A stretch of DNA of 62,693 bases from Desulfobulbaceae bacterium (GTDB lineage: Bacteria > Desulfobacterota > Desulfobulbia > Desulfobulbales > Desulfurivibrionaceae). The notes below the pieces were generated by a model. The model worked only from the letters and a program-made list of their open reading frames with translations, did no database searches and was not told the DNA's origin. A program made the translations under genes and the position numbers. Below, in pieces: positions 1-62,693 of this stretch; within the stretch, counting starts at the first letter, position 1, and every line of letters begins with the position of its first letter. Location: the NCBI GenBank assembly GCA_004332195.1, contig SJBG01000011.1, positions 1 through 62,693 of the forward strand. The letters are read 5' to 3'.

Positions 1-144
1 CAACCGCGAATAGCCTTTGAAAATTTTCGTTATGTTTAACAATCACCTTTGAGTTGATGCCGACTATCCTTAAAGTGTTTTGGTTCAGCGTGAATTGGAG
101 AATTCAACCGTTTGAGTTAGTCTACAACAACGGAGGAATTCACC

Positions 145-453
145 ATGCGCAAACAACGAAGAAATTACACCGGTCAGGAGAAGGTTTTCATCATCAAACG
201 GCACTTGGTTGATCATGTTGCCGTCTCTGACCTTTGTGATGAATACAACCTGCAACCGACGGTTTTCTACCGCTGGCAAAAGGAGTTTTTCGAGAATGGC
301 GCAGCGGCTTTTGAAAAGGCCAACGGCACCAAGAAAAACGCCGAGCAAAAACGGATCGAGCAGCTCGAAGCCAAGCTGCAGACCAAGAACGATGTTCTTT
401 CTGAATTGCTGGAGGAGCATGTTCAGTTAAAAAAAGATCTTGGGGTTCGCTAA
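145..453 (+). CDS. IS3-family transposase OrfA (helix-turn-helix protein)
   Basis: This is a 102-residue basic protein with an N-terminal helix-turn-helix of the IS3/IS911 OrfA type, followed by a leucine-rich coiled coil (about residues 65-100). In the family this part binds the terminal repeats and multimerises. A GGAGG ribosome site lies 8 bases before the ATG. Near its 3' end the run A-AAA-AAG (about 430-436) is the classic slippery heptamer for the -1 frameshift that makes the OrfAB fusion. The -1 frame continues into OrfB without a stop, so the recoding site looks intact although OrfB is broken further on. Confidence 0.85.
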   Translation: MRKQRRNYTGQEKVFIIKRHLVDHVAVSDLCDEYNLQPTVFYRWQKEFFENGAAAFEKANGTKKNAEQKRIEQLEAKLQTKNDVLSELLEEHVQLKKDLGVR

Positions 454-1495
454 AAGCGTCCTGGGTTCCCCATGATACTCGTGATGCCGTCGTCGATTTC
501 GTCAAGTACTGGGCGAAAAAGACCGATATCGCCGTGACGCATCTGATTCGCTGGCTTTAGTATCGCCCCCAGCAAATATTACGATTGGCAGAATCGTTAC
601 GGTAAAGCCAATGAACATAACGCCCTGATTCCCCGTGATTTCTGGCTGGCAGCCTGGGAGAAGCAGGCCATTATTGAATTTTTCAAGAAGCATCCGCTGG
701 AAGGCTATCGCCGCCTGACCTTCATGATGCTCGATCAAGATGTTGTTGCCGTCAGCCCCAGCAGCGTCTATCGTGTTCTGAGTGCCGCCGATCTACTGCG
801 ACGCTGGAACGGTAAAACCAGCAAAAAGGGGACCGGTTTTGTGCAACCGTTGAAACCCCATGAGCACTGGCATATCGATGTGTCTTACATCAACCTGTGC
901 GGCACCTTTTACTACCTCTGCAGCCTACTGGATGGCTGTAGTCGCTATCTCGTCCACTGGGAACTGCGAGAATTAATGACCGAACAAGACATTGAAATTA
1001 TCCTGCAGCGTGCCCGAGAAAAGTTTCCGGAGGCCACGCCACGGATTATTTCCGACAACGGTCCCCCAGTTTATCGCCAAGGACTTCAAGGAGTTTATCC
1101 GCCTGGCCGGTATGACCCATGTGCGGACATCACCCTTTTATCCGCAGAGCAACGGCAAACTGGAACGTTACCACCAGACCATCAAGGGTGAATGCGTTCG
1201 ACCCAACGTCTTCTTGTCCCTCGAAGAAGCCCGTGAGCAGATTTCCAAGTTCATCTGCTATTACAACGAAGAGCGGTTGCATAGTGCCATTGGTTACGTT
1301 GCTCCCAAGGTCAAACTGGAAGGCCGTGAGAAACAAATTTTCACAGAACGCGATCAAAAACTAGAGGCCGCCAGAGAGGCCAGAAAACAAAAACGACTGG
1401 CAGAAAAACAGCAACCCGTACAGCACCACATTCATGTGGACGAGAAGAACATTAACTCACTAACTCAGCAGGGGCTATTCTCCATTTCCAACTGA
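435..1495 (+). pseudogene. IS3-family transposase OrfB (DDE integrase), frameshifted
   Basis: The catalytic half of the transposase has an rve-type integrase core. D is seen in HIDVSYI, D in ISDNGP and E in the NGKLERYH segment, so all three DDE residues are present, but they are spread over different frames. A one-base insertion near 558 creates a TAG, and a second extra base in a run of five C near 1062 shifts the frame between the second D and the E. Removing one base at each site restores a continuous OrfB. The likely reading is a decayed copy. Homopolymer sequencing errors are an alternative, because both sites lie in or next to short homopolymers. Confidence 0.8.
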
Positions 1496-2110
1496 GGCAA
1501 AACAGCCGCCCTCAGAGAGGGTAACGAAGAGTTGGCCGCTAATGCTCGTCATAAACACGACATGGCGGTGGCCAGACTTCAGGCGGTCGCCGAGCTTGAA
1601 GTTCATCCGGTCTACCGCGACAATATGCTGGTTGAGATTAAAGTGCGGGTAAGAAACATCAGGGCCGGACACAATCTACCGACCTCACTGAGCAATATCC
1701 GCCAGGTATGGCTTGAGGTAACAGCCAGTGATCGGGATGGTAACATCATCATGACTACCGGCACCGTGGACGAGAAAGGCAATCTTCCCGAGGGGGTGCG
1801 GCTGTTTAATAAAGACGCTCAGGGCGAGCATTTTCACTTTGTCGTGGATCCGTGGTTGGTCGCTTCTTTTGCGCGGGATGACACGATTCTGCCCAGGGGA
1901 TTCAGGGATGTTCACTACGGTTTATTCGCGGAAAAAGGCGTTCCAATAACCCTTGAATTGAAATTACGTTATCGACAGGCCGACCAGAAAGTTGCCGAGC
2001 ATATCCTGAGTTATCTGCCGCCGGACATGGACTTATATGAAACTTACGGTCTCAACGCCGTGCCTGTACTACCAGTAATTGATATGGTGGTAAAAAATGT
2101 GACTATCTAA
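1496..2110 (+). pseudogene. 3' remnant of a multihaem cytochrome c-family gene
   Basis: An open frame starts directly at the right end of the insertion sequence and has no convincing start codon or ribosome site. The first possible initiator is a TTG at 1532. The roughly 200 residues contain a beta-rich segment with AGHNLPT and the RQVWLEV stretch. That pattern is typical of the C-terminal domain of deltaproteobacterial multihaem cytochromes of the c554/hydroxylamine-oxidoreductase-like class. No CXXCH haem site remains, so the haem-binding part has been lost. The matching 5' part is not found in bases 1-84. The assignment rests on recalled family resemblance and is moderate. Confidence 0.5.
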
Positions 2111-2397
2111 TGATACAGCGACACATTAGCAACCAAACTCGCTGTTTGCGTAGGGAGTTATTTTCTGCCTTAAAGGGATCAGCTTCACCAAGGCCACACA
2201 CTGCGAAAATATCTTTTTCCTCAGCGGGATCCTGAGCAATGTCGGCCTGATCTCCATTGGGTCAGCGCCACATGATTTTGCAATTTCAGAGTAAATGGTT
2301 ACTATGGACTAACGGTCAAGACCGACCCCAAGCCTTGACACTCAGCAAGTCCCAAGCTTTTTCAAGCCATAGACAAAAGGTCACGGTAGAATATAAG

Positions 2398-2715
2398 ATG
2401 AGTAATGTTTCTCAGGATCAACACGACCTCGATGTGGTCACCAAGCAACGGCAGGAGTTGCGCCGCCCCTCTCTATACAAGGTGTTGCTCCATAACGATA
2501 ACTACACCTCCATGGATTTCGTGGTGGTGGTCTTGGAACAGGTTTTTAACCGTCAATCGGCCGCCGCTCACCGGATCATGATGAATGTTCATAAGGAAGG
2601 AGTTGGGGTGGCCGGGGTTTACCCCCGCGACGTGGCCGAAACCAAAACGGCCATGGTTCACAGCCTGGCCAATAAACATGAATATCCGCTCAAGTGTTCT
2701 TTAGAGCGGGAATAA
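2398..2715 (+). CDS. clpS: ClpS, ATP-dependent Clp protease adaptor
   Basis: The protein is about 105 residues, the usual ClpS length. ClpS delivers N-end-rule substrates to the ClpA-ClpP protease in the cytoplasm. The core has the LYKVLLHNDNYTSMDFV segment, whose N-D pair binds the substrate alpha-amino group, and the conserved MMNVHKEG and YPLKCSLE segments. The ATG at 2398 was chosen because the conserved domain starts about 27 residues later, as in other ClpS. Earlier in-frame ATGs would add an unrelated extension. It lies 40 bases before clpA, the common clpS-clpA order, so co-transcription is likely. Confidence 0.93.
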   Translation: MSNVSQDQHDLDVVTKQRQELRRPSLYKVLLHNDNYTSMDFVVVVLEQVFNRQSAAAHRIMMNVHKEGVGVAGVYPRDVAETKTAMVHSLANKHEYPLKCSLERE

Positions 2716-2755
2716 CCTAAAGTCGTCAACGCGAGAAAGCGAGTATAACCAGCTC

Positions 2756-5146
2756 ATGATCAACAATAAACTAGAAATGGCCCTGATCCGGGCCATCCGG
2801 GAAGCCAAGATTCGCAAGCATGAACATGTTACTGTCGAGCATATTCTCTACGGCCTGCTTCACGATGATTTGGCCATTGAGACTCTTAATGCCTGTGGCG
2901 GTGATATTGCCCTGATAAAGGAAAAACTCGAGGATTTTTTCAATTCCAGCCTGCCCACCGTCCAGGGCGGAATCGCACATGATCCAGTTCAAACTATCGG
3001 CTTTAACCGGGTGTTGCAACGGGCCATTGCCCATGTCCAGAGTTGCGGCAAGAAAGAGGTAGACGGCGGCGACGTGCTGGCGGCGATTTTTTCCGAACCG
3101 GAATCTTTTGCCGTTTATTTTCTTAGCCTGAAGGGAATCAAAAAGCTCGACGTGATGGCGTATCTTTCCCACGGTCGATCAGAACCCACCGCAGGGGCCC
3201 ATCTCCCCGGAGCTGATACCGGCGCCACTCCCGACGGTCGGCAAGACGGCAAAATCAAGGGCGCGCCGGCAGACAGACATGCTGAGGCCCTGGCTAAGTT
3301 CACCGTTGACTTCAGCCAACGAGCAGCCCGAGGTGAAATTGACCCCCTGATTGGCCGCGAGCCGGAACTGAAAGAGATAATGCAAACCTTGTGTCGGCGG
3401 CGTAAAAATAACCCCCTGCTGGTCGGTGAACCGGGGGTGGGCAAGACCGCTTTGGTCGAAGGTCTGGCCCTGCGGATTTATCACAGCCGCCAGGCCGAGA
3501 AAAACGGGCAAACACCGGCCGTCTCGGATAGTCAAACCGATCCGGTCATCCCAGCGGTCTCAATCACTCCAGTCGTCCCAACTGCCAAGCTCACTACTAT
3601 TGCCGTAGTTCCGGAAATGCTCCGCAACGCGCAAATCCGCCGGTTGGATATGGGCGGTCTGCTGGCCGGCACCAAATATCGGGGGGATTTCGAGCAACGT
3701 CTTAAAGCGGTGATCGGGGCCGTCGAGAAAGAGCCCAACATCATCCTATTTGTTGATGAAATTCACACCATCGTCGGGGCCGGGGCCACCAGTGGCGGCA
3801 GCATGGACGCTTCTAACCTGCTCAAACCCGCCCTACAGTCCGGTCACTTGCGTTGCGTCGGGGCCACCACTTACGAGGAGTACAAAAATCATCTGGAAAA
3901 GGACCGAGCCCTCTCCCGCCGTTTCCAGAAAATCGACGTGACCGAACCTTCGGTAGCCGACACCGTGGCCATTTTGCGGGGTTTGCAGCCTCATTACGAG
4001 AAGCATCACCAAATCAAGTATTCCGCTCCAGCCCTTAAGGCTGCCGCCGAACTGGCTGACCGCTATATCAACGAGCGATTCTTGCCGGACAAGGCTATTG
4101 ACGTGCTGGATGAAGTGGGGGCCTCCTTTCGCATGGATCAGTCCCGACGTCGACGTCGTAATGTTACCATTCGCGACGTGGAGGAGGTGGTTTCCCGCCT
4201 GGCCCGAATTCCGGCAAAAAGCATCAGTGGAGCCGATGTTGAGCGACTGCGGCTACTTTCAACCATGCTTAAATGTCAAATTTTTGGCCAGGATCCGGCC
4301 ATCACCGCTCTGACTGCGGCAGTCAAACGCGCCCGGGCTGGGATAAAACGACCGGACGGGCCCACCGGCACTTTCCTCTTTGCCGGGCCAACCGGGGTCG
4401 GCAAGACCGAACTGGCCAAGCAGTTAGCTACTGCGCTCTCGGTGCATTTCGAGCGTTTCGATATGAGCGAATACATGGAAAAACACGCGATATCCCGACT
4501 AATCGGCTCACCGCCCGGCTATGTCGGCTTCGACCGGGGTGGGCTGCTCACCGAGGCAATACGCCGACACCCCCATTGCGTCCTGCTCTTTGATGAGTTG
4601 GAAAAGGCCCACCCTGATCTCTTCAGCATTCTGCTGCAAGTCATGGATCAAGCGGTGCTCACCGACAACAGTGGGCGTAAGGCCGATTTCCGTAACGTTA
4701 CTCTAATTATGACCACCAACGCCGGGGCCCAGGAGCTGGCCACTCGACCCATCGGTTTCACCAGCGATAGTGCGGGGCGGGACACCAAGGCTCTGCGAAA
4801 TTTTTTCGCGCCGGAATTCCGCAACCGGCTGGATGCCATAATTTCCTTCTCGGCCCTGGACCCCGGATTAATGGAACAAATTGTCGACAAGATGGTTCTG
4901 GAGTTGCAAGGACAGTTGGCGGAAAAAAAGATTAGCATTACCCTGAGCCGAGCGGCCAGGACCTGGCTGGCCCAAAAGGGCTACGATCCCGATTACGGGG
5001 CTCGCCCCCTGCGCCGCCTGATTACCCGGGAAATTGGTGATGTTCTCACCGATGAAATCCTTTTTGGGGCATTGTGTAAGGGGGGCAAAGCCAAGGTAGG
5101 GGTAAAGGACAAGAAATTAACCTTCAGTTTTGTCGCAGCGAACTAA
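2756..5146 (+). CDS. clpA: ClpA, AAA+ unfoldase subunit of the Clp protease
   Basis: This 796-residue unfoldase threads substrates into ClpP. The Clp-N repeats occupy about residues 1-150. The first AAA+ module has Walker A GEPGVGKT at about 224-231 and the DEIHTIVGAG Walker B region. The second module has GPTGVGKT near 544, LFDELEKAHP, and a C-terminal D2-small domain. It is longer than the usual 750-760 residues because about 40 proline-, valine- and threonine-rich residues are inserted at roughly 242-284, between the first Walker A helix and the LDMGGLLAGTKYRG segment. clpP is not in the window. The gene follows clpS, which supports ClpA over ClpB or ClpC, as does the absence of the long ClpB middle coiled coil. 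Confidence 0.95.
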   Translation: MINNKLEMALIRAIREAKIRKHEHVTVEHILYGLLHDDLAIETLNACGGDIALIKEKLEDFFNSSLPTVQGGIAHDPVQTIGFNRVLQRAIAHVQSCGKKEVDGGDVLAAIFSEPESFAVYFLSLKGIKKLDVMAYLSHGRSEPTAGAHLPGADTGATPDGRQDGKIKGAPADRHAEALAKFTVDFSQRAARGEIDPLIGREPELKEIMQTLCRRRKNNPLLVGEPGVGKTALVEGLALRIYHSRQAEKNGQTPAVSDSQTDPVIPAVSITPVVPTAKLTTIAVVPEMLRNAQIRRLDMGGLLAGTKYRGDFEQRLKAVIGAVEKEPNIILFVDEIHTIVGAGATSGGSMDASNLLKPALQSGHLRCVGATTYEEYKNHLEKDRALSRRFQKIDVTEPSVADTVAILRGLQPHYEKHHQIKYSAPALKAAAELADRYINERFLPDKAIDVLDEVGASFRMDQSRRRRRNVTIRDVEEVVSRLARIPAKSISGADVERLRLLSTMLKCQIFGQDPAITALTAAVKRARAGIKRPDGPTGTFLFAGPTGVGKTELAKQLATALSVHFERFDMSEYMEKHAISRLIGSPPGYVGFDRGGLLTEAIRRHPHCVLLFDELEKAHPDLFSILLQVMDQAVLTDNSGRKADFRNVTLIMTTNAGAQELATRPIGFTSDSAGRDTKALRNFFAPEFRNRLDAIISFSALDPGLMEQIVDKMVLELQGQLAEKKISITLSRAARTWLAQKGYDPDYGARPLRRLITREIGDVLTDEILFGALCKGGKAKVGVKDKKLTFSFVAAN

Positions 5147-5200
5147 AAGCATGAATTATGTTTTTTTTACTTAACCACACCAAGCAGTTTACGGTTAAAA

Positions 5201-5770
5201 ATGAGAATCACCATGAACACCTTGTCGTTGCGTCCGGTTTCTTTAGTCGCCGCGCTGTTTCTGAGCCTTTTTTTGGTCGCTTGCGACCGTCAGGACCAGG
5301 CTGCTGCTCCCCCCGCCGCCACCGGTCCGAGCTTAGTCGAGGTCATGCAACAAGCCAAACAAGCCGGAGGATTGCTTGACCCCCCTCAAGGCCAGGGGGA
5401 CATGGTCTCCCCGGGCAGCACTCAAGCCGTGACCCCCTTTGCCAACCTGAAGGTGGAGCGAGCCCAAGGGGACAATAGCTACACAGTGGGCGAACTCTTT
5501 ATCAAAGGAGAAACCCTGGACGGTCAGATCATTCGGATTCGAGGCCAGGTGGTTAAGTTCTCGCCAGCCATCATGGGTCGCAACTTTATCCATTTGCAAG
5601 ATGGCAGCGGTGATCCAGGCAACAACTCCCACAATCTGGTAATAACCTCTGATGCAACCGCCCAGGTCGGTGATGTTATCACAATCGAGGGGGTTCTAGC
5701 CGCCAACCGGGATTTCGGCGCCGGTTATGTTTATCCGGTAATTATCGAGCAGTCGCGTGTCGTTGAGTAA
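5201..5770 (+). CDS. lipoprotein with OB-fold (nucleic-acid-binding-like) domain
   Basis: The 189-residue protein has a signal peptide ending in a lipobox (LFLVAC, Cys about 28), so it should be a lipid-anchored envelope protein. An Ala/Pro-rich linker follows. The C-terminal half resembles the small OB-fold domain of exported tRNA_anti-like proteins, with the pattern GQIIRIRGQVVKFS then HLQDGSGDPGN. Such domains are found in many exported proteins of unknown role. Starts at 5201 and 5213 are both possible and neither has a strong ribosome site. panE begins six bases after its stop. No specific function can be given. Confidence 0.7.
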   Translation: MRITMNTLSLRPVSLVAALFLSLFLVACDRQDQAAAPPAATGPSLVEVMQQAKQAGGLLDPPQGQGDMVSPGSTQAVTPFANLKVERAQGDNSYTVGELFIKGETLDGQIIRIRGQVVKFSPAIMGRNFIHLQDGSGDPGNNSHNLVITSDATAQVGDVITIEGVLAANRDFGAGYVYPVIIEQSRVVE

Positions 5771-5775
5771 TTGGG

Positions 5776-6762
5776 ATGTCCATCGTAATTGTTGGTCCCG
5801 GGGCCTTGGGCTGTTTGTTGGCCTCTCGCCTGTACCTGGCGGTTCGTCGGCCGGGGCCAACCGATGATCATGATCAGGTGTGCCTGCTCGACCATAACCG
5901 GCAACGGGCCATCGCTTTAAACCGGCGTGGTCTTTTCATGGAAGACGCTCAGGCTTCTCCAAGCGGCCGGTTGATGGCTCCACCTGGCCCGGAGTCGACA
6001 GTTTCCTATGGCCCACTGATGATTGCAGTGGGCGCTGATCCGGCGGTTATCACTGGCGCCAAGCTGATTCTGCTCTGCGTCAAGGCTTTCGCGCTGCCAC
6101 GGGCTCTGGCCGAGATCAGCCCTTTCCTAGTCCCCTCAGCCTTGCTCATTGCCCTGCAAAACGGAATTAGCCATCTGGAACTGATGCGACAGATGAGCGC
6201 TAGATGTCGACCGGCATTGGGCGTTAGCACTGAAGGGGCCAACTTGACCGCCATGGGCAGGGTTCGCTACGGCGGGGCTGGACTTACCCAGATCGGTTAT
6301 CTGTCCGCCAGCGCTATCCCCGACGATCCGTTAATTAAGGCCGTCAGCACCCTCAACCGCGCTGGAATTCGTACCGAAATCAGTGAGGATATCCAGCGCG
6401 CACTATGGCTTAAGCTGATTGTCAATGCTGGCATCAATGCGCTCACGGTCATTCACGATTGCCCAAACGGTGAGTTGCTCAAAATTCCGGCGGCCCGCAA
6501 AACCATGGCCGCCGTAGTTCGCGAAGCCGCCGCCGTGGCCGCGGCGGCCGGAGCTGCACCGAATGAAAACCCCGTAACATCCACCGAAGAAATCTGCCGC
6601 CAAACGGCGGCCAACCTTTCCTCTATGCTCCAGGATGTCCGCCGCGGCAAGCCCACGGAAATCATGGCGATCAATGGTGAGGTGGTCCGCCGGGCCACCC
6701 AATACGGGCTGGCGGTTCCAGCCAACCGCGAGCTGGTAGCCAAGGTCCAGCGATACAGCTAA
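5776..6762 (+). CDS. panE: 2-dehydropantoate 2-reductase (ketopantoate reductase)
   Basis: This NADPH-dependent enzyme reduces ketopantoate to pantoate in pantothenate and coenzyme A synthesis. The 328-residue protein starts with a Rossmann glycine motif (VGPGALG, about residues 6-12). It has the LCVKAF segment containing the family's substrate-site lysine, then ALQNGI, and an all-helical C-terminal domain with LKLIVNAGINALT, all ApbA/PanE signatures. The final TAA coincides with the first bases of a dispersed repeat (6760-6834), so the repeat may have supplied the stop codon. Paralogues of this family act on other 2-keto acids, so substrate identity is inferred. Confidence 0.85.
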   Translation: MSIVIVGPGALGCLLASRLYLAVRRPGPTDDHDQVCLLDHNRQRAIALNRRGLFMEDAQASPSGRLMAPPGPESTVSYGPLMIAVGADPAVITGAKLILLCVKAFALPRALAEISPFLVPSALLIALQNGISHLELMRQMSARCRPALGVSTEGANLTAMGRVRYGGAGLTQIGYLSASAIPDDPLIKAVSTLNRAGIRTEISEDIQRALWLKLIVNAGINALTVIHDCPNGELLKIPAARKTMAAVVREAAAVAAAAGAAPNENPVTSTEEICRQTAANLSSMLQDVRRGKPTEIMAINGEVVRRATQYGLAVPANRELVAKVQRYS

Positions 6763-6834
6763 CTGTTCAGGAACGCTCCCGAACTATTACGAAACGTGAT
6801 TAGGCCAACTTGGTGACCCCAACTGAGCAGTTAC
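6760..6834 (+). repeat. dispersed palindromic repeat, family E, short copy
   Basis: It begins with TAACTGTTCAGGAAC, ends with TGAGCAGTTAC, and has AGGCCAACTTGGTGACC in between. It matches the ends of the longer copies at 26713, 40778, 43418 and 48287 but lacks their middle part. The outer ends are inverted repeats of each other. Confidence 0.75.
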
Positions 6835-6848
6835 AAATCAGGCACCAA

Positions 6849-7301
6849 TCAGGGTTTGACCAGAGTTCGAATAATGTCGGCCTTGCCCACCACCCCGACC
6901 AGACGGCCGTCTTCCAGAACCGGCAGGGTGTGCACATGCTTTTCCGCCATGATAGTGGCGATCTTGTCCAAAGGAGTTTCCGGGTCGACGCTCAGAGCTT
7001 TAGTCGTGCAAATATCCAAAACCTTACGGCCGACCATTTTTTTGACTTCCTCCTCAATCTTGCGGCCCCGGTCGAGAAAAATTACCGCTTCGAAAATGGA
7101 AATAGCGGTGGGGATATGCAGTTGCTTGACCTGGTCAATCAGGTCGCTTTCGGTCACTACCCCAACTAACCGCCCCGCCTCATCCACCACCGGGGCCCCG
7201 TTGATTCTCTTTTCCCACAATAGGGCGGCCAACTCCTCCACCGGCATTTCCGGACTCACCGTGACAACCTCGGTGGTCATAACATCCTTGGCGCATTGCA
7301 T
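6849..7301 (-). CDS. tandem CBS-domain protein
   Basis: The 150-residue protein consists only of two CBS motifs: about residues 7-60 (VSPEMPVEELAALLWEKRINGAPVVDE) and about 94-147 (VDPETPLDKIATIMAEKHVHTLPVLED). A CBS pair forms a Bateman module that usually senses adenine nucleotides or S-adenosylmethionine. There is no attached catalytic domain, so it is probably a free-standing sensor. It starts just two bases after the nnr stop, so the two are very likely co-transcribed with nnr first. The ligand cannot be told from the sequence. Confidence 0.88.
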   Translation of the reverse strand: MQCAKDVMTTEVVTVSPEMPVEELAALLWEKRINGAPVVDEAGRLVGVVTESDLIDQVKQLHIPTAISIFEAVIFLDRGRKIEEEVKKMVGRKVLDICTTKALSVDPETPLDKIATIMAEKHVHTLPVLEDGRLVGVVGKADIIRTLVKP

Positions 7302-7303
7302 GG

Positions 7304-8887
7304 TTATTTCTCCTTTTTTATTTGCAGTTGAGCAAAGGCGGCGGGCAAGGTCCGCGCCAGTTCCGAAGCGGTGAAGCCGAAGTTAATCCCGGAATTTCTA
7401 GCCAGAATATCACCGGCCAGACCGTGGACATAAACCCCAAGGCAGGCCGCCGGCCAAGGAGCAAGGCCCTGACAAAGCAAACCGCCGATAAGTCCGGCCA
7501 GCACATCCCCCATGCCGCCAACCGCCATCCCCGGATTGCCGGTAGGGTTGACGGCCAGTTCACCCGTCGGCGAGGCGATAATCGTCTCTGCTCCTTTAAG
7601 GACGACGAAAACCCCGGCCCGGGCGGCCAGTTCGATAGCCAGAGGGCCGCGATTTTCTTGAACCTGTCGACTGGTGATTCCCAGCAGACGGGCCATTTCA
7701 CCAGGATGGGGCGTTAAGATCCGCGCCCCGGCTGACGCTGATGGCTGAGCTAACAAATACGACCCGGTCGTCTCCCAAGCCATGACATTCAAGGCATCGG
7801 CGTCTAGAACCATGGGCAACCGCTGCTCCCGGTAAAGAACCTGAACCAGCTCCGCAGTTTCCAGAGCAGTGCCCAAACCAGGACCCAGCACCATGGCTCT
7901 TTTACCGGCCAGAGCCGCTTCAATCACCGACAAATCTGCCACTGAGGCAACGGCGCACGAAGTCGGCAAAGGCTCGATCATCAGCTCCCATAAAGCTCCG
8001 GCCAGGATCGGGGCCAAGGGCTGCGGCACGCAAGCGCTGACCAACCCGACCCCGCTACGCAAAGCGCCATAGGCTGCCAACAGGGCCGCTCCGGTTTTTC
8101 CCGCGGAACCGGCCAACAGTAGCAGGTGGCCAAAATTGCCCTTGTGGCTATCTTCTTTTCGCTGCGGCAACCAGGCGGCAAGATCAGCCGGCTCGAGTAG
8201 CCTCCATTGCAAATCAAGTTTACTGTAAACTTCTTGGGGAATGCCAATATCAACCACCTCTACATCTCCGGCCCACTTGCGACCGGGCAGGGTTACCAGG
8301 CCGGGCTTGGCCAGGGCGAGACTCACGGTGCAATGAGCCCGGACCGCCGCGCCCAAAGCTACCCCACGGTCGCTATCCAGACCCGATGGGGTATCCACCG
8401 CAACCACCGGCCCGGCGAAATCATTAATCAGCTCGATAGCCGCGCGAAAACGGCCACTGACCATCCGACTTAAACCGGTGCCAAAAATTCCGTCCACCAC
8501 CAGATGAGCGGCCATAACTCGCTGGGCCAGAGCAGACAGATCTTGGGCGGAGGCGACAACCTCCAGGGCAACGGGCAACTCCCGCAGCAGTCGCAGATTG
8601 GCCGCCGCGTCTCCCTTGAGTTTGTCGGGTTTAACCAGTAACAGTACCCAAGGCTTTGCTCCTCGCTGATAAAGATAGCGGGCAATCACCAGGGCATCAC
8701 CGCCGTTGTTGCCAGGTCCGGCAAAAATCGCAATCTCCCGGCCAACCTGAGCCCCAAAACGACGCTCCAACACCTCCACCACCGCCCGTCCGGCGTTTTC
8801 CATCAAGACCAGCCCAGAAATCCCGTAAACTTCCATCGCCAACCGATCACATTCCCGCATTTGTTCAGTGCTGGCCAATTTCATCAT
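7304..8887 (-). CDS. nnr: bifunctional NAD(P)H-hydrate epimerase / ADP-dependent dehydratase
   Basis: It repairs hydrated NAD(P)H. The N-terminal YjeF_N domain (about residues 1-210; GPGNNGGDALVIARYL, VDGIFGTGL) epimerises R- and S-NAD(P)HX. The C-terminal ribokinase-like NnrD domain dehydrates S-NAD(P)HX with ADP, with GPGLG, LDADALN, LTPHPGEMARLL and the nucleotide-site motif GNPGMAVGGMGDVL. The ATG at 8887 was preferred over one ten codons upstream because GGAGGT lies seven bases before it. The length (about 527) is normal for the fusion. The CBS gene follows immediately. Confidence 0.94.
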   Translation of the reverse strand: MMKLASTEQMRECDRLAMEVYGISGLVLMENAGRAVVEVLERRFGAQVGREIAIFAGPGNNGGDALVIARYLYQRGAKPWVLLLVKPDKLKGDAAANLRLLRELPVALEVVASAQDLSALAQRVMAAHLVVDGIFGTGLSRMVSGRFRAAIELINDFAGPVVAVDTPSGLDSDRGVALGAAVRAHCTVSLALAKPGLVTLPGRKWAGDVEVVDIGIPQEVYSKLDLQWRLLEPADLAAWLPQRKEDSHKGNFGHLLLLAGSAGKTGAALLAAYGALRSGVGLVSACVPQPLAPILAGALWELMIEPLPTSCAVASVADLSVIEAALAGKRAMVLGPGLGTALETAELVQVLYREQRLPMVLDADALNVMAWETTGSYLLAQPSASAGARILTPHPGEMARLLGITSRQVQENRGPLAIELAARAGVFVVLKGAETIIASPTGELAVNPTGNPGMAVGGMGDVLAGLIGGLLCQGLAPWPAACLGVYVHGLAGDILARNSGINFGFTASELARTLPAAFAQLQIKKEK

Positions 8888-9096
8888 CGCAATCACCTCC
8901 GCCTTTTTTCCCGCCACTAAAGCATTCTTGTCTTTTTTTGCTCTCTGTGTTAAAGTTCTGGTTTACTGGGGCTATTAAAGGGTGTGGCAAAGATCGCCGT
9001 AGCTACTTGTAATCAGGTTGAAGCGTGTACAACAGCTTTTCAGGACAAAACGACGGTATTGCAACAAGATACGTAATGCTTTGCAGACCCTACTGA

Positions 9097-9172
9097 GGCC
9101 CCGTAGCTCAGGGGATAGAGCACAGGATTCCTAATCCTGGTGTCGCAGGTTCAATTCCTGCCGGGGCCACCA
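9097..9172 (+). tRNA. tRNA-Arg, anticodon CCU
   Basis: It folds as a complete cloverleaf. The acceptor stem GGCCCCG pairs with CGGGGCC, the anticodon stem is CAGGA/TCCTG with loop TTCCTAA (anticodon CCT, reading AGG), and the T arm has GGTTCAATTCC. The CCA end is encoded. It lies alone between divergent minus-strand genes. Confidence 0.96.
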
Positions 9173-9237
9173 AAAACCTCAAAAAGCCCAGTTGCTTTGC
9201 CGGCGAGAGAACCAGAAAGCGGAAACGGTGGACAAAA

Positions 9238-9966
9238 TTAACGCCCCCAAACCGTACCGCTGACCGTTACCCGCACCCGGGAAGTACCAGCCTCGATAAC
9301 CGGAGAAATAGGCATCGTTATCCGCGCGGCGTCGGCCCCCGGGATGGATTTAATCGGATGAAACTGTTCGTCCTGAATTTGCAGCTCATGTGGCCGCCAA
9401 ACTTGACCGTCCAGCCGTTTCACTGCGGCCTCAGCCCTAATCCGCCAGGCGTCAATGGCAGCAGCGGTCAAGGAGGCCTGCAAAGCCTCTCGACGGGCCG
9501 AGGAAACAGTAAAACCCTTAGTCGTCAGTTGCAAGTCAAGGTCCTGCAAGCGGCCGACCAATTCGGTGACCTCGGCCATCACCGTGCTTTCCACGGACAA
9601 GGATTGACGAACTCGCCAACCGATTTGCTCATTTTTGCCATCCCGCCACAGGAAGACCGGCTGAGTTGAATAGGCCGTGATTTTCACCTGCACTTCAGGA
9701 TAACGCTCGGCCTCACTTACGGCCCGCTGCATGATCCAGGCCACCGTTTCGACCAAGCGAGCACTGTCGGGGCCACTACGCTCCACCGTGAGGGTGGCCC
9801 GCAACAAGTCATGAACCGCATCCGCCTCGGCCCAAGCGCTGATCTGAACAGTGAAACCACCGTCCAACCCCTTTGGCCCCACTTCAGCCGCCACCGGCGA
9901 AACCAGACCACCAATCAGAAACAAACCAATCAAGCCCATAGTCAGATCCCGGCGTATTCTCATCAT
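9238..9966 (-). CDS. exported SIMPL-domain (DUF541) protein
   Basis: The 242-residue protein has a clear Sec signal peptide (residues 1 to about 28, ending SPVAAE), so it is probably periplasmic. The rest matches the SIMPL/DUF541 family (YggE-like): repeated beta-alpha units with an early VQISAWAEADAVHDLL segment, a central VRQSLSVE stretch, and a C-terminal segment starting RVRVTVSGTVWG. In E. coli YggE is linked to tolerance of oxidative stress, but the molecular activity of the family is unclear. It stands alone on the minus strand, downstream of and opposite to the tRNA-Arg gene. Confidence 0.75.
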   Translation of the reverse strand: MMRIRRDLTMGLIGLFLIGGLVSPVAAEVGPKGLDGGFTVQISAWAEADAVHDLLRATLTVERSGPDSARLVETVAWIMQRAVSEAERYPEVQVKITAYSTQPVFLWRDGKNEQIGWRVRQSLSVESTVMAEVTELVGRLQDLDLQLTTKGFTVSSARREALQASLTAAAIDAWRIRAEAAVKRLDGQVWRPHELQIQDEQFHPIKSIPGADAARITMPISPVIEAGTSRVRVTVSGTVWGR

Positions 9967-10140
9967 AAACCCCCCTCATCCCTAAATGGAATCTCAACAC
10001 TGCCCTCTGTTTTCGCTTGAACCTGATTCGGGCCTGAACGGAAACTCGAAAAAACGTACCCACAACCATAGATTACGTTAGCTATTTCAAAAATTAAGTT
10101 TATAACGAGCCTCTTGCAAAAGGTTCAAAAATAGCTTGTT

Positions 10141-10223
10141 TGTCATTCCCATAAAAATGGGAATCCAGTATTTTAAGTGAGTTACGTAACGCTCTGAATT
10201 CCGGTTTTCACGGGAATAACGAC
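10141..10223. repeat. palindromic intergenic repeat (GTCATTCCC type)
   Basis: Two short hairpins bracket a spacer: TCATTCCC-ATAAAAAT-GGGAATCC on the left, and a segment with ATTCC-GGTTTTCAC-GGGAAT on the right. Their ends (GTCATTCCC and GGGAATAACGAC) are mutually inverted. This resembles widely dispersed small repeats seen in many proteobacterial genomes. Only one copy is in the window. Confidence 0.55.
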
Positions 10224-10241
10224 TTTTGCCGCATGGAGCCA

Positions 10242-11711
10242 TCAGAACGTCCCCATGCCGCTGAACTCTTGCCAGGCGACCAAAGCGGCCTTAATGGGGC
10301 AACGTTCAGCAAATTCTTCATAGTCCACGGTATAATGCCCCTCCCGGTTGAACCACAGGCGAGTAAAGAAATCACGAACTGCGACGATTACAGCGGCATC
10401 GGCGGTCGCGTAAACCTCCAGACAAGTCTCCATGGTATAACCGGACAAGTTGCGCCGCGTGTAATTGGCCGAACCACTAATCAGTCGCGCCCGACCACCG
10501 TTTACCCCAGAAACATCATATTCAATCAAAATCAGTTTAGCGTGAAATTGTTCACCATCGGAGTTGTACCAGCGAATCTGTAGATTATCCTCGCCCCGGG
10601 CCTTGAGCCAAGCGGCCGAACTCCGGTTGGGAATGCCATATTTTTTGAGACCAAAAGCCTCGTTACTGGCATCAAGAATCAGCCGGACCTCAACCCCACG
10701 CTTAGCCGCGTCCACCAGGGCGGTCATAATCGCCCGATTGGTCAAGTAAAACTGGCCGACCCAGAGGCGATCTCCCGTCGTCGTCGCGGCAAGACCATGC
10801 AGCAAAGCGGTTTTGATTGCGCCTTCGCTGAGGACGCGAGCTAAGGTTTCAACCTTTGAGCCAGGCGGCGACGACTCAAGATTTCCCCTCGCAACCGTTG
10901 GCGCCACAGCTTCCATCAACAAAGCGGAGTTATGTCCGGAAAAACGAGCCACCGCCAATTCGCTGGCGATTAGATCAGCAATGACCCCCCCGCCGTTGAC
11001 CCGCAAGGCAATATTACTATGACGGGCGCTGGCGTCATGAATATTGCTTGAACTGACCAGAGCGACTTGCTCAGTAATCAGCAGCTTACGATGATTGGCC
11101 TTAAAATTGAGCATGCGCAGATAGGAGGCCAAACTTATGGCCGGAGCATCTGCGGCAAAGATGTTGGGCAAGCGGAGATAAGCAGCGGGGAAAAACCATT
11201 GTAGCAGGGAGCGCCAGAGGCCGGAATAAATGGGGTTGGGATCAGGTAGCTTGGTCAAATCAACCAGCACCACCTCCACTCCCTGGGCCGCCATGCGGGC
11301 CAGGTGAGGCTCCACGTAAGAGCCGTAACCGGTATTAATTTCATCGCTGATAAATAAAACCGGTAATTCCGGCCGCGCCAATCGAGCAGCCACCAAGGCA
11401 TCGGCAAGGGTAGTCGTCGGCGAAGCCAAGTCATCCCCCAGGATCGAGGAGCCGCCAAGGTCGTTAAAAAGAAATATATCAACGATGATAAAATGGCGGG
11501 CTCGCTCGATTTCAGCCAACATCGTGGAAAGAATTCGCGGTTCATGCACCCGCCGACCGTCAAAATTGTAATTGAGATCATAAATAAACTCCAGCTCTGC
11601 CAGGTGCCACGCACCCTGGCGACCAAGGCCGTCCGGTAAACGTTTACCGACCCCGTAAACCATGCCCAAGGTCCAAAAAACAATAATTAACCCAAGCAGT
11701 AATAATATCAT
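10242..11711 (-). CDS. phospholipase D-like / cardiolipin synthase-family protein
   Basis: The 489-residue protein has one N-terminal membrane helix (about residues 1-20) and two PLD domains. The second HKD motif is canonical (HAKLILIEYD). The first is NHRKLLITE, with Glu where Asp is usual. PLD pairs of this layout transfer or hydrolyse phosphodiesters, as in cardiolipin synthase or membrane-anchored phospholipases and nucleases. The gap between the two HKD motifs, the long N-terminal domain with DIFLFND and the absence of the usual two N-terminal helices of ClsA leave the substrate open. It is monocistronic on the minus strand. Confidence 0.78.
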   Translation of the reverse strand: MILLLLGLIIVFWTLGMVYGVGKRLPDGLGRQGAWHLAELEFIYDLNYNFDGRRVHEPRILSTMLAEIERARHFIIVDIFLFNDLGGSSILGDDLASPTTTLADALVAARLARPELPVLFISDEINTGYGSYVEPHLARMAAQGVEVVLVDLTKLPDPNPIYSGLWRSLLQWFFPAAYLRLPNIFAADAPAISLASYLRMLNFKANHRKLLITEQVALVSSSNIHDASARHSNIALRVNGGGVIADLIASELAVARFSGHNSALLMEAVAPTVARGNLESSPPGSKVETLARVLSEGAIKTALLHGLAATTTGDRLWVGQFYLTNRAIMTALVDAAKRGVEVRLILDASNEAFGLKKYGIPNRSSAAWLKARGEDNLQIRWYNSDGEQFHAKLILIEYDVSGVNGGRARLISGSANYTRRNLSGYTMETCLEVYATADAAVIVAVRDFFTRLWFNREGHYTVDYEEFAERCPIKAALVAWQEFSGMGTF

Positions 11712-12173
11712 CCTGGATCCGTAAAGTTATTGCAACAAGAACTAACACATTAAACATTTAACTTGCTGAAAATCAAACCAAAAAGTATTATAGTATTCAT
11801 CTGGCCTGAAAACTTACTATATCGGTAAAATAATGATAGCATCTTGACAAAGTCGCAAAAACTTTCCAGTCGATTGTTTTCTTCACTTACCCGGAGTTCA
11901 TCCGCAATGCCAGAGAAAAAGTGGCGCATTTGGCCATGGGCCATGTCACTGTTGGATAATGATCAGCGGATACGGTTGTTTTTTTATCGACACTGAGGTA
12001 AAAGAACGGAAGCTTGATAGTCTCGTAGTCTCGACCCGGCAATAACGTAACCAGACCCAAACCCATTGCCAAATTCGTTGCCAAATCTGTTGATCGAAGT
12101 AGAATCATGCCTCAAGCAAAGTTCATATTGAAACGGCATCTTGCCATTAAATTTATTGCAAATACCGGATACC
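11712..12173. other. AT-rich intergenic region, no gene seen
   Basis: This 460-base gap separates the divergent phospholipase-like gene and leuS. Short minus-strand frames exist (for example 11887-12108), but they have no recognisable domain and poor ribosome sites. They could be a decayed gene. Promoters for both flanking genes must lie here, but no unambiguous one stands out. Confidence 0.5.
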
Positions 12174-14675
12174 ATGAACACTGTCCAGGCCCGCTATGAT
12201 TTTACCGCTATCGAGGAAAAGTGGCGCACCCACTGGCTTGCGACCAAGACCTGGAAGGTCACCCCGGATCTGACCCGCAAAAAATACTACGTCCTTTCGA
12301 TGTTTCCCTACCCTTCCGGCCGGATCCACATGGGCCATGTTCGCAATTACACCATCGGCGACGTTATTGCCCGTTACCGGCGAATGCGCGGCGATAACGT
12401 CCTTCACCCCATGGGTTGGGACGCCTTCGGTTTGCCCGCGGAAAATGCCGCCATCAAACACCATACTCATCCAGCTCAATGGACTTACGAGAATATCGAC
12501 TACATGCGGATTCAACTTCAGCGCTTGGGTCTAAGCTACGACTGGGACCGGGAATTGGCTACCTGTGATGCCTCCTACTACCGCTGGGAACAGCTTTTTT
12601 TTATCCAGATGTACGAAAAAGGACTGGCTTATCGCAAAATGACCACCGTCAACTGGTGTGACCCATGCCAAACGGTGTTGGCCAACGAGCAGGTGATCGC
12701 CGGGATCTGCTGGCGTTGCGAGACCCAGGTGACCCCTCGCCAGATGCAAGGCTGGTTTCTTAAGATCACCGACTATGCCGAGGAACTACTGGCCGGCTGT
12801 GATCAATTGCCCGGGTGGCCGGAAAAAGTGTTGACCATGCAGCGCAACTGGATCGGCAAAAGCATTGGCGCTGAAATTGAATTTCGGGTAGCAGGCCGCC
12901 AATCAACCTTGCGCATCTTTACCACCCGGCCGGACACCATTTTCGGGGCCACCTTCATGTCGCTGGCCCCGGAACATCCCCTGGTGACCGAACTGAGCAA
13001 AAACACTGACCGGGAAGCCGAAATTACTACCTTTATCCAACGAACCGCAGCCGCCCGTCGGCAGCTTAAGCCCGGCGAGGAAGCACGTATCGAGGGAATA
13101 TTTACCGGAGGCTTTTGTCTGAACCCCTTCACCGGGGCTGAACTGCCGATCTACGCCGCTAATTTCGTCTTGATGGAGTACGGCACCGGGGCGGTGATGG
13201 CAGTCCCGGCCCACGACCAGCGCGATTTCGAGTTTGCCCGTCAGTACAATTTGCCGATTACCCCGGTGGTCCATCCCTACGGAGAAAAACTCGACGGCAA
13301 AACCCTGTCTGCAGCCCACGAAGGTCCGGGCATTTTGGCCGATTCCGGCGAGTTTTCCGGGTTGGACTGGAAGGCGGCCCAAAAAGCCATCACCAGCAAG
13401 GCCGCGCAAAAGGGCTTTGGTCAACCAAAAGTCACCTACCGTCTGCGCGACTGGGGCATATCCCGCCAGCGCTACTGGGGAACCCCGATTCCCATTATTT
13501 ACTGCGATCAATGCGGCACCCAGACCGTGCCGTCAGAACAACTTCCGGTGCGCTTGCCCACTGGGGTCAAATTTAAAAAGTCCGGTCGCTCCCCGCTCTC
13601 CGCCCTGGCGAGTTTTGGCGATACCACCTGTCCGACCTGCCGTGGTCCGGCCCAGCGGGAGACCGACACCATGGACACTTTTATGGAGTCCTCCTGGTAT
13701 TTTGCCCGCTACACTTGCCAGGGGAGTCCCGGTTGCTCCGAGGCCTCCCTGGACCAGCAGGAGGCCGCCCACTGGTTGCCGGTAGACCAATATATCGGCG
13801 GGGTTGAACACGCCATTCTCCACCTGCTCTACGCCCGCTTTTACACCAAGGTACTACGCGATCTCGGCTATCTCACCATTGATGAACCGTTCATCAATCT
13901 GCTCACTCAAGGCATGGTAATCAAGGACGGGGCCAAGATGAGCAAGTCCAAGGGCAACGTGGTAGACCCCCATGAACTGATCAACAAGTACGGGGCTGAT
14001 ACGGTGCGACTGTTCAGCATGTTTGCCGCCCCACCAGAGCGGGATCTTGAGTGGAACAACCAAGGGGTTGAGGGGGCTTTCCGTTTTTTGAGCCGGATTC
14101 ATCACTTCGTCCACGAGCAGTTAACACCAATAAGGCATGGGGCCGATCACGATTTACCGGCAACCATCAGCGGGGCCAACCGCACCCTGCACCGCAAAAC
14201 TCATCAGACCATTAGCAAAGTGACTAAAGATTTGGACGGGGCCTTTCATTTCAACACCGCCATCAGCGCGGTGATGGAACTGGTCAACACTTTACTTGCT
14301 CTCAACAACCCCGAGGCTGAGCGCAAACCCGACCCGACGGTTAACCGCCGGGCGGTGGAGGCCATCATCGCCCTGCTCTTCCCCATGGCGCCCCACCTCT
14401 GCGCCGAACTCTGGGAGGAGATCGGCCACGATCAACCCTTAGACACCCTGAGCTGGCCGGAATACGACCCGGAGGCGCTCAAGGAAGATGAAACAACCGT
14501 GATAATTCAAGTCAAAGGTAAACTCCGGAGCCGTCTGCAGGTTGCCCCGGGCACTTCTGATAAGGAATTACAGAAACTGGCCCTGGCCGATGACCGGGTC
14601 AAGGGTTTTATCGGGGCGGCCCAAGTACGCAAAATCATCGTGGTTCCCGACAAACTGGTCAATATTGTGATCTGA
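12174..14675 (+). CDS. leuS: leucyl-tRNA synthetase
   Basis: This class I synthetase charges tRNA-Leu. The 833-residue protein has the HIGH motif as HMGH at about 52-55, the CP1 editing domain in the middle (TTRPDTIFG; the GTGAVMAVPAHD stretch), the KMSKS motif at about 588-592, and the anticodon-binding domain with the C-terminal KGKLRSRLQV segment. The start at 12174 puts the conserved core at the usual distance; an ATG 11 codons upstream has no support. The stop overlaps the lptE start (ATGA), so translation is coupled. That leuS-lptE pairing is familiar from Gram-negative genomes. Confidence 0.97.
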   Translation: MNTVQARYDFTAIEEKWRTHWLATKTWKVTPDLTRKKYYVLSMFPYPSGRIHMGHVRNYTIGDVIARYRRMRGDNVLHPMGWDAFGLPAENAAIKHHTHPAQWTYENIDYMRIQLQRLGLSYDWDRELATCDASYYRWEQLFFIQMYEKGLAYRKMTTVNWCDPCQTVLANEQVIAGICWRCETQVTPRQMQGWFLKITDYAEELLAGCDQLPGWPEKVLTMQRNWIGKSIGAEIEFRVAGRQSTLRIFTTRPDTIFGATFMSLAPEHPLVTELSKNTDREAEITTFIQRTAAARRQLKPGEEARIEGIFTGGFCLNPFTGAELPIYAANFVLMEYGTGAVMAVPAHDQRDFEFARQYNLPITPVVHPYGEKLDGKTLSAAHEGPGILADSGEFSGLDWKAAQKAITSKAAQKGFGQPKVTYRLRDWGISRQRYWGTPIPIIYCDQCGTQTVPSEQLPVRLPTGVKFKKSGRSPLSALASFGDTTCPTCRGPAQRETDTMDTFMESSWYFARYTCQGSPGCSEASLDQQEAAHWLPVDQYIGGVEHAILHLLYARFYTKVLRDLGYLTIDEPFINLLTQGMVIKDGAKMSKSKGNVVDPHELINKYGADTVRLFSMFAAPPERDLEWNNQGVEGAFRFLSRIHHFVHEQLTPIRHGADHDLPATISGANRTLHRKTHQTISKVTKDLDGAFHFNTAISAVMELVNTLLALNNPEAERKPDPTVNRRAVEAIIALLFPMAPHLCAELWEEIGHDQPLDTLSWPEYDPEALKEDETTVIIQVKGKLRSRLQVAPGTSDKELQKLALADDRVKGFIGAAQVRKIIVVPDKLVNIVI

Positions 14676-15214
14676 TGAAAGTACGTCAATTATCAGTCCT
14701 GCTCCTCTGCCTGCTGCTTTTAAGTGCCTGCGGCTATCACAACCCCAACGTGATTCCGGCCTCGCGCGATCTGCCGCCCACCCGGATTCATGTCCCAATG
14801 TGGACCAACGCCACCAGCCAAATGGGCTTGGAGGTCAAGGCGCATAACGCGGTCAGCAACCAGCTAACCCAGTCGGACCGCGTCATGCTGATTGCCGACC
14901 AGGCGCAAGCGGAATATGTGCTCAGCGGTCACATTAATTCGCTTAGTTTTCCCGGCTTTGCTTACGACCCCACCAGCACCGTCCGCTCACTTACCGCGGT
15001 GATGACCGTCACCGTCACCATCAGCGCAAGGGCAAGTGGCCGGATAATCTGGCAAGATATGAATCTCCGCCTGGAGCAAAATTACAACCTCGGCGCCACC
15101 GTCAGCCAGAGCGATGCCAACAAGCGCCGGGCCCTGGACCAACTGGTGGACAACCTGGCAGAGCAGGTATATCTGAGAGCCTTGCGCTCTTTAAATCGAA
15201 ACAGGCAGCTTTAA
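14675..15214 (+). CDS. lptE: LptE-like LPS-assembly lipoprotein
   Basis: The 179-residue protein has a signal peptide and lipobox (LLSAC, Cys 20) followed at once by GYH, a hallmark of LptE. The rest matches the family, with NPNVIPA at the start, the VMLIADQAQAEYVLSGHI segment and VTISARASGRIIW. LptE plugs the LptD outer-membrane channel that inserts lipopolysaccharide. Its presence implies an LPS-bearing outer membrane. It sits between leuS (overlapping) and flhA (one base gap). Confidence 0.87.
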   Translation: MKVRQLSVLLLCLLLLSACGYHNPNVIPASRDLPPTRIHVPMWTNATSQMGLEVKAHNAVSNQLTQSDRVMLIADQAQAEYVLSGHINSLSFPGFAYDPTSTVRSLTAVMTVTVTISARASGRIIWQDMNLRLEQNYNLGATVSQSDANKRRALDQLVDNLAEQVYLRALRSLNRNRQL

Positions 15215-15215
15215 A

Positions 15216-17330
15216 GTGGCAAAAAAAACAGCGGGAGTCAGTCTCAAAAGCCTGGCGGCGGAAGCGCCCAGCATGACGGTGGCTGTGGGGGTGGTGGCCA
15301 TCTTGGTGATCATGATCCTGCCCCTGCCCACCATTATTCTGGATTTGCTGCTGACCTTAAACATCACCCTGTCCCTGATGATCCTGCTGATTTCAATGTA
15401 CAACATCAACCCCTTGCACTTTTCCTCCTTTCCCTCAGTTCTGCTGGTCACCACGCTCTTTCGACTCTCGCTCAATATCGCCTCCACCCGCTTGATTCTG
15501 CTGCATGGCCATGAGGGACCAGGCGCGGTGGGCCAAGTTATTCAAGCCTTCGGAAGCTTCGTGGTGGGCGACAATTTCGTCGTGGGCTTGATCATCTTCC
15601 TGATCATGGTCCTGATCAACTTTGTCGTTATCACCAAAGGGGCCGGGCGGATCGCCGAGGTGGCGGCTCGCTTTACTCTGGATGCCATGCCCGGCAAGCA
15701 AATGGCTATCGATGCCGATCTTAACGCCGGCTTGCTCAACGAGGTCGAAGCCAAGGATCGGCGCAAGGAAATTGCCCAGCAGGCGGAATTTTACGGGGCC
15801 ATGGACGGCGCCTCCAAGTTTGTCCGGGGTGAAGCCATTGCCGGTCTGGTAATTATGTCCATCAATATCATCGGCGGCTTACTCATCGGAGTCTTTATGA
15901 ACAACATGTCCGTCGGTGATGCCGCCACTACCTACACCATGCTGACCATCGGCGACGGCCTGGTCGCCCAGATTCCGGCTCTGATAATTTCCACCTCCGC
16001 CGGCATCATCGTCAGCCGGGCCGCTTCCGAGCGAAGCATGGGTAAGGAATTTGCCCGCCAATTCGGGATGCAACCCCAAGCTCTGGCGGTTACATCCGGC
16101 ATCATCATCATGCTGGGTCTGATCCCAGGCCTGCCCACCCTGCCCTTTCTGACCTTGGGTTGCATCATGGGCGGCCTGGCCTGGCTTGCCTATCAGCGCA
16201 GTTCCAAGGAAATCAGAGAGCAGGAGGAAGAGGAGAAAAAAAACAAACAAGCGCAAACTCCACCGCCAGGGTCCCCGGAAACTGTGGAGACCCTGCTACC
16301 TCTTGACACTCTCGAGTTGGAAGTAGGCTACGGCTTAATTCCCCTGGTGGACGAAAATCAGCGGGGTGATTTGCTGGAAAAAATCCGGGCCATCCGTCGT
16401 CAATTTGCCACCGAAATGGGGATGCTGATCCCCCCGCTGCATGTGCGGGACAATCTCCAGCTCAAGCCCGATGAGTATGTGCTTCAACTCAAGGGGCTGG
16501 AAATCGCGCGGGGGGAGGTCATGATGAACCATCTGATGGCCATGGATTCCGGGACGGTCAAGCGACCAATCGACGGTATTCCCACCAGCGAGCCGGCCTT
16601 CCAGCTCCCCGCCACCTGGATCAGCGAGGGCCAGCGGGAGGAGGCTCAAGTGGCCGGTTATACGGTGGTTGACCCCTCCACCGTCATCGCCACTCATCTC
16701 ACCGAAGTTTTGCGGAGTCATGCCGATGAGTTGCTGGGCCGTCAGGATACCCAGAAACTGCTGGACAATCTGGCTAAGACCTATCCCAAAGTAGTGGAGG
16801 AACTAACCCCCAACCTGTTGAGCCTGGGCGGCCTGCAAAAAGTTCTGCAAAATCTGCTGCGCGACCGAGTTTCCATCCGCGATTTATTGACCATTTGCGA
16901 AACCCTGGCCGACCATGCCGGGCGCAGCAAAGATCCGGACCTGCTCACTGAGCTTGTCCGCCAAAAACTGGCCCGCTCGATTACCAAGAATTACTTAGAC
17001 CCCGACGGTACTCTGGCAGTACTAACCCTGGCTCCCAAAACCGAGGATATCATCCGTGAATCGTTACAACAGACCGACCATGGGGTTTTTCTTAATCTTG
17101 AGCCCAACCTGGCACAGCATTTGCTTGAACAAACACAGCAGGCCGCCGACAAAATGGCAACAGAGGGCTATCAGCCGGTAGTGCTGAGTTCACCTGCCGT
17201 TCGCCGCCACCTTCGTCGTCTGCTGGAACGATTTATGCCCCAGGTGATGGTACTTTCTCACAACGAGATCGCCACTCAAACCCGGCTCAAATCCTTGGGA
17301 ACGATTGAAATCAACCCCAAAAAAAAATAG
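15216..17330 (+). CDS. flhA: FlhA, flagellar type III export gate protein
   Basis: It is the inner-membrane core of the flagellar export apparatus. The 704-residue protein has about eight membrane helices in the first 320 residues and the conserved FHIPEP-region sequence (TLDAMPGKQMAIDADLNAGL), then a large cytoplasmic domain that binds chaperone-substrate complexes. The start is GTG at 15216, one base after the lptE stop. The previous gene ends CTTTAA, so no typical ribosome site is available and initiation is probably coupled to lptE translation. It opens flagellar block 1. Confidence 0.97.
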   Translation: MAKKTAGVSLKSLAAEAPSMTVAVGVVAILVIMILPLPTIILDLLLTLNITLSLMILLISMYNINPLHFSSFPSVLLVTTLFRLSLNIASTRLILLHGHEGPGAVGQVIQAFGSFVVGDNFVVGLIIFLIMVLINFVVITKGAGRIAEVAARFTLDAMPGKQMAIDADLNAGLLNEVEAKDRRKEIAQQAEFYGAMDGASKFVRGEAIAGLVIMSINIIGGLLIGVFMNNMSVGDAATTYTMLTIGDGLVAQIPALIISTSAGIIVSRAASERSMGKEFARQFGMQPQALAVTSGIIIMLGLIPGLPTLPFLTLGCIMGGLAWLAYQRSSKEIREQEEEEKKNKQAQTPPPGSPETVETLLPLDTLELEVGYGLIPLVDENQRGDLLEKIRAIRRQFATEMGMLIPPLHVRDNLQLKPDEYVLQLKGLEIARGEVMMNHLMAMDSGTVKRPIDGIPTSEPAFQLPATWISEGQREEAQVAGYTVVDPSTVIATHLTEVLRSHADELLGRQDTQKLLDNLAKTYPKVVEELTPNLLSLGGLQKVLQNLLRDRVSIRDLLTICETLADHAGRSKDPDLLTELVRQKLARSITKNYLDPDGTLAVLTLAPKTEDIIRESLQQTDHGVFLNLEPNLAQHLLEQTQQAADKMATEGYQPVVLSSPAVRRHLRRLLERFMPQVMVLSHNEIATQTRLKSLGTIEINPKKK

Positions 17331-17345
17331 CAGGAACCAGCACTG

Positions 17346-18563
17346 ATGAAAGTAAAACGCTTTGAGGCCCCCAACATCAAAAACGCCCTGGCTCTAGCCA
17401 AAAAGGAACTTGGTGATGACGCAATCATCCTTGCAACCAAAAATCTGGCTCCGGAAGGGGGGAACCCAGCCCGGGTGGAAGTGGTGGCAGCCGTTGATTT
17501 CGATATCGAAACAGTGATCGCCCCTTATGATCCTCGCCTGAATGCCGAACCGGCCATCAGCCGGAGATCAGCCGTAGATCATCGGGGCGCCGCCAGAGCC
17601 CACATCAACGACAACACCGGCGTCAACGCCGACGCCAACGAACGGCCTCAGAACCCGCCCCACTTGCCGCTGGATGAACAGCAGACCACCAGGGTCAGTC
17701 TCAGTCGCGAGGCCCACCATCTACAACGACGTGTGGCCAACAGCGTTGACGAGCGTCAACGTGCGGTCCCCCTGTCAATTCCTCCGACTCTCAGCAAGAC
17801 GCCAACAACAACCAAGATCAGAAACTCAGGCTATCCCAACCGAGCCAAAAATGAGCGCCCCAACCCCGAAGAAGTAGCCAGATGGCGTAACCAGATTCTT
17901 GAACAGCTATTGGTCCGCCCCTTGAATCTCAACGAACACCCGGGACCCACCATTATCGCCCTGGTGGGCCCCACCGGGGTGGGTAAGACCACCACCGCCG
18001 CCAAGATCGCCGCCTGGTTTTCATTGCGCGAAAATGCCAGAGTGGCCATGCTCTCCATGGACTGCTACCGGATTGGGGCCACCGAGCAGTTACGGACCTA
18101 CGCCCGAATCATGTGTCTGCCTTGCGAGGTCGCTTTACGCGAACCGGACTTGAATGCGGCCCTCAACAAGCATCGACACAAGGATCTGATCATCATCGAT
18201 ACCGCAGGCAAAAGCCCCTTTGACGACAAACATATCCCGGAGTTGCGCCGCTGGTTTTCTCCCCACCGAATCATCCCCCACCTGGTTCTCAACGCCACCG
18301 CCAAAAAGGAAGACATCAACCATATCATCGCCACCTATCGCCGATTGGGGGTGTCGGCGGCGATCCTGACCAAGCTGGATGAAACCCGAACCTACGCCTC
18401 ACTCTGTCAGCAGGTAACCCGGGCTGGGCTATCCATTGCCAGCCTTAGCACGGGGCAAAAGGTGCCGGAGGATTTTCTCCCGGCCTCCAAGGAGTTGCTC
18501 AAAACCCTGTTCGGCTACGGGTGGGATGCGGCAATGAACCGGCAAAGTGCCGCAGCCGCTTAA
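17346..18563 (+). CDS. flhF: FlhF, SRP-like GTPase for flagellar placement
   Basis: The 405-residue protein follows flhA by 15 bases. The N-terminal B domain starts MKVKRFEAPNIKNALALAKKELG, as in FlhF. A variable polar linker (about 75-180, rich in Asn, Pro and Arg) precedes the NG GTPase domain with P-loop GPTGVGKTT (about 208-216), TAGKS and TKLDE. FlhF sets the number and polar site of flagella together with FlhG, which is encoded next. Its presence suggests polar or otherwise controlled flagellation (inference). Confidence 0.95.
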   Translation: MKVKRFEAPNIKNALALAKKELGDDAIILATKNLAPEGGNPARVEVVAAVDFDIETVIAPYDPRLNAEPAISRRSAVDHRGAARAHINDNTGVNADANERPQNPPHLPLDEQQTTRVSLSREAHHLQRRVANSVDERQRAVPLSIPPTLSKTPTTTKIRNSGYPNRAKNERPNPEEVARWRNQILEQLLVRPLNLNEHPGPTIIALVGPTGVGKTTTAAKIAAWFSLRENARVAMLSMDCYRIGATEQLRTYARIMCLPCEVALREPDLNAALNKHRHKDLIIIDTAGKSPFDDKHIPELRRWFSPHRIIPHLVLNATAKKEDINHIIATYRRLGVSAAILTKLDETRTYASLCQQVTRAGLSIASLSTGQKVPEDFLPASKELLKTLFGYGWDAAMNRQSAAAA

Positions 18564-18694
18564 TGGAGACAGGAAGAATGATGCAGAAGACAAAAGCCAG
18601 AATATCGAGTACATTAACCAAATCCTTGTATTCCGGCTCCGGTCTCTTGACTTATGACTCCTGAAAATTCCACTCCCAAAACAGAAGGACCACC

Positions 18695-19555
18695 ATGAGC
18701 CAAGCCCGAACGCTGGAAAAAATAATGAACACCCCCACTACAACCAGTCGGATTCTGCCACGGGTGATTTCGATAACCAGCGGTAAAGGTGGAGTGGGCA
18801 AGAGCAATATCGCCGTCAACCTGGCCTACGCTTTGGCCAGTCAAGGTTTAAAAACTCTAATTTTAGACGCTGATCTCAACCTGGCCAACGTTGATATCCT
18901 TCTGGGCCTGACCCCCAAGTACAACCTTAACCACGTCTTCACCGGTGAAAAGGCTTTGCGCGAAATTATTGTTGCGGGCCCAGGGGGCATTAAAATTCTG
19001 CCCGCCAGTTCAGGAATTATGGAACTGGCCGATCTCAATGAAAGCCAACGCCTTTACTTCCTGGCGGAAATGGAGGCACTGGAAACCGAAATCGACTTTG
19101 TGCTCATCGACACCGCCGCCGGAATTAACAACAACGTGGTCTACTTCAATCTGGCGGCTCAGGAACGGCTGGTTGTCCTCACCCCGGAGCCAACCTCTCT
19201 CACCGATGCCTATGCTCTGATCAAAGTCTTAAGTAAACACCATGACATTAAAAAATTCCGTTTCCTGATCAATCAGGCCCGTTCCGAAAAGGAATCATTG
19301 GCGGTTTACCGGAAGTTGAGTCTGGTCACCGACCGCTTCCTGGGCACTCTCTCTCTGGACTACCTGGGCTATATCCCCTTCGACAGCAAACTGCCCCAGG
19401 CGGTTCGCAGTCAACGGCCGGTCTGCGACATTTTCCCGGATTCCCCCGCGAGTCGAACCTTTAACCGCCTGGCGACCTACCTGATCAGCGAAAAACCATC
19501 GCGACAAAACGACGGCAATATAAAGTTTTTCTGGCAAGGACTTTTCGGGGTATAG
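18695..19555 (+). CDS. flhG: FlhG (FleN), MinD-like ATPase controlling flagellar number
   Basis: The 286-residue ParA/MinD-type ATPase has the deviant Walker A KGGVGKS at about 31-37, the DADLNLANVDILLG segment, and IDTAAGINNNV as Walker B region. FlhG counteracts FlhF and limits flagellar number. The order flhF-flhG-fliA-cheY is the usual one. The 131-base gap before it contains no other gene. The annotated start at 18695 has an AGGACCACC upstream; an ATG at 18725 would give a shorter N-terminus and cannot be excluded. Confidence 0.93.
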   Translation: MSQARTLEKIMNTPTTTSRILPRVISITSGKGGVGKSNIAVNLAYALASQGLKTLILDADLNLANVDILLGLTPKYNLNHVFTGEKALREIIVAGPGGIKILPASSGIMELADLNESQRLYFLAEMEALETEIDFVLIDTAAGINNNVVYFNLAAQERLVVLTPEPTSLTDAYALIKVLSKHHDIKKFRFLINQARSEKESLAVYRKLSLVTDRFLGTLSLDYLGYIPFDSKLPQAVRSQRPVCDIFPDSPASRTFNRLATYLISEKPSRQNDGNIKFFWQGLFGV

Positions 19556-19578
19556 CCTGAGAAATAATAGGTGCGAAC

Positions 19579-20421
19579 ATGGAGAAAAATCGCATGCTGG
19601 AGTCACACTGGAGTTACACCGGAGTCACGCCGGAGCCCAAAATGGTAGCTAGAGCACCGAGTAAATTTAAAGATTATACCAATGCTTACTTCAACCAGTC
19701 CGATCAGTGCGATCCGGCCCGACGCCACGAGTTAATTCTAGCCCATACCCCTCTGATCAAATATATCGCCAATCGCCTGGTCTCACGCCTGCCCTCCCAG
19801 GTGGCAGTGGATGACCTGATCAGTTGCGGTATTGTCGGTCTGATCGACGCGATCAACAAATTTGACCCCATCAGGAACGTCCAGTTCAAGACCTACGCCG
19901 AATTCCGAATCAAGGGCGCCATGTTGGACGAACTGCGAGCCCTGGACTGGGTGCCACGCTCGGTGCGGCGCAAGATCACTGAACTGACAAAGGTCTGCGG
20001 TGAGCTGGAGGCCAAACTGGGTCGTCCGGCCGACGACGAGGAAACCGCTGCCACCATGGGCCTCAGTCTGAGCGCGTACCACCAGCTCCTTGATGAAACC
20101 AAGTCGGTGAGCTTTCTTGATATCGACTACCTACACCAAAAGGTCCCCGATGAAATTGAAGGCGACCAAGCCGCAATGTCTGTCGGCGACAGCCAGGATC
20201 CCTTCACTGCCCTGAGCCTCAGTCAAACTCGGGAACAGATGGTAAGAGCGATCAATGAGCTGCCAAAAAATGAAAAACTCACCGTCGCTCTCTATTACCA
20301 CGAGGAGTTAACCATGAGAGAGATTGGTGAGGTGCTGGGCTACACCGAAAGCCGGATATCCCAAATGCATAGTAAAGCGATAATCAGGCTACGGGCCAAA
20401 TTAACAAAAGCCATCAACTAA
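19579..20421 (+). CDS. fliA: RNA polymerase sigma-28 factor FliA
   Basis: The 280-residue sigma factor of the FliA/WhiG class has sigma region 2 (LILAHTPLIKYIANRLVSRLP, then the DDLISCGIVGLIDAI core), region 3 (RALDWVPRSVRRK) and region 4 ending in the helix-turn-helix with LTMREIGEVLGYTESRISQMH. FliA directs transcription of late flagellar genes (filament, motor, chemotaxis). It starts 24 bases after flhG. The first 45 or so residues are a longer leader than in most FliA, so a downstream start is possible. Confidence 0.95.
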   Translation: MEKNRMLESHWSYTGVTPEPKMVARAPSKFKDYTNAYFNQSDQCDPARRHELILAHTPLIKYIANRLVSRLPSQVAVDDLISCGIVGLIDAINKFDPIRNVQFKTYAEFRIKGAMLDELRALDWVPRSVRRKITELTKVCGELEAKLGRPADDEETAATMGLSLSAYHQLLDETKSVSFLDIDYLHQKVPDEIEGDQAAMSVGDSQDPFTALSLSQTREQMVRAINELPKNEKLTVALYYHEELTMREIGEVLGYTESRISQMHSKAIIRLRAKLTKAIN

Positions 20422-20566
20422 TTTCTACTTGTGATTTGTCGTGATTCTCAATATGCTCGCCGCTTTGTTGCGTGATACCAGCGGTTCCCAGTCGAAAGCG
20501 GCTCAAGCTGTTGTAATACCTGACATTTTCATGTTGTTGTTCACGAGATCACCGCAGAATTGACCT

Positions 20567-20584
20567 GTAAAATCAACATTTTAC
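20567..20584. promoter_or_regulatory. short perfect palindrome upstream of cheY
   Basis: A GTAAAAT-CAAC-ATTTTAC inverted repeat (7 bp arms, 4-base loop) lies about 60 bases before cheY in a 220-base gap. It may be an operator or a weak hairpin; no U-tract follows. Confidence 0.3.
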
Positions 20585-20642
20585 GGCACTGTAAGAATCA
20601 CCGGAGCGATACCGTTAAAACCTCGGATCAATCGGAGGAATT

Positions 20643-21026
20643 ATGAAGCTAGATCCCAGTATAAAAATTCTGGTGGTTGACGATTTTGCGACCATGCGTC
20701 GCATTCTCAGAAACATTCTGGCCCAGCTAAAATTCAAACACGTCATCGAGGCCAGTGACGGCGCCTCTGCTCTCAACATCCTCAAATCCGAAAAAGTGGA
20801 CCTGATCATCTCCGACTGGAACATGCCCAACATGACCGGACTCGACCTGCTTAAGGCAGTGCGAGCCGATCCCCATATGGCCAATATCCCCTTTATCATG
20901 GTTACGGCCGAGGCCCAACAGGACAATATTATCATGGCGATCAAGGCCAAGGTCAGCCAGTACGTCGTCAAACCCTTCACCGCGGAAACTCTGGGCGAAA
21001 AAATCCAAAAAATTTGTAGCAACTGA
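20643..21026 (+). CDS. cheY: CheY-like single-domain response regulator
   Basis: The 127-residue receiver domain has no output domain. The acidic pair is D13/D14, the phosphoacceptor D58 (in IISDWNMPN), the switch Thr T88 and the conserved Lys K110 (VVKPF). FATMRRILRNIL and NMPNMTGLDLL are typical of chemotaxis CheY. Phospho-CheY binds the flagellar switch (FliM/FliN) and changes rotation. GGAGG lies five bases before the ATG. Its place after fliA in the flagellar block supports the chemotaxis role. Confidence 0.92.
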   Translation: MKLDPSIKILVVDDFATMRRILRNILAQLKFKHVIEASDGASALNILKSEKVDLIISDWNMPNMTGLDLLKAVRADPHMANIPFIMVTAEAQQDNIIMAIKAKVSQYVVKPFTAETLGEKIQKICSN

Positions 21027-21040
21027 GCTCATAAAGCGCC

Positions 21041-21934
21041 ATGACCAGAAAACAGTACCCTAATCTTGCTGATGATGTCAGACCTTCAGCACCCTCAAAC
21101 GAACCATTAAATAACTTTGATGCGAATTGGGCGGAAGATTGGGAGTCCGCCTTTCAGTCCGACAGTGTCGATCCGAGCGAACTGGCCAAAGAGTTTTCCT
21201 CGGAGTCCGATGGTCCCGAGATTTCCCCGGCGACAGCTAATGGCATCCCAAATGACAAGAAGACTAATCAAACCAAAACCAGGCTCAGACCCACTTGGAA
21301 CGGCCTACTCTTGCTCAAAACGGTTGGCTCTTATCTGTTGAACCTGCGCACTTCCCGCAAAATAATCTACGGCAGCGTCGGCGCAGCTCTGTTGCTGGCT
21401 GTCGGCCTGTTGGTCAACCTGATAACTCTTCTGCCCTCAGTTCCGCCGACAAGCCTGGTCCCCGAAGACCCTTTTGGCCTGGGCAATCAACAAGAGCCCC
21501 GGGAAGCCCTTTCCCTCCCGAAGCCCACCACCACCTCACCTTCACCACTGTCGGGTTTATCACCACCGCAAGCGCCAACGGCCCCCACCACCACTCCAGA
21601 GGATCGCTCTCCGTCAGTAGCACGACACAGCCTGAAGCTGACGAATTTTTTTATTCCCATACTGGGAGAGGATCAAGCCGGGGTCCAGTCCTATCTTCAC
21701 CTTGACCTGACCCTGACCGTTCGCCTGCCGCCAGACCAAAAACTCGACCCGACCCTCTTGACCCTGCTCCGAGACTCTATTTTTCGTTTTTACCTGGGAC
21801 GTGATCAGGCCACCCTTCGACGTTACTCCCTGGCCCGGGGGGAAATGCTGCGCGACCTGCAACTGTGGTTGGAACAGCAGTTGCCGGAACCAGAAATCGA
21901 CACCATAGCCTTCGACCGTTACTGGATTGGTTAG
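21041..21934 (+). CDS. FliL-like membrane protein (unnamed)
   Basis: The 297-residue protein begins 15 bases after cheY. It has an acidic cytoplasmic N-terminus (about 1-85), one membrane helix (about 108-130, IIYGSVGAALLLAVGLLVNLI), a Pro/Ser/Thr-rich linker and a periplasmic domain of about 100 residues. That domain mirrors FliL: FFIPILGED then YLHLDLTLTV, LRDSIFRFYLG, and an ending IDTIAFDRYWIG. The real FliL at 51089 has the parallel order FVLNLADPAG, RFLRIKIKIEL, LRDSVIMML and NIYFTEFVVQ. A stator-associated or motor role is inferred from this and from the flagellar context. Confidence 0.55.
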   Translation: MTRKQYPNLADDVRPSAPSNEPLNNFDANWAEDWESAFQSDSVDPSELAKEFSSESDGPEISPATANGIPNDKKTNQTKTRLRPTWNGLLLLKTVGSYLLNLRTSRKIIYGSVGAALLLAVGLLVNLITLLPSVPPTSLVPEDPFGLGNQQEPREALSLPKPTTTSPSPLSGLSPPQAPTAPTTTPEDRSPSVARHSLKLTNFFIPILGEDQAGVQSYLHLDLTLTVRLPPDQKLDPTLLTLLRDSIFRFYLGRDQATLRRYSLARGEMLRDLQLWLEQQLPEPEIDTIAFDRYWIG

Positions 21935-21951
21935 GGCCTGAAAGGAAATAA

Positions 21952-22091
21952 GGCCACCTTGAAAAATTGCTCTTTCGCCCGATTTCTGCGTTATGCTCAA
22001 AAAATTATCCTCGGAATATCAACCATATGCCTGCGGTAATTTTTTTACGTGCCTTAAGCTCGAACAAAATAGCTAATTTTTCAAGGTAGCC
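21952..22091 (+). repeat. dispersed palindromic repeat, family T, 140-bp copy
   Basis: Its ends are inverted repeats of about 20 bp: GGCCACCTTGAAAAATTGCT on the left, and AGCTAATTTTTCAAGGTAGCC on the right with small differences. It is the same sequence as the elements at 36281 (inverted) and 62521 but lacks their central module of about 32 bases. It fills most of the gap before acpS. Confidence 0.85.
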
Positions 22092-22153
22092 ATAAGTGTT
22101 ACAAGATTAAGCCGAATTTTTGTTCACTGTAAAGACGCAAAAATAGGGGCAAA

Positions 22154-22552
22154 ATGATCTACGGAATAGGTGCCGATATTGTCAATATCGGTCGCATCAA
22201 AACGGCTCTGACCCGACACGGAGATCTCTTCGCCCAACGCATCCTGGCCCTCGGCGAATGGGAAGAGTATCAAATACTGGCTCGCCGCAATTCTCAACAA
22301 AGGGCCGCTTTTCTGGCCAGGCGTTTCGCAGCCAAGGAGGCCACCGTCAAGGCCTTCGGCACCGGTTTCAGGGATGGGATCAAACTGACTAGCATTGCAG
22401 TTATCCATGACCAACGGGGCCGCCCTAATCTCCATTTCAGCGCCGAGGCGAGAGAATATTGTCAGACCCAGGGAATCACTAAAAGCTTCTTGTCCCTGGC
22501 CGACGAAAAAGATTATGCGGTAGCTTTTGTCACCCTGTTGCACCAAACATAA
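22154..22552 (+). CDS. acpS: holo-[acyl-carrier-protein] synthase
   Basis: This enzyme transfers 4'-phosphopantetheine from CoA to a serine of the acyl carrier protein, activating it for fatty-acid synthesis. The 132-residue protein has the AcpS signatures GIGADIVNIGRI (Mg2+-binding Asp) near the N-terminus and RRFAAKEATVKAFGTG (with the catalytic Glu/Lys pair) in the middle. Its length is typical. The stop codon is immediately followed by the stop of the convergent M16 peptidase gene. A T-family repeat lies just upstream. Confidence 0.95.
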   Translation: MIYGIGADIVNIGRIKTALTRHGDLFAQRILALGEWEEYQILARRNSQQRAAFLARRFAAKEATVKAFGTGFRDGIKLTSIAVIHDQRGRPNLHFSAEAREYCQTQGITKSFLSLADEKDYAVAFVTLLHQT

Positions 22553-23851
22553 TCAAGAGTCCAAGCTGGACCAATTCAACAAGCCGTCATCCAGAGGGCC
22601 TAAGGCTACCCCACTTAAAGGAGAGGTGAAAATTCGGTCGGCCATCGCCCGGACATCATCCATCGTCACCCGTTCAAGATCGGCCAGAACTTCCTTAAGC
22701 GGTAAAGCTCGGCCAAAATTGATAACATTGCGGGCTAGACGGCTCATCCGCGATTCCATGTTTTCCTCAGCCAGCATAATCACCGCCCGGGTGTAGTTAC
22801 GAGCTTCGTCCAACTCTTCAGGCCTGAGACCCTGGTTGCGCAGACGGCGGATCTCTCTCACCGTCAATTCGATGGCTTCGGTCGCCATCCGGGGATCAAC
22901 CCCTAGGTAAATACCCAAAATCCCGCTATCACTGTGGGGATTAAGATAGGAATAAACAGCATAGGCCAGCCCCCGTTTTTCCCGAATTTCCTGGAACAGC
23001 CGTGAACTCATGTTGCCGCCCAGCACGGTGTTAAGCAGGTGAAAAGCGTAACGTTCCGGGGCACGCTCCGCCAAGCCATAGGTGCCCAGCAGCAGATGGG
23101 CCTGCTCCAGGTCGCGATCAAAAATATGATGCTGGGCGGCTAGACGTTCCGGGGCTTGGCGACGAAAGGCGGCAGGTGCACTCGATGGCGTCGGTCGATT
23201 ATCGACGACCACCTGGTCTCCGGTTAAGGCTTGGGTCCAGAGGCGGCAAAGATGCTGATGCTCGACTTGACCGGCGGCCACCACCATAATCCGGGACGGA
23301 ATATAATGATGGCGGTGATGATCACGGATTCGCTCCGGAGAAAGAGCGGCAATCACCTTGGGCGGTCCTAAAACGGGATTGCCCAGGGGATGATGCCCCC
23401 AGATTCGACGGTTAAAAAGATCGTGAATCAGGTCATCAGGGGTGTCCTCCACCATGGCGATTTCCTGAAGGATGACATCCCTTTCGTGCTCCACTTCTTC
23501 CTGGTCAAAACGGGAGTTGAGCACGATATCGCTGAGCAAATCCACCAGTTGCGGCAGAGCTTCGACCAATACGGTGGCGTAATAACAGGTGGTTTCGGCG
23601 GCGGTGAAGGCATTGGCCGTTCCGCCCATCACGTCGAACTCACGGGCAATCTGGCGCGCGTCGCGACGTTGGGTGCCCTTAAAGAGCATGTGCTCGACAA
23701 AATGGGAACAGCCGTTGGTCAAATCATGCTCATCGCGGGCCCCGACCTCCACCCAGACTCCCACTGTAACCACTCGGGAAGGTGTGGTTTCGGTGACGAC
23801 CCGGACCCCGTTGGTCAGGGTGCTAAGCTGTACAGACGGTAAGTCAGGCAT
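22553..23851 (-). CDS. M16-family zinc peptidase (pitrilysin/MPP-like)
   Basis: The 432-residue protein has the inverted zinc motif HXXEH as HFVEH at residues 50-54, with the third metal ligand region EHERDVILQEI near 120-130. The C-terminal half is the usual inactive-like M16 repeat with the R/Y segment (REKRGLAYAVYSYL). The family cuts signal peptides or degrades peptides; bacterial members next to pnp are common but their substrates are mostly unknown. It is the last gene of the minus-strand translation cluster, 19 bases after pnp. Confidence 0.93.
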   Translation of the reverse strand: MPDLPSVQLSTLTNGVRVVTETTPSRVVTVGVWVEVGARDEHDLTNGCSHFVEHMLFKGTQRRDARQIAREFDVMGGTANAFTAAETTCYYATVLVEALPQLVDLLSDIVLNSRFDQEEVEHERDVILQEIAMVEDTPDDLIHDLFNRRIWGHHPLGNPVLGPPKVIAALSPERIRDHHRHHYIPSRIMVVAAGQVEHQHLCRLWTQALTGDQVVVDNRPTPSSAPAAFRRQAPERLAAQHHIFDRDLEQAHLLLGTYGLAERAPERYAFHLLNTVLGGNMSSRLFQEIREKRGLAYAVYSYLNPHSDSGILGIYLGVDPRMATEAIELTVREIRRLRNQGLRPEELDEARNYTRAVIMLAEENMESRMSRLARNVINFGRALPLKEVLADLERVTMDDVRAMADRIFTSPLSGVALGPLDDGLLNWSSLDS

Positions 23852-23870
23852 CAGTGTTTCCGCCAGAGGC

Positions 23871-25988
23871 TCAGGATTTACCCTCCTCGGCCAGCACCGC
23901 TTTACGGCTCAGGCGAATTTTGCCCCGGGAGTCAACATCCAGAACCTTGACCCGGACCTCGTCCCCTTCCTTTAAGATATCGGTGACTTTGTCAACCCGC
24001 TTGGCATCCAGTTCGGAGATATGAATCAGGCCATCGGTGCCGGGCAAAATCTGAACAAAGGCGCCGAAATCCATGATTTTCTGAACCTTGCCGGTGTAAA
24101 TTTTACCAACCTCGGCCTCGGCGGTAAGCTTTGAAATGACATTCTTGACCTGCTCGGCCACCTGAGTGGTGGGGGCGAAAATCTTGACCAAACCATCGTC
24201 GCTGACATCAATCTTAACTCCATATTCAGCGGTGATCGCTTTGATCATCTTGCCACCGGGACCGATAATGTCCCGAATTTTATCCGGGTTGATGGTGATG
24301 GAGAAAATCTTGGGAGCGTGCGTCTGGACCTCGCCGCGCGGAGCAACGATGGCCTCCTTCATTTTTTCCAGGATGTGCAGGCGACCAGCCCGGGCCTGGT
24401 TTAAGGCCCTACTCATAATATCCCGGGAGACCCCCTCCAGCTTGATATCCATCTGGAGCGCAGTGATGCCTTCTTCAGTGCCGGCCACCTTGAAATCCAT
24501 GTCGCCCAGGTGATCTTCATCCCCGAGTATATCGGTAAGAATGGCGATTTCATCTCCCTCTTTGATCAGGCCCATCGCGACGCCGGAGACTGCATTTTTC
24601 AGCGGCACCCCGGCATCCATCAACGACAGCGAGGCCCCACAGATCGTGGCCATCGACGAGGAACCGTTTGACTCCAGCACCTCGGAAACCACCCTAATAG
24701 TGTAGGGGAAGCGGTCATTATCCGGCAATACGGCCTGAAAAGACCGTTCGGCTAATGCTCCGTGGCCGATATCTCGCCGACTGGGACCGCGCAGGGAACG
24801 AACCTCACCAACACAGTAAGGCGGAAAATTATAATGAAGCATAAAAGACTTAAATGACATGCCGCTTAGTGATTCAATTCGTTGCTCGTCATCACCGCTG
24901 CCTAAAGTAGCGCTGACCAAGACCTGGGTTTCGCCACGAGTAAAGGTGGCCGATCCATGGGTCCGAGGCAACACCGCAACTTCGCTGCTGATCGCCCGAA
25001 CCTGATCGAATCGGCGGTTGTCGATTCGCACCTTTTCTTTGACGATCCGTGCTCGCATCATTTTTTTCTTACAATCGTGGAGTAAACTCTTGGCCTCATT
25101 TTGCTTGATGACCAGACTCTCAGGGCTGATTTCAACCAATTCCGTGGCCAGGGCGGCCATCACTTTGTCTTCCAGTTGAGCGAAGACTTCGTTACGCCTC
25201 TGTTTGTCCACGGTACTGATCACCTCTGCCATTTCAACGGTCGCCAGTTCATTAACCCGACTGCGCAAGACCTCATCCACCGCCACCGGCCTAACTTTCA
25301 TCTTGGGCTTGCCTACCGCCTGACGTAACTCCTCTTGGATAGCCAGCAGCGGCTGCAAAGACGCATGAGCAAAGAAGATCCCGTCCATCACTTCATCTTC
25401 GGAAAGGCTGTCAGCTCCGCCTTCCACCATGATCACCGCCTTGGCGCTGCCAGCGACAATCAAATCCAACCGGGAGTTCTGGCACTGTTCTCGGGTGGGA
25501 TTGAGCACGTATTGACCGTCAATCATTCCGACCCGCACCCCGGCGATGGGGCCGAAAAAAGGAATAGGGGAAACAATCAGGGCGGCGGAGGCCCCAAGGA
25601 TTGCCATCAGGGCAGGGTCATTCTCTTGGTCGGCGGAAAGAACGGTTGCAATCACCTGGGTTTCATTTTGATAACCCTCGGCAAACAACGGTCGCAGGGG
25701 GCGATCGATCAGGCGCGAGGAAAGGGTTTCTTTTTCGCTGGGACGACCAATTTCCCGCCGGAAAAAACTGCCGGGAATCCGCCCCACCGCATAAAAGCGC
25801 TCCTGATACTCAACGGTCAAAGGCAGAAAGTCGACCCCGGCTTTGGCCGTACGGGCCGCAGTGGCGGTCACCAGAACCACGCTCTCGCCGTAAGTGACCA
25901 AGACCGAACCACAAGCCTGTTTGGCCAAACGGCCGCTTTCGATGGTTAAAGTTCTGCCAGCCAACTCCATACTGATCTTCTTTATCAT
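23871..25988 (-). CDS. pnp: polynucleotide phosphorylase
   Basis: This 3'-5' phosphorolytic exoribonuclease is a degradosome component. It has two RNase PH domains ([29 protein letters not shown]-like region near the start; second with [10 protein letters not shown]-like sequence), then KH ([20 protein letters not shown]) and S1 ([18 protein letters not shown]) domains at the C-terminus. The ATG at 25988 was chosen over one eleven codons upstream because AAGGAG lies at a good distance and the family N-terminus begins here. It follows rpsO, the widely conserved order, but the two are separated by an inverted-repeat element. Confidence 0.97.
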   Translation of the reverse strand: [705 protein letters not shown]

Positions 25989-26031
25989 TACTTTCTTTCT
26001 CCTTAGTCTTTCGCCAGTCACTCACATCGGA

Positions 26032-26199
26032 CTAGTGTCGTGTCAAGGCTGAGATGTCGTAATATTGCGCCGTCATTTTTTACAGCCTGCCAGGCACGGC
26101 TTGATGAGTATAGCCCAGGCTATGTGAACCAAGCCGTAACGCGGCAGGCGTGAAAAAGGGCAAGCGAGATGCGTCATCTTAAGCCTTGACGCGACACTG
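26032..26199. repeat. 168-bp inverted-repeat element between rpsO and pnp
   Basis: The terminal arms of about 25 bp are inverted: left TAGTGTCGTGTCAAGGC plus TGAGATG, right CATCTTAAGCCTTGACGCGACACTG with few mismatches. An inner palindromic part has GCCTGCCAGGCACGGCTT facing AAGCCGTAACGCGGCAGGC. It looks like a MITE-type element and may fold into a long hairpin in the rpsO-pnp transcript. No second copy is in the window. Confidence 0.7.
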
Positions 26200-26277
26200 G
26201 GCGCCAGTGCGTCCAATAGAGCCCCAATGCACCAGACAAGGCCCCGATGCAATCGTTATATTCATTTTGCGCGACGT

Positions 26278-26547
26278 CTATTTTCTGATACCAAGCCGCT
26301 TGATCAAGCCCCGATAACGCTCCACATCTTTGCCCTTGATATAGTCGAGCAGTCGTCGCCGCTGACCAACCAACTTTAGCAGACCACGACGGGAGTGATG
26401 ATCCTTTTTGTTGACCTTGAAGTGCTCGGTAAGATAAGTTATTCGGGCGCTAAGCAAGGCAATCTGCACCTCGGGGGAACCAGAATCCTGGGGGTTGGCG
26501 CCGTACTCGGCGATAATAGCCTGTTTCTCTGCGGTCTGCATGGTCAT
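26278..26547 (-). CDS. rpsO: 30S ribosomal protein S15
   Basis: The 89-residue protein is the standard S15 length. It has the signature segments [19 protein letters not shown] and [16 protein letters not shown]15 binds 16S rRNA helices h20-h22 early in 30S assembly. The start at 26547 has GAGGAG upstream; an ATG two codons later is equally compatible with the family N-terminus (MQTAEKQ). It precedes pnp as in many bacteria. Confidence 0.97.
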
Positions 26548-26712
26548 GGTAAAAACTCCTCACCTGAGGGTCTGTGCAAAAAGTGAACAAAAAAAATCAG
26601 CGTAATCCTGTAACACTTATTTCCTTACAAACCCCAACTTGTTTAAAGATGAACATTCGGGATACGATCAGCCCGCTCCGATAACCCCGGAGCAACCAAT
26701 CATTCCTATCAA

Positions 26713-26859
26713 GTAACTGTTCGGGAGCACCTCAGGAACACCTCAGGAGCACCTCAGGAGTACCCCATCTTGTCCCATTCTGGCCTTCTCAAATGGAGTA
26801 ATCCTGAACAGTTACGGAACATGGTCAGGCCAATTTGGTGGCCCCACCTAAATGGTTAC
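26713..26859 (+). repeat. dispersed palindromic repeat, family E, 147-bp copy
   Basis: It starts GTAACTGTTCGGGAG and ends AAATGGTTAC. It contains CCCATCTTGTCCCATT, CTGAACAGTTACGGAAC and AGGCCAATTTGGTGGCC, all shared with copies at 40778 (inverted), 43418 and 48287. This copy carries an internal 11-bp tandem repeat (GGAGCACCTCA, three units, 26724-26756). Confidence 0.85.
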
Positions 26860-26910
26860 CTATCAACCACTACAGCGACGCCTTTTAATCAAATCCGGCC
26901 ATGCCGTCAA

Positions 26911-27088
26911 GGTGTAATAGATAATACGGTTGAAACGTAGCGAAAGTCAGAACCATAAAAGTTTACCAGTGTCTCAGCTTCGGTCATTTGGGACCTCGAA
27001 GCATCGTAAACTACGTAAGAATGCCAGGTAAACGCAGACTCCGAAATGAGCGAAAATGGGGCGCCGCGATAAAAGTTATAGTAGCCTG
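26911..27088 (+). repeat. dispersed palindromic repeat, family F, long copy
   Basis: The arms with TAAAAGTTTACCAG and CTCAGCTTCGGTCATTTGGGA face inverted arms with GACTCCGAAATGAGCGAAAA further right. The layout is shared with 59398-59605, and the left half with 41474-41562. The right edge overlaps the 3' end of truB, so the element forms the last codons or the stop of that gene. Confidence 0.75.
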
Positions 27089-27891
27089 GACTCGACATTG
27101 GCAAGATCAAGGGCCTGAGCCCGTAACCTGGAGGCGGCAAGATCCCGAACGAAAAGTTCGGACCCATCCACGGTCAAGGCTTCATCCACCCGGAAATTAC
27201 CACTGGCCAGACGGCGCAGGGCAACCAGATGGGCGCCACAACCCAAGGCCTTACCCAGCTCGTGGACCAAACTGCGAATGTAAGTCCCCTTGCTGCAACG
27301 CACCCGCAAAACCAGACGATTTCGGCGTCGATCAAGCTCAAGCAGGCTTAATTCGTTGATCTGCACCCGACGCGGAGGTTTTTCGATAAATTTTCCTCGG
27401 CGGGCATAGAAATAAAGAGGCTTGCCCTGATGCTTTACGGCGGAAAAGGCGGGAGGGATCTGCCAGATTTCACCCCTGAAGCTCGCCAGGACTTCAGCCA
27501 AGCGGGCAAAGCACGCCGGAGTCACCGGGCCCTGATCTTGCTCCAGCGCCTCACCCTCGCCATCATGGGTGGTGGTGGCTATCCCCAACTGGACAATGGC
27601 TTCGTACTCTTTGTCGCCCGCCATCAATCGATCAACCAAACGGGTGGCCCCCCGGCCAACACAGATAATCAGCAAACCGGAGGCGAAGGGATCAAGAGTA
27701 CCGGCATGACCTACCTTTTTCACCCCCAAAGCCCGGCGCACCAGTTGCACCATCTGAAATGAGGAGGGTCCAGGCGGTTTATCCACTAAAACAACCGCGG
27801 GCAAAACAAACGCGGAAGGACTGATATCCGACGCGACCAGATCAGGTAAAGTCAACTCCGACCCAGCCAGCCTATCCCCGTTCATCGCCAT
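27076..27891 (-). CDS. truB: tRNA pseudouridine(55) synthase
   Basis: It makes pseudouridine 55 in the T-loop of tRNAs. The 271-residue protein has the catalytic-Asp motif GHAGTLDPFASGLL, the VDKPPGPSSF entry segment, and the KEYEAIVQLG and CSKGTYIRSLVHELG segments of the TruB family. A 24-residue leader precedes the domain; GAGGT about nine bases before the ATG supports this start. The last codons and the TAA lie against the family F repeat, so the C-terminus may have been trimmed or extended by that insertion. It follows nrnA in the nusA-infB cluster. Confidence 0.95.
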   Translation of the reverse strand: MAMNGDRLAGSELTLPDLVASDISPSAFVLPAVVLVDKPPGPSSFQMVQLVRRALGVKKVGHAGTLDPFASGLLIICVGRGATRLVDRLMAGDKEYEAIVQLGIATTTHDGEGEALEQDQGPVTPACFARLAEVLASFRGEIWQIPPAFSAVKHQGKPLYFYARRGKFIEKPPRRVQINELSLLELDRRRNRLVLRVRCSKGTYIRSLVHELGKALGCGAHLVALRRLASGNFRVDEALTVDGSELFVRDLAASRLRAQALDLANVESRLL

Positions 27892-27923
27892 GAAAAATTG
27901 ACCTCATTACCAAATGACCTGGG

Positions 27924-28898
27924 TCAGACTAACAGGGTTTGCAAGGCCGGCAACAATTCGGCTGACAACTTTTCGATGGTGGTGTCGCCAATCTTGAAAC
28001 CGGCAGCGTTGCGGTGGCCGCCACCACCGAAGGCCATCGCCACTTTGGCAACGTTAAGATCAGATCCCTTGGAGCGCATGCTGGCCGACACTATCCCGGC
28101 CTCGGCCTCTTTAAGAAAGACCGCCACCTGCACACAACTGAGGGCCCGGGGATAGTTGATAAAACCCTCGGTGTCCTCCGGGGCTGCGCCGGTTTCACCA
28201 AATAGCTTGTTAGGGGCGGTAATCAGGGCAATCCGGCCATCGGCGTGCAATTGCAGGCTGGCTAGAACCCGGAGAAAAAGACGGAGCCGGGCCCGGCTAA
28301 AATTATCAAAAAGTTTACCCGCCACCTCAGCCGGATTAACTCCCTTGAGGATCAACTCCCTGGCCACCCGGAAAGTATCCGCCGAAGTGGAAGAATATTT
28401 AAAAGATCCGGTATCGGCGACAATGGCAGCATAAAGGCAATAAGCCGCCGCTTGAGAAACTTCCGCCCCCAAAGCCACCGCCAGATCGTAAACCAGTTCC
28501 CCGCTGGATGCCCGGTGCGGGTCCACCCAGCGCAGATCGCCAAAATCCTGGTGGCCCGCATGGTGATCAATGACGATGAAGGGCTTTACCGTGAGCAGTT
28601 CCTCCATTTTCCGGCCCAGACGATAGGCATCGCCACAGTCCAGAGAAATGGCACAATCGAAGGCCGACAAATCGGGCAGCCCCTCAGATATCTCCTGGGA
28701 CCCGGGCAAAAATTCATAAAGGCTGGAAACCGCCGCCTCACCGTACAGGAAAACCTCTTTATCCAGCCCGCGCAGAATCGTCCCCAGCCCCAGTTGAGAA
28801 CCTAAGGCATCACCGTCAGGATGGATATGGGTCAGCACCAGAATCCTGGTCGCGCGCTTGATCGCTCCCGTTATTGCTTCCGAGGGATGGGCATTCAT
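27924..28898 (-). CDS. nrnA: DHH/DHHA1 phosphoesterase, NrnA-type
   Basis: The 324-residue protein has the DHH-family motifs HIHPDGDALGS (about 25-35), a central Asp in SLDCGDA, and the eponymous DHH in IVIDHHAGH. The C-terminal DHHA1 domain carries GGGGHRNAAG. NrnA acts as nanoRNase on very short oligoribonucleotides and as 3',5'-bisphosphate (pAp) phosphatase. It sits between rbfA and truB, the conserved order rbfA-nrnA-truB, which supports the identification over other DHH enzymes such as RecJ (much longer). Confidence 0.9.
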   Translation of the reverse strand: MNAHPSEAITGAIKRATRILVLTHIHPDGDALGSQLGLGTILRGLDKEVFLYGEAAVSSLYEFLPGSQEISEGLPDLSAFDCAISLDCGDAYRLGRKMEELLTVKPFIVIDHHAGHQDFGDLRWVDPHRASSGELVYDLAVALGAEVSQAAAYCLYAAIVADTGSFKYSSTSADTFRVARELILKGVNPAEVAGKLFDNFSRARLRLFLRVLASLQLHADGRIALITAPNKLFGETGAAPEDTEGFINYPRALSCVQVAVFLKEAEAGIVSASMRSKGSDLNVAKVAMAFGGGGHRNAAGFKIGDTTIEKLSAELLPALQTLLV

Positions 28899-28921
28899 GC
28901 TGAACCTCTTTTTTCGATCTT

Positions 28922-29353
28922 TTACTCGCGATCGTTGATTTCGTCATCGTGCACTGCCTCAGCCCGGATTTCTCGAAAAATTCTCTCCATTTTTTCCTGC
29001 TCGGCCAAAGAATGATCAAGCTCGAAAATCAGGTTCGGGACCACCCGCAAGGCCAACCCCCGCGCCAGACCGCTGCGAATAAACCCCTTGGCGCTGGTCA
29101 ACCCCTTGGCTGCGTCGGCGGCGGCCGCCTGGTTCAAAACGCTGTAGTAAATCCGGGCCTGGCTGAGATCCGAACTGAGCGAAACGTTTAAGACGGTCAC
29201 GCCAACCACTCGCGGGTCATTGATCTTGTTGAGCAACAAAGCGGCCACTTCCCGGCGAATTTCATCGGCTACCCGATTGGGTCGTCGTTTGCAACTCCGG
29301 ACGAGAACGCCGGGCAAGGGGGCATTGATTGGTTTTCGACGGACAGCGCTCAT
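28922..29353 (-). CDS. rbfA: ribosome-binding factor A
   Basis: The 143-residue KH-type protein helps 16S rRNA 5'-end maturation and 30S assembly, notably at low temperature. It has the RbfA segments RVADEIRREVAALLLNKINDPR and VSLSSDLSQARIYYSVL. The N-terminal 24 residues are longer than in E. coli RbfA. It begins one base after infB ends, so the two are probably coupled. Confidence 0.93.
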   Translation of the reverse strand: MSAVRRKPINAPLPGVLVRSCKRRPNRVADEIRREVAALLLNKINDPRVVGVTVLNVSLSSDLSQARIYYSVLNQAAAADAAKGLTSAKGFIRSGLARGLALRVVPNLIFELDHSLAEQEKMERIFREIRAEAVHDDEINDRE

Positions 29354-29354
29354 C

Positions 29355-32147
29355 TCATAAAACCGCCTTTATTTCCTTTATAACAAAAAACTCGAGCATA
29401 TCCCCGCCCTTAATGTCGTTGAAGTTGTGGAGCGAAATTCCACATTCGTAACCGCTCGAAACTTCCCTGACATCATCCTTGAAACGTTTCAGAGAACTGA
29501 GCTGCCCGGTATACACCACCACCCCGTCGCGGAGCAAACGGACCCTGGCGCCACGTTCGGCTTTGCCATCGGTAACATAACAACCGGCAACCGTGCCGAC
29601 CTTGGAAACATGGAAAGTCTGTCGCACTTCGGCGGAACCGGTGATTTCCTCGACAAACTCCGGCGCCAACATTCCTTCCATGGCCTTCCTGATATCGGCC
29701 AGGGCGTGGTAGATAACGTCATAAAAACGCATATCCACCTTTTCTTGCTTGGCCAAATCCTGCATCCGGGAGGTGGGCCGAACATTGAAGCCAATAACCA
29801 GTGCATCGGAAGCCGCAGCCAGCAGCACATCCGATTCGATAACCGTGCCGGTGCCGGAATTGATAATTCTGACCTTGATATTGTCGGTGGAAAGCTGAAC
29901 AAGCGAGGAAGCAAATGCCTCCAGGGTCCCTTGCACATCGGCCCGCAAAACCACCAACAACTCCTTAACCGTGCCTTCCTGCAGCTTGGCAAAAAGGTTT
30001 TCCAGAGAAATTTTGCTGTCTACGACCAAACCCTTTTCACGGACTTTCAACTGACGTTCGGCGCTCACGCTCTTGGCCATCTTTTCATTGCGAACCACCA
30101 GAAATTCATCACCAGCCTGGGGCACTCCGCTCAAGCCGTGAATTTCTACCGGCATTGAGGGACCAGCCTCCTGGATGTGCTCACCATTGTCGTTAAGCAG
30201 CGAGCGGACTTTGCCGGAATATTGACCGGCAACCAAGGCGTCGCCTACCCGCAGCGTCCCCTGTTGCACTAAAACCGTGGCTACCGGCCCGCGTCCTCGG
30301 TGCAACTGAGCTTCAATCACATAACCCTTACCCCGCCGAGCCGGATCAGCCCGTAGTTCCAGAATCTCGGCCTGGAGCAAAATATTGTCCAGCAGTTCGG
30401 CAATTCCCGTGCCATTTTTGGCCGATGTTTCGCAAAAAATTGTGTCCCCCCCCCACTCTTCCGATATCAGTCCCAGCTCGGCCAGCTCACGCTTGACCCG
30501 CTCGGGATCAGCCGCGGCCTTATCAATCTTGTTAACGCAAACCAGCATCGGCACTTGAGCGGCCCGGGCATGATTGATTGCCTCACGGGTCTGACTCATA
30601 ACCCCATCGTCGGCGGCCACTGCCAGCACCACAATATCGGTAACCTGGGCGCCGCGGGAACGCATTTCGGTAAAAGCCTCATGGCCTGGAGTATCAAGAA
30701 AGACCACGTCACCCTGAGGGGATCGAACATAATGAGCGCCAATGTGCTGGGTGATCCCGCCAGCCTCGCCACTGACCACATCGGTCTTGCGAATGGCGTC
30801 AAGGATCGAAGTTTTGCCATGATCGACATGGCCCATGATTGTAACTACCGGCGGCCGGGGTTTAAGATCACCTCCACCTTCCTGTTCGTCCAGGCTCAGG
30901 ATTCCCTGTTCCTCGGTTTTACCTAATTCTATCTCGTAACCGAATTCGGTGGCCACCAAAGTGGCGGTATCAATATCCATGGCCTGATTGAGAGTGGCCA
31001 TAACCCCGAGGTTCATCAACTTGGCGATAAGCTCATGGGACTTGGCCCCCATCCGGTGGGCAAGATCGCCCACCGAAATGGTTTCATGGACCGTGATTCG
31101 TTTTTTGATCGCCTTGGTTTCAGCGGCAAGCTGAGGCGCAACCAACTGCTTGCGTCGGCCACCACCACGGGCGCCACGACCACCACGGCCTAGACGAATT
31201 CCGGCCGGGACCAAGCCCAGTTCGTCAAAGTCCTCCACCCGCATCTCGCCCTTACGTTTGCGTTTACCGATGCTCCCTTTTTTAGCCGCCTCGCGTTCAG
31301 GCTCAGGGCTGAACTTGACAAAACGCTTACTCTTTTTCTTGTCCGCCTCAGCGCCAACACGACCAGTGGTCGGGGCCTCAACCTTTTTCGCTTTTTCCAC
31401 CTGACGAGGTTTGGAAGCCCGCGTACTTGCGCCGGGAGAAATGACGATGGCCGCCTTTTTGATCACCCGGGCCAAGCCCTTGCGCTCAGCGGGCAAGGGC
31501 TTGGCCCGGGCCTTTGCGTCTGCATCTGCTGACGGCTTCCTGGCCGTAACGGGAGCAAGCGGTGGAATTGGGGCCGTCGGAATTACGTCCCGCTTTTTGT
31601 CTGGATCCGAGACCTCCGCGACATCCTGCCCCGGCTGTTCCGGAGTCAACGACACTAAAAGCTCAGGAGATTCAAGAGGTTTAAGGGGTTCAAGGGATAC
31701 TGGAGCTTGGGCGACAACAGCCGGAGGCCTTGTGCTGATTACGGTTTTGCCGAGGGCTGAATCTTCCCCGACGGCAGTCCCGTCAAGCTCCATCGCAGCC
31801 TGCCCAGCCAACGCTGATCCACCAAGTTTCATCGCGGCTTGGGATCCGAGAACCTCTGGACTTGTCGACACAATTTCCGGCGCGGTCTCCGGCGCGGTCT
31901 CCGGCGCGACAGCCATCACCGTCTTGCGCCGCCGAATAATGGTGGTTTTACCTGCCCCCTGGATTCTTTTTTCTTGGGTTTCGGTGTGCACCAAACCCAG
32001 CTTGATTCGCATTGCCTGGGCCACACTTTCTTCCAGGCTGGAGCTATACGATTTCACGCCATAGCCCTCCTCCTGGAGCCGGGCAACCAGCGCCTTGTTT
32101 TCCAGTCCCGCTTCCTTGGCCAAGTCATACACGCGAATCTTTTTCAT
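29355..32147 (-). CDS. infB: translation initiation factor IF-2
   Basis: The 930-residue GTPase places initiator fMet-tRNA on the 30S subunit. It has an N-terminal IF2_N segment ([20 protein letters not shown]), a long Ala/Pro/Lys-rich low-complexity linker (about 60-330), and a second IF2_N-like segment ([13 protein letters not shown]). The G domain has [16 protein letters not shown] and NKID, followed by domains II-IV. The linker DNA contains a 12-bp tandem repeat (31878-31910, Ala-Pro-Glu-Thr units), so its length may vary between strains. Confidence 0.97.
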
Positions 32148-32247
32148 TCTAAGCCCCCGAAGAGCTTGTCCGTTACCGGCTCTTCGTCACTACCGGCCAA
32201 ATTCGGCCGATCATCATTAATCAATAAAAAAAAGCCGCTTTGGTCGA

Positions 32248-33621
32248 TCATGAAACCTCGTCGCGGTCATCCCGAGCTGCGGCAGAATCCGTCGCCGACT
32301 CTTTCGACCCTGAAACTTGTCTGGCATTTCCCAAGGCCACCCCTTCCCGCTCGGTCAGAGGCAAATCTGCGGTCTCCAGATCGCGGGATTTAACCACTTG
32401 TTTCGCCGCAGCAATTAACACCACAGCATCTTCCTCACTCACCCCGGTAATTGTTGCCACCTCAACCGGACTACTTGTCGCCAATTCCCCGGCCGCCGCA
32501 ATCCCTCGGTCGTAGAGTTTTTCCGCCTGTTTTTCGCTCATCCCGTCAATATCGAGCAAAGACTGAAAACCCTCCTCGATGGAGCGAGCATAACGGGTTT
32601 CGCTCTTGACATCGATCCGCCAACCAAGCAAAGCCGAGGCCAACCGCACGTTCTGGCCCTGTCGACCGATGGCCAGGGAAAGCTGATCGTCGGGCACCAC
32701 CACCAGCAGGGTATTACGCTCTTCATCCACCACCACCATGGAAACCTGGGCCGGAGAGAGAGCGTTAGAGACATAACGGGCCGCATCCGGACTCCAGGAG
32801 ACGATGTCGATTTTTTCCCCTTGCAGTTCCTGAACCACATTTTGAACTCGGGAACCCTTCATCCCGACACAAGCCCCCACCGGATCCACATCGCTGGCCG
32901 AGGAACTGACCGCTATTTTGGCCCGGGAGCCCGGTTCACGCGCCACTCCCATGATCTTGACGATGTTTTCCGATATTTCTGGAACTTCCATGGTGAATAA
33001 TTTAGTCAAAAATTCATTGCAGGTCCGACTCAGAATCAACTGGGGTTCTTTAACCGATTGCCGGACATCAAGCAGATAAGCCCGAATCCGATCGCCCTGG
33101 CGATAACTCTTGCGGGGCATCTGTTCCCGACTGGGCAGAATAGCGTCGGTACGCCCCAGGTTGACGATAATATTACCCCGCTCAAAACGCTGGACGATGC
33201 CGTTAATAATATCACCCTTGCGCTCCTTAAACATATCGTAAACCACTTCGCTTTCCGCCTCTTTCATCTTCTGGATGATGACCTGCTTGGCGGACTGAGC
33301 AGCGATCCGGCCCAGGCCGACGGCGGATTCCATTTTGGAGCCCAACTCATCACCTATCTCGGCATCAGAATCCAGGTCTTTGGCCTCCGCAAAAACAATT
33401 TCGGTCTGTTCATCGCTAATCTCGTCCACTACGGTGCGGAACTGAAAAAGCTCAATTTCGCCCAGTTCATCATTGTAGCGAGCCTCGATTTCCCGGTGAT
33501 GGCCATATTTTTTCTTGGCCGCACTTATCACCGCCTCTTCAATGGCTTCAATAAGCTGAGTACGCTCAATCCCCTTGTCGCGACTGATTTGGTCAATGAT
33601 TCTTTTCAGTTCCGATATCAT
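32248..33621 (-). CDS. nusA: transcription termination/antitermination factor NusA
   Basis: The 457-residue protein has the N-terminal RNA-polymerase-binding domain (1 to about 130), an S1 domain (about 135-200, GIVQRFERGNIIVNLGRTDAILP), two KH domains (PVGACVGMKGSRVQNVVQEL; LAIGRQGQNVRLASALLGW), and a C-terminal helix-hairpin-helix-like region. It modulates pausing and termination. It lies between rimP and infB. The ylxR gene often found between nusA and infB is missing: only 100 bases separate them, with no reading frame of note. Confidence 0.96.
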   Translation of the reverse strand: MISELKRIIDQISRDKGIERTQLIEAIEEAVISAAKKKYGHHREIEARYNDELGEIELFQFRTVVDEISDEQTEIVFAEAKDLDSDAEIGDELGSKMESAVGLGRIAAQSAKQVIIQKMKEAESEVVYDMFKERKGDIINGIVQRFERGNIIVNLGRTDAILPSREQMPRKSYRQGDRIRAYLLDVRQSVKEPQLILSRTCNEFLTKLFTMEVPEISENIVKIMGVAREPGSRAKIAVSSSASDVDPVGACVGMKGSRVQNVVQELQGEKIDIVSWSPDAARYVSNALSPAQVSMVVVDEERNTLLVVVPDDQLSLAIGRQGQNVRLASALLGWRIDVKSETRYARSIEEGFQSLLDIDGMSEKQAEKLYDRGIAAAGELATSSPVEVATITGVSEEDAVVLIAAAKQVVKSRDLETADLPLTEREGVALGNARQVSGSKESATDSAAARDDRDEVS

Positions 33622-33749
33622 CTGTCAACTCCATACAATTATGTAAAAGGTCTTTCCAGTCAACTTCTCAGCCAACTCACCCTATAATCAACCGATCAAC
33701 AGACCTTCGACCCCCAGGCAGAGTGACGTCGGAAAAACTGGATTATCGC

Positions 33750-34250
33750 CTACCATTCAACCACCAGGTTAGCCCGACTGATCACGGCCAGAGGAATCCG
33801 CGTCAAACCAGAATCGCAGGCCAAGGTGATCTCTCCGTTTACCAACTCGCCTAAACGGCCAATGAAAACATTTTGACCATCGATGATTTCCTGACTAACT
33901 ATCTTGGCCAGCTTTCCCCGACAGCGGACAAAGTCGCGCTCTCGCTTTAATGGTCGGTCCAACCCGGGCGAAGAGACCTCCAGGTGATAGGCCTGTTTGA
34001 TGAGATCTTCCACCTCAAGGATGCTGGCGACCTCGCGACTGATCTGAGCGCAGTCATTGATGCCAACCCCGCTCACTCCGGCATCATCACCGTTATCACC
34101 ATCATCAAGGCTGTCAACGGTCAGGCGCAACACCCAACCGGACATTTCGCGACGAAATTGCAGTTCCACCAATTCCAGCCCATAGTCCATCACCACCGGC
34201 TCCAACAGCTCAATCAAGCGGGATGCAAGGGCAGATTCTCCCTCAGGCAT
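33750..34250 (-). CDS. rimP: ribosome maturation factor RimP
   Basis: The 166-residue 30S assembly factor has N-terminal ELLEPVVMDYGLELVELQF, the AYHLEVSSPGLDRPLKRERDF signature and the C-terminal SH3-like domain. An acidic, Gly/Asp-rich insertion (DDGDNGDDAGVSG, about residues 49-61) follows the VDS strand where most family members have only a short turn. It is first in the rimP-nusA-infB cluster. The next gene upstream on the same strand is tRNA-Gly, separated by a terminator-like hairpin. Confidence 0.94.
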   Translation of the reverse strand: MPEGESALASRLIELLEPVVMDYGLELVELQFRREMSGWVLRLTVDSLDDGDNGDDAGVSGVGINDCAQISREVASILEVEDLIKQAYHLEVSSPGLDRPLKRERDFVRCRGKLAKIVSQEIIDGQNVFIGRLGELVNGEITLACDSGLTRIPLAVISRANLVVEW

Positions 34251-34414
34251 AATTTCTTTCCATTAAAACAGGGTTCACCTGAAAAATCGACGCAAGACGA
34301 GTCGCCGCTCCATGATTACCGGCAAATATTTCTACTCAAAGTCGTCCCCGGCCTGTTCATAAACTACAGGTAAATCAGCGCCAACACATACAGGCAAACA
34401 AGCACAAACACAAC

Positions 34415-34442
34415 AAACAAAAAAAGCGGGCTTGTGGCCCAC
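34415..34442 (-). terminator. Rho-independent terminator after tRNA-Gly
   Basis: Read on the minus strand, GTGGGC-CACAA-GCCCGC forms a 6-bp stem (one G-U pair) followed by seven T. It would end the tRNA-Gly transcript before rimP, or attenuate read-through. Confidence 0.65.
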
Positions 34443-34504
34443 TTGCAAAACCCCGCCGCAAAGCGGTTCTGAAATCCGAAGGAAACAACTTGACAAAGGC
34501 AAAC

Positions 34505-34580
34505 TGGAGCGGACAACGGGATTCGAACCCGCGACACCAAGCTTGGGAAGCTTGTGCTCTACCAGCTGAGCTACGTCCGC
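34505..34580 (-). tRNA. tRNA-Gly, anticodon CCC
   Basis: It folds as a complete cloverleaf on the minus strand. The acceptor GCGGACG pairs with TGTCCGC, the anticodon stem is CAAGC/GCTTG with loop TTCCCAA (anticodon CCC, reading GGG), and the T arm has GGTTCGAATCC. The CCA is encoded. It lies upstream of rimP, in the place where E. coli has tRNA-fMet (metY). Confidence 0.96.
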
Positions 34581-36279
<1,699 letters not shown>

Positions 36280-36280
36280 A

Positions 36281-36454
36281 GGCTACCTTGAAAAATTAGC
36301 TATTTTGTTCGAGTTTACGGCACGTAAAAAAAATGGTTGACCGATGCCGGTCAACAAGGGAACTTATTACCGCAGGCATATGGTTGATATTCCGAGGATA
36401 ATTTTTTGAGCATGACGCAGAAATCGGGCGAAAGAGCAATTTTTCAAGGTGGCC
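36281..36454 (-). repeat. dispersed palindromic repeat, family T, 174-bp full copy
   Basis: It has terminal inverted repeats GGCTACCTTGAAAAATT and AATTTTTCAAGGTGGCC. A central hairpin GTTGACCG-ATGC-CGGTCAAC is absent from the copy at 21952. It is oriented opposite to the copies at 21952 and 62521. It starts one base after the purA stop codon. Confidence 0.88.
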
Positions 36455-36551
36455 TAAAGCCGACAACCTCACCAGAAGTCAATTTAGTACAATAATGTAC
36501 TGAAGCGGGGGCGAAGGTGTAGTGTTGGAAGGTGTGGTACTGTCGAATATC

Positions 36552-37238
36552 CTAACGGGGCACGACTTTTGTTCCGGTCATCACTATGGCCATATCGGCA
36601 ACGATGGTCGCCAACATGTTAGGCAGGGGCGGAGCCCCCCGAGAGGGACGGATTACCGGGGGCGAAAATGACTCCCTGATCCGGCGCCAAGCCCCGACAT
36701 TGTGATGGTCCATCGGTTGATCAATGGCCTGGGCGATATGCCAAACGGTATTACCAGTCTCCACGTTGATCAGGCGGATCGACATTTCCGCCCGGGCGCC
36801 ACCCAGTTCGGTGGCATCCAGGGCCCGATGCAGACGTCCAGCCAGAACCAAATCAACGCCGGCTCGGCGGCCTAAGGCAATGGCTTCGGCAAAGCCTCCG
36901 TAAACTTCAGATAGTTGCAGCACTCGAGGAAAAACCTCTTTGGCCAGCAGCACATCCCGAACAAGACCGGCCAAAGCCGCCCCCTGGGTCGGTCCATGAT
37001 TAGGCGGCACCTGAAAGGGCAATACCCCCACCGTGGCCAGCCTATATCTTTCCGGATCCTTGGGATGCAGATACACCAGTGGAGCCCCTTTAACCGGAGC
37101 CACGTAGATCGTGGCGCTCACCTCCCCACGACCAATCGTACAGGCGGAAAGCAACCAGGCAGTCGCCACCACCAGCAAAATCAAACCCCAAGACCGAAAA
37201 TGGCTCCTAAAGGCCCGTAAGCAAACAAGTAGTTTCAC
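36552..37238 (-). CDS. probable outer-membrane lipoprotein, unknown function
   Basis: The 228-residue protein has a long signal peptide ending in a lipobox (LLSAC, Cys about 33). The mature part starts with IYVAPVKGAPLVYLHPKDPERYRLATVGVLPF. Its layout resembles CsgG/TolB-N-like or GNA1162-like lipoprotein domains: a VGVLPF strand, then a helix with GLVRDVLLAKEVFP, then a GVDLVLAGRLHRALDA strand pair. It is the last of three adjacent minus-strand lipoprotein genes, 61 bases after a FlgO-type gene, so a link to the flagellar outer-membrane ring is possible but unproven. Confidence 0.55.
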   Translation of the reverse strand: MKLLVCLRAFRSHFRSWGLILLVVATAWLLSACTIGRGEVSATIYVAPVKGAPLVYLHPKDPERYRLATVGVLPFQVPPNHGPTQGAALAGLVRDVLLAKEVFPRVLQLSEVYGGFAEAIALGRRAGVDLVLAGRLHRALDATELGGARAEMSIRLINVETGNTVWHIAQAIDQPMDHHNVGAWRRIRESFSPPVIRPSRGAPPLPNMLATIVADMAIVMTGTKVVPR

Positions 37239-37299
37239 GAATTAGCAGCCTCCCTGAGCAGCATACCCCTCGGGCAAAAAATCTGAATTATTTATATTG

Positions 37300-37911
37300 T
37301 CAACGTTCATAGCCAGAAAGCGCACTATCCATAAAACCGGCGGTTGAATCAGCGGCAAGCATATGATTGATTGCCGCACTGCGCTGAACTTTCAGTCCGG
37401 CCACGGAAAGTACCGAATGGGAGGCGGCATCCAGGAGGCGCAGATTGATAATCACCGTCTGCGGAGTCAAAGCATAGGTTCCTGCCACCACTGCGTGGGC
37501 CTGATGTTGCTGGGCCAGACGGGAAACATCTCGGGAAAGCACCAGTTCGCCCTCCGGCTCCTTAATCATCAGGACTGCAGCTTTGCGCACCTCCTCCACG
37601 GCAAAGCCACGGCGAAAAAGCTGAGTGGCTAGGGTCTCGCTTACGGTCCGACCGAAACGATTGGTCTCCCCGAGATTATCCAGACTCACCAAGGTGGTAA
37701 GGATCAGCCGAATGCCATCCGGTCGACTTCCGTGCCGATAATTGCTAATAAGCTGCCGAGCTAAATCATCACCGATTCCAAAAAAATCGGGGTTATCCCT
37801 CGGGATCGTGACTCCAGCTTGAGTAGGCTGGCCCTTGGCGCAAGCGCTAAGCCCCGGCAACAACAATAAGCCAACCATAGCCAGCAGCAATAAGCTACGC
37901 GTACTCTTCAT
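37300..37911 (-). CDS. FlgO-family outer-membrane lipoprotein
   Basis: The 203-residue protein has a lipobox (GLSAC, Cys 24). The mature part matches the FlgO domain: LARQLISNYR, ILTTLVSLDNLGETNRFGR, LATQLFRRGFAVEEVR, GELVLSRDVSRLA, AHAVVAGTYALTPQTVIINLRLLD. In Vibrio FlgO is an outer-membrane protein needed for flagellar stability and motility, encoded with FlgP and FlgT. AGGAG lies upstream of the ATG. A related longer gene follows at 38133-39011 (upstream in transcription). The link to motility is inferred from the family. Confidence 0.75.
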   Translation of the reverse strand: MKSTRSLLLLAMVGLLLLPGLSACAKGQPTQAGVTIPRDNPDFFGIGDDLARQLISNYRHGSRPDGIRLILTTLVSLDNLGETNRFGRTVSETLATQLFRRGFAVEEVRKAAVLMIKEPEGELVLSRDVSRLAQQHQAHAVVAGTYALTPQTVIINLRLLDAASHSVLSVAGLKVQRSAAINHMLAADSTAGFMDSALSGYER

Positions 37912-38132
37912 CTCTTCTCCTTACGCCACTTTCTCTTGCTATGCCGTCCCCTAAAAAAAAGCTACCCTGCAAAAATCACATCCAGCAAAAACCACAAAAC
38001 GAAACCGCTTAAAAAGCAACCGCCATCCGAACATCCCCACTGATCCACACCTTAAAAACAAACTCCGACCAAACTCTCCTCTCAGGGAACAGCTACTGTC
38101 AGGGACAAAAGATGCACTCTTTTGCTGCCCGA

Positions 38133-39011
38133 TCATCGGTGATGATATGAGCGAACCGGCACTACCGTTGCCGGACCAGCGGGGACGACCTCATCACTCA
38201 ACAGGGCGCTGATCTCGCTATCCATCGCGAAATCTCGACGAATCGAAGCCAACACTCGATTATCTCGGTTACGCAAAATCCGCAGATCAACCAGTACCCG
38301 CTTCGCCGTCGCCGTATAGGTCCCAACCAACACCGCCTGGGCCTCAACGACAAAAGAAAGCTTGTCCATGTCACGAGAAAGCCCGAACTCACCATGTCTT
38401 TCTCTGATAAGCAGAGCCGGAGTTTTGCGCACATCAACCATCTCGACCCCGGCCCGTTGCAACCCGCCCAACAATCTCTCGCCCAACACTCGGCCAAACG
38501 AAGAGGTGGCATAAAGATTGCGCAGATTCACCGGGGTGGCTACCGCCACGGAGTAACCGTCATGAATTTCACCCCGACTAGTGGCCAGCAACTCATCAAC
38601 CATGCTCTCAACTGCGACTTGGTCAAAAGCCCCGGGCAAAGCGATAGTCGAAGCCGTCAAGGTCCCGACCAGCGAGGGGGAAACAAGCATTGCCCCGTCA
38701 TTTTTTCGCAGCATCAACGTTTTTTTATCTTGCTTAAAAGGACCGAACGGATCAATCGAAGGATCCTTCTCCTGCGACAAATCACTGATGAAGGCGGCAG
38801 GGTAAACCACCGGCAGATAATTTTGCTGCTGACCCCAACCCAGCTTAGAAGAAACCAGGCGGAAGTCGGCGTCAAGCAGCGGGGGGCGAACACCGGAAGC
38901 ACAACCAGCGCCGACTAGAAGCACCATCAGCAACCCGCAGGCTGCTCGCGTCATCTTGCAATCCGGCAATTTTTTCGGCAAGAGGATAATATTCCCCGTT
39001 TGCAACATCAT
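38133..39011 (-). CDS. FlgO-family lipoprotein, long variant
   Basis: The 292-residue reading has a signal peptide with lipobox (VGAGC). If translation starts at 39011 (GAGAGGCG upstream), the leader is unusually long; an internal ATG at 38954 gives a normal signal peptide. About 130 extra residues precede a C-terminal FlgO-like domain with VNLRNLYATSSFGRVLGERL, VEMVDVRKTPALLIRERHGEFGLSRDMDKL and AVLVGTYTATAKRVLVDLRILR, closely parallel to the gene at 37300. Duplication with extension is likely. The 220-base gap between the two genes shows no terminator. Confidence 0.7.
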   Translation of the reverse strand: MMLQTGNIILLPKKLPDCKMTRAACGLLMVLLVGAGCASGVRPPLLDADFRLVSSKLGWGQQQNYLPVVYPAAFISDLSQEKDPSIDPFGPFKQDKKTLMLRKNDGAMLVSPSLVGTLTASTIALPGAFDQVAVESMVDELLATSRGEIHDGYSVAVATPVNLRNLYATSSFGRVLGERLLGGLQRAGVEMVDVRKTPALLIRERHGEFGLSRDMDKLSFVVEAQAVLVGTYTATAKRVLVDLRILRNRDNRVLASIRRDFAMDSEISALLSDEVVPAGPATVVPVRSYHHR

Positions 39012-39240
39012 TACGCCTCTCTAATCTTAGTGTTCCGTTTGGTTCCAGCAGTCTTGCCACTGAGAGGAAGAAAGTTCCGACCAAACCCCAGCGACCATTC
39101 TGGTATCGAGATATTTCTGCATATTTCATGCCAAACAACTGGACGTAAAAATAGCTCTTTACCTTTCGGCTATGATCAAGTATAGATCCACGGCTTGGCT
39201 AATAGTATCATCATATTTTTTGGAGAACAGGAGGAAAACA

Positions 39241-39578
39241 TGGCGCGGATTACCGTAGAGGATTGCCTGCAACGGATCGGCAACGAAAATCGTTTCGCCC
39301 TGATTCATCTCGCCATAGCTAGAGTCAGGCAGCACCGACGTGGCGCCCCTTTGCTCGAACACTGCAAGAATAAAGAAATAGTATGCGCTCTACGTGAAAT
39401 CGCCAGCGGCGAAGTTACCTTCGATAACATCAAAGCTCTCGGTCAACAACTGCGCGAACGTAATGAGAAAAGTACTAAAACCGCAGACACCACCAAGTCC
39501 GCAGATGCCACCAAGACTATCGATGCCAAGAAATTGCCGCTAACGCCGGCAACCGCCCCGGAAATCGCCGAATTATAA
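39241..39578 (+). CDS. rpoZ: RNA polymerase omega subunit
   Basis: The 112-residue protein begins MARITVEDCLQRIGNENRFALIHLAIARVRQ, the omega signature, with the RALREIA-type stretch (CALREIASGEVTF) further on. Omega aids assembly of the beta' subunit and takes part in the ppGpp response. The ATG at 39241 has CAGGAGGAAAAC before it. The C-terminal third is a Thr/Lys/Asp-rich tail with short TKxADxTK repeats beyond the usual omega end. dnaJ follows 18 bases later. Confidence 0.9.
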
Positions 39579-39595
39579 ACAAGTAAAGACCGATA

Positions 39596-40729
39596 ATGGC
39601 TCACAAACATCAAAGCACAGATACCGATTACTACCAAATCCTAGGGATTTCCTCCGGGGCTTCAACAGCTGAGCTCAAGAAAGCTTATCGCCAGCAGGCC
39701 TTAAAATACCATCCTGACCGTAACCCCGGCAACAAGGAAGCGGAGGAAAATTTCAAGAGCGCCGCTGAGGCTTACGAGATATTAAGCGACCGGGAAAAAC
39801 GTAAAATCTACGATCGCTACGGCATGGCCGGCCTGCGCGAAAGCGGCTATCGCGGACCCGGCAACTACGAGGATATTTTCGGGAGCTTCAGCGATATTTT
39901 CGGTGATATTTTCGGGTTCGGTGGGCGTCAGGCCAAAAACCGCAAGCCGGAGCCGACCCCCGGCAACAACCTGCGCTACGACTTAAACATCAGCTTCGTG
40001 GAAGCGGTGCGCGGGGTGGAAAAAGAAGTAGAAATCAGCAAGGGCGAAACCTGCTGGACTTGCGAAGGGACCGGACTGCGCCCCGGCCATCAGCCGGAAT
40101 CCTGTCAAGGCTGTAACGGCCTGGGTCAGGTCCTCCAGGTACAAGGGCCCTTTCGTGTTCAGATCACCTGCCCTCATTGTCACGGCCAGGGCCGGGTGAT
40201 CACCGAGCCCTGCAACGATTGCCAGGGCCGGGGTTTGGTCAGCCGCAGCAAAAAGGTGAATATTAAAATTCCCGCCGGGGTGGACAGCGGCTCCCGCATG
40301 CGTTTGCGCGGTGAGGGCGAAGGTGGTCGGCGAGGGGGGCCATCGGGCGATCTATATGTGATCATCCTGGTGGAACCCCACAATTTTTTTCACCGGGAAG
40401 GCGCCGAGATTTTTTGCACTGTCCCCATTTCCTTTACCCAGGCTGCGTTGGGCTGCACTCTGGAAGTACCCACCATCTACGGTAAGGAGAAATTAACAAT
40501 CCCTCCGGGAACCCAACCGGAACAGCAATTTATTCTAAAAAAACAAGGAGTTACCCGGCTGCAGAACGGCAGCCGAGGAGATATGACTTGCGAAATCCGG
40601 GTGGTGGTGCCGAGCAAACTCACCAATCGACAATGGGAATTGCTGCGCAAGTTCGCCGCCAGTGAAGAAGGCAATGAGGAAAGTGACAGAAAAGGAGAAG
40701 GTTTTTTAAAAAAGTTCTTTCATTTATAA
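39596..40729 (+). CDS. dnaJ: molecular chaperone DnaJ (Hsp40, type I)
   Basis: This DnaK co-chaperone has 377 residues. The J domain spans about 10-75 with the HPD triad at H39-P40-D41. A Gly/Phe-rich stretch ([18 protein letters not shown]) follows. Then come four zinc motifs CXXCXGXG ([32 protein letters not shown]), and the two C-terminal substrate-binding domains. All hallmark residues are intact. dnaK and grpE are not in the window. Pairing with rpoZ rather than dnaK suggests a second DnaJ or a scattered arrangement. Confidence 0.95.
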
Positions 40730-40777
40730 AACTCTCGAGGCCATATAAGGAAAGCCTGGTTACGAGAAAGAAAAAAT

Positions 40778-40933
40778 GCAACTATCTGGGTGGGACCCCA
40801 AATTGGCCCAATCACGTTCCGTAACTGTTCAGGAATGTTCTATATTTGGTTCATTTGGGAACTTGAAGCATATCTTTATGCTATTTAAGAGAAGGTTCAA
40901 ATGAGACAAGATGAGATGTTCCTGAGCAGTTAC
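40778..40933 (-). repeat. dispersed palindromic repeat, family E, inverted copy
   Basis: In inverted orientation it carries CCAAATTGGCCCAATCACG, TTCCGTAACTGTTCAGGAA, a middle part with CTTGAAGCATATC, and GATGTTCCTGAGCAGTTAC. It matches the copies at 26713, 43418 and 48287, and lies between dnaJ and moaC. Confidence 0.8.
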
Positions 40934-40946
40934 GAAAAAACTATAA

Positions 40947-41444
40947 ATGAAGATTCGGAATAAGGACGTCAAAAAATTTAGCCACTTCGACCAAGCTGGT
41001 CAGGCCTGGATGGTGGATGTCACCGACAAAAAGGCTACGGCCCGGCTGGCCGTAGCCGCCGGCGAGCTCACCATGACGGCTGAGGCCTTTTCCTTGCTCA
41101 AGGCGGGCAAGGCAGGCAAAGGCGACGTCCTGGGGGTTGCCAGGGTGGCGGGGATCATCGCGGCCAAAAAGGTCGGAGATTTGATCCCGCTCTGCCATCC
41201 CTTAAATATCGGGAAAGTGTCAGTGAATTTTCTCCTCAACGATAAAACCGCAACGGTGGAAATTGAAGCAGCGGTGGGCCTGGTCGGCAAAACAGGGGTG
41301 GAGATGGAAGCGCTTACCGCGGTTTCAGTGGCGGCTCTGACCATCTACGACATGTGCAAGGCGATGGACAAATCAATGACCATCAATAACATCCGTCTGC
41401 TTAGCAAAAGCGGCGGAAAAAGCGGCGCCTACCGGCGAGATTAA
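40947..41444 (+). CDS. moaC: cyclic pyranopterin monophosphate synthase
   Basis: This is the second step of molybdenum-cofactor synthesis, converting the MoaA product to cyclic pyranopterin monophosphate. The 165-residue protein is the usual size. It has the [16 protein letters not shown] start, [19 protein letters not shown] with the conserved H-P, and [26 protein letters not shown] with catalytic Glu/Asp/Lys residues. No other mo genes are in the window. A family E repeat lies just upstream, and its promoter is unclear. Confidence 0.96.
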
Positions 41445-41473
41445 GCTCCCCCTAAAGCCCTAAACACCTGAGG

Positions 41474-41562
41474 GAGTATAATAGATCACCCGGGCGATTA
41501 AATTTAACAAAATTCGGAGTCGTAAAAGTTTACCAGCGCCTCAGCTTCGCTCATTCGGAGTC
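41474..41562 (+). repeat. dispersed palindromic repeat, family F, half copy
   Basis: It carries ATAATAGATCACCCGGGCGA, GTAAAAGTTTACCAGCGCC and TCAGCTTCGCTCATTCGGAG. This matches the left half of the copies at 26911 and 59398; the right half is missing. Confidence 0.75.
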
Positions 41563-41610
41563 GACAAAGAGGGATGCTGATGAACTGATCTTTTACGAGG
41601 GAGTTGTACA

Positions 41611-41976
41611 ATGGAACAGAAAAAACGCGATTACTTTCGCCAGAAACTGGAAGAGTTGAGCCGACAGTTGCTCAGTGATGCGGACAAAACCATTAATGAG
41701 ATGACCGACCACCGAGACAGCTACCCCGACCCCGCCGATCGGGCTACCGCTGAAAGCGACCGCAGCTTTGAACTTAGAATCCGCGACCGGGAGCGCAAAT
41801 TACTGACCAAAATCAAGGAGGCCATCGAACGGATCAATCAGGACATTTATGGCCTTTGCGAGGAATGTGGAGCCGACATCTCGATAAAACGCCTGGAAGC
41901 CCGACCAGTCACCACCTTATGTATCGCTTGCAAAACCATGCAGGAAAGCAGAGAAAAAGCCCAGGGCAAGCAGTAA
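41611..41976 (+). CDS. dksA: DksA/TraR-family RNA polymerase-binding protein
   Basis: The 121-residue protein has an N-terminal coiled coil with the acidic tip region PDPADRATAESDRSFELR and a C4 zinc finger at the C-terminus (CEECG, then CIACK). DksA enters the RNA polymerase secondary channel and, with ppGpp, adjusts rRNA and stress promoters. The tip has the aspartates typical of functional DksA. GAGGGAG lies upstream of the ATG. galT follows seven bases after the stop, so they are co-transcribed. Confidence 0.93.
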   Translation: MEQKKRDYFRQKLEELSRQLLSDADKTINEMTDHRDSYPDPADRATAESDRSFELRIRDRERKLLTKIKEAIERINQDIYGLCEECGADISIKRLEARPVTTLCIACKTMQESREKAQGKQ

Positions 41977-41983
41977 TTTAATC

Positions 41984-42988
41984 ATGCCGGAACTGCGTAA
42001 GGATCCAATCATCGGGCGCTGGATTATTATCGCCACCGAACGCGATAAGCGGCCCAGCGATTTTATCATCGACAGCAATCAGGTCAAGGGTGGTTTTTGT
42101 CCCCTGTGCTCGGGTAACGAGAACACCACCCCGCCGGAGATTCTGGCCTACTCCGACCACGCCGACCGACTAACCAATCGGCCTGGCTGGTCACTGCGGG
42201 TAGTTCCCAATAAATATCCGGCCTTGGTGATCGAGGGCGAACTCAACAAACAGGGCGAAGGTCTTTACGACCGAATGAACGGAATCGGGGCCCATGAGGT
42301 TATTATCGAAACCCCGGATCACACTGAAACATTCACCTACCTGCCCCCAGAGCGGATGGTTCAAGTTTTCTGGGCCTATCGAGATCGTCTGCAGGACCTG
42401 GGCAAGGATAAACGTTTCCGCTATGCGATGATTTTTAAAAATTTTGGGGCCGCCGCCGGAGCGTCGCTCGAACATTCCCACTCTCAATTGATCGCCCTGC
42501 CCATTTTACCGCGCATGATCATCTCGGAATTAGACGGTAGTCTTTCTTACTATCACCACAAGGAACGCTGCGTTTTTTGCGATATTATCCGTCAGGAGTT
42601 GGAACAGGAGCTGCGGGTGGTGACCAGCAACGACAAATTTATCGCCATTGTCCCCTTTGCCCCCCGTTCGCCCTTTGAAATGTGGATTTTACCCCGCCAA
42701 CACTGCTTCTCATATTGCAATACCGAACACCGTGACTTTCGGGACCTGGCGGCAATTTTTTCCGAATGCCTGCGCCGACTGGATCGTTGCCTGCCCAATG
42801 TGCCCTACAATTTCGTCCTGCACACCGCCCCTCTACGCTCCACGGCCTTGGAGCACTACCACTGGCATTTCGAGATCACTCCCAAGCTAACTATGGTCGC
42901 CGGTTTTGAATGGGGTTCGGGTTTCTACATCAACCCGGTGCCTCCTGAGGAAGCGGCCAAGTTTCTCCGGGAAGCCAAAATTGACTGA
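41984..42988 (+). CDS. galT: galactose-1-phosphate uridylyltransferase
   Basis: The 334-residue HIT-superfamily enzyme of the Leloir pathway exchanges UDP between glucose-1-phosphate and galactose-1-phosphate. It has a first zinc-type pair in FCPLCSG, the nucleotidylated-His motif EHSHSQL (HXHXQ), a second Cys pair in RCVFCD, and C-terminal EHYHWHFEITP. It lacks a galK or galE neighbour, so it may serve nucleotide-sugar or ADP-glucose interconversion instead, as some GalT homologues do. The next gene, a response regulator, starts 16 bases downstream. Confidence 0.9.
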   Translation: MPELRKDPIIGRWIIIATERDKRPSDFIIDSNQVKGGFCPLCSGNENTTPPEILAYSDHADRLTNRPGWSLRVVPNKYPALVIEGELNKQGEGLYDRMNGIGAHEVIIETPDHTETFTYLPPERMVQVFWAYRDRLQDLGKDKRFRYAMIFKNFGAAAGASLEHSHSQLIALPILPRMIISELDGSLSYYHHKERCVFCDIIRQELEQELRVVTSNDKFIAIVPFAPRSPFEMWILPRQHCFSYCNTEHRDFRDLAAIFSECLRRLDRCLPNVPYNFVLHTAPLRSTALEHYHWHFEITPKLTMVAGFEWGSGFYINPVPPEEAAKFLREAKID

Positions 42989-43004
42989 ACAAGGGGCACG
43001 GACC

Positions 43005-43364
43005 ATGAAAAAAATCCTGCTGGTTGACGACGACGAGTTCCTTCATCCGCTTTATCGAGAAGAACTGGAGAAAGAGGGTTACGAGACCCACTCCGCCCTG
43101 ACCGGCGAAGAAGCCTTATCCCACCTTGACATTATCAAGCCTGATCTGATTATCCTTGATATCAACATGCCGGGCATGAGCGGGATTGAGGCCCTACGGC
43201 GGATCAAGGAGATCAGCCCCCATATCCCGGTGATTCTTTGCTCCGCCTACCAGGAGTTCAAGCACAATCTGGCCTCTTGGGCCTCGGAAGAATACGTCGT
43301 CAAATCCGCCGATCTTGGCGAACTCAAGGCCGCGGTCAACAGGCACATCACCGGTTACAAATAG
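43005..43364 (+). CDS. single-domain response regulator
   Basis: The 119-residue receiver domain has no output domain. The acidic pocket is D8-D10, the phosphoacceptor D52 (LILDINMPGMSG), the switch residue S80 and the Lys K100 (YVVKSA). Receivers ending in a short variable tail like this act by protein contacts or in phosphorelays. No sensor kinase is adjacent. It is co-directional with dksA-galT. The ATG at 43005 is preceded by GGGGCACGG; an upstream in-frame ATG would overlap galT extensively and is rejected. Confidence 0.9.
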   Translation: MKKILLVDDDEFLHPLYREELEKEGYETHSALTGEEALSHLDIIKPDLIILDINMPGMSGIEALRRIKEISPHIPVILCSAYQEFKHNLASWASEEYVVKSADLGELKAAVNRHITGYK

Positions 43365-43417
43365 GCGAGGAAGGCGCCGCCCCCGCTTAGGTTGCAACCC
43401 TTGGCAAGCCCAGGTTG

Positions 43418-43569
43418 CAGCTGTTCAGGAACATCCCATCTTGTCTCATTTTGGCCTTTTCAAATAGCACAAGCATGCTTTGAAGTCCCAACATGAACCA
43501 AGATGGAGCACTCCTGAGCAGTTACGGGACATTGGTTGGGCCAATTTGGTGGCCCAACCTAAATAGTTG
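43418..43569 (+). repeat. dispersed palindromic repeat, family E, 152-bp copy
   Basis: It contains CTGTTCAGGAACATCCCATC, AAGCATGCTTTGAAGTCCCA, CTCCTGAGCAGTTACGGGAC and GGGCCAATTTGGTGGCCC, as in the copy at 48287. It fills the gap between the response regulator and the FolE2-like gene. Confidence 0.88.
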
Positions 43570-43604
43570 TCCTAGGTTTAGTACTTTTCGTTCAGACAAT
43601 AAAT

Positions 43605-44465
43605 ATGCAAGATATCCAGGGTCAAGCGGATCACCGCCAGATCAATATCAAAAAAGTCGGGATCAAAAACATCTCTTATCCCATCACCGTGCGAGACCGC
43701 GCCCGGCGCATCCAACGCACCGTAGCCACGGTCAATATGTACGTTAATTTGCCCCACCACTTCAAGGGCACCCATATGAGTCGCTTTGTCGAAATTCTCA
43801 ACCGGTTTCACGGCGAAATCAATCTTGAGAGTGTGCACCACATTCTTCGGAAGATGAAGGAACACCTGCAAGCCCAGGCGGCCCACCTGGAAATAGAGTT
43901 CCCTTACTTCGTTGCCGAAAGCGTCGGCCACGACTCGGCGCAATTCGGTCCAACCCAGATATCATCAGCGAAAGACGGACCTCCCAAAATCGTCGGTATC
44001 GGAGTTTGTGAATATCATTGCCGAATGCACGGCTCTCTGACTGACAAGGATGATCTGACTTTAGATGTCCGCATTCCCATCGCGCCTCCCCGGATCTCGG
44101 ACCATTGTCCTGGTCTGCCCCGCTCGCTGGGTCATTGGGGAACCGCCAATATTTCTCTGCGGTTCCGCCGTTTCGTCTGGATTGAGGAAATTATCGAGTT
44201 GGCGGCGAGAGTAACCCGACACGACCTCTGCTGGCCTTCTCCGCAAGCGATAACCGGTCACAGCTCCGAGCGCAAACAAAACCAACACCTCAGAAAACCT
44301 TCCCTGACGGTGGAAAGCATGGCCCGGGCCTTGGGCCAAGAGCTGCGAGCGCACCCGGATATTCGCTGGTTTTCGGTGCGAGTGGAAAACCTGGCGACGG
44401 GATTTGCCACCTTCGCCACGGTCAACGGGGCGAGCAATAACACTAGAGATGACGTAAAACCATGA
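43605..44465 (+). CDS. FolE2-like protein (GTP cyclohydrolase IB fold) lacking catalytic motifs
   Basis: The N-terminal half is clearly FolE2: QDIQGQADHRQINIKKVG, then VNMYVNLPHHFKGTHMSRFVEILN and HLEIEFPYFVAES. Later there are FVWIEEIIEL and a IRWFSVRVENL segment. But the stretch aligning with the catalytic TSLCPCSKEIS-YGAHNQRS region of the family reads APPRISDHCPGLPRSLGHWG, the same length without the Cys-Pro-Cys or the GAHNQR His. The C-terminal NHSAYA-type histidines are also absent. It may be a non-catalytic paralogue or may have new chemistry. Length (286) is normal and no frameshift explains it. Its last four bases overlap the glyS start, so they are coupled. Confidence 0.75.
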   Translation: MQDIQGQADHRQINIKKVGIKNISYPITVRDRARRIQRTVATVNMYVNLPHHFKGTHMSRFVEILNRFHGEINLESVHHILRKMKEHLQAQAAHLEIEFPYFVAESVGHDSAQFGPTQISSAKDGPPKIVGIGVCEYHCRMHGSLTDKDDLTLDVRIPIAPPRISDHCPGLPRSLGHWGTANISLRFRRFVWIEEIIELAARVTRHDLCWPSPQAITGHSSERKQNQHLRKPSLTVESMARALGQELRAHPDIRWFSVRVENLATGFATFATVNGASNNTRDDVKP

Positions 44466-46585
44466 ACGATCACGAACTGCTCTTTGAAATCGGCGCCGAG
44501 GAAATTCCGGCAGGCTACATCATGCCCGCGCTGGCCGCCCTGCGGGACGGATTGGTCAGCAAGCTGAGAGATTGCGATCTGGCCTTTGCAAAAATCAGAT
44601 CGGTCGCCACCCCCCGGCGCCTGGCGGTAGGGGTCAACGGCCTGATCGCTCGCCAACCCGACCGGGTGTTTTTAGTACTCGGGCCTCCGAAGAAAGCAGC
44701 CTTCGATGCCGTCGGTAATCCCACCAAGGCGGCCCACGGATTTGCCGCGACCAAAGGGGTTAAAGTGGAGGATCTACAGGTGGTGCAAACTTCCAAGGGC
44801 GAATATCTGCAGGCCAGGATTGAACAGCCCGGGCGGACAACCCCCGAGTTGCTGGCAGAAATTTTGCCCCAACTGATCGCCACTCTGCCCTTTCCCAAGT
44901 CGATGCGTTGGGGGACGGGCAACATCCATTTCGCCAGACCGCTCCGCTGGCTGCTGGCTCTTTACGCCGACCAGCCCTTAGCTTTCAGCTTGGAAGGCCT
45001 GAGTGCCGGCACTCAGACCCAGGGTCATCGTTTTCTGAACCCGACCCCATTTTCCTTAAAAACCGCCTCTTTTACCGCGTATCTGGACGCCTTACGCCAA
45101 GCCCAGGTTCTGGCCGACCCCAAGGAGCGACGCGACGCGGTGACCATGGAAATCCGGCGAGCGGCTGCCGAGGTCGGTGGCATTGTGCTCCCCGATGATG
45201 AATTAGTGGAGACAAATACCAACCTGGTAGAAGCGCCTTTTGCCATCTGTGGCAGTTTCTCTGAGCGTTTTCTCGAACTGCCCCGAGAGGTTCTGATTAC
45301 CTCGATGCGCGAACACCAGAAATACTTTGCCCTAACTGATCAAAATCATAAACTGCTCCCTCGTTTTGTCGCGGTGAACAACACCCGGATTAAGGATTCT
45401 GCTCTTGGGGTCAAAGGCCACCAAAGGGTCCTGCGGGCCCGCCTGGAGGATGCTTTCTTTTTCTTCAGCGAAGATCAAAAGCGGCCACTGACCGTACTGG
45501 CCAAAGAACTCAGAGGTATCATCTTTCAGGCCCAACTGGGAACCATGGCCGACAAAAGTGCCAGGATCGGCGAACTGGCTAGCCATCTGGCCCACGAGTT
45601 TGCCCCAAACCAGGTGAAAATCATGCGCCGGGCTGCCGAACTGTGCAAAGCCGATCTACTGACCCTTATGGTGCGGGAGTTTCCCTCTCTGCAAGGGGTG
45701 ATTGGTCGGGATTACGCCTACCGTCAAGGCGAGAGCCCAGAGGTGGCCGAGGCCCTGCATAGCCACTACCTGCCCTTGCGGGCCGGCGGCCAACTGCCGA
45801 AGGACCGGATCGGGACTCTGCTGGGCATTGCTGATCGTCTGGACAGCTTGGCCGGCTGTTTTGGTATTGGACTGAAAACTACGGGGGCTGCCGATCCTTT
45901 CGGTTTGCGCCGCCAAGCCCTGGGACTGATCCACCTGCTACTGGGCCATAAGATCCCCTTGCCCCTGGCCGCCTGGATTGACGCTGCTTTGAAACTTTAC
46001 GGCGACCAACTCACCGAAAAACCGGAAAAGGCCCGAAGTCGCCTGTTGGGATTTATCAGAGATCGGTTTGCCAATGACCTTATCGCTCAGGGTGTGCCAA
46101 CCGAGGCGGTGGAGGCAGTCCTCAGCGTTGATTTTAACGAACTCAACAATTGCCGTCAACGAATCGAGGCTCTGGTGGCCGTCAGCGGCCGCCCCGCCTT
46201 CTCCTTGCTGGCCGCCGCCTTCAAGCGGGTCAACAACATCATCGCGGATGCAAACCGGGATAACCGCGAGCCCTCCCCCATTGATCCGGCCCTGCTTAGG
46301 GAGCCGGCGGAACGGGACCTGGCCACGACCCTGATCCGCGTTGAGGCCACCGCCGAACCATTGCTCAACCGCGGCGACTACCGCCAGGCCCTAGAGGTAA
46401 TTTTACAGATGAAGGAGCCAGTGGATCAGTTTTTCGAGCAGGTCATGGTTATGGCCGAGGATAAAGGGTTGCGGCGCAACCGCTTGGCCCTGCTCACCCA
46501 AATTGCCTCCCTCTTTCATCGGGTGGGGGATTTTTCCAAAATGTACGCCCTGCAAAAAAACCAAAAGATCAATGGTCAAACCTGA
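44462..46585 (+). CDS. glyS: glycyl-tRNA synthetase beta subunit
   Basis: The 707-residue beta subunit of the alpha2-beta2 type enzyme handles tRNA binding and editing. It has N-terminal LLFEIGAEEIPAGYI, the SMRWG and PREVLITSMREHQKYF blocks, the HD-like helical region (DLLTLMVREFPSLQGVIGRDYA) and the C-terminal FFEQVMVMAED anticodon domain. glyQ, the catalytic alpha subunit usually placed directly upstream, is replaced by the FolE2-like gene, so glyQ must be elsewhere in the genome. Confidence 0.95.
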   Translation: MNDHELLFEIGAEEIPAGYIMPALAALRDGLVSKLRDCDLAFAKIRSVATPRRLAVGVNGLIARQPDRVFLVLGPPKKAAFDAVGNPTKAAHGFAATKGVKVEDLQVVQTSKGEYLQARIEQPGRTTPELLAEILPQLIATLPFPKSMRWGTGNIHFARPLRWLLALYADQPLAFSLEGLSAGTQTQGHRFLNPTPFSLKTASFTAYLDALRQAQVLADPKERRDAVTMEIRRAAAEVGGIVLPDDELVETNTNLVEAPFAICGSFSERFLELPREVLITSMREHQKYFALTDQNHKLLPRFVAVNNTRIKDSALGVKGHQRVLRARLEDAFFFFSEDQKRPLTVLAKELRGIIFQAQLGTMADKSARIGELASHLAHEFAPNQVKIMRRAAELCKADLLTLMVREFPSLQGVIGRDYAYRQGESPEVAEALHSHYLPLRAGGQLPKDRIGTLLGIADRLDSLAGCFGIGLKTTGAADPFGLRRQALGLIHLLLGHKIPLPLAAWIDAALKLYGDQLTEKPEKARSRLLGFIRDRFANDLIAQGVPTEAVEAVLSVDFNELNNCRQRIEALVAVSGRPAFSLLAAAFKRVNNIIADANRDNREPSPIDPALLREPAERDLATTLIRVEATAEPLLNRGDYRQALEVILQMKEPVDQFFEQVMVMAEDKGLRRNRLALLTQIASLFHRVGDFSKMYALQKNQKINGQT

Positions 46586-46949
46586 AAAAGCGCGGATCTT
46601 CGGGGATGATTTTTTCGGAGATGATTTTTATGTTGACAGCAGTTTACAAATTCTTTACTGTCAGAGCTAAAATTAAAATTTAGTTAAAATTTACATCAGC
46701 AGCAAAAGATATTAACCAAACGCAAACACGAACACAAACACAAACACAAACACAAACACAAACACAAACAAAACTGTAAAATATCCCACAAATCATAAAG
46801 AAAAGATCTCCCATTTTTTGGTCAGATCCCCAGAATAAACTAGGCAGTTTGCGCACCCCAACCTTATGACCGACTTACGCGGAGTAGGCCGACCCGGTCC
46901 GGAGCATCCCGCTCCCCACAATCAACCAAGATGAAAAGGAGGCAACAAG
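46586..46949. other. intergenic region before the selenoprotein gene
   Basis: This is a 360-base AT-rich gap. It contains the hexanucleotide tandem repeat at 46720-46771. AAAGGAGG at about 46936-46943 is the ribosome site of the next gene. No gene or clear promoter is seen otherwise. Confidence 0.6.
46720..46771. repeat. hexanucleotide tandem repeat (AACACA)n
   Basis: About eight units of a CAAACA-type hexamer, the first slightly imperfect, in a non-coding gap. Such runs can vary in length by slippage. A similar but irregular CA-rich stretch occurs near 34380-34420. Confidence 0.85.
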
Positions 46950-48188
46950 ATGCGAAAACTGAAGATGCATCTCGCCCACTTGGTGGCGCTGATCCTGACT
47001 GGCTTCATGCTGGCGGCATGTAGCGCTGGTGTCGGCGGGCAGGCGCAGGCCACCGATACCGCGCTGCGGACCCCGGCGGCTACGGCTGGACCCAAAAACG
47101 TGCCCCAAGATCCGCAGCTGCGGATCACCACGGCCGAAATCAAAGAACTTTTTGCCGAGGTCTACGGCGGCAAACCTTTGACCAAGCCAACCCTGAAGAG
47201 GAATACCAGTTTTCTGCTGGTGGATACCCGGCCCCTGCGGCGCTTCGAGGAAGGCCATGTGCCCGGTGCCATCCACATGCCCCCCGGCCAGGTAGCGGCC
47301 AACATTGACAAATTGCCCCGTGATCGGATGATTATCTTCTATTGCGGCGGACTTCACTGTCCCTTAAGCTCGCAGGCCGCCAAGATCGCCCAAGGGCTCG
47401 GAGTGACCAACATCAGAGTCTGGTATGAAGGTGATCCCGGCTGGAAGGCCGCCGGCGGTTATCTGATTACTACCACCGCCTATCTCGAGAAGATGGTGCT
47501 GACCCCCGCTGCCGACCAGAAATTCCTGTTGATCGACACCCGACCAATGAAGGTGCATCGCCGATCATTCATCCCCGGCTCTCTCTTGGTTGACTGGGCC
47601 CAGTGGGAAACCGCCCAAGGCTTACTGCCCCGTGATCTCGACACTCGTCTGGTTTTTTATTGCGGGGGGCTTGGCTGACCCTATAGCCATAGAGCCGCTA
47701 GTTTAGCGGCCAAAGAACTTGGTTACAAATGGGTTGCGGTCTACAGCGTCGGCCAACCGGCATGGAAAAAAGCAGGTTTGCCGCTTTGGGGTAACGAACC
47801 CAGCGGGGTGGTAGCCGCCCCGGTAGAGCTGCCAATGGCCCCCGGCGGGCTGCCGCGCAGGGTCAGTATCTCTGATTTCATCATGCTGGTGAACGCATCT
47901 CCCAGAGAAGTGGCGATTCTCGATGTTCGCAGCGCTGACAAATTTGCTGCCGGGCACATTCCCGGGGCGATCAACCTGCCCGACGATCAGTTCCACGCCA
48001 ACTACGATGAGATGATCAAGAAGGTTCCCACCGGCGTTCGGGTGCTCATCCACTGTACGGCCGGCCCCCGGGCTGAAGGGGTTTATCATGCCATCGCCAC
48101 CCGGGGTGGCTACGATAATCCTAAAGGCATTCAGTATCTTGACGCCGCCATTTTTTTTAACCCGGATGGCACCTTCGAAATCTTATAA
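46950..48188 (+). CDS. selenocysteine-containing triple-rhodanese lipoprotein
   Basis: The frame is open from 46950 to 48188 except for one TGA at 47676-47678, giving 412 residues with Sec at position 243. It has a signal peptide with lipobox (MLAAC, Cys about 24) and three rhodanese-like domains. Domain 1 has the loop FYCGGLHCPLS, and domain 2 has FYCGGLG-Sec-PYS. The two align residue by residue and go on in parallel (SQAAKIAQGLG / HRAASLAAKELG; DPGWKAAGG / QPAWKKAGL), so Sec matches a Cys. Domain 3 has HCTAGPRA. A SECIS-like hairpin follows the TGA. AGGAGG precedes the ATG. It should be an envelope protein, perhaps in sulfur or selenium transfer or thiol redox. Without recoding it would end after domain 2's fourth strand. 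Confidence 0.85.
47694..47710 (+). promoter_or_regulatory. bacterial SECIS-like hairpin
   Basis: GCCGCTA-GTT-TAGCGGC is a perfect 7-bp stem with a three-base loop that starts with G. The loop begins 22 bases after the TGA. This fits the bacterial SECIS pattern (small stem-loop within the coding region, apical loop about 16-37 bases after UGA, a G among the first two loop bases). It would bind SelB with Sec-tRNA. Confidence 0.8.
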
Positions 48189-48206
48189 CCGGCAATACTA
48201 AACCTC

Positions 48207-48279
48207 ATCAAGGCCTGCGGAGTTATGGTGCCTTGATTAATTGAAAAAAGGCTCACACGACTAGTGTGGGCCTTTTTTG
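48207..48279 (+). terminator. two hairpins, the second a Rho-independent terminator
   Basis: First hairpin: ATCAAGGC (48207-48214) pairs with GCCTTGAT (48230-48237). Second: AAAAAAGGC-T-CACAC facing GTGTG-G-GCCTTTTTT (48244-48279), symmetrical, so it can serve both strands. It ends the selenoprotein gene and, through the T/A symmetry, could also end transcripts from the aconitase gene. Confidence 0.85.
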
Positions 48280-48286
48280 TTTGATC

Positions 48287-48442
48287 GTAACTGTTCCTGA
48301 ACGCCCCATCTTGTCCCGTTTTGACCTTCTTGAATAGCAAAGCATGCTTATAAAGTCCCAAACGAACCAATATGGAGCACGCCTTAACAGTTGCAGGACA
48401 TGGTTAGGCCAGCTTGGTGGATCCACCTAAGCAGTTAGTTAC
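48287..48442 (+). repeat. dispersed palindromic repeat, family E, 156-bp copy
   Basis: It has GTAACTGTTCCTGAAC, CCCATCTTGTCCCGTTTT, AGCATGCTTATAAAGTCCC, AACAGTTGCAGGACATGG and TTAGGCCAGCTTGGTGGA. It is close to the copy at 43418. It lies between the selenoprotein terminator and the aconitase stop. Confidence 0.88.
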
Positions 48443-48482
48443 GTTTGATCTCGATTTTTACCCCAGTGACAGATGTTACGCT

Positions 48483-50426
48483 TTATCGGCTGACCACAGA
48501 TCCCGATGGTCGGGTTGTTGCCGCCCAGTTTAGCAGGCCCCCCGCCAACAGTACCTCACGATGACGGGAGGATACATGCAGGCGGGCCACAATGCGATGC
48601 TCACCCACCTCCAACGTCAACACTTCAGCCCCGGCGGCAATCTGTTGGTGAATCCCGGGAATCCGTACTTGCGCCCCGAGCTCAAAATGATCGTAATCAG
48701 CCCAATCAACGAAGGTCAAAGGAATAATCCCAAAGTTGATCAAGTTGGCTTGATGAATCCGGGCAAAGCTCTTGACCAGCTTGATCTCGACTCCAAGGTA
48801 GCGCGGGGCCAGAGCCGCGTGCTCACGAGAAGAGCCTTGGCCATAGTTGTCCCCGCCCACCACCAGGCCCGGCCCCCTGGCGCGAGCCCGTCGCACAAAA
48901 TCGGGATCCAGTGTTTCATAAACAAATTCACTGATGGCCGGCACATTGCTGCGCAAGGGCAAAATCTTGGCCCCGGCAGGCATGATATGGTCCGTGGTGA
49001 TATTGTCCCCGACCTTGAGTAACACCTCACCCTGCCAGTTGTCGGCAAGTGGGGCAAAATCAGGGAAGGGGGCGATGTTGGGTCCGCGAATGATTGCCAC
49101 TTCACCTTCATCCTGGGGTGGCTCGATCCGTGAATCACCCGGCAGATAACGCTGGGGCAGGCTAAAAATCGGGTATGGCCCCAAATCGCGGGGATCGGTG
49201 ATCTTGCCGGTGATTGCCGCCGCCACCGCCACTTCCGGACTACAGAGATAAACCTGATCGTCTTTGGTCCCGCTGCGGCCGGGAAAATTGCGGGGGAAGG
49301 TCCTGAGTGAGATGGTGTCGGTGGGTGGGGCCTGTCCCATGCCGATACAGCCAAGACAGCCGGCCTGATGGACCCGAGCGCCGGCTCGAACCAGAGTCAA
49401 CATGTCTCCTTGAGCGGTGAGATTTTCCAGTACCTGACGGCTGCCGGGGTTGATTTCAAAGCTGAGATTGGGACTGACATTCCGATTTTCCAGGGCCTTG
49501 GCCACCACCATCAGATCACGCAGAGAAGAATTGGAGCAGGATCCCACCAGAACCTGGGCCACCGGTCGGCCTGCCACCTCCCGCACCGCAACCACCTTAT
49601 CGGGTGACGAGGGACAAGCGATCAAAGGTTCAATGGACGAAAGGTCAATTTCCATGACGTGATCGTAAACCGCGTCAGCATCGGCGATCAGTTCCACCCA
49701 ACCTTGCGACCGACCCTGACTTGCCAGAAAGGCCCGGGTGTTGGCATCAGAAGGGAAAACCGAACTGGTAGCCCCCAGTTCGGCTCCGAAGTTGGTAATC
49801 GCCGCCCTTTCGGGCACCGACAAGCTCGCCAGCCCCGGTCCGAAATATTCCATCACACAACCGACTCCACCCTTTACCGATAAACGCTGCAACACCAAAA
49901 GCAGCACATCACGGGCCGAAACCCAAGGTGAAAGTTTGCCGCTCAGCCTGATGCCGTAAACCTGGGGCATCATTAAATAAAAAGGTTGGCCCGCCATGGC
50001 CATGGCCACATCAAGGCCCCCGGCCCCAATGGCCAGCATCCCCAAACCGCCGCCAGTGGAGGTGTGGCTATCGGAACCAAGCAGGGTTTTACCCGGCAGA
50101 CCGAAACGCTCAAGGTGTACCTGATGAGAAATCCCGTTGCCCGGCGGCGAGAAATAGAGGCCGAATTTGCGAGCCACTGATTGCAAAAAGCGATGATCAT
50201 CGGCATTGCGAAAATCAGATTGAATCAGGTTATGATCGACATAACAGACCGACAACTCAGTCTTGACCCGGGGAATTCCAATGGCCTCAAACTCCAGATA
50301 AACCATGGTACCGGTGGCATCCTGGGTTAAAGTCTGATCAATGCGAATCCCGATCTCCTGGCCCTTAACCAACTCCCCGGCCACCAGGTGAGCGGCAAGA
50401 ATTTTTTCCGTTACCGTCTGTCTCAT
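48483..50426 (-). CDS. aconitate hydratase, Aquifex type
   Basis: The 647-residue [4Fe-4S] enzyme interconverts citrate and isocitrate. It has the DQTLTQDATGTMVYLEFEA start, LGSDSHTSTGGGLGML, VGSCSNSS and GCLGCIGMG (the three cluster cysteines), and the swivel-domain DNYGQGSSREHAAL. The size and the order of blocks match the compact Aquifex-type aconitase found in many Desulfobacterota rather than AcnA (about 900) or AcnB. The start at 50426 (MRQTVTEKIL) fits the family N-terminus and has GGGA upstream; an ATG three codons earlier is too close to a ribosome site. Monocistronic. Confidence 0.88.
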   Translation of the reverse strand: MRQTVTEKILAAHLVAGELVKGQEIGIRIDQTLTQDATGTMVYLEFEAIGIPRVKTELSVCYVDHNLIQSDFRNADDHRFLQSVARKFGLYFSPPGNGISHQVHLERFGLPGKTLLGSDSHTSTGGGLGMLAIGAGGLDVAMAMAGQPFYLMMPQVYGIRLSGKLSPWVSARDVLLLVLQRLSVKGGVGCVMEYFGPGLASLSVPERAAITNFGAELGATSSVFPSDANTRAFLASQGRSQGWVELIADADAVYDHVMEIDLSSIEPLIACPSSPDKVVAVREVAGRPVAQVLVGSCSNSSLRDLMVVAKALENRNVSPNLSFEINPGSRQVLENLTAQGDMLTLVRAGARVHQAGCLGCIGMGQAPPTDTISLRTFPRNFPGRSGTKDDQVYLCSPEVAVAAAITGKITDPRDLGPYPIFSLPQRYLPGDSRIEPPQDEGEVAIIRGPNIAPFPDFAPLADNWQGEVLLKVGDNITTDHIMPAGAKILPLRSNVPAISEFVYETLDPDFVRRARARGPGLVVGGDNYGQGSSREHAALAPRYLGVEIKLVKSFARIHQANLINFGIIPLTFVDWADYDHFELGAQVRIPGIHQQIAAGAEVLTLEVGEHRIVARLHVSSRHREVLLAGGLLNWAATTRPSGSVVSR

Positions 50427-50963
50427 ATTATACATCCCATTGTAATTTTTACCCGTCGAGGGCGAACCGGGGCCTGCTCCTCATGGCAGCAAGCGGTGGG
50501 CAGGAATTAGAGCACATTCACCGAACCCCTGCCCCCTGGATTCTAGCTCCTAGCTCTTGACTCCCGGCTACGCCAGTCCAACATTTTTACCCTGAAATTG
50601 TCGCGTCTTAGGTGCATGCTTAAGGTTCGCTCCTGCCGACGGACGGGCACTACTACCACAGATCTCACCTTTTGTACATCTCTTACCATACATTGCACCC
50701 CAACCACCGCCCGACTATCCCAATAAAGTTGACAACGATTAACTTAATCATCTGTAAGCTGTTAGCTGACAGCTTTTTCAAACATCTAACCGGCGGCCGC
50801 CTCCCTGTTCAAAAAAATGACACTCCAGCACCGACGATCGTCGGTCGGAGAATCAAGATTTGTGGTTGAAGCCCCAGCATTCCCGGGAAAATCCTCGAGA
50901 AATCTTCAAAAAACCATTGAATACCGTGCAAAGCAACGGTAGATTGTCGATCTTATCATAAAA
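50427..50963. other. intergenic region between aconitase and flagellar block 2
   Basis: About 530 bases. No gene with a recognisable domain. The right end holds the sigma-54 promoter. A small perfect palindrome CGACGATCGTCG lies near 50831-50842. The rest shows nothing I can identify. Confidence 0.55.
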
Positions 50964-50979
50964 TGGCACGCTCTTTGCA
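50964..50979 (+). promoter_or_regulatory. sigma-54 promoter of the fliL-flhB operon
   Basis: TGGCAC-GCTCT-TTGCA matches the -24/-12 consensus TGGCAC-N5-TTGCA exactly. It precedes fliL by about 110 bases. An apparent in-frame ATG at 50963 lies inside it and is therefore not the start of fliL. A sigma-54 activator should bind upstream; none is visible here. Confidence 0.85.
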
Positions 50980-51088
50980 GAACAACGTAATCTCAAAGAT
51001 CAAACCATCTACCGGCCCAGACACCGTCATCACCAAGACCAAAAGCGAACGGTCGGTAATCACCGATCGGAATATGGAAAAGTTAGTC

Positions 51089-51574
51089 ATGGCGCAGGAA
51101 AAAAACACCGAAGAAAACACCAAAGAGACGCCGAAAAAAAAAAGCAGGCTCGTTTTTTTCATCATCGCGGTGGTCCTGTTGTTTTTGGGCGGCGGTGGTT
51201 TTTTCGTCTATACCACTATCCTGGCCCCCGCCCCCACCGAAGAACAAGAGGTCATTGGGCTTCCTCCCGCCATCGGTGAAATTTTCGCCTTGGAGCCATT
51301 TGTCTTAAACCTGGCGGACCCTGCCGGTCGACGTTTTCTGCGAATCAAGATTAAAATTGAACTCAATGATCTTACGGCAGTGGAAAGAGCCCAGCGGGCT
51401 ACCCCCAGGCTGCGAGACAGCGTCATCATGATGCTAACCGCCCTCTCCTTTGAGGAGGTTATGACCCATGAAGGAAAAATCCGCATCCGAGAAGAGTTGC
51501 TGGCCCGATTCAATGTAATTCTGCGACCAGATCGAGTCCGCAATATCTACTTCACCGAATTCGTGGTGCAATAA
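51089..51574 (+). CDS. fliL: FliL, flagellar basal-body-associated protein
   Basis: The protein is about 161 residues: a short polar, basic cytoplasmic part, one membrane helix (LVFFIIAVVLLFLGGGGFFVY) and a periplasmic domain ending IYFTEFVVQ, typical of FliL. FliL surrounds the stator units and supports torque. The start was placed at 51089 (GGAAAAG six bases upstream); an ATG at 51074 is also possible. Longer readings from 50963 would begin inside the sigma-54 promoter. fliM begins four bases after the stop. Confidence 0.93.
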   Translation: MAQEKNTEENTKETPKKKSRLVFFIIAVVLLFLGGGGFFVYTTILAPAPTEEQEVIGLPPAIGEIFALEPFVLNLADPAGRRFLRIKIKIELNDLTAVERAQRATPRLRDSVIMMLTALSFEEVMTHEGKIRIREELLARFNVILRPDRVRNIYFTEFVVQ

Positions 51575-51577
51575 CCC

Positions 51578-52567
51578 ATGGAACAAGTTCTCACTCAAGA
51601 CGAAGTCGATGCCCTGCTCAAAGGCATTGCCGGCGGCGACATCGAAGAACCTGAAGAGGCGTTTGATCCCGACGCCATAAGTATAACCCCCTACGATTTC
51701 ACCCTGCAGCAGCGCATCGTCCAGGTTAAAATGCCGACTCTGGACGCGATCAGCGACGCCTTCCTGCGGACGGTGCGCAACGCTCTATCCGCCTCCCTGC
51801 GCCGAATTCTGGACATCACTCCCGTCCCCATGAAACTTGAGCGTTTCGGGGCTTTCGTCCGCACCTTGCCATTGCCCGCCAGCCTCCAGATATTCAAGAT
51901 GCTCCCCTTCCGCGGTCACGCCCTCATCGTCCTGGAACCCCGTCTGGTCTTTATCCTGGTAGAAAGTTTTCTGGGCGGCAGTGGCACCCGCAGTGTCCGC
52001 ATCGAGGGTCGCGATTTCACTACCATCGAGCAACGTCTGATCCGCCGGGTAGTCGACCTCTTGCTCGTCCAGCTGGAAAAAGCCTGGCATTCTTTACAAC
52101 CCGTGCAGGTGCGGTATATCCGCAGCGAGATCAACCCTCAATTTGCCAAAATCTGTCAACCCGAAGACGTGGTCATCATCAACCGTTACGATGTCGATAT
52201 GGACCGAGATATCGGCAGTATCACCACCTGTATTCCGCTCAACAACCTGGAATCGATCAAGAGCAAACTGGCAACATCTTTTCAGCATTACCAGAGCGAT
52301 GAGGATATTTTGATTCGGCGCATCATCACCGAAAACATCAAAAACCTTGAGACGGAAATCAAAGTGGAACTGGGGCGAACCATCGTTCCGGCCCAATTCA
52401 TCATCAACTTGGCGGTGGGCGACACCATTCAACTAGACCGCCGAACCGACGAGCAGTTGCCGGTATTCGTGGGTGGCATCCGCAAATATATGGCCATGCC
52501 GGGAGTCCACCGGGGCAAGAACGCTGTGCAGATCAAGAAAAAGGTTCTGGACCAAAATCGGGACTGA
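51578..52567 (+). CDS. fliM: FliM, flagellar motor switch protein
   Basis: The 329-residue C-ring protein that binds phospho-CheY begins MEQVLTQDEVDALLKGI, the conserved CheY-binding peptide. It has a CheC-like middle domain with LDITPVPMKLERFGAFVRTLP and the C-terminal FliN-like domain (IVPAQFIINLAVGDTIQLDRR). All domains are present. It follows fliL directly and is followed by fliN, the standard operon order. Confidence 0.97.
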   Translation: MEQVLTQDEVDALLKGIAGGDIEEPEEAFDPDAISITPYDFTLQQRIVQVKMPTLDAISDAFLRTVRNALSASLRRILDITPVPMKLERFGAFVRTLPLPASLQIFKMLPFRGHALIVLEPRLVFILVESFLGGSGTRSVRIEGRDFTTIEQRLIRRVVDLLLVQLEKAWHSLQPVQVRYIRSEINPQFAKICQPEDVVIINRYDVDMDRDIGSITTCIPLNNLESIKSKLATSFQHYQSDEDILIRRIITENIKNLETEIKVELGRTIVPAQFIINLAVGDTIQLDRRTDEQLPVFVGGIRKYMAMPGVHRGKNAVQIKKKVLDQNRD

Positions 52568-52654
52568 AACGGCCAGCACCCTTTTCCAGTCGATCTGCCA
52601 ACTGCCGGAGCAACCGGATGATAAACAATGCAAGCAAAAAAAGGAGAGTGAACC

Positions 52655-53041
52655 ATGGTCGACGAAAAAAACGCCAATAAAGGGGCGGCGGGCGACGACT
52701 GGACGACAGCCTTGACCGAGCAAAAAGATAACAGCCCCAACTTTAACGAATTAAAGGCTGGCAGAGACGGTCAAACCGACAACCGGAATTTAAACTTCCT
52801 CCTGGATGTCCCTTTGGAAGTTTCCGTCGAACTGGGCCGAACCAGCATGATCATCAACAAGATGTTACACCTGACCCAGGGTTCGGTCATTGAACTGAAT
52901 AGGGTCGCCGGCACTCCGGTGGACATTTTCGTCAACCATAAGCTGATGGGCAAAGGTGAAGTGGTGGTTATCAACGAGCACTTCGGAGTTCGGATGACGG
53001 AAATCATCAGCCAAGCCGACCGCATCAAAAATATTAGTTAA
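52655..53041 (+). CDS. fliN: FliN, flagellar motor switch protein
   Basis: The 128-residue protein has a variable acidic N-terminus (1 to about 45) and a SpoA domain (LDVPLEVSVELGRTSM, then GTPVDIFVNHKLMGKGEVVVINEHFGVRMTEI). It forms the lower C-ring and helps dock the export ATPase complex. AAAGGAGAGTG lies before the ATG at 52655. The fliM-fliN gap of 87 bases has no gene. Confidence 0.96.
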   Translation: MVDEKNANKGAAGDDWTTALTEQKDNSPNFNELKAGRDGQTDNRNLNFLLDVPLEVSVELGRTSMIINKMLHLTQGSVIELNRVAGTPVDIFVNHKLMGKGEVVVINEHFGVRMTEIISQADRIKNIS

Positions 53042-53072
53042 AATCTCATCGCCGATCATAACTAACCATCCT

Positions 53073-53801
53073 ATGCTTAATACGTCCTCACGCCAGACTT
53101 TATTGACCGGAACTTTGCTCTGGATGCTGATCGCACTTGCCAGCCCAATCGGCATTGCGGCCAGCGAAATCCCGCCGCCAGGGGATCAATCGGCGACGCC
53201 AGGCGACCAGCATGAATCCGCAACTCCCGCGATCACAAATCCGGCGATGGCGACTCAGGCCAACCCGGCGGCCCAGCCTAACCCGGCGACCACATCTAAT
53301 GCCGAGAGTAGCTCATCCGCCCCCGATAACCCGGCAACCATCAGCCCTGAACATAATAATCCCTGGGCCCCCGACCCACCGCCAAGCTCCGGGCCACTGG
53401 TCGACCAAGGCGACCCTTTTTCGCCGGTTAAAGCCCTGGTCAAGGGCGTCGGCGCCCTGGCCCTGGTTATCGGCCTGATGCTCCTGATTGCCATCGTCGT
53501 GAGAAAACTCGGATTTCACCGGGGCTTGTCGGGACAGGAAGAATTAATCAAGGTGTTGGCCACCCGTTCCCTGGGCCCGAAAAAACATTTAGCGGTGGTG
53601 GCGGCAGTCGAGGAATACTTTCTGGTCAGCGTCGGCGAGCAGGACATCAACTTATTGGCCCGCCTGGACCACGAAAAAATCAGGAGTAGCATGCTGGCCC
53701 TGAAACAGCCAAAGATCCCCAACCAGGGGACCGCAGACGGATTTGCCGGTATCCTCTCCGGCCTGATCAAACGTGGCGCTAGGACCAACAGGAAGAAGTA
53801 G
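53073..53801 (+). CDS. fliO: FliO, flagellar export scaffold protein
   Basis: The 242-residue protein is longer than most FliO. It has an N-terminal signal-like helix (about 10-30), then about 80 residues of low-complexity Pro/Ala/Asn (repeated NPA) in the periplasm, one membrane helix (VKGVGALALVIGLMLLIAIVV) and a FliO cytoplasmic domain (VLATRSLGPKKHLAVVAAVEEYFLVSVGEQDINLL). FliO helps assemble FliP rings. Its place between fliN and fliP settles the identity. Confidence 0.88.
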   Translation: MLNTSSRQTLLTGTLLWMLIALASPIGIAASEIPPPGDQSATPGDQHESATPAITNPAMATQANPAAQPNPATTSNAESSSSAPDNPATISPEHNNPWAPDPPPSSGPLVDQGDPFSPVKALVKGVGALALVIGLMLLIAIVVRKLGFHRGLSGQEELIKVLATRSLGPKKHLAVVAAVEEYFLVSVGEQDINLLARLDHEKIRSSMLALKQPKIPNQGTADGFAGILSGLIKRGARTNRKK

Positions 53802-53805
53802 ACAT

Positions 53806-54588
53806 ATGGCAATTAAACTTCGATCTTCCTCATGCATCCGACCCATCTTGATTGCCGGGTTCGCCGTCTTTCCTGCCCTGTCGCTGTTCCCGACCGCGGC
53901 TGCGGCCATTCCTCTGCCCACTCTGCAACTGGGAATCGAGGAGGCCACTACCCCCAGGCAGGTCTCGATGGCCATCGAACTGCTGCTGATTTTAACCGTC
54001 CTTTCCATGGCCCCAGCCATCCTTTTGATGACGACCTGCTTCATCCGATTGATTGTGGTCTTTTCCTTTCTCCGTCACGCTCTCGGTACCCAACAAACGC
54101 CGCCGACCCAAATACTCATCGGCCTGGCCCTGTTCCTGACCCTGTTTATCATGGCCCCGGTTTTTGCCGAAATCAACAAGACGGCGGTGGTTCCGTACAT
54201 GGCCGAGGAAATCGGGATTGAGGAGGCCTTGCAGACCGCCGCCCAACCGATTCGCGCCTTCATGTTCAGGCAGACCCGGGAAAAAGATCTGGAACTTTTT
54301 CTGGGCCTGGCCCAGGCTTCTCGCCCGCAAAATCAGAGCGAGGTCCCCACCCACATTCTGATCCCAGCCTTTATGATCAGTGAACTCAAAACCGCCTTCA
54401 CCATCGGCTTTATCCTGTTTCTTCCTTTTCTGATTATCGATATGGTGGTTTCCAGCGTTTTGCTCTCCATGGGGATGATGATGATGCCGCCGATCATGGT
54501 GGCCATGCCCTTTAAAATTCTGCTCTTTGTCCTGGTGGACGGCTGGTACCTGATTGTCGGTTCGCTGGTCAAAAGCTTTGGGGTATAG
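53806..54588 (+). CDS. fliP: FliP, flagellar export gate protein
   Basis: The 260-residue protein has a cleavable-type signal sequence (ending TAAAA) and four membrane helices, including LTVLSMAPAILLMTTCFIRLIVVFSFLR and the C-terminal FFIIDMVVSSVLLSMGMMM-like block. It forms the central pore with FliQ and FliR. The ATG at 53806 has GGAAGAAG upstream; an upstream GTG would overlap fliO. fliQ follows eight bases after. Confidence 0.97.
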   Translation: MAIKLRSSSCIRPILIAGFAVFPALSLFPTAAAAIPLPTLQLGIEEATTPRQVSMAIELLLILTVLSMAPAILLMTTCFIRLIVVFSFLRHALGTQQTPPTQILIGLALFLTLFIMAPVFAEINKTAVVPYMAEEIGIEEALQTAAQPIRAFMFRQTREKDLELFLGLAQASRPQNQSEVPTHILIPAFMISELKTAFTIGFILFLPFLIIDMVVSSVLLSMGMMMMPPIMVAMPFKILLFVLVDGWYLIVGSLVKSFGV

Positions 54589-54596
54589 GAGGTTTC

Positions 54597-54872
54597 ATGA
54601 GTCCGAATGATGTGGCAGTACTCATCCAAAATTCCGTAAAAATGACTTTGCTCATATCCGGCCCCATCCTGGGAGTTGGCATGGCGGTAGGCCTGGTCAT
54701 CGCTCTGTTCCAGGCGATTACGCAAATCCAGGAAATGACCCTGACCTTTGTGCCCAAAATCTTTGCCGTGTTTATCACCATTCTCTTGCTTGCAAGCTGG
54801 ATGATCATCGTAATGGTAGATTACACCCACAACCTGATCATCAGCATTCCCGAGCTGGTCAGGGGAGGGTAA
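54597..54872 (+). CDS. fliQ: FliQ, flagellar export gate protein
   Basis: The 91-residue protein has two membrane helices and the conserved GLVIALFQAITQIQEMTLTFVPK segment. It packs around FliP/FliR in the export gate. AGGAGG precedes the ATG. Confidence 0.96.
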   Translation: MSPNDVAVLIQNSVKMTLLISGPILGVGMAVGLVIALFQAITQIQEMTLTFVPKIFAVFITILLLASWMIIVMVDYTHNLIISIPELVRGG

Positions 54873-54891
54873 TAGGGAGAACCAGGCAACC

Positions 54892-55683
54892 ATGGTTGAT
54901 CCGGCCCTGCTCAACTGGACCATTGACCATATCATGCGGGTATTGATGGTACTGATCCGAGTCGGCCCGCTGCTCTTTCTGATGCCGGTCTTTGGGGCTC
55001 GCGGAGTCCCGGCTCAGGTCAGGATCCTGATGAGCCTGACCATCGCCCTGGTGATTGCCCCGGTGGCGCCGATAACTGTTGCCGATCTGCCGATTACGCC
55101 TCCAGGATTCGCCATTTTTGCGGCCCGGGAAGTGGCGTTGGCCGCCATTTTGGCCCTGTTCACCCGCTTTATTTTCGCCGCAGTGGAAATCGCCGGCCAG
55201 ATAGTAGGAATTCAGATGGGGATGATGATAGCCGGCGTCATGGATCCCCAGTTCGGCACGCAAGTCTCGCTGGTGGGCATGCTCTGGAACATCGCCGCCA
55301 TTCTGATTTTCCTGGCCATCGATGGCCACCACATTTTTCTGGCGGCGATGATTCAGAGCTACCATTGGGTGGGGCCGGGCCAACTGGGCCTGATCGGTCA
55401 ACTAACGTACGAGGCCATGATGAACGGGGCACTCCAAATGTTCGTTCTGGCGGTGATGATCATGGCCCCCGCCATGGCAGTCCTGTTTTTTTCCCACATC
55501 GGTATGGGAATAATTGCCAAAGTCGTGCCCCAGATTCCGGTGCTGATTGTGGGCATGCCGCTGAACATTGCTTTGGGTTTGCTTTTCGCGGGCCTCTCGA
55601 TGGGCTATCTTGCCCCTTTGCTGATCGCTCGCTTCGAAATGCTGGGTCGGCTGCTCCCCCGCATCGTCGCCGGTTTAGGGTAA
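54892..55683 (+). CDS. fliR: FliR, flagellar export gate protein
   Basis: The 263-residue integral membrane protein has about six helices. It has the FliR features VRILMSLTIALVIAP, FAAVEIAGQIVGIQMGM and the C-terminal LNIALGLLFAGLSMGYLAPL. It completes the FliP5-FliQ4-FliR1 gate. GAGAACC lies upstream of the start. flhB follows after 138 bases without another gene. Confidence 0.96.
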   Translation: MVDPALLNWTIDHIMRVLMVLIRVGPLLFLMPVFGARGVPAQVRILMSLTIALVIAPVAPITVADLPITPPGFAIFAAREVALAAILALFTRFIFAAVEIAGQIVGIQMGMMIAGVMDPQFGTQVSLVGMLWNIAAILIFLAIDGHHIFLAAMIQSYHWVGPGQLGLIGQLTYEAMMNGALQMFVLAVMIMAPAMAVLFFSHIGMGIIAKVVPQIPVLIVGMPLNIALGLLFAGLSMGYLAPLLIARFEMLGRLLPRIVAGLG

Positions 55684-55821
55684 TACAACGAAAACAAACG
55701 GGCAGCCTATTTGAGATTTTGCTATTTGAGGCTGCAAAATAACGCGGAAGCAGGAAGGGGGCAAACCGAAAGAGCCGGTAAAAGTTACGATCCCCAGGTG
55801 TTTGACAACAAGGCCTGAGCT

Positions 55822-56883
55822 ATGGCAGAAGAGCAAGCTGGACAGGATAAAACCGAAAAACCCACCGAACGTCGCTTACTGGACGCCCGCAAAAAAGGGG
55901 ATATCGCCAAGAGCATCGAGGTTCCCTCAGCGGCGGGGTTGCTGGCTGGAATAATTGTTCTTTACTTCATCAGCGAGTACATGTTCAAAGAGTTTGCCGG
56001 AATGATGCAGTTCTATCTCGAAAATCTCCATGATCTGCAAATTACTCCCGGCAATATGACCGCCATTTTCCGGCAGGCCATGCTGTCGATGTTCACCTTG
56101 CTCTGGCCGTTGATGCTCACCGTTTTAATCGCCGCCCTGCTGGCCAACTATTTCCAGGTTGGCGTGCTGTTCACCACCGAGACAATCACCCCCAAGCTGG
56201 AAAAAATCGATCCCATCAAGGGTTTCGGTCGGCTTTTTTCTAAACAAGCTGCCGCCAATTTCATAAAATCCATGATCAAACTAGGTCTGGTGGGCTATAT
56301 CGTCTACCGAGAGATCGTCCATTCCATCGATGCCATCCTGCCATTGATGGATAAGGCTCCTTATCCCATCATGCTCTTTGTCATGGAAACATCTTTCTGG
56401 ATTGCTCTTAAATGCGCCTTGGTCCTTATTCTGATCGCCGCCCTCGATTACGCCTTCCAGCACTGGCAATTCACGGAAAAGATGAAGATGACCAAACAAG
56501 ATATGAAGGATGAGACCAAGCAGAGCGAGGGCGATCCGCACCTCAAAAGTCGGATTCGCTCGATCCAGTTGGCGATGGCCAAAAAGAGGATGATGAGCGA
56601 GGTCCCCAAGGCCGACGTGGTAATCACTAACCCCACCCAACTGGCGGTGGCCATCAAATACGACGCCTTGACCATGAAGGCCCCCAAAGTGCTGGCCAAG
56701 GGGGCCGGAGAGGTGGCCGGGAAAATTCGGGAAATCGCCAAGGAGCACGGAGTGCCGCTGGTTGAAGACAAACCCCTGGCCCAGGTCCTTTATAAGACGG
56801 TGGAAATCAACGAAAGCATTCCTGAAAACCTCTTTCAGGCCGTGGCCGAGGTCTTGGCTTACGTTTACAACTTGAGGAAATAA
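55822..56883 (+). CDS. flhB: FlhB, flagellar export substrate-specificity switch
   Basis: The 353-residue protein has four membrane helices in the first 210 residues and a cytoplasmic domain with the autocleavage site NPTQ (in VVITNPTQLAVAI; NPTH in many family members, so Gln replaces His here). It switches export from hook to filament subunits. The N-terminal EKTEKPTERRLLDARKKGD-like segment is conserved. It is the last recognisable flagellar gene of block 2. Confidence 0.96.
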   Translation: MAEEQAGQDKTEKPTERRLLDARKKGDIAKSIEVPSAAGLLAGIIVLYFISEYMFKEFAGMMQFYLENLHDLQITPGNMTAIFRQAMLSMFTLLWPLMLTVLIAALLANYFQVGVLFTTETITPKLEKIDPIKGFGRLFSKQAAANFIKSMIKLGLVGYIVYREIVHSIDAILPLMDKAPYPIMLFVMETSFWIALKCALVLILIAALDYAFQHWQFTEKMKMTKQDMKDETKQSEGDPHLKSRIRSIQLAMAKKRMMSEVPKADVVITNPTQLAVAIKYDALTMKAPKVLAKGAGEVAGKIREIAKEHGVPLVEDKPLAQVLYKTVEINESIPENLFQAVAEVLAYVYNLRK

Positions 56884-57035
56884 GACGCGATGTTAGTTCC
56901 ACCATGAAAATTGGCATCGGCGCCTATCAAATGAAATCCAATGGTGAAATCCTCAAAAAGGGATGATGAATCGGCGCCCCAAAATGTGAAGTTGTTTCTG
57001 AGTGCGCCCTTGGATCTGTTAGTTTTTTTTCATGT

Positions 57036-57065
57036 TTGACGACCGGGCACCCGACAAGGTATAGT
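57036..57065 (+). promoter_or_regulatory. probable sigma-70 promoter
   Basis: TTGACG, 18-base spacer, TATAGT. It lies about 45 bases before the small gene at 57109, so that gene and the pseudouridine synthase may be transcribed apart from flhB. Confidence 0.5.
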
Positions 57066-57108
57066 GTTAAATACAACCTTAACCTAATGCAGGCAGAAGG
57101 GGGACCTG

Positions 57109-57552
57109 ATGAAAATCTCCGACGTTTCGCAATCACCGCTCATAGCCGGCCGAAATCAAAGCAGTGACTCTTCACCCGCCGGCGGGACCAATTTCGCTGC
57201 CATCCTACAGAGTCATCTGCGGGGGGCCACAGCCACTAATTCCGCCACCGCGGTTAACGCCGCTACTATCCCAAACGTCACAACTTCGGCCCACTTGCGC
57301 CTGGAAAGCCTGGGGATCACCCAAACCACTATTGCCACCCTCGATTCATTCAGTGCGGCCTTGGGCAACACCGCGCTCAAGGTGGAAGAGCTGGAACCTT
57401 ATATCAGCGCTCTGGAAAACAACGTGGTGGCCATGCTAAGTTTAAAGGAAAGACTGCCAAGTCAAGACCCGTTGAGCAAAATCTTGGAGGAAGTTGCCTC
57501 CGTTTCCTACCTGGCAACCGCTAAATACCACCGCGGAGACTACAATATCTAG
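57109..57552 (+). CDS. small hypothetical protein downstream of flhB
   Basis: I do not recognise this 147-residue protein. It has a Ser/Thr/Ala/Asn-rich, probably disordered N-terminal half and a C-terminal half with regular leucine spacing that should be helical (LESLGITQTTIATLDSFS, then VEELEPYISALENNVVAML). It has no signal peptide or membrane segment. An AAGGGGGACC ribosome site is good. It ends six bases before the pseudouridine synthase. Neighbourhood suggests a flagellar or regulatory role, but nothing more can be said. Confidence 0.6.
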   Translation: MKISDVSQSPLIAGRNQSSDSSPAGGTNFAAILQSHLRGATATNSATAVNAATIPNVTTSAHLRLESLGITQTTIATLDSFSAALGNTALKVEELEPYISALENNVVAMLSLKERLPSQDPLSKILEEVASVSYLATAKYHRGDYNI

Positions 57553-57558
57553 ACGCCC

Positions 57559-58275
57559 ATGGCCAATGCTGAACGACTGCAAAAAATTCTAGCCCAGGCC
57601 GGTATCGCCTCGCGCCGCAAGGCTGAAGAGTACATTGCTCAAGGCCGGGTTATGGTGGACGGCCTGCGGGTTGAACGAATGGGTGCGCTGGTTGATCCCG
57701 CGCGACAAGCCATTACCTTTGACGGCCGGCCTGTCTGCCGCCCGTCCCAAACCATCACCTTGTTGCTCAATAAACCGGCTGGCTACCTGACTACCATGGC
57801 TGACCCCCAAGGTCGCCCCATCGTGACTGACCTGCTCGACCCAACCGCCCCGCGCCTGTTTCCCGTGGGCCGCCTTGATCTGGAAACCGAGGGCGCTCTG
57901 CTGCTAACTAACGACGGAAACCTGAGTCAATACATCCTGCATCCCAGTAAGCAAATCAACCGCACTTACCGGGCCAAGGTCCGGGGCTATCCGTCGCCTG
58001 AGGCTCTGCAATCCCTGCGCGATGGGATTATTTTGGAGGGACGGTATACCTGGCCGGCTCAGATCAGCATTCTGACCCGCACCCCTAGCGCCACCACCCT
58101 GGAAATTATTATCCACGAAGGCCGCAAACGACAGGTTCGCAAGATGTTTGCGGCCATCAATCACCCGGTCCTGCGCCTAAAAAGAACGGCTTACGGCGGC
58201 CTCCAACTGGGACGACTGGGGCTGGGCAAGTACCGTTACCTCAGCGGGGATGACATCCGTCTCATTTTTAATTGA
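57559..58275 (+). CDS. pseudouridine synthase, RsuA/RluB/RluE/RluF family
   Basis: The 238-residue protein has an N-terminal S4 domain (ERLQKILAQAGIASRRKAEEYI, about 5-60) and a catalytic domain with the GRLDLETEGALLLTNDG motif carrying the catalytic Asp. The C-terminal segment GRKRQVRKMFAAINHPVLRLKR is also diagnostic. This size and motif fit RluB-type enzymes (23S rRNA position 2605 in E. coli) or RsuA (16S). The exact target cannot be told. Confidence 0.9.
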   Translation: MANAERLQKILAQAGIASRRKAEEYIAQGRVMVDGLRVERMGALVDPARQAITFDGRPVCRPSQTITLLLNKPAGYLTTMADPQGRPIVTDLLDPTAPRLFPVGRLDLETEGALLLTNDGNLSQYILHPSKQINRTYRAKVRGYPSPEALQSLRDGIILEGRYTWPAQISILTRTPSATTLEIIIHEGRKRQVRKMFAAINHPVLRLKRTAYGGLQLGRLGLGKYRYLSGDDIRLIFN

Positions 58276-58297
58276 AATATTCTTGTTGAAATATTCT

Positions 58298-58326
58298 TTG
58301 CATTGTTCTCGTTGATGCGATTAAAA
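58298..58326 (+). promoter_or_regulatory. possible sigma-70 promoter of the HU gene
   Basis: TTGCAT, 17-base spacer, TTAAAA, about 58 bases before the HU start. Just before it, a 13-base direct repeat TTGAAATATTCTT occurs twice (58272-58284, 58286-58298). Confidence 0.4.
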
Positions 58327-58383
58327 TGGCGCATCGTGTTGGATTTTACCGTTTTTTTTAAAAAAAATTAAGGAAGAAGAGCG

Positions 58384-58659
58384 ATGAACAAGTCAAAACT
58401 TATTAAAACTCTGGCCCAGACTGCGACCATCCCCGACCGAGAAGCAGGAGATGTCACCAATACGATTTTAGAGGCGATGACTGAGGCCCTGGCCAATGGC
58501 GACAATATCGAAATCAGGGGCTTTGGCAGCTTTGTGGTCAAGAATTACGCTGCCTACTACGGTCGCAACCCCAAGAGCGGAGAAAAAATCAGGGTCAACC
58601 CCAAAAAACTGCCATTTTTTAAAGTCAGTAAGGAGTTAAGGGAAAAACTGGGCGGCTAA
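58384..58659 (+). CDS. HU/IHF-family DNA-binding protein
   Basis: The 91-residue protein has the DNABII signature IRGFGSFVVKNYAAYYGRNPKSGEKI with the conserved RNP arm, a helical N-terminal dimerisation part and no extra domain. It bends or compacts DNA. Features such as EIRGFGSF and the absent IHF-alpha motifs do not decide between HU and an IHF beta-like subunit. GGAAGAAG precedes the ATG. Confidence 0.92.
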   Translation: MNKSKLIKTLAQTATIPDREAGDVTNTILEAMTEALANGDNIEIRGFGSFVVKNYAAYYGRNPKSGEKIRVNPKKLPFFKVSKELREKLGG

Positions 58660-58840
58660 CGATGCCCCTCACCAAATCGTAAAGCGGGCCTCGCTAATTT
58701 GCCCGGAAATCAACGACCCGGCCAGGCATTGGCCCTCGTTGACACCAACCAACCGTCAGTTTTCGGGGCCTGGCACCCACCAAGCGCGCCCCCCGGTAAG
58801 CAAGAGAGCCAATAAGTTCGCTGGATTTTGGTAGCCCAAA

Positions 58841-58877
58841 TAAAAACGGTAAGACCCCAAATCCAGGGCCTTACCGT
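58841..58877 (-). terminator. terminator after atpE
   Basis: On the minus strand, ACGGTAAGGCCC and GGGGTCTTACCGT pair almost fully, followed by TTTTTATTT. It lies about 45 bases after the atpE stop, so it should end the atp transcript. Confidence 0.75.
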
Positions 58878-58923
58878 ATCGGACAAAGCAGGGCTGCCGG
58901 CAACCATCGCCTAAGCGATCGGC

Positions 58924-59262
58924 TTATACCCCCAACAGGTGGCCGAAGGGGTGCGCGAACAGCAAAATCAGTGCGATAACCAGGGTGAAAATGGTCAGCG
59001 ACTCGGCAAACGCGATACCAAGAATCATGGCTACGGTGATCTTGCCGGATGCTTCCGGATTCCGAGCGATTCCGGAACAGGCACTATAGACCATCACCGC
59101 CATGCTGAAACCACAGCCTATAGCGGCAATGCTAACGCCCAGGATGGCCGCGATGCTGATTATCCCGATAGTCAGCGCGACGTCACCCTCGGCGGCCATA
59201 GCCCCTGAAGACATTCCCAGAACCATCAGGGCCGACAGGGCAACTACTCCCAACTTTTTCAT
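58924..59262 (-). CDS. atpE: ATP synthase F0 subunit c
   Basis: The 112-residue proteolipid has an N-terminal signal-like extension (1 to about 24, ending AMAAE) before two membrane helices, longer than the usual 75-85. The polar loop is ARNPE (about 66-70). The ion-binding carboxylate is E87 in FAESLTIF. The Ser next to it is present, but the helix-1 Gln of Na+-type rings is not at the matching place (Ser 53 there), so proton use is more likely. It is separated from atpB by 350 bases that contain a family F repeat. Confidence 0.93.
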
Positions 59263-59397
59263 ACTTTCTTCTCCTTCATAAGGGATTGATTGAGTGCAGG
59301 TTGATCTTCCGCAAAAAACGTCGCAAGTCTTATTCGTAACCAGCGGCCTTCATCCTTACCATCAAATTGCCACCACAACAAAAACCGACACTTTGCC

Positions 59398-59605
59398 ACC
59401 GGGTAATAGTCCACCGGGGCGATTAAATTCAGCGAAATTCAGAACTGTAAAAGTCTACCAGAGCCTCAGCTTCGTTCATTTAGAGCCTGCGCTTACCTGA
59501 GATTTCGAAACACAGTTTTGCTCTATTAAGAAGGCCGGGCAAGCGAGCATGCGAGACTCCGAAATGGGCAAAGATGAGGCGGCTCTGGCGAACATCTACT
59601 GTCCG
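59398..59605 (+). repeat. dispersed palindromic repeat, family F, 208-bp copy
   Basis: It carries CGGGTAATAGTCCACCGGGG, GTAAAAGTCTACCAGAGCC and TCAGCTTCGTTCATTTAGAG, then inverted GACTCCGAAATGGGCAAA and GAGGCGGCTCTGGCGAAC. It shares layout with the copy at 26911. It lies inside the atp cluster, ten bases from the end of atpB. Confidence 0.8.
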
Positions 59606-59614
59606 TTTTAATCG

Positions 59615-60352
59615 TCAATGGGCATCTTCCATGGCCATGGCAAAATAGAGCATGCTGAGCATGACAAAAACCCCCGCCTGGATAAACGACACCATCACCC
59701 CCAACATCATAATGGGCAACGGGGCAAAGTAGGCGCCAGCCAGAATAAAAATGAGGACCGCCAGGGTATCCTTGGCAAACATGTTGCCGAAAAGACGAAC
59801 GGAAAGGGACAAAACCCGGGCCAAGTGACTGATCAACTCAATAGGCAGCATCAGAGGCATCAGTACCGGCACCGGCCCCAGGAAATGTTTAATGTAAGCA
59901 ACCCCATGATATTTGATCCCGATCAGATGAGTGGTAACGAACACGATCAGAGCCATGGCCAGGGTGATGTTAAGATTTTTGGTAGGCGAAAAAAGGCCGG
60001 GGATTAAGCCAATCAAATTGCTGACCAGGATAAAAAGTCCAAGGGTGGCCAGCAGCGGAAGCATCATCCGGGCCCCTTCGCGGCCCATATGTTCAGCCAT
60101 AAAGTCCTCAATAGTCCCGATCACCACCTCCCAAAAACTCTGACCGGGCCCCGGGACCATCTCCGGCTTACCGCCCATGGTCAACTTAGGAATAGCGATC
60201 AAAAACAGCATTACCAGCAGGGTGTAGGTAACATGAGGAGCAAGCAGTTGGATAGAATCCCAGAAATTACCAGGTTCCGGCAAATAATAAGGCACCGGTA
60301 AACCAAAGATTTTCTCGAGAATTACGTTGAGGAAATAAATTGGACGTTCCAT
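59615..60352 (-). CDS. atpB: ATP synthase F0 subunit a
   Basis: The 245-residue membrane protein has about five to six helices. The essential Arg is in LSVRLFGNMFA (helix 4) and the family pattern FILVSNLIGLIPG occurs earlier. It forms the ion half-channels against the c-ring. Upstream is atpI, and downstream atpE. The delta, alpha, gamma, beta and epsilon F1 genes are not in the window. Confidence 0.96.
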   Translation of the reverse strand: MERPIYFLNVILEKIFGLPVPYYLPEPGNFWDSIQLLAPHVTYTLLVMLFLIAIPKLTMGGKPEMVPGPGQSFWEVVIGTIEDFMAEHMGREGARMMLPLLATLGLFILVSNLIGLIPGLFSPTKNLNITLAMALIVFVTTHLIGIKYHGVAYIKHFLGPVPVLMPLMLPIELISHLARVLSLSVRLFGNMFAKDTLAVLIFILAGAYFAPLPIMMLGVMVSFIQAGVFVMLSMLYFAMAMEDAH

Positions 60353-60374
60353 AAGCCGTCGTATGATACCTCCT

Positions 60375-60758
60375 TTACGCTAAAAGTCTTTTCAGCTTAC
60401 TGACGGCAGTCAGGATAATACCGAGCTGCACCGTAGTCAACCCCACCAAAAAGCCCGGGATATGCAGATGTTGATAGCGGATCAGAAAATAAAGGATCGT
60501 CCCCAGCCCTACCAACCGCCCCAAAGATTTCAGTATAAACCAGAACTTTCCCTGCCGGTCGGGATCAAGGGCCAGACGTGCGGCACCCCTCCTCATCAAC
60601 TGGAAACTTAGAATCGCCATCAAGCCACCGACCAACACCGAAATACCAGCCAGGGAAGACAGAATTAACCAACCCGCCAGTCCGAAAGCCGACAGAATCA
60701 GATAGCTGACCAGCTCTACCCTTTTTAAAGGGATATCGGTTTGCTCTTCGTTCACCAT
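60375..60758 (-). CDS. atpI: ATP synthase subunit I-like protein
   Basis: The 127-residue protein has four predicted membrane helices and basic loops, as in the ATP synthase I family that helps assemble or supply ions to F0. Weakly conserved sequence, so identity rests on place before atpB and on topology. It begins 24 bases after the atpZ-like gene. Confidence 0.7.
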   Translation of the reverse strand: MVNEEQTDIPLKRVELVSYLILSAFGLAGWLILSSLAGISVLVGGLMAILSFQLMRRGAARLALDPDRQGKFWFILKSLGRLVGLGTILYFLIRYQHLHIPGFLVGLTTVQLGIILTAVSKLKRLLA

Positions 60759-60782
60759 TTACTGCCCCTTGGATTATCGTGG

Positions 60783-61007
60783 TCATAAGTCCTTTCTTTG
60801 GCTCAGGGCATATAGATTCTTGAAAGCGGCTACGACCCCCAAGGCCAGGAAGATCAGAGTAAACCATGGGGCGGTGCGACCGTCAAACAGCTTGTGGTCA
60901 AGCAGGTAGCCGACCCCCAAGCCGATAAAGACCGAAAAAACCACGGTCATGCCAACAGTGCTGAAGACGGCCAGCAACTTCCACACTTCCTGTCGTTCAC
61001 CAGCCAT
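60783..61007 (-). CDS. AtpZ/AtpI-family F0F1 assembly protein
   Basis: The 74-residue protein has two membrane helices (VFSTVGMTVVFSVFIGLGVGYLLD; WFTLIFLALGVVAAFKNLY). This matches the short AtpZ-type proteins at the head of atp operons, which work with AtpI in ion (Mg2+/Ca2+) supply or assembly. It is the first gene of the F0 set here. Confidence 0.8.
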   Translation of the reverse strand: MAGERQEVWKLLAVFSTVGMTVVFSVFIGLGVGYLLDHKLFDGRTAPWFTLIFLALGVVAAFKNLYALSQRKDL

Positions 61008-61120
61008 TAATCTCGCTCCAAAGATTCAGCTGATCGTGAGGCCAACAATGAATCAATCCTCATAAAGGCCGTAAATTTTTTTATATCTATCAAGGGGGAG
61101 CCTGAAAGTCAATGGCTTTT

Positions 61121-62416
61121 TTATTGATTCCGCAAATTTTTGAATGACCATTCAGTTTGATCGAGAGCTCGGGACAGATCGGTCTCAGTTTGGGCCGCCG
61201 AGATAAAAGCCGCCTCAAATTGGGCCGGGGCCAACCAGATTCCCCGAGAGCGCATATGACGATAATGGGCGGCGTAGCGGGCAGTGTCGGCCTGCATCGC
61301 CGTAGAATGGTCGCTTACCGGTCCGGGGGTGAAGAAAGTGGTCATCATCGAAGCCACTCGATTCAGCGTGGTTTGCCCCGGCAGGTAACGATGGGCCAGC
61401 TCTGCCAATTGAGCAGCAAAACGGGCCGATTTTTTCTCCAGTTCGGGGTAGAAGCCCGGCCGACCCAGCTCACGCAGGGTAGCGGCCCCAGCCGCCATGG
61501 TCAGTGGGTTGCCCGACAGAGTTCCGGCCTGATAAACCGGACCATCCGGCGCAATCTGATCCATAATTTCCTTTTTGCCGCCGTAGGCCCCCACCGGCAA
61601 GCCGCCCCCGATAATTTTACCCAGACAGGTAAGATCCGGTCGCACTCCATAATATTCCTGGGCCCCGCCCAGGGCCAGGCGAAAACCGGTAATCACCTCA
61701 TCGAAGATCAGGATGATTCCCAACTCCGAGGTCAGTTGCCGTGCGAGCTGAAGAAAGCCGGGGGCCGGGGCCACCACCCCCATGTTGCCGGCGACCGGCT
61801 CGATAATGAGGCAGGCAATATCAAGTTCGGGGTCGCGCAGGGTCTGCTCCAGGATCGTCGAATCATTGTAAGGAATGGATATGGTGTTTTTAACGATGTC
61901 TTCGGGCACTCCAGGGCTGCCGGGAATCCCCAGGGTGATCACCCCACTGCCGGCCTTAATCAGGAAACTGTCGGCGTGTCCGTGGTAACAACCATCAAAC
62001 TTGACAACCTTGCTCCGACCGCTGAAACCCCGAGCCAGCCGCACCGCGCTCATGGTGGCCTCAGTCCCGGAACTGACGAAACGAACCTTTTCCACCGAGG
62101 GTAAAGCGGCGGTTACCAGCCGAGCCAACTCGATTTCGCTTGAGGTCGGCGCACCAAAACTGGTGCCCGCCGCCAGGGCCTCTTTAATGGCCGCCACTAC
62201 CGCCGGGTGATTATGACCTAAAATCATCGGGCCCCACGAACAAACGAAATCGACATATTCGTTGCCGTCGGCATCGTAAATTTTGGCCCCGGCGGCCCGT
62301 TCAACGAAAACCGGCTCACAACCGACCGACTTACAGGCCCGCACCGGGCTATTTACTCCACCGGGCATATATCGGCGGGCCTGAACGAACAACTCCTGCG
62401 AACGTGCAATGTTCAT
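61121..62416 (-). CDS. hemL: glutamate-1-semialdehyde 2,1-aminomutase
   Basis: This PLP enzyme makes 5-aminolevulinate in the C5 haem pathway. The 431-residue protein has YMPGGVNSPVRACKSVG, SSGTEATMSAVRLAR, FDGCYHGHADS and FDEVITGFR. The PLP-Lys region is TCLGKIIGGGLPVGAYGG, followed by GTLSGNPL. All are diagnostic for HemL rather than for other class III aminotransferases. AGGAGA lies upstream of the ATG. It is 113 bases upstream of the atpZ-like gene and on the same strand, so read-through is possible. Confidence 0.97.
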   Translation of the reverse strand: MNIARSQELFVQARRYMPGGVNSPVRACKSVGCEPVFVERAAGAKIYDADGNEYVDFVCSWGPMILGHNHPAVVAAIKEALAAGTSFGAPTSSEIELARLVTAALPSVEKVRFVSSGTEATMSAVRLARGFSGRSKVVKFDGCYHGHADSFLIKAGSGVITLGIPGSPGVPEDIVKNTISIPYNDSTILEQTLRDPELDIACLIIEPVAGNMGVVAPAPGFLQLARQLTSELGIILIFDEVITGFRLALGGAQEYYGVRPDLTCLGKIIGGGLPVGAYGGKKEIMDQIAPDGPVYQAGTLSGNPLTMAAGAATLRELGRPGFYPELEKKSARFAAQLAELAHRYLPGQTTLNRVASMMTTFFTPGPVSDHSTAMQADTARYAAHYRHMRSRGIWLAPAQFEAAFISAAQTETDLSRALDQTEWSFKNLRNQ

Positions 62417-62520
62417 TAAAATAATTCTCCTCTTCTAATGCTTCTTTCGATCATCATCTGTTTCCCTAAACACGATTCCAAGCGGGCTAGGCCGGTCCGG
62501 TCCAAGCCGACTAAACTAAT

Positions 62521-62693
62521 GGCCACCTTGAAAAATTGCTCTTTTGTCGGCAACCGCCTCGATTTCTGCGTTATGCTCAAAAAATTATCCTCGGAATATC
62601 AACCATATGCCTGCGGTAATAAGTTCCCTTGTTGACCGGCATCGGTCAACCATTTTTTTTACGTGCCGTAAACTCGAACAAAATAGCTAATTT
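62521..62693 (+). repeat. dispersed palindromic repeat, family T, copy cut by the window end
   Basis: It starts GGCCACCTTGAAAAATTGCT and reaches ATAGCTAATTT at the last base. It has the central hairpin (GTTGACCG-GCAT-CGGTCAAC) seen at 36281 and an extra short stretch near 62545-62555 absent from the others. Confidence 0.85.

Follow-up and report, generated by a model that had tools for sequence, protein, structure and literature searches.

An in-frame TGA that probably encodes selenocysteine in an exported triple-rhodanese lipoprotein of Desulfurivibrio

Does the TGA in the middle of a long rhodanese gene of Desulfurivibrio end translation, or does it encode an amino acid? The gene lies in a 62,693-nucleotide stretch of DNA (the window, by which we mean the whole stretch analysed) from a 1.66 Mb genome in 21 contigs, and its features are listed in Table 1. 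An earlier note on this DNA had described a frame open except for a single TGA, and indeed that codon, number 243 of 412, is the only in-frame stop ahead of the TAA at 48186-48188. We conclude that TGA 243 most probably encodes selenocysteine (Sec), with a probability of roughly 85%, in a protein of three rhodanese domains that is predicted to be exported and lipid-anchored. Insertion of Sec at UGA 243 is strongly supported by the sequence comparisons described below.

Table 1. Positions in the window of the selenoprotein gene, its domains and its putative signals.
Feature	Position	Strand	Basis
Selenoprotein gene encoding a predicted triple-rhodanese lipoprotein of 412 residues; Sec at TGA, end at TAA	46950..48188	+	sequence, Pfam, orthologues
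Putative Sec-UGA, codon 243	47676..47678	+	sequence, orthologues
Shine-Dalgarno AAGGAGG, 7 nt 5' of ATG	46936..46942	+	sequence
Predicted signal peptide, lipobox LAAC at its end (Cys24)	46950..47021	+	sequence; orthologue boxes
Rhodanese domain 1, residues about 86-168	47205..47453	+	PF00581
Domain-1 loop FYCGGLHCPLS, residues 130-140, Cys132/Cys137	47337..47369	+	sequence
Rhodanese domain 2, residues about 187-279, interrupted by TGA	47508..47786	+	PF00581
Domain-2 loop FYCGGLG-Sec-PYS, residues 236-246, Cys238/Sec243	47655..47687	+	sequence, alignment
Candidate bacterial SECIS apical hairpin, 7-bp stem, GTT loop	47694..47710	+	folding, covariation
Rhodanese domain 3, residues about 305-391, loop HCTAGPRA, Cys369	47862..48122	+	PF00581
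Terminator-like hairpin (9 pairs, one G-U) and six T, 61 bp past TAA	48250..48278	+	sequence

The predicted protein is a multi-domain rhodanese. The earlier note had counted two of them and had aligned the TGA with a cysteine of the preceding domain. The alignment holds, with U243 opposite C137, but the count was one short: Pfam model PF00581 matches three stretches (122.7 bits against a gathering cut-off of 22.2), the third downstream of the TGA. Cys132, Cys238 and Cys369 are invariant across 13 aligned homologues. The precursor has a calculated mass of 44.7 kDa, close to the 44 kDa estimated before, and the form that lacks the signal peptide one of 42.1 kDa (lipid excluded). The lipoboxes of the orthologues read LTAC or similar in their sequences. 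An AlphaFold2 model (alignment of 13 sequences, mean pLDDT 79.8) has a rhodanese-like alternation of strands and helices in all three domains and places residues 238-244 in the loop that joins strand 233-237 to helix 245-255. Matches in the PDB, by sequence and by fold, are generic rhodaneses. Foldseek returned chiefly the multi-domain rhodaneses 1yt8, EanB and YnjE, with low whole-chain TM-scores that probably reflect domain orientations left unfixed in the model, and single-domain rhodaneses aligned well. At the terminator-like hairpin, a scan for intrinsic terminators listed the opposite-strand version alone.

The genome encodes a selenocysteine system. The earlier note had tied its reading to the sel genes, and all of them are present: selA, selB, selD and selC, the last a tRNA-Sec with a UCA anticodon, all exceed their family cut-offs (contigs C13, C16, C15 and C21, respectively). 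SelD is itself a selenoprotein, with an in-frame TGA in its active site, GUAAKLGP. We rule out genome-wide reassignment of TGA, for example to Trp or Gly, for which we found no support, on the grounds that the tRNA-Sec is standard with a UCA anticodon and that TGA terminates 20 of the 52 non-overlapping window ORFs of at least 120 amino acids (a mechanical count); the aligned residue of homologues, moreover, is Cys.

Comparison with relatives bears most directly on the codon. We found orthologues of the gene in four genomes of the genus Desulfurivibrio. Codon 243 is TGA in three of them and TGT (Cys) in the fourth (G004), and the TGA-bearing orthologues are 62-63% identical to the window protein. 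The residue aligned with the in-frame UGA is thus Cys or Sec in homologues, the pattern by which bacterial selenoproteins are recognized and one of the checks proposed in the earlier note. Against orthologue L003, pN/pS is 0.37 (0.235/0.636) before the TGA and 0.38 (0.218/0.578) after it, and other orthologue pairs behave similarly on either side. Because the two ratios match closely, purifying selection appears to be as strong past the TGA as ahead of it. The Cys orthologue in G004 also indicates that Sec is not obligatory at this site.

The hairpin downstream of the TGA, GCCGCTA-GTT-TAGCGGC, had been reported in the earlier note as a 7-bp stem with a G-first loop 22 nt after the TGA, and it is there as described. 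The published model of the bacterial SECIS (bSECIS) has a stem of 4-16 bp and a loop of 3-9 nt with a G among its first two positions, 16-37 nt from the UGA [PMC13188914]. With 7 bp and a 3-nt loop that has G first and starts 22 nt past the TGA, the window hairpin fits that model. We reject the hairpin as sole proof of Sec, since an equal or better one arose in 1640 of 20000 synonymous-codon shuffles (8%); one also occurs at 16 of 388 in-frame positions of the gene. The hairpin is convincing because it is conserved among orthologues. In the stem alignment of the four Sec-bearing genes, every one of the 28 cells is paired and two pairs are compensatory, even though the codons around the loop specify different residues (Ser-Leu, Arg-Met, Arg-Arg). 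No such hairpin was found after the TGT of the Cys orthologue in G004, nor in L080, a Cys-bearing relative of the Sec-bearing Pelovirga gene L079. Sec sites and Cys sites have different hairpin scores overall (Mann-Whitney p about 1e-6), with overlapping distributions and among related sequences, so that the p value is indicative only. The two instances in which Cys stands at the Sec site and the hairpin is lost (L002/L060 in G004 and L080/L070 in G426) can serve as natural controls.

These comparisons weigh on two readings in which the TGA is a stop. If only one genome were available, an in-frame TGA would most simply be a true stop in a broken gene, owing to pseudogenization or to an error in sequencing. 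However, four genomes sequenced independently of one another, among them a complete single contig, share the TGA at this codon, selection is equal on either side of it, and the hairpin is conserved with compensatory changes. We consider a broken gene ruled out by the conservation in four genomes and the selection. Alternatively, the stop could yield a truncated protein of one and a half domains, with read-through that is minor or regulated by selenium. Such a product would keep domain 1 intact, and decoding of UGA in bacteria is generally incomplete. Yet purifying selection acts on domains 2 and 3 as it does on domain 1, and the Cys orthologue yields the full protein, which makes truncation improbable as the main outcome. 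We therefore favor full-length translation with Sec at position 243.

Sec-bearing triple rhodaneses of this family are of two types that differ in where Sec lies. We searched 395 genomes of the phylum and 277 genomes of the class that contains the Pelovirga-type genomes, and the triple-rhodanese family is scarce, with members in 12 and 25 of them, respectively, at E <= 1e-60. The window gene and its orthologues (paralogue A, whose Sec is in the domain-2 loop and whose domain-1 loop has Cys instead) form a clade with tree support of 100/100, the only clade found with Sec in domain 2. The sister clade (paralogue B) includes the Desulfurivibrio genes L052, L053 and L054 and Pelovirga-type genes, whose Sec lies in domain 1 and whose domain-2 loop has Cys. 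The other ingroup relatives examined have Cys in both loops, a few with one loop off the standard motif. In more distant relatives of the same order, domain 1 again carries Sec or Cys, but the domain-2 loop is gone. Parsimony on these few sequences suggests that the ancestor was Cys/Cys, that Sec was gained separately in domain 2 (A) and in domain 1 (B), and that each gain reverted at least once, in G004 for A and in L080 for B. In keeping with separate origins, the SECIS of A lies at 22 nt with a 3-nt loop and that of B at 20 nt with a GGTC loop. The window gene is placed next to the Cys gene of G004 with modest support (87/75), so a second gain of Sec inside clade A is possible. Paralogue B was not found in the window genome, beside the polysulfide reductase (psr) operon or elsewhere, and A is the sole long triple rhodanese of the family there.

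What might the protein do? The start of the loop in a rhodanese domain is the site of persulfide formation, a position held here by Cys238, and Sec243 lies five residues further on in the same loop (C-x4-U). We favor a role in transfer of sulfane sulfur (polysulfide) in the envelope through the Cys238/Sec243 pair. UGA 243 would be decoded by SelB with the downstream SECIS hairpin. Cys238 would then take sulfane sulfur from polysulfide or elemental sulfur, and the adjacent selenol would resolve the persulfide or pass it on through a Cys-S-Se-Sec intermediate. Domain 1 could do the same job with its Cys/Cys pair, and the protein may feed envelope sulfur to polysulfide reductase or to sulfur import. 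We hold the chemistry and the physiological partner to be somewhat likely; our literature search found no characterized enzyme of the triple-rhodanese subfamily.

The main rival to sulfur transfer is a thiol or metalloid redox function, in which the same selenoprotein would act in redox or repair, as a thiol oxidoreductase or in reduction of metalloids such as selenite. The C-x4-U arrangement looks like a redox pair, and the selenoproteins of known function are mostly redox enzymes [PMC9312934]. In addition, metalloid reduction has been suggested for the ext cluster of Geobacter, which includes a rhodanese lipoprotein; reduction of selenite and tellurite is impaired when its porin ExtI is lost [PMC5877670]. 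Nevertheless, the protein has three rhodanese domains, its paralogue B adjoins polysulfide reductase, and organisms of the genus live by sulfur disproportionation [PMC12142623]. We regard a redox role as possible but rather unlikely, and continue to prefer sulfur transfer.

The connection of gene A to polysulfide reductase rests on paralogue B, because A itself lies outside any conserved operon. glyS is upstream of A in the window and ligA is in the context of A in two relatives; neither is found there in G004, and no conserved operon partners were found in the window or in the relatives' neighborhoods. Paralogue B, on the other hand, is directly 3' of psrABC and a gene for a TorD-like chaperone in AMeS2 and in a Desulfurivibrio MAG, follows psrABC in Pelovirga, and is beside psrC, psrB and psrA in D. 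alkaliphilus. This position agrees with the operon descriptions in the relevant passages of PMC12142623 and PMC5516251. There, the Psr operon of D. dismutans AMeS2 contains a lipoprotein with three rhodanese domains (RS06465) and is strongly up-regulated during sulfur disproportionation [PMC12142623], and the rhodanese/polysulfide-reductase operon of D. alkaliphilus is highly expressed [PMC5516251]. RS06465, from the same genus as the window gene, is probably paralogue B (L053/L062), about 49% identical to the window protein, the locus-tag match to L062 being drawn from the operon. Like A, this paralogue has one Sec (TGA) loop and one Cys loop; unlike A, it has the Sec and Cys domains swapped, adjoins psrABC, and has a SECIS at 20 nt with GGTC. 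The passages on these operons in the two reports do not mention selenium in the protein. The psr operon is present in the window genome, with psrA 71% identical. At that locus (L091, contig C15, 40000-52000) psrABC and the TorD-like gene are kept, without the rhodanese seen after psrC in three Desulfurivibrio relatives.

Rhodanese selenoproteins as a kind have been established computationally [PMC13188914, PMC9312934, PMC5029168]. The earlier note overstated their rarity, as a 2026 review distinguishes at least five forms [PMC13188914] and many exported rhodaneses of the same order have TGA in this loop. Its suggestion that the protein was new holds only for the arrangement. What appears to be new is Cys in domain 1 with Sec in domain 2 and the reciprocal A/B pair: in an incomplete literature search we found no triple rhodanese with Sec in its middle domain and no two paralogues whose Sec positions are swapped between domains. 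That search found no paper that combines selenocysteine, rhodanese and polysulfide reductase and, judged by title, nothing related on selenoproteins and sulfur disproportionation. Selenoprotein status is likewise absent from the passages that report highly expressed periplasmic rhodaneses of Desulfurivibrio [PMC12142623, PMC5516251].

Several known systems resemble the window protein in part. The rhodanese-like form 1 (UxxS, WP_010941598) [PMC13188914] shares PF00581 and the U-x-x-S motif, which the window protein has as U-P-Y-S, a likeness at the level of the motif. The loop of TsoB (NF045694), FYUAGLxUVRS, has its first Sec aligned with C238 and its second with U243, so the two positions also occur together in an established selenoprotein family. 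In TsoB both Sec lie within a single rhodanese domain, with DsbD and thioredoxin-like parts after it, whereas the window protein has one Sec, three rhodanese domains, CxxxxU rather than UxxxxU, and no DsbD part; its score of 99 bits against a cut-off of 805 places it outside that family. TsoB genes with two TGA each (L115-L118) occur in several genomes of the same order; none was found in the genus Desulfurivibrio. ExtH of Geobacter (GSU2940), a rhodanese lipoprotein that is likewise exported and comparable in size (49 kDa), is described without Sec [PMC5877670, PMC6148476]. No ext genes were recognized near the window gene among the ORFs or by Pfam on four neighbors. NF041203 (form 3, CxU) comprises small exported rhodaneses, often with TGA, that have one domain and not three, and the window protein falls outside it (48.4 bits against a cut-off of 115). 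A small exported rhodanese of the window genome (L051, contig C12, 19095-19343) has an in-frame TGA in a similar loop, CRNLSUGLT, and a hairpin, GGCTGC-GGTC-GCAGCC, 20 nt past it. Its relatives in three genomes (G001-G003) have TGA too, and it scores 62 bits against the NF041203 cut-off of 115.

With this gene, a genus that disproportionates sulfur gains a well-supported selenoprotein. If our reading is correct, some Desulfurivibrio rhodaneses may carry truncated annotations. Together with its Cys/Cys relatives, the A/B pair offers a natural experiment on the conditions under which sulfur transfer uses Sec in place of Cys. We speculate, tentatively, that paired A and B with reciprocal Sec could be selenium-dependent sulfur relays to polysulfide reductase and that disproportionation in these organisms would need selenium, a requirement not recognized before, in which case selenium supply could limit sulfur disproportionation.

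Two other features of the window were recorded. The ORF at 43605-44465 is FolE2-like, and its first 105 residues match FolE2 well. Its second half has no model match and lacks the expected CPCS motif, and neither of the other two frames restores it. The hexamer CAAACA is repeated 9.8 times at 46717-46774, in the intergenic region upstream of the selenoprotein gene.
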